Positions 1-9,145 of a stretch of 9,145 nt of DNA are shown piece after piece (position 1 is the first letter of the stretch; each line of letters starts with the position of its first letter). Position numbers and translations under genes: made by a program. The stretch comes from Vulcanimicrobiia bacterium. GTDB lineage: Bacteria; Eremiobacterota; Eremiobacteria; Baltobacterales; Baltobacteraceae. The stretch covers positions 1 through 9,145 of the forward strand of contig JAMXLG010000435.1 of the NCBI GenBank assembly GCA_024281135.1. Direction: 5' to 3'. The notes below the pieces were generated by a model. That model did not search any database and had not been told where the DNA came from. It worked only from the letters and a program-made list of their open reading frames with translations.

Positions 1-553
1 CGGCGTTGACTCTTATGTTCCTCGAACCCAACTCCTTTGCAAGCGACTTGGCAAGCGCGAGGAGTCCGGCTTTTGAGGCGGCGTAAGCGGCCTGGCCCAC
101 GTTACCGGTCAGGCCGACGATGCTCGAGACGAGGATGATCGAGCCGGCGCGCTGCTTCATCATGGGCTTGGTCACGGCACCGCAGAGATAAAACGCCGAC
201 TTCAAGTTGACGTCGAGCATCTTGTCGATGACTTCGGGCTTCAGGCGGAGCAGCAGCGAATCGATCGATTGGCCGGCATTGCCGATTGCGTAGTCGACGC
301 GGCCGAATCGTTCGAGTGTTTCGCTTACGACGGCTTCCATCGCGGCTTGATCGGCAACGTCGGCAAGAATGACGTGCGCATCGGCTCCGGGACGTTCGCC
401 GGCGCATAGCTGCGCCGTTTCATCGAGGGCCGCGCGATCGCGGCCGACGAGCACAACGTCCGCACCGTACTTGCACAACTCCGTGGCAATCGCGCGTCCT
501 ATGCCGCGGCTTGCGCCAGTGATAAGCGCAACCTTGCCGATAAAGTTGTTCAC
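1..553 (-). CDS. fabG: 3-oxoacyl-ACP reductase FabG (partial, 3' end beyond the left edge)
   Basis: This short-chain dehydrogenase/reductase uses NADPH to reduce 3-oxoacyl-ACP in the first reductive step of type II fatty-acid elongation in the cytoplasm. 184 codons are visible (E. coli FabG has 244). The Rossmann motif TGASRGIG lies at residues 12-19, NAG at 92-94 (the usual NNAG reads GNAG here), and the structural Asn is N116. The catalytic Ser-Tyr-Lys are S144, Y157 and K161, each exactly six residues later than E. coli S138, Y151 and K155. The GTG start at 553-551 overlaps the fabD stop as GTGA, with GGAG 7 nt upstream, so translation is probably coupled to fabD. The C-terminal third is outside the window. 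Family assignment is secure, and its place after fabH-fabD supports the fatty-acid role over another SDR function. Confidence 0.95.
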   Translation of the reverse strand, partial: MNNFIGKVALITGASRGIGRAIATELCKYGADVVLVGRDRAALDETAQLCAGERPGADAHVILADVADQAAMEAVVSETLERFGRVDYAIGNAGQSIDSLLLRLKPEVIDKMLDVNLKSAFYLCGAVTKPMMKQRAGSIILVSSIVGLTGNVGQAAYAASKAGLLALAKSLAKELGSRNIRVNA

Positions 554-1494
554 GCAGTCACTCCCGTGAGCGTCGCGCGCAATTTTTCAACGCCGGCGTA
601 GTCGCTGACGATCGTCGCCTTCGGCGCACTCTCCAAGCGGCGCATCAACGGTGCAAGCACGCCGCTCGCCCCAAACTCCACGACAACATCGACGCCGTAT
701 CCGGCGATCGCAACCGCGGTATCGTGCCAGCGCACTTCGTTGGTGATCGAAAGCACGAGATTCTTTTTGATCGTTTCGATATCGCGATACGGCTTCGCAT
801 CGACGTTTGAAATGACGTCAAAACGCGGCATCGAGAAGTTAGCCGCGTTCACCGCGTTTGCGAAACGCTCGAGCGCCGGTTCCATCAAGGCCGAATGCCA
901 TGCGCCCGACACATTGAGCGGCACGACACGCTTTGCGCCCGCCGCGAGCATCGCATCGCCTGCGGCTTGTACGCCGCTCAAATCGCCGCTGATGACGATC
1001 TGCGTCGGCGAGTTGAAATTCGCTAGCTGGACGCGTTTACCGGTGGCGTTGCGCGTCTCGTCGACGACGCGGCGAATTGCATCGGCTTCCAGTCCGAGCA
1101 CCGCCGACATACCGCCCGGCGCAAGCTCCGCAGCATATTGCATCGCCTTGCCGCGCTCGTCGACGATGCTCAGCGCATCTTCGAACGAGAGCGATCCCGC
1201 AATGTAAAGACTGCAGAATTCGCCGAACGAATGTCCCGCGCTCACAATCGGCGAGAACTCATTCCCGACGGCAGCGTAGAGCGCAACGTTCGTTACGAAA
1301 ATCGCCGGCTGGCTGTACTGCGTCTCACGCAGCTTTTCTTCCGGTCCGACTCTCTGCAGCTGCAGCAAATCGTATCCGAGAATCTTGTTCGCGCGCTCGA
1401 ACAGATCGCGCGATGCATCGGAGCGTGCTGCGACGTCGACGCCCATCCCGAGCGTCTGCGAACCTTGGCCGGGAAACACCGCTGCTGTCTTCAC
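550..1494 (-). CDS. fabD: Malonyl-CoA:ACP transacylase FabD
   Basis: FabD transfers malonyl from CoA to acyl carrier protein, supplying the extender for FabH and the later condensing enzymes. With the GTG start at 1494 it is 314 aa, close to the family norm. It shows the N-terminal FPGQGSQ motif (residues 7-13), the nucleophile elbow GHSFG with S89, the CoA-carboxylate-binding Arg in ERGKAMQ (R114), and the GAWHS motif with H200. These match E. coli S92, R117 and H201. The segment usually reading Q-L-x-x-P-V before the RW pair reads S-I-T-N-E-V here, so the conserved Gln and Pro are missing. Several starts are possible in frame: 1521, an ATG at 1506, GTG at 1500 and GTG at 1494. I chose 1494 because it makes a GTGA overlap with the fabH stop, the same arrangement as fabD/fabG, and gives the normal N-terminal length. 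The ATG at 1506 is a realistic alternative. Confidence 0.95.
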   Translation of the reverse strand: MKTAAVFPGQGSQTLGMGVDVAARSDASRDLFERANKILGYDLLQLQRVGPEEKLRETQYSQPAIFVTNVALYAAVGNEFSPIVSAGHSFGEFCSLYIAGSLSFEDALSIVDERGKAMQYAAELAPGGMSAVLGLEADAIRRVVDETRNATGKRVQLANFNSPTQIVISGDLSGVQAAGDAMLAAGAKRVVPLNVSGAWHSALMEPALERFANAVNAANFSMPRFDVISNVDAKPYRDIETIKKNLVLSITNEVRWHDTAVAIAGYGVDVVVEFGASGVLAPLMRRLESAPKATIVSDYAGVEKLRATLTGVTA

Positions 1495-2471
1495 TGCCAC
1501 TTCCATACCACGGCGCCCCACGATAGGCCGCCGCCAAAACCAACGAAAACGATATTGTCCCCGGGCTTCACGCGGCCGTCGGCGACCGCTTCGGAGAGCG
1601 CGATCGGAACCGAAGCAGCAGACGTGTTGCCATACTCCTCAATGTTGATGACGCATTTTTCCGGCGGCATGTTGAGATATTTCATCGCCGCATCGATGAT
1701 GCGTTTGTTTGCCTGATGCGGAATCAGCACGTTCACATCGGCCTTCGTCAACCCAGCTTTCGCAAGCGCCGCGTCAGTCGCTTCGATCATTTTGGTGACG
1801 GCGAATTTGAAGACTTCGCGGCCTTCCATGTGAATGAAGTTGTCCTTGTGTTCGAGCGCTGCGTCGTCGATCGGATGACGCGATCCGCCCGCCTCGACGA
1901 GCAGGAGCTCCGGCTTGCTGCCGTCTGCGCCCAACTCGGATGCAAGGAACGAATCTTCTTTCGAGGCTTCGAGCACAACCGCGCCCGCGCCGTCGCCGAA
2001 GAGAATCGCTGTACTGCGATCTTCCTGATTGATGATCTTCGAAAGCGTCTCGGCACCGATCAACAGGATGCGCTTATAGACACCGGATCGTATCATCGAC
2101 GATGCGACGGTGAGTCCGTAAATAAAACCGCTACACGCGATTTCCAAATCAAATGCAGCTTTGTTCGGTGCGCCTAGTTTCGAGGCGACGATACACGCCG
2201 TCGCCGGAAACAAATAGTCGGGATAGACCGTGCAAACGATGAAGGCGTCGATGTCGGTCGCTTCGAGCTTCGCATCCGCTAGCGCCTTACGCGCAGCGAC
2301 CAATGCCAAATCGCTGGTCGCCTCGTTTTCCGAAGCCCAGTGCCGGCGTTTCATTCCGGTGCGGGTCGTGATCCATTCGTCCGACGTGTCGAACCACTTC
2401 TCGAGCTCGAAGTTGTCGATGACGCGCTCGGGTACGTAATGCCCGAGGCCGACGATCTTTACCCCGGTCAA
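1491..2471 (-). CDS. fabH: 3-oxoacyl-ACP synthase III (KAS III) FabH
   Basis: FabH condenses an acyl-CoA primer with malonyl-ACP and so starts fatty-acid synthesis. Its primer preference helps set straight- versus branched-chain products. The protein is 326 aa, a normal length for the family. The Cys-His-Asn triad is complete: C113 in IACSGF, H252 in PHQANKR and N282 in GNTSAAS. The GDGAGAV loop is at 159-165, and the glycine-rich FGGGLSWGA motif is near the C-terminus. The start is TTG at 2471. It is the only start giving the usual N-terminus (KIVGLGHYVPE), because an in-frame stop, the TAA of rpmF, lies only two codons upstream. No clear Shine-Dalgarno precedes it, so ribosomes may reinitiate after rpmF. 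The stop overlaps the fabD start by 4 nt. Confidence 0.96.
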   Translation of the reverse strand: MTGVKIVGLGHYVPERVIDNFELEKWFDTSDEWITTRTGMKRRHWASENEATSDLALVAARKALADAKLEATDIDAFIVCTVYPDYLFPATACIVASKLGAPNKAAFDLEIACSGFIYGLTVASSMIRSGVYKRILLIGAETLSKIINQEDRSTAILFGDGAGAVVLEASKEDSFLASELGADGSKPELLLVEAGGSRHPIDDAALEHKDNFIHMEGREVFKFAVTKMIEATDAALAKAGLTKADVNVLIPHQANKRIIDAAMKYLNMPPEKCVINIEEYGNTSAASVPIALSEAVADGRVKPGDNIVFVGFGGGLSWGAVVWKWQ

Positions 2472-2474
2472 GGG

Positions 2475-2681
2475 TTAGTCGTGATCGTGACCGGCGTGTT
2501 CGTCGCGGATCTCGACGACCTGACGGCCATCATACGTGCCGCAATGTCCGCACACGAAATGCGGGCGCTTCGGCTGGTGACACTGGGGGCACTCAACGGT
2601 TGTAACCGCGTTGAGCTTCCAGTTCGCCGCACGACGGCTGCGCGTTTTACTGCGCGGCGTCTTCCACTTGAGGTTTGCCAT
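2475..2681 (-). CDS. rpmF: 50S ribosomal protein L32 (zinc-ribbon form)
   Basis: L32 is a small protein of the large ribosomal subunit. The product is 68 aa from the ATG at 2681. The N-terminus is typical of the family (MANLKWKTPRSKTRSRRA). Two CxxC pairs, CPQC at 31-34 and CGHC at 44-47, form the zinc ribbon of the C+ form, unlike E. coli L32, which lacks cysteines. The C-terminus carries an acidic, His-containing tail (EHAGHDHD). A longer reading frame continues upstream to 2762, but family alignment supports the ATG at 2681. The first 35 nt overlap the end of yceD in another frame, and the stop is 3 nt from the fabH start. The yceD-rpmF pairing is a classic arrangement and confirms the call. 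Confidence 0.95.
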   Translation of the reverse strand: MANLKWKTPRSKTRSRRAANWKLNAVTTVECPQCHQPKRPHFVCGHCGTYDGRQVVEIRDEHAGHDHD

Positions 2682-3150
2682 GATTCTCCGTATCGGTTTC
2701 GCACGAGCACTGGCTCGTATTCTTATTCGCTCCGCAGATGCCGCACAAGCCTTTGCAGTCATCGCTGCAGCGCAAGCCCATAGGCATCACGCTCAGCACT
2801 AACTGCTGCGCCAGATCGGCCAGGTCCAGACGGTTGCCCATCAGGACGTTGCTCTCACCGAACGGATCGTTTTCACGATCGGCGTGCGGGTCGAGCCGCT
2901 CGTCGACGTCGACGTGTATGTGCCGGTCAACGTCTTCCAAGCACGAATCGCATACGCCCTTGGCATCCGCATCGACAGTCCCTTCAATATGAAGGAGACG
3001 ATCGACATAGCGCAACTCCATATGTACCGCCGCCGGGTTCGGAAACGCTGTTCCCTCGAAGTCCTCGATGGGCACCTGGTCGTCGACCAGCATGATCTGC
3101 CGGCCGCCGCCGAGCAGCCCACTGATATCGACCTTATGCGAACGGTTCAT
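2647..3150 (-). CDS. yceD: YceD/DUF177 family protein
   Basis: This is a DUF177 protein, the family of E. coli YceD and of plant proteins linked to 23S rRNA accumulation. It is nearly always encoded just before rpmF, as here. From the ATG at 3150 it is 167 aa (E. coli YceD is about 173). The N-terminus KVDISGLLGG is typical. Cysteines occur as CDSC (67-70) and as the C-terminal cluster with C128, C132, C136, C139, C148 and C150 (the LCGICGANKN segment followed by CSC), so metal binding is likely. A longer frame reaches a GTG at 3204, but that would begin inside the leader hairpin, a few nt after the predicted transcription start. No clear Shine-Dalgarno precedes the ATG. It is the first gene of the yceD-rpmF-fabHDG operon. 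The molecular role is inferred from the family only. Confidence 0.88.
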   Translation of the reverse strand: MNRSHKVDISGLLGGGRQIMLVDDQVPIEDFEGTAFPNPAAVHMELRYVDRLLHIEGTVDADAKGVCDSCLEDVDRHIHVDVDERLDPHADRENDPFGESNVLMGNRLDLADLAQQLVLSVMPMGLRCSDDCKGLCGICGANKNTSQCSCETDTENHGKPQVEDAAQ

Positions 3151-3170
3151 AAACGTATGCAAGTCGCAGG

Positions 3171-3204
3171 ATGGGGGCCCCACCAGGAACGGCGGGACCC
3201 CCAC
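3171..3204 (-). promoter_or_regulatory. GC-rich hairpin in the 5' leader of the yceD-rpmF-fab operon
   Basis: On the minus-strand transcript the arms GTGGGGGTCCC and GGGGCCCCCAT can form an 11-bp stem with two G-U pairs and a 12-nt loop. It begins about 5 nt after the expected transcription start and ends 20 nt before the yceD ATG. There is no U-tract after it, so it is not an intrinsic terminator. It may stabilise the mRNA 5' end or bind a regulator. The structure is read by eye and its function is unknown. Confidence 0.55.
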
Positions 3205-3215
3205 ACGACTGAAAG

Positions 3216-3244
3216 ATTGTAGAACCCACCCCCCGTCTTGTCAA
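3216..3244 (-). promoter_or_regulatory. Near-consensus sigma-70 promoter for the yceD-rpmF-fabHDG operon
   Basis: Reading leftward, a perfect -35 TTGACA (3244-3239) is followed after exactly 17 bp by a -10 TACAAT (3221-3216), which matches consensus at 5 of 6 positions. Transcription should start near 3209 and give a leader of about 59 nt before yceD. A promoter this strong suits an operon for a ribosomal protein and housekeeping lipid synthesis. Its -35 lies only about 30 bp from the divergent lytic transglycosylase gene, so the two units share a very short control region. Confidence 0.85.
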
Positions 3245-3274
3245 ACCTCTTAATGTGGGGGATGGCTCTGCACC

Positions 3275-3886
3275 ATGAATGTGAGCTTCGCCCCTCAGAT
3301 CGAAGCGGCTGCCAGGCGCTACGGCCTCGACCCCCGCTTACTCGCCGCCGTCGCCGCTCAGGAAACCGGAGGGCCGGGCAGCAACAGCGGCCGGAACGTC
3401 GTCGGCGACGGTGGGCATGGGCACGGCCTCTTCCAGATCGACGATCGCTACCACGCCTTCGCCCGCACAGCCCAAGCCATGGATCCGGCTTCAAACGCCG
3501 ACTACGCGGCCGGCATGATCGCCGACAACCTGAAGCGGTACGGCAGCGTTCGAGCCGCGCTTTCCGCTTATAACGCCGGCGATCCGAACGCTACCGGCAC
3601 AAAGACGGAGTGGGGCGACGGCAAGATCCTCGGCTATGCCGACTCCGTGATGCGTCACTACCAGCAAATCTGCGGCGAAGCGCGAGCCGACCAACCGGAC
3701 GCTTCTTCCAACACGAACGCGCTGTTCAACGCGCTAATGTCGATGACCGCCGCAAATCCGACTTGTCAACTTCCGACGACGCAACCGCTGACCGCATCGT
3801 CGTGGGCGCAGACGCGCGGCCTAGATTCGACGGGACACGCGCGTGATAAGAGTAGCGACTTCAGCATCATCGGAGGAGACGACTAA
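3275..3886 (+). CDS. SLT-type lytic transglycosylase, no signal peptide
   Basis: This is a soluble lytic transglycosylase (goose-lysozyme-like SLT fold) of 203 aa, predicted to cleave the MurNAc-GlcNAc bond of peptidoglycan. The catalytic Glu is E30 in AAQETGG. The GHGLFQID motif is at 49-56, AYNAG at 98-102, and a GYADSVMRHY segment at 120-129 closes the domain. The last 70 residues are Ser/Thr/Asn-rich and look disordered. There is no N-terminal signal peptide or lipobox, because the SLT domain starts almost at residue 5. That is the layout of phage virion or secretion-system-associated enzymes, not of housekeeping Slt/Mlt proteins. A GGGGGA stretch 12 nt upstream is a poor ribosome site. 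The stop overlaps the next start by 1 nt (TAATG), so the two genes are surely co-transcribed. Confidence 0.88.
   Translation: MNVSFAPQIEAAARRYGLDPRLLAAVAAQETGGPGSNSGRNVVGDGGHGHGLFQIDDRYHAFARTAQAMDPASNADYAAGMIADNLKRYGSVRAALSAYNAGDPNATGTKTEWGDGKILGYADSVMRHYQQICGEARADQPDASSNTNALFNALMSMTAANPTCQLPTTQPLTASSWAQTRGLDSTGHARDKSSDFSIIGGDD
3872..3878 (+). promoter_or_regulatory. Strong Shine-Dalgarno for the 3886 gene
   Basis: GGAGGAG lies 7 nt before the ATG at 3886, inside the end of the transglycosylase gene. It fixes the start of the small downstream gene and suggests that gene is translated at least as strongly as the enzyme. Confidence 0.8.
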
Positions 3887-4212
3887 TGGGATTCCTTGCA
3901 CCGATTCTGGAGGCCGCTGCGCCTTCGATCGTCGGCGGACTTGTCGGAGGCGGCGCAAACGCGATTCTCGGCGGATCGAACGGCGTGCTAAGCGGTGCGC
4001 TCGGCGCGAACAACGCATTCAACACCGGCCTGCAGATCCAAACGATGGTTGCACAGGATCAACTCGATTTACAGTCGACGATCTTCGACGAAGCCATGAA
4101 CCAGCAAGCAGAAAATATGCGCGAGATCAACACGCTCAACGATGTCGCGATGCAACAACGCAAAGCCGACGACGGCATCACCAAGAAGTTCATCCAATCA
4201 ATAACAGAATGA
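3886..4212 (+). CDS. Small protein with Gly-rich hydrophobic N-terminus and shared C-terminal coiled module
   Basis: I do not recognise this 108-aa protein. Residues 1-41 are hydrophobic and very rich in Gly/Ala (IVGGLVGGGANAILGG), enough to insert into or perturb a membrane but lacking a cleavable signal. Residues 43-108 are polar, Gln-rich and likely helical or coiled-coil. Residues 59-106 align without gaps to residues 31-78 of the protein at 4791-5027 with 21 of 48 identities, including LDLQ, MQQ and the KK-x-I near the end. It is translationally coupled to the transglycosylase, so it probably acts with it. The pairing recalls phage ejection proteins, or small secreted parts of an envelope-spanning secretion system. 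Both are inferences without a family match. Confidence 0.8.
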   Translation: MGFLAPILEAAAPSIVGGLVGGGANAILGGSNGVLSGALGANNAFNTGLQIQTMVAQDQLDLQSTIFDEAMNQQAENMREINTLNDVAMQQRKADDGITKKFIQSITE

Positions 4213-4221
4213 TTGCCTCCT

Positions 4222-4695
4222 TCAGTATGAGCGAGACGTGGTCTCCGGGACCATGAACGTCACCGTCTGCCTGCACTGCGCGCATCCAGCGAATACGTGG
4301 TGGTTAGCGTCGACCAACTCGACAAGCATCTTGTGCTGACCGGGCGGCAAACCCGCCACGCTGATTGTATTGTTGTCACTGTCTTCCACAAAACCCCAAG
4401 GCACGTCGTCGATGTGTACGTGCAGATGCCCCACTCGTGGAGACACGTTGAGCGCGCCAGTCCCAAACACCGGTACGATATGCACGTTCTCCGCACGATA
4501 TTGGATCCAGACGATGCCCCGAGCCAGTCCTGCGGCAAGCGGCGTCGGGTCCACAGTGAGTTTGGGTGGGGGCTCGTTCTTGATGGCGACGTACGGTGAG
4601 GCGCCGCCGACCTTCGTAGTGCTCTGGGCGATGGCGCTCGTGGCAAGCACGGTACCAGCCGCAACTGCGGCAAGCGTTTGGATAAGTATGTTCAT
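4222..4695 (-). CDS. Exported DUF6130-like protein
   Basis: This is a 157-aa secreted or periplasmic protein. The N-terminal signal peptide (residues 1 to about 24, with cleavage near AIAQ/S) has a hydrophobic core AAVAAGTVLATSAIA. The mature part contains the GHLHVHIDD segment (89-97), PW at 99-100, and a NNTISVAGLPPGQHKMLVELVDA stretch (split by a turn at PPG), all of which resemble my recollection of DUF6130. The family's function is unknown, and the His-rich HLHVHIDD patch could bind metal. A CAQC pair sits at 138-141, where I do not expect one. The ATG at 4695 is preferred over the in-frame GTG at 4707 because a GAGTGAGA purine stretch precedes it. The gene is convergent with the 3886 gene (9 nt apart) and separates the two paralogous small genes. 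Confidence 0.8.
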   Translation of the reverse strand: MNILIQTLAAVAAGTVLATSAIAQSTTKVGGASPYVAIKNEPPPKLTVDPTPLAAGLARGIVWIQYRAENVHIVPVFGTGALNVSPRVGHLHVHIDDVPWGFVEDSDNNTISVAGLPPGQHKMLVELVDANHHVFAGCAQCRQTVTFMVPETTSRSY

Positions 4696-4790
4696 TTGTG
4701 TTCTCACTCTTTGATCACCAAAGCGTAGGCGATCGCGACACTAAAGGATAGGAACCTCTTGTATACAGACCATATCGATGTGCTCACACA

Positions 4791-5027
4791 ATGATTGCGC
4801 CCCTCACTGCTGCGACGCCTCGGCCAAAGGCGCCGCAGGGGAAAGCGGCTGACGATCCCGAGGTCAAGGCGCGGCAAGACGCACTCGATCTTCAGCAAGC
4901 GCTCTTCAACATCGAAATGGCCGAGGAAGCCGAACTCGAGCGCGAGCGGGAAGCCCTCGAAGCCCTCACGATGCAGCAGCTCAAGAACGAAGACGCCATC
5001 ATGAAAAAGTGGATCGAGATGATATAG
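4791..5027 (+). CDS. Small paralogue sharing the C-terminal module of the 3886 product
   Basis: This is an unrecognised 78-aa protein. Residues 1-30 are Pro/Ala/Lys-rich and probably unstructured. Residues 31-78 are a charged Glu/Gln/Met-rich helix that aligns ungapped with residues 59-106 of the protein at 3886-4212 (21 of 48 identical). The identities include LDLQ at 32-35, MQQ at 61-63 and KK at 72-73. Because only the C-terminal half is shared, the module is probably the functional part: an interaction, assembly or export signal. Coding is supported by this homology and by G/C-rich third positions like those of its neighbours. No Shine-Dalgarno precedes the ATG, and the start is the least certain part of the call. 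Confidence 0.72.
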   Translation: MIAPLTAATPRPKAPQGKAADDPEVKARQDALDLQQALFNIEMAEEAELEREREALEALTMQQLKNEDAIMKKWIEMI

Positions 5028-5065
5028 AGCAGAGGAGCGACCTGCGCCGCCCCTCTTGTGTTGCA

Positions 5066-5074
5066 TGATATACT
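5066..5074 (+). promoter_or_regulatory. Extended -10 promoter for tRNA-Ile
   Basis: TGATATACT is an extended -10 element (TG, one base, TATACT). There is no recognisable -35 at 17 bp, which is usual for extended -10 promoters. Initiation near 5081 would give a leader of about 25 nt before the mature tRNA. Confidence 0.55.
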
Positions 5075-5086
5075 CTGTACTTGTCT

Positions 5087-5102
5087 GGACTCAAGCGAGT
5101 CC
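5087..5102 (+). other. Hairpin in the pre-tRNA leader
   Basis: GGACTC and GAGTCC form a perfect 6-bp stem around an AAGC tetraloop, ending 4 nt before the mature tRNA 5' end. It may help present the RNase P cleavage site. It lacks a T-tract, so it is not a convincing terminator. Confidence 0.45.
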
Positions 5103-5106
5103 GCGC

Positions 5107-5183
5107 GGGCCATTAGCTCAGCTGGTTAGAGCGCATGCTTGATAAGCATGAGGTCCCTGGTTCGATCCCAGGATGGCCCACCA
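5107..5183 (+). tRNA. tRNA-Ile (anticodon GAT)
   Basis: This is a complete 77-nt cloverleaf. The acceptor stem GGGCCAT pairs with ATGGCCC, the D-arm GCTC pairs with GAGC, and the anticodon stem CATGC pairs with GCATG around the loop TTGATAA, giving anticodon GAT at 5141-5143. The T-arm CCTGG pairs with CCAGG around TTCGATC. The discriminator is A, and CCA is encoded at 5181-5183. It decodes AUC and AUU. It has its own promoter and terminator and no rRNA is nearby, although tRNA-Ile(GAT) is often found in the 16S-23S spacer. It forms the left boundary of the accessory region and is a plausible integration site. Confidence 0.98.
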
Positions 5184-5196
5184 TCGAAAACGTCGA

Positions 5197-5223
5197 GAAA
5201 ACCCTGATTCTATCGGGGTTTTC
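5197..5223 (+). terminator. Intrinsic terminator of tRNA-Ile
   Basis: A 12-bp stem (GAAAACCCTGAT with ATCGGGGTTTTC, one G-U pair) closes on a 3-nt TCT loop. The T-run formed by the 3' arm is followed by TTCGTTT. It lies 13 nt after the tRNA CCA. The A-rich 5' arm means it could also work in reverse. Confidence 0.85.
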
Positions 5224-5230
5224 TTCGTTT

Positions 5231-5313
5231 ATGGCGTAGTGCAAAATGAGGTCGCCGGAGGTCGCCAAATGGCGTAGTTAATCACCCTCCGTGGCGTAAA
5301 GATTCCGTAGTAA
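5231..5313 (+). repeat. Cluster of short direct repeats beside the tRNA
   Basis: ATGGCGTAGT occurs exactly at 5231-5240 and 5269-5278. Related copies are GTGGCGTAAA at 5291-5300 and TCCGTAGTAAA at 5303-5313. Between the first two, GAGGTCGCC is repeated at 5248-5256 and 5258-5266, a 10-bp period of one helical turn. The region is otherwise non-coding. Such directly repeated short sites beside a tRNA resemble arm-type sites for an integrase or excisionase. That reading is inference, since no tyrosine integrase gene is in the window. Confidence 0.5.
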
Positions 5314-5378
5314 ATCGCCCAGCGGCGGCCGCGCGACTAACCAAGTGGTCGGGGCTACCCTAAGCGCGAAGGGCGACG

Positions 5379-6093
5379 ATGGTTGAAGACTCGTCACCGC
5401 TGGGCACTCGGAAGCTCGTCCTTGACCGGTGGAAACGCTCTCTTACGGGCGGCATTATTACTGCCATCCTAGCACTGATAAGCGCCGTGCCGCTGATTGC
5501 CAGTGGCATTGCAGCGTTAAGGGGCATGCAATTCTCGCCTTGGTGGAGTATTGGCACGGGCGTCTTCACGGTGGTGTGGATGCTCTCCACGATTCCAATT
5601 GCCGCCGTTCAGGTTGCACACCAGGAGCGCGCATCACGAATAGCTCTCGAAGATCAAGGTCAGCCGAAGCTGCGGGTTCACATCGAAAAACTCGTCGCTA
5701 CTGTCAAGAACAACACCATCCCTAAGGACTCGTACTTGATGGCGTTAATTTCGGTGCGGAACGATGGATATGAGAGTGTGACGCGCAAATGGCAAATGCT
5801 ATGCGGCGCTGATAACCATGAACGCGGCGTGACCAACATCACCCTCACGGGGAAACAGCTTGTATCGTCGTTCTCCCATTTGGGCGGGGAGAAAAGACTA
5901 TTACGCAGATGCTGACATTTCACAGTCCGCACAGCATGTAATAACCAAAGGCCAAACCCCTGAATGGGTGTTCGTTGGTCAATTACCCTATAATGACGTG
6001 ACGGTTTCTGATCTGAAAACGATCAAGATTCTCTGCGAAGACTTCCAGGGCACCCTTACAAGGCCACGCCTAACGAGGGAAACATTGACCTAG
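5379..6093 (+). pseudogene. Two-TM membrane protein, frameshifted in an A4 run
   Basis: The first frame (5379-5915) encodes 178 residues. Two transmembrane helices lie at about 23-47 and 55-78, followed by a soluble beta-like domain beginning LRVHIEK and including ALISVRNDG. That frame ends in an uncharacteristic tail (RLLRRC). The next frame carries the natural continuation, DYYADADISQ through VTVSDLKTIKILCEDFQG, and stops at 6093. Removing one A from the AAAA at 5892-5895 joins them into a single 237-aa protein reading GGEK-DYYADAD. Either the gene is broken by a 1-nt insertion or this is a homopolymer sequencing error. I do not recognise the family. Two N-terminal helices plus an external domain are common among accessory genes. 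The ATG at 5379 has a weak AAGG upstream. Confidence 0.7.
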
Positions 6094-6143
6094 GCGAGGT
6101 CATGCTCGGTTCAAAGTGAGATGAACGAAAAGTTCGCCCTGGT

Positions 6144-6158
6144 CCTCCGATGCGGAGG
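6144..6158 (+). other. Small perfect hairpin in the 6094-6323 gap
   Basis: CCTCCG and CGGAGG form a 6-bp stem with an ATG loop. There is no T-tract, so termination is doubtful. The rest of this 230-bp gap shows no coding sequence I can support. A weak TTGGCC/CATAAA pair 18 bp apart could be a promoter for the 6324 gene, but it is below what I would call. Confidence 0.3.
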
Positions 6159-6323
6159 CCGGGAAGCGTGTTTCTAATTCGGTGTGATCGTTATGCTCGC
6201 AGTGCGACCGGCAGCGCCGTCAAATTCGACGTTCGTTCTTGTTTTCAGCTTGGCCACGATGGTGCAGCGAGCGCATAAACGAACGCCTCGCATAGCGAAG
6301 AGCGTATAGAGGAGATCGAGAGC

Positions 6324-6638
6324 ATGGCTAAACCGCGCAAGCCGTCCGAACCGGAACCTCGCATAACGATCTTTAGCGGCACGGGGACTGGCAAGAGTAC
6401 CGCCTTTCTCCTTCTGGACGCGGAGACCAGAAGAAAACTGTTGGGTGAGGAAGCGGTGGTCGGCGAGGGTCGCACGATGCAGGCCTTGCAAACTGCCGAC
6501 GCTTCTGCCGTTATCGCATTTCAGCCCGTTAAAGAAACCACTGCCGAGGCGAAAAAGTTCAAAGACAACCTCGACCAAACGCTTGCGGTGTCCGCTGCAC
6601 GTCTCGGTGGCGGGGAATCGCCGCGCCCGGTGGAGTAA
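6324..6638 (+). CDS. Hypothetical protein with a near-Walker-A sequence
   Basis: This 104-aa protein is of unrecognised family. The start is well set: GAGGAG at 6309-6314 lies 9 nt before the ATG. After a Pro/Glu/Arg-rich start, residues 14-27 read ITIFSGTGTGKSTA, a beta strand running into a glycine loop with GKST. It lacks the first Gly of the canonical GxxxxGK[ST], and there is no visible Walker B or enough length for a P-loop NTPase domain. It is therefore probably a look-alike or a fragment. The middle and C-terminal parts (AEAKKFKDNLDQTL) look helical. It ends 12 nt before the DUF4760-like gene, so the two are likely co-transcribed. Confidence 0.65.
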   Translation: MAKPRKPSEPEPRITIFSGTGTGKSTAFLLLDAETRRKLLGEEAVVGEGRTMQALQTADASAVIAFQPVKETTAEAKKFKDNLDQTLAVSAARLGGGESPRPVE

Positions 6639-6650
6639 AGGCCGGGAACA

Positions 6651-7148
6651 GTGTACTGGAACGCACTCGCAGCGATTAGTGCCGCTGTTTCAACGATGGT
6701 ACTTACCATCGGCGGCGTTGTCGCTATTTATCAATTACGCGAGGGGCGTCGCACGGCACAATTCGACGCAACGCAACGCATGGTCGAAAATTTGCTCGAT
6801 CGCGAGTTCAACAATGCGCTGCGCTACGTCATTGACGACTTGCCGAATCGATTGAAGGATGAAAAGTACCGGGCAGAGCTCTCGTCGTCGCACGACTGGG
6901 ACATCGACCCCGACCGCCACCCGGAGATCACCGTCTTAGCGCGACTCGAAGAGATTGGAATCTACCTACGTCACCGATTGCTCGCTGCCGACGCGATGCT
7001 TGATTTCAACGCTGCGCTGATCTTGCAAAGTTGGGAGAATCTTACCGAAGTCGTGACGTTGATGCGAAAATCGCAGCGCAATCCGAACGTCTGGAGCGGT
7101 GCCGAGTTACTCTACGGACGCGCAAAGCAACATATCCCAAAACGTTAA
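6651..7148 (+). CDS. DUF4760-like membrane protein
   Basis: This 165-aa protein starts at GTG 6651. One N-terminal transmembrane helix (about 5-28, WNALAAISAAVSTMVLTIGG) is followed by IYQLREGRRTAQFDATQRM and a helical cytoplasmic domain. That domain contains LARLEEIGIYLRHRLL (97-111), ALILQSWENLTEVVTLMRK (122-140) and NVWSGAELL (146-154). This pattern of a TM anchor, an R-rich linker, then helices with a conserved W and a final W-x-x-x-E-x-L matches my recollection of DUF4760 proteins. Their function is not established and they are often found in accessory regions. It follows the 6324 gene after 12 nt. The start codon is the most likely one because it includes the whole TM segment. Confidence 0.72.
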   Translation: MYWNALAAISAAVSTMVLTIGGVVAIYQLREGRRTAQFDATQRMVENLLDREFNNALRYVIDDLPNRLKDEKYRAELSSSHDWDIDPDRHPEITVLARLEEIGIYLRHRLLAADAMLDFNAALILQSWENLTEVVTLMRKSQRNPNVWSGAELLYGRAKQHIPKR

Positions 7149-7179
7149 TCACTTGGACACAGGCGGCGCGGTGCGTTAG

Positions 7180-7392
7180 GCGACTTGGAAGAGGTTCCAG
7201 CCGTTCTCGACGGCCAGTTGTGCTGCGCGAATCGTTGCAAGGTGTCATGCGAAAGACAATCGGCGACCTACCATCGAAGAGATCGAAGTGGCGCTAGAGG
7301 TTAGCGCTGAGGGGAAGGTTGGAATATTCGGCACCGGATTAACTGCTGCAGGTAAGAGCAGCATCACCGTTCGGTTCAAGCGACAATCGTGA
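7180..7392 (+). pseudogene. Remnant resembling a Trypco1/CU044_2847-type domain
   Basis: One frame is open from just after a TAG at 7177 to the TGA at 7390-7392 (70 codons), and it contains no ATG, GTG or TTG in the first 35 codons. Its second half reads RPTIEEIEVALEVSAEGKVG, then a glycine/alanine segment, then SITVRFKRQS. This resembles the end of the trypsin-co-occurring Trypco1/CU044_2847 domain: an EIEVxxxxxxSAEG strand pair, then a final basic beta strand. In the neighbouring frame, directly after the stop of the 6651 gene, LGDLEEVPAVLDGQL could be the displaced N-terminal part. I read it as a truncated or frameshifted relic. The family call is from memory and tentative. Confidence 0.42.
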
Positions 7393-7580
7393 CAATCTCT
7401 TCGATTAAGTGGCGAGCAGCCTACGCAGTTCGCGCGCTAGTGCTACGTCGGTGTCGCCGGCTCTTGCGCTGTTACTGTCGCCTTCTCTGGCTCCGAACCT
7501 ATATAAGCTGCTCCGATCATTCGCATCCTAAATATGATAACTACGACAACTATGAACTGCCAGAGGAATGACTATCTTCC

Positions 7581-7711
7581 CGTGAGGAGTTCCGCGAAGG
7601 ACGCAGCTACAACCGCTCCGACGGGGCTACGAGACTCGCCGTCAGTGGAAATGGACCGCTGTTCAAGTCTCGCGCGTGCTGCAACGTATCGGAGTCGACG
7701 TAGCAGCGTAA
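7581..7711 (+). pseudogene. Remnant resembling a recombinase C-terminal segment
   Basis: The segment 7625-7711 reads GYETRRQWKWTAVQVSRVLQ followed by RIGVDVAA and a stop. It closely resembles the LNxxGYRTRRGGxWxxxxVxRxLxR motif of the recombinase domain in serine recombinases and resolvases. In the preceding sequence another frame (7581-7617) reads REEFREGRSYNR, which fits the REGxSYxxIA part expected just upstream. The two frames differ, a TGA lies at 7569, and the IAxxLN link is missing. It therefore looks like a decayed 3' end, not a gene. It supports a mobile origin for the region. The 7393-7580 stretch before it holds no coding sequence I can support. Confidence 0.42.
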
Positions 7712-7783
7712 CAATCACGCGTCCTAAGCATGAGGCCCCGGCAGTGCGCCCTCCGATTCGTACTGTTTCTCTTTGATGCGCGA

Positions 7784-8959
7784 TCAGGTTTTGATGATGA
7801 GCTCGATCACGTTACCGTTCGATGCGAGCCACAACTGCGCGTTTCCACATCCGGGCGATGTAAACGGCCCGGTGATTTGAACCGGCGTCGTGTTTCCCGC
7901 CGGCAATGTATACTCGGTGATCGTGCCCATCGTTGTAATGCGGCCAACTTTGCCCGCGCCGTTTTCCGTAAACCATAAAGCGCCGTCTCCGCCGACGGTG
8001 ATGTCGAGCGGTTTCGCACCCGCCGTCGGTACCGAGAAGGTTTTTAACGCGCCGCCGGTTGTGACACGTCCCACCAAATTGTCCGTCGCATCCGTAAACC
8101 ACAGGGCGTTATCGGGACCGGTTACTTCGGCATCAATTTCCGAGAGCGGCTTGGAGAGCACGACCGATCCGAGAAATTGCTGCGAAGTCGAGTACCGGTA
8201 GAAGCCCTTAACGCTGGCGCCGTTGATACTCCCGCCGGCCCACAGGTCTTTATCGGGGCCGACGCCTACCGCGGTCAAGAAATCGTTGACTTGCGGCGTG
8301 GTTGTGAAGGTCAACGCATCGGTAAGTTCGTTCACGTCACCAATCCCGCCCGCTTCCTGCATGCCTTGCGGTGCACCCGGCTGCGTTAGAAACCAAACGT
8401 TACCGTCCGGCCCCGTAGCAATGAACGGTGTAGCAACAAGGCTTAGTATCGGTAACGGGAACGGGGGGCCGGCAGGTGGGCTCGTAACGGAGACACCTGC
8501 AGCCGCTGCGACAATCTCAAGAACTCCGAAACCGTGCACCGGGTCGGTGCCGTCGAATGTTCCCCACGCGAAGCCATTCGGTGTCGCCGTCATCGAGCGA
8601 TCAGGCATCGCGCCGTAAATGTTCCCACCGGTGACGGACGCCGTTTGCACCGAGAAACCGGTGGAAAGTCGCACCATCTGTCCCAGCACGACGTTAAGGG
8701 GTGATGACCACCAGATCGAGCCATCTTTCGTGACCGTCACGCCGCCCGACGACGGCAACCCGGCGACGGATATTTGCACCATCGTAACTGCGGGCGCGTT
8801 ACCAAATCCGTTGACGATGACTTGCTTCGTCGAAACGATTTGCGACGGTTGCGTGGGCAAGACGGATTTGGCGTTTCCTAAACTCCCGCCTCCACTCGAG
8901 CCGCCGCATGCCGAAAGCACCAGTGCCAAAACCGCCGCAACCGAATTGCGTATTCTCAT
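7784..8959 (-). CDS. Vgb/NHL-like beta-propeller lipoprotein
   Basis: This 391-aa envelope lipoprotein has a signal peptide with a lipobox ending LSAC, so lipidation is predicted at C18. A Gly/Ser linker (CGGSSGGGS) follows. The mature part carries propeller-blade repeats: GPDGNVWFLT (183-192), GPDKDLW (234-240), GPDNALWFTD (281-290) and GGDGALWFTE (323-332). The last two are each followed by VGRVTTGG- or VGRITTMG-type strands, as in virginiamycin B lyase (Vgb) and streptogramin lyase-like proteins. I see no His/Glu/His catalytic set, and the protein is longer than true Vgb, so a binding or structural role is more likely than antibiotic lysis. The ATG at 8959 has GGGGGA 7 nt upstream and starts exactly at the signal peptide. 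The longer frame to 9022 would bury it. It is not co-directional with the island genes. Confidence 0.85.
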   Translation of the reverse strand: MRIRNSVAAVLALVLSACGGSSGGGSLGNAKSVLPTQPSQIVSTKQVIVNGFGNAPAVTMVQISVAGLPSSGGVTVTKDGSIWWSSPLNVVLGQMVRLSTGFSVQTASVTGGNIYGAMPDRSMTATPNGFAWGTFDGTDPVHGFGVLEIVAAAAGVSVTSPPAGPPFPLPILSLVATPFIATGPDGNVWFLTQPGAPQGMQEAGGIGDVNELTDALTFTTTPQVNDFLTAVGVGPDKDLWAGGSINGASVKGFYRYSTSQQFLGSVVLSKPLSEIDAEVTGPDNALWFTDATDNLVGRVTTGGALKTFSVPTAGAKPLDITVGGDGALWFTENGAGKVGRITTMGTITEYTLPAGNTTPVQITGPFTSPGCGNAQLWLASNGNVIELIIKT

Positions 8960-9045
8960 GCGAGCATCCCCCGCCGCGTCTCGCAACGTTATCAGCGTAG
9001 CGCCGCGCAACACGCGACACAAGTGGAGCCTAGGGATTGCTCTTT

Positions 9046-9069
9046 GGACGGCCGTGCATGGAGCCGTCC
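9046..9069. repeat. Inverted repeat upstream of the propeller lipoprotein
   Basis: GGACGGC and GCCGTCC are perfect 7-bp arms around a 10-bp spacer, 87 bp upstream of the lipoprotein start. It could be an operator or a hairpin. No T-run follows on either strand. The rest of 8960-9145 shows no gene and no convincing promoter: TTGTGT, 17 bp, TACGCT is the best but poor. Confidence 0.4.
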
Positions 9070-9145
9070 GACGCTTCGTAGGAAGCCTGAAGCTCGAACA
9101 TGCAGGCGCGTACTACGAGCAAATAGGCTCGCAAACAACGCGAAA

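Follow-up and report, generated by a model that had tools for sequence, protein, structure and literature searches.

Two small proteins of Eremiobacterota that share a C-terminal module and may serve a flagellum-derived, non-flagellar type III export machine

The origin of injection machines from flagella is an old question. The needle and the inner rod of the type III secretion system (T3SS) consist of two small helical proteins, SctF and SctI, which have related C-termini and carry no Sec signal. Living intermediates have been named among the Myxococcales, whose systems are reported to be without the rod genes FlgBC and FliE (PMC3459982). The non-flagellar T3SS of this group, as portrayed in two reports (PMC3459982; PMC12403147), is the nearest system in concept to the one considered here, and a 'needleless T3SS*' of M. 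xanthus is the subject of a third (PMC12075869). A search of open-access literature turned up no account of such a machine in Eremiobacterota. The first cultured member of the lineage, Vulcanimicrobium alpinus, is reported to be a diderm that possesses an outer membrane but has neither flagella nor a gene for flagellin (PMC9758169).

The window analysed here comprises positions 1 to 9,145 of a contig from a Vulcanimicrobiia bacterium (JAMXLG010000435.1, forward strand). It encodes a lytic transglycosylase and two small proteins, which we refer to as SLT, GLY (the product starting at 3886) and PRO (the product starting at 4791), and together as the trio. These names, like the term module for the segment common to GLY and PRO, are our own labels and are taken from no database. 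The features of interest are as follows.

3275–3886, plus strand: SLT, a lytic transglycosylase of 203 amino acids (PF01464) containing Glu30, with a tail that is first Pro-containing and then acidic.
3884–3888, plus strand: TAATG overlap of the SLT stop and the GLY start, read from the sequence.
3886–4212, plus strand: GLY, 108 amino acids, a Gly-rich N-terminus followed by one long helix; no known family.
4054–4203, plus strand: shared C-terminal module in GLY (residues 57–106), from alignment and profiles.
4222–4707, minus strand: DUF6130 gene between GLY and PRO (PF19625, 117 bits).
4791–5027, plus strand: PRO, 78 amino acids, a Pro/Ala-rich non-helical N-terminus followed by one helix; no known family.
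4875–5024, plus strand: shared C-terminal module in PRO (residues 29–78), from alignment and profiles.

A sequence-only reading of this DNA had described an ungapped alignment of 48 residues with 21 identities between two proteins of unlike N-termini, and this description was confirmed. Residues 59–106 of GLY align without a gap to residues 31–78 of PRO (21/48 identical), and BLASTP of the pair returned a longer match with 23/50 identities (E 4e-7). The local alignment score is 102, versus maxima of 76, 61 and 56 from shuffling at three scales, and the real score was reached by 0 of the 2000 shuffles at each scale. Profile–profile comparison of the two families over 52 columns gave a probability of 96.8% (E 2.1e-10). 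There is no such correspondence between the N-termini, that of GLY being Gly-rich and hydrophobic and that of PRO rich in Pro and Ala. When a combined profile of the module was used to search 25 genomes, two strong matches, corresponding to GLY and PRO, were returned in 24 of them and one in G025, where the locus is damaged; all other matches were weak, the strongest at 2.6e-4 over 15 residues and all remaining ones above 0.01. Because the module is strong on just two proteins per genome it is no tag of many substrates, and a general export signal is ruled out for these 25 genomes. The 'assembly or export signal' proposed from the sequence therefore survives in part: the common C-terminus is real, lineage-wide and carried by a conserved operon, but its general use in export is not upheld. 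No signal emerged when the module was tested for hydrophobic moment.

Neither GLY nor PRO has a convincing family match, with nothing above cut-off in Pfam or NCBIfam, nothing from PADLOC and nothing solid among the PHROGs. Searches returned 183 relatives of GLY at E ≤ 0.01 and 15 close relatives of PRO. The AlphaFold2 models, which are of value for secondary structure alone, hint that both proteins are essentially single helices: GLY was modelled with helices at residues 5–22 and 30–107 (mean pLDDT 64.6, pTM 0.23) and PRO with a helix at residues 23–77 (mean pLDDT 77.5). At about 105 and 80 amino acids the two proteins resemble the inner-rod and needle subunits SctI and SctF in size, in their helical character, in having related C-termini and in lacking a Sec signal, but the predicted fold (of low to moderate confidence) is one long helix rather than the SctF/SctI hairpin. 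A canonical T3SS needle was considered as an identity for the pair and rejected, as PF09392 was above cut-off in none of the 25 trio genomes; its one sub-threshold match (11.3 bits) lies away from the trio.

SLT, GLY and PRO form a conserved operon in Candidatus Eremiobacterota, divergent from yceD-fab. Among 42 genome loci with a GLY relative, SLT is present in 38 and the YceD gene adjoins the operon in 37. PRO lies directly 3′ of GLY in 36 of the 42, with a 4-bp overlap in 31 of these; the six loci without an adjacent PRO are at contig ends (L009, L011) or have a damaged GLY (L038, L040, L041, L042). In the window the operon is interrupted by the DUF6130 gene, which is no part of the system, and a gap between GLY and PRO is also seen in G115 and G054. 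GLY is present in 97 of the 149 genomes of the phylum, the weakest match being that of G033 (1.8e-4), from a group otherwise without GLY. One module protein only is found in 13 deep-branch genomes (G040–G046 and G048–G053), and neither SLT nor PRO stands beside it in the four loci read, three of them in full. Given this single module protein in early branches, PRO seems to be a copy that arose later and took on a different N-terminus.

Elsewhere in the genomes of relatives there is a non-flagellar, FlhA-type export cluster, hereafter the machine, and to judge from these relatives the genome of the window probably encodes one as well. Genes matching PF00771 (FHIPEP) occur in 23 of the 25 trio genomes and fall into two classes, flagellar FlhA at about 850 bits and a non-flagellar class at about 640 bits. 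The first half of the cluster comprises FlgB-, FlgC-, FliE-, FliF-, FliH- and FliI-like genes, an SLT gene, one unassigned gene and a FlgG-like gene; the second half comprises FliM-, FliN- and FliP-like genes, metF, FliQ-, FliR-, FlhB- and FlhA-like genes, secD and secF. Family searches with the cluster of G062 identified relatives of FlgC, FliE, FliF, the ATPase, FlgE/F/G-type proteins, FliN, FliP and FliR. FlhA of G071 reached 590 of 772 bits and FliP exceeds the TIGR01103 cut-off, while the FlgB-like protein has no family match and is labelled from its position and its similarity to counterparts. The parts of a type III export apparatus, namely FliP/FliQ/FliR/FlhB/FlhA, the ATPase and the FliF-type ring, are accordingly found together in these relatives. 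As far as reading of the clusters shows, they contain no recognisable hook or filament gene. In 34 of the 69 machine-bearing genomes (counted by hand) the single FHIPEP match is of the non-flagellar class; as this is the sole FHIPEP gene in about half of the 69, a true flagellum is not the partner of the trio.

The cluster resembles the Myxococcales 'Myxo' T3SS in its flagellum-derived export apparatus, in that no needle subunit or secretin was recognised on reading of the cluster, and in showing no sign of a motility organelle. It departs from the 'Myxo' systems, which are reported to be without FlgBC and FliE (PMC3459982), in having FlgB-, FlgC-, FliE- and FlgG-like rod genes; further differences are the FliG_M match in which the machine FliF ends, the position of metF inside and secDF after the cluster, and the distant GLY–PRO pair. 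In no locus read does the trio lie next to machine genes, and G122 has both trio and machine genes. A Gly-rich gene within the machine cluster of G021 (L060 1939–2316) was examined as a GLY homologue and rejected, as 582 of 2000 local shuffles scored at least as high; its weak matches include GLY loci, and with an hhalign value of 15.6% it shares a common architecture only.

The SLT of the trio matches PF01464 at 44 bits (cut-off 21.3) and also a PHROG transglycosylase. Its top NCBIfam matches are IagB and FlgJ, both far under the equivalog cut-offs (31.9 of 208 bits for the IagB-like NF011856). Glu30, which from knowledge of the family we take to be the catalytic residue, is invariant among 11 aligned SLTs. 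The muramidases IagB and FlgJ are alike in that an SLT or muramidase domain serves an export machine, but the trio enzyme has no apparent Sec signal and its gene lies apart from those of the machine, whose cluster includes an SLT of its own. The N-terminal signal peptide of Sec-exported enzymes of the IagB and VirB1 type is not visible by hydropathy or inspection: none of the 11 SLTs shows a hydrophobic stretch within its first 45 residues (19-residue Kyte–Doolittle means below 1.6, the highest being 1.44), and by eye the N-termini from 38 loci and the window look equally soluble. By these measures the enzyme is unleadered, as first described, and the TAATG overlap fits the translational coupling that had been proposed between SLT and GLY. 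The SLT encoded in the machine cluster is apparently signal-less too, and so would provide a precedent for the export of such an enzyme.

An essential partnership of SLT with the two small proteins is not supported by the comparison. SLT is missing at 10 of the 83 trio loci, and all ten genomes carry the machine; SLT is thus common yet dispensable, with GLY and PRO as the constant pair. At a threshold of 1e-10, nine of these genomes contain no trio-type SLT at any other site, and the tenth, G057, has one match elsewhere (3.6e-11) with an in-frame stop. At four of the 83 loci (G007, G010, G014 and G116) SLT and GLY are fused in one ORF.

Co-occurrence of GLY and FHIPEP was examined across the 149 genomes, but is weak by itself, as contigs of draft assemblies frequently end at the trio, and the sites of loss were therefore read directly. 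The 83 trio genomes were sorted by the state of the machine into 69 in which it is present, eight in which it is lost or damaged, and six set aside as unclassified (G019, G066, G074, G083, G097, G098). Presence was scored from an FlhA-type gene or from reading of the cluster; 60 of the 69 clusters were read at least in part, and G007, G011, G012, G015, G078, G099, G101, G106 and G119 were scored by the FlhA-type gene alone. The machine is lost or decayed at the metF–secDF site in G023, G025, G108, G110 and G117. The assignment of G072 (FlgG and FlhB split), G103 (FliF split, FliQ cut) and G118 (no more of FliP anywhere in the draft than its last 39 residues, with no upstream genes on the contig) to the damaged class rests on drafts prone to false frameshifts, the occurrence of which follows from the splitting of secD in G102 and secF in G114. 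The machine of G120, the sister of G118, is complete.

Contig ends aside, no trio ORF is broken in any of the 69 machine-bearing genomes; SLT is absent in ten, contig ends remove or shorten PRO in G008, G058 and G119, and the GLY of G102, missed by the profile search, was found with tblastn. Among the eight genomes with a lost or damaged machine a trio ORF is broken in four, and GLY or PRO in three. In G023 GLY is truncated and PRO lies 6.7 kb off; G025 has a truncated GLY and no PRO; G072 has lost GLY and retains a truncated SLT and only the tail of PRO; and G108 keeps GLY and PRO whole but has a single in-frame stop inside SLT, possibly an error of assembly. The GLY lesion of G025 is also found in G074, where the machine was not found. 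The trio ORFs of G110 are whole, with a change of Leu to Pro at GLY position 84, which is invariant in alignments A1, A4 and A8. Rare substitutions also occur in G021 and other machine-bearing genomes. The trio is whole in G117, G118 and G103.

With the genomes taken as independent, though they are related, Fisher's test gives 5.2e-5 for any trio lesion (4/8 versus 0/69) and, again treating genomes as independent, 7.7e-4 for lesions of GLY or PRO alone (3/8 versus 0/69). Counting G005, which has one split FlgG and an intact trio, as damaged changes the first comparison to 4/9 versus 0/68 (9.3e-5). If loss is restricted to an FlhA-type gene that is gone or broken, the values become 5.4e-4 for any lesion (3/5 versus 1/72) and 0.01 for GLY and PRO alone (2/5 versus 1/72). 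In a MetF+SecD tree of 45 genomes, which does not include G103, the affected genomes G108 (with G109), G110, G117, G023, G025, G072 and G118 lie on separate branches, and G018, the sister of G025, carries both systems. In G109 the machine is lost and the trio was not found. Coupling is not strict, since GLY and PRO are whole in five of the eight damaged genomes (G108, G110, G117, G118 and G103). These comparative data are moderately suggestive of a coupling between the integrity of the trio and the machine. Substitution rates within the G108–G113 group (GLY of G108 versus G110, dN 0.028 and dS 1.09) are uninformative on selection after loss, because those losses fall on different branches.

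That trio damage coincides with machine loss through chance or through general genome decay in a few lineages, with the role of the trio lying elsewhere, appears unlikely. Such an account could draw on the small number of affected genomes, eight in all, on the false frameshifts of drafts and on the five genomes in which both small proteins are whole. It is at odds with the ratio of lesions, four of eight against none of 69, and with the state of neighbouring genes: yceD, fabH, fabD and metF, the last at the machine site, persist in all four genomes with trio lesions, as does secD where the contig reaches.

The explanation we favour, tentatively and at somewhat less than an even chance, is that GLY and PRO, as helical paralogues, form a pair working with the flagellum-derived, non-flagellar type III export machine whose genes lie at another site in the genomes of Eremiobacterota. 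They are best read as late parts of that machine, tube or tip, which would themselves be exported. The unlike N-termini may act as export signals, and the common C-terminal helix may pack the two proteins into one assembly, a tube, tip or pore, sitting at or beyond the FlgB/FlgC/FlgG-like rod. SLT would go out with GLY and PRO and open the peptidoglycan for the structure. In early branches a single GLY-like protein would do the job, PRO having presumably arisen later by duplication and acquisition of a new N-terminus. The idea of a cell-wall-crossing system, raised in the sequence-only reading, is retained to this extent, with moderate comparative evidence for an export machine that crosses the envelope; an ejection origin of the phage type is without support.

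A broader interpretation, which we regard as rather doubtful, is that the machine represents an undescribed offshoot of the flagellum, without motor or filament and stopping at the rod, in a widespread diderm soil lineage, with GLY and PRO as independently evolved end pieces, analogous to a needle or tip, whose genes stand far from the machine alongside that of a wall-cutting enzyme. If this were true, the retained rod genes, a cluster with no recognised hook or filament gene and a new pair of end pieces would amount to a second kind of intermediate. The proposed link of GLY and PRO to the machine may be testable in the cultured species Vulcanimicrobium alpinus.

GLY and PRO could instead serve the same machine from inside the cell, unexported themselves, as a chaperone or a regulator of export that acts on SLT or on other substrates. 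The coupling data do not discriminate between a location inside and one outside the cell, a common dimerising helix on small helical proteins would fit such a role, and the SLT–GLY fusions would fit tethered cargo. Nevertheless this is improbable in our judgement, as both proteins persist at the ten loci without SLT, and the Gly-rich hydrophobic N-terminus of GLY and the non-helical one of PRO look more like those of exported or membrane-active proteins.

Less probable still is a stand-alone cassette for wall remodelling or lysis, unrelated to the machine, in which a holin-like GLY releases SLT and PRO regulates the process. It would account for a signal-less SLT adjoining a Gly-rich hydrophobic protein, for the fused genes, and for the GLY and PRO ORFs that outlast loss or damage of the machine in five genomes. 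Hydropathy weighs only mildly against it, since only 14 of 76 GLY sequences reach a 19-residue Kyte–Doolittle mean of 1.6 (1.58 for GLY of the window) and the early-branching L095 form peaks at 0.76. Moreover, no part is missing more often than SLT, which would be the cargo, and breakage is confined to genomes in which the machine is damaged or, in G074, not found.

Descent from a domesticated phage ejection or pilot module, in which SLT would accompany a helical tube protein, is very unlikely: the closest phage matches of SLT are transglycosylases of tectiviruses (about 33–37% identity over about 110–130 residues), the PRD1-type enzyme sharing the SLT fold, and a short helix followed by one long helix, as in the GLY model, recalls tube-forming pilot proteins, but no relative of GLY was found among viral contigs, the PHROG search gave nothing solid for either small protein, the Pfam scan revealed no phage family among the neighbouring products, all 42 loci in the genome contigs searched come from assemblies titled Eremiobacterota or 'bacterium', and in most of the lineage the operon sits at one and the same yceD-fab site, as in vertical descent.

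In the relatives L008, L013, L023 and L072, the lytic transglycosylase SLT and the small helical protein GLY are fused within a single open reading frame, and the SLT tail is shortened or absent in the first three of these fusions. Most relatives show a 4-bp overlap between the genes for GLY and PRO, the second small protein with the common C-terminal module, whereas in the window these two genes are separated by an inserted one:

4222–4707, minus strand, DUF6130 gene

Contig termini recur at or inside the SLT-GLY-PRO trio, or at the adjoining yceD, in draft contigs L149–L152 and L154–L156. Because draft contigs repeatedly stop at these positions, calls of absence at the trio site are unreliable.

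The non-flagellar export cluster of the FlhA type is conserved among the relatives, as represented by the following stretches and others like them:

L116, 2528–14814, export cluster
L122, 5293–17584, export cluster

In these and similar loci the cluster includes rod-like genes, and no hook or filament gene was recognised within it. The C-terminus of its FliF gives a FliG_M match; metF lies within the cluster and secDF downstream. Insertions of several to about 10 or more kb interrupt the cluster in L121, L216 (G103), L119 (G122) and L228/L234 (G123), which represent one group of genomes. Adjoining the rod genes in a second export cluster of genome G021 are two further products:

L060, 1939–2698, Gly-rich small protein and a 124 amino acid protein

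The Gly-rich protein has a helical-looking tail and GLY-like architecture; as a GLY homologue it was rejected, having failed the shuffle control.

Downstream of PRO, the window carries:

5107–5183, plus strand, tRNA-Ile(GAT), roughly 80 bp 3' of PRO
5379–6093, plus strand, 178-residue reading frame followed by an overlapping one in a different frame
7784–9022, minus strand, product matching a virginiamycin-B-lyase-type (Vgb) propeller, PF24684, at 108 bits

The overlapping pair looks like a single gene split across two frames. The N-terminal start of the propeller protein is lipoprotein-like.
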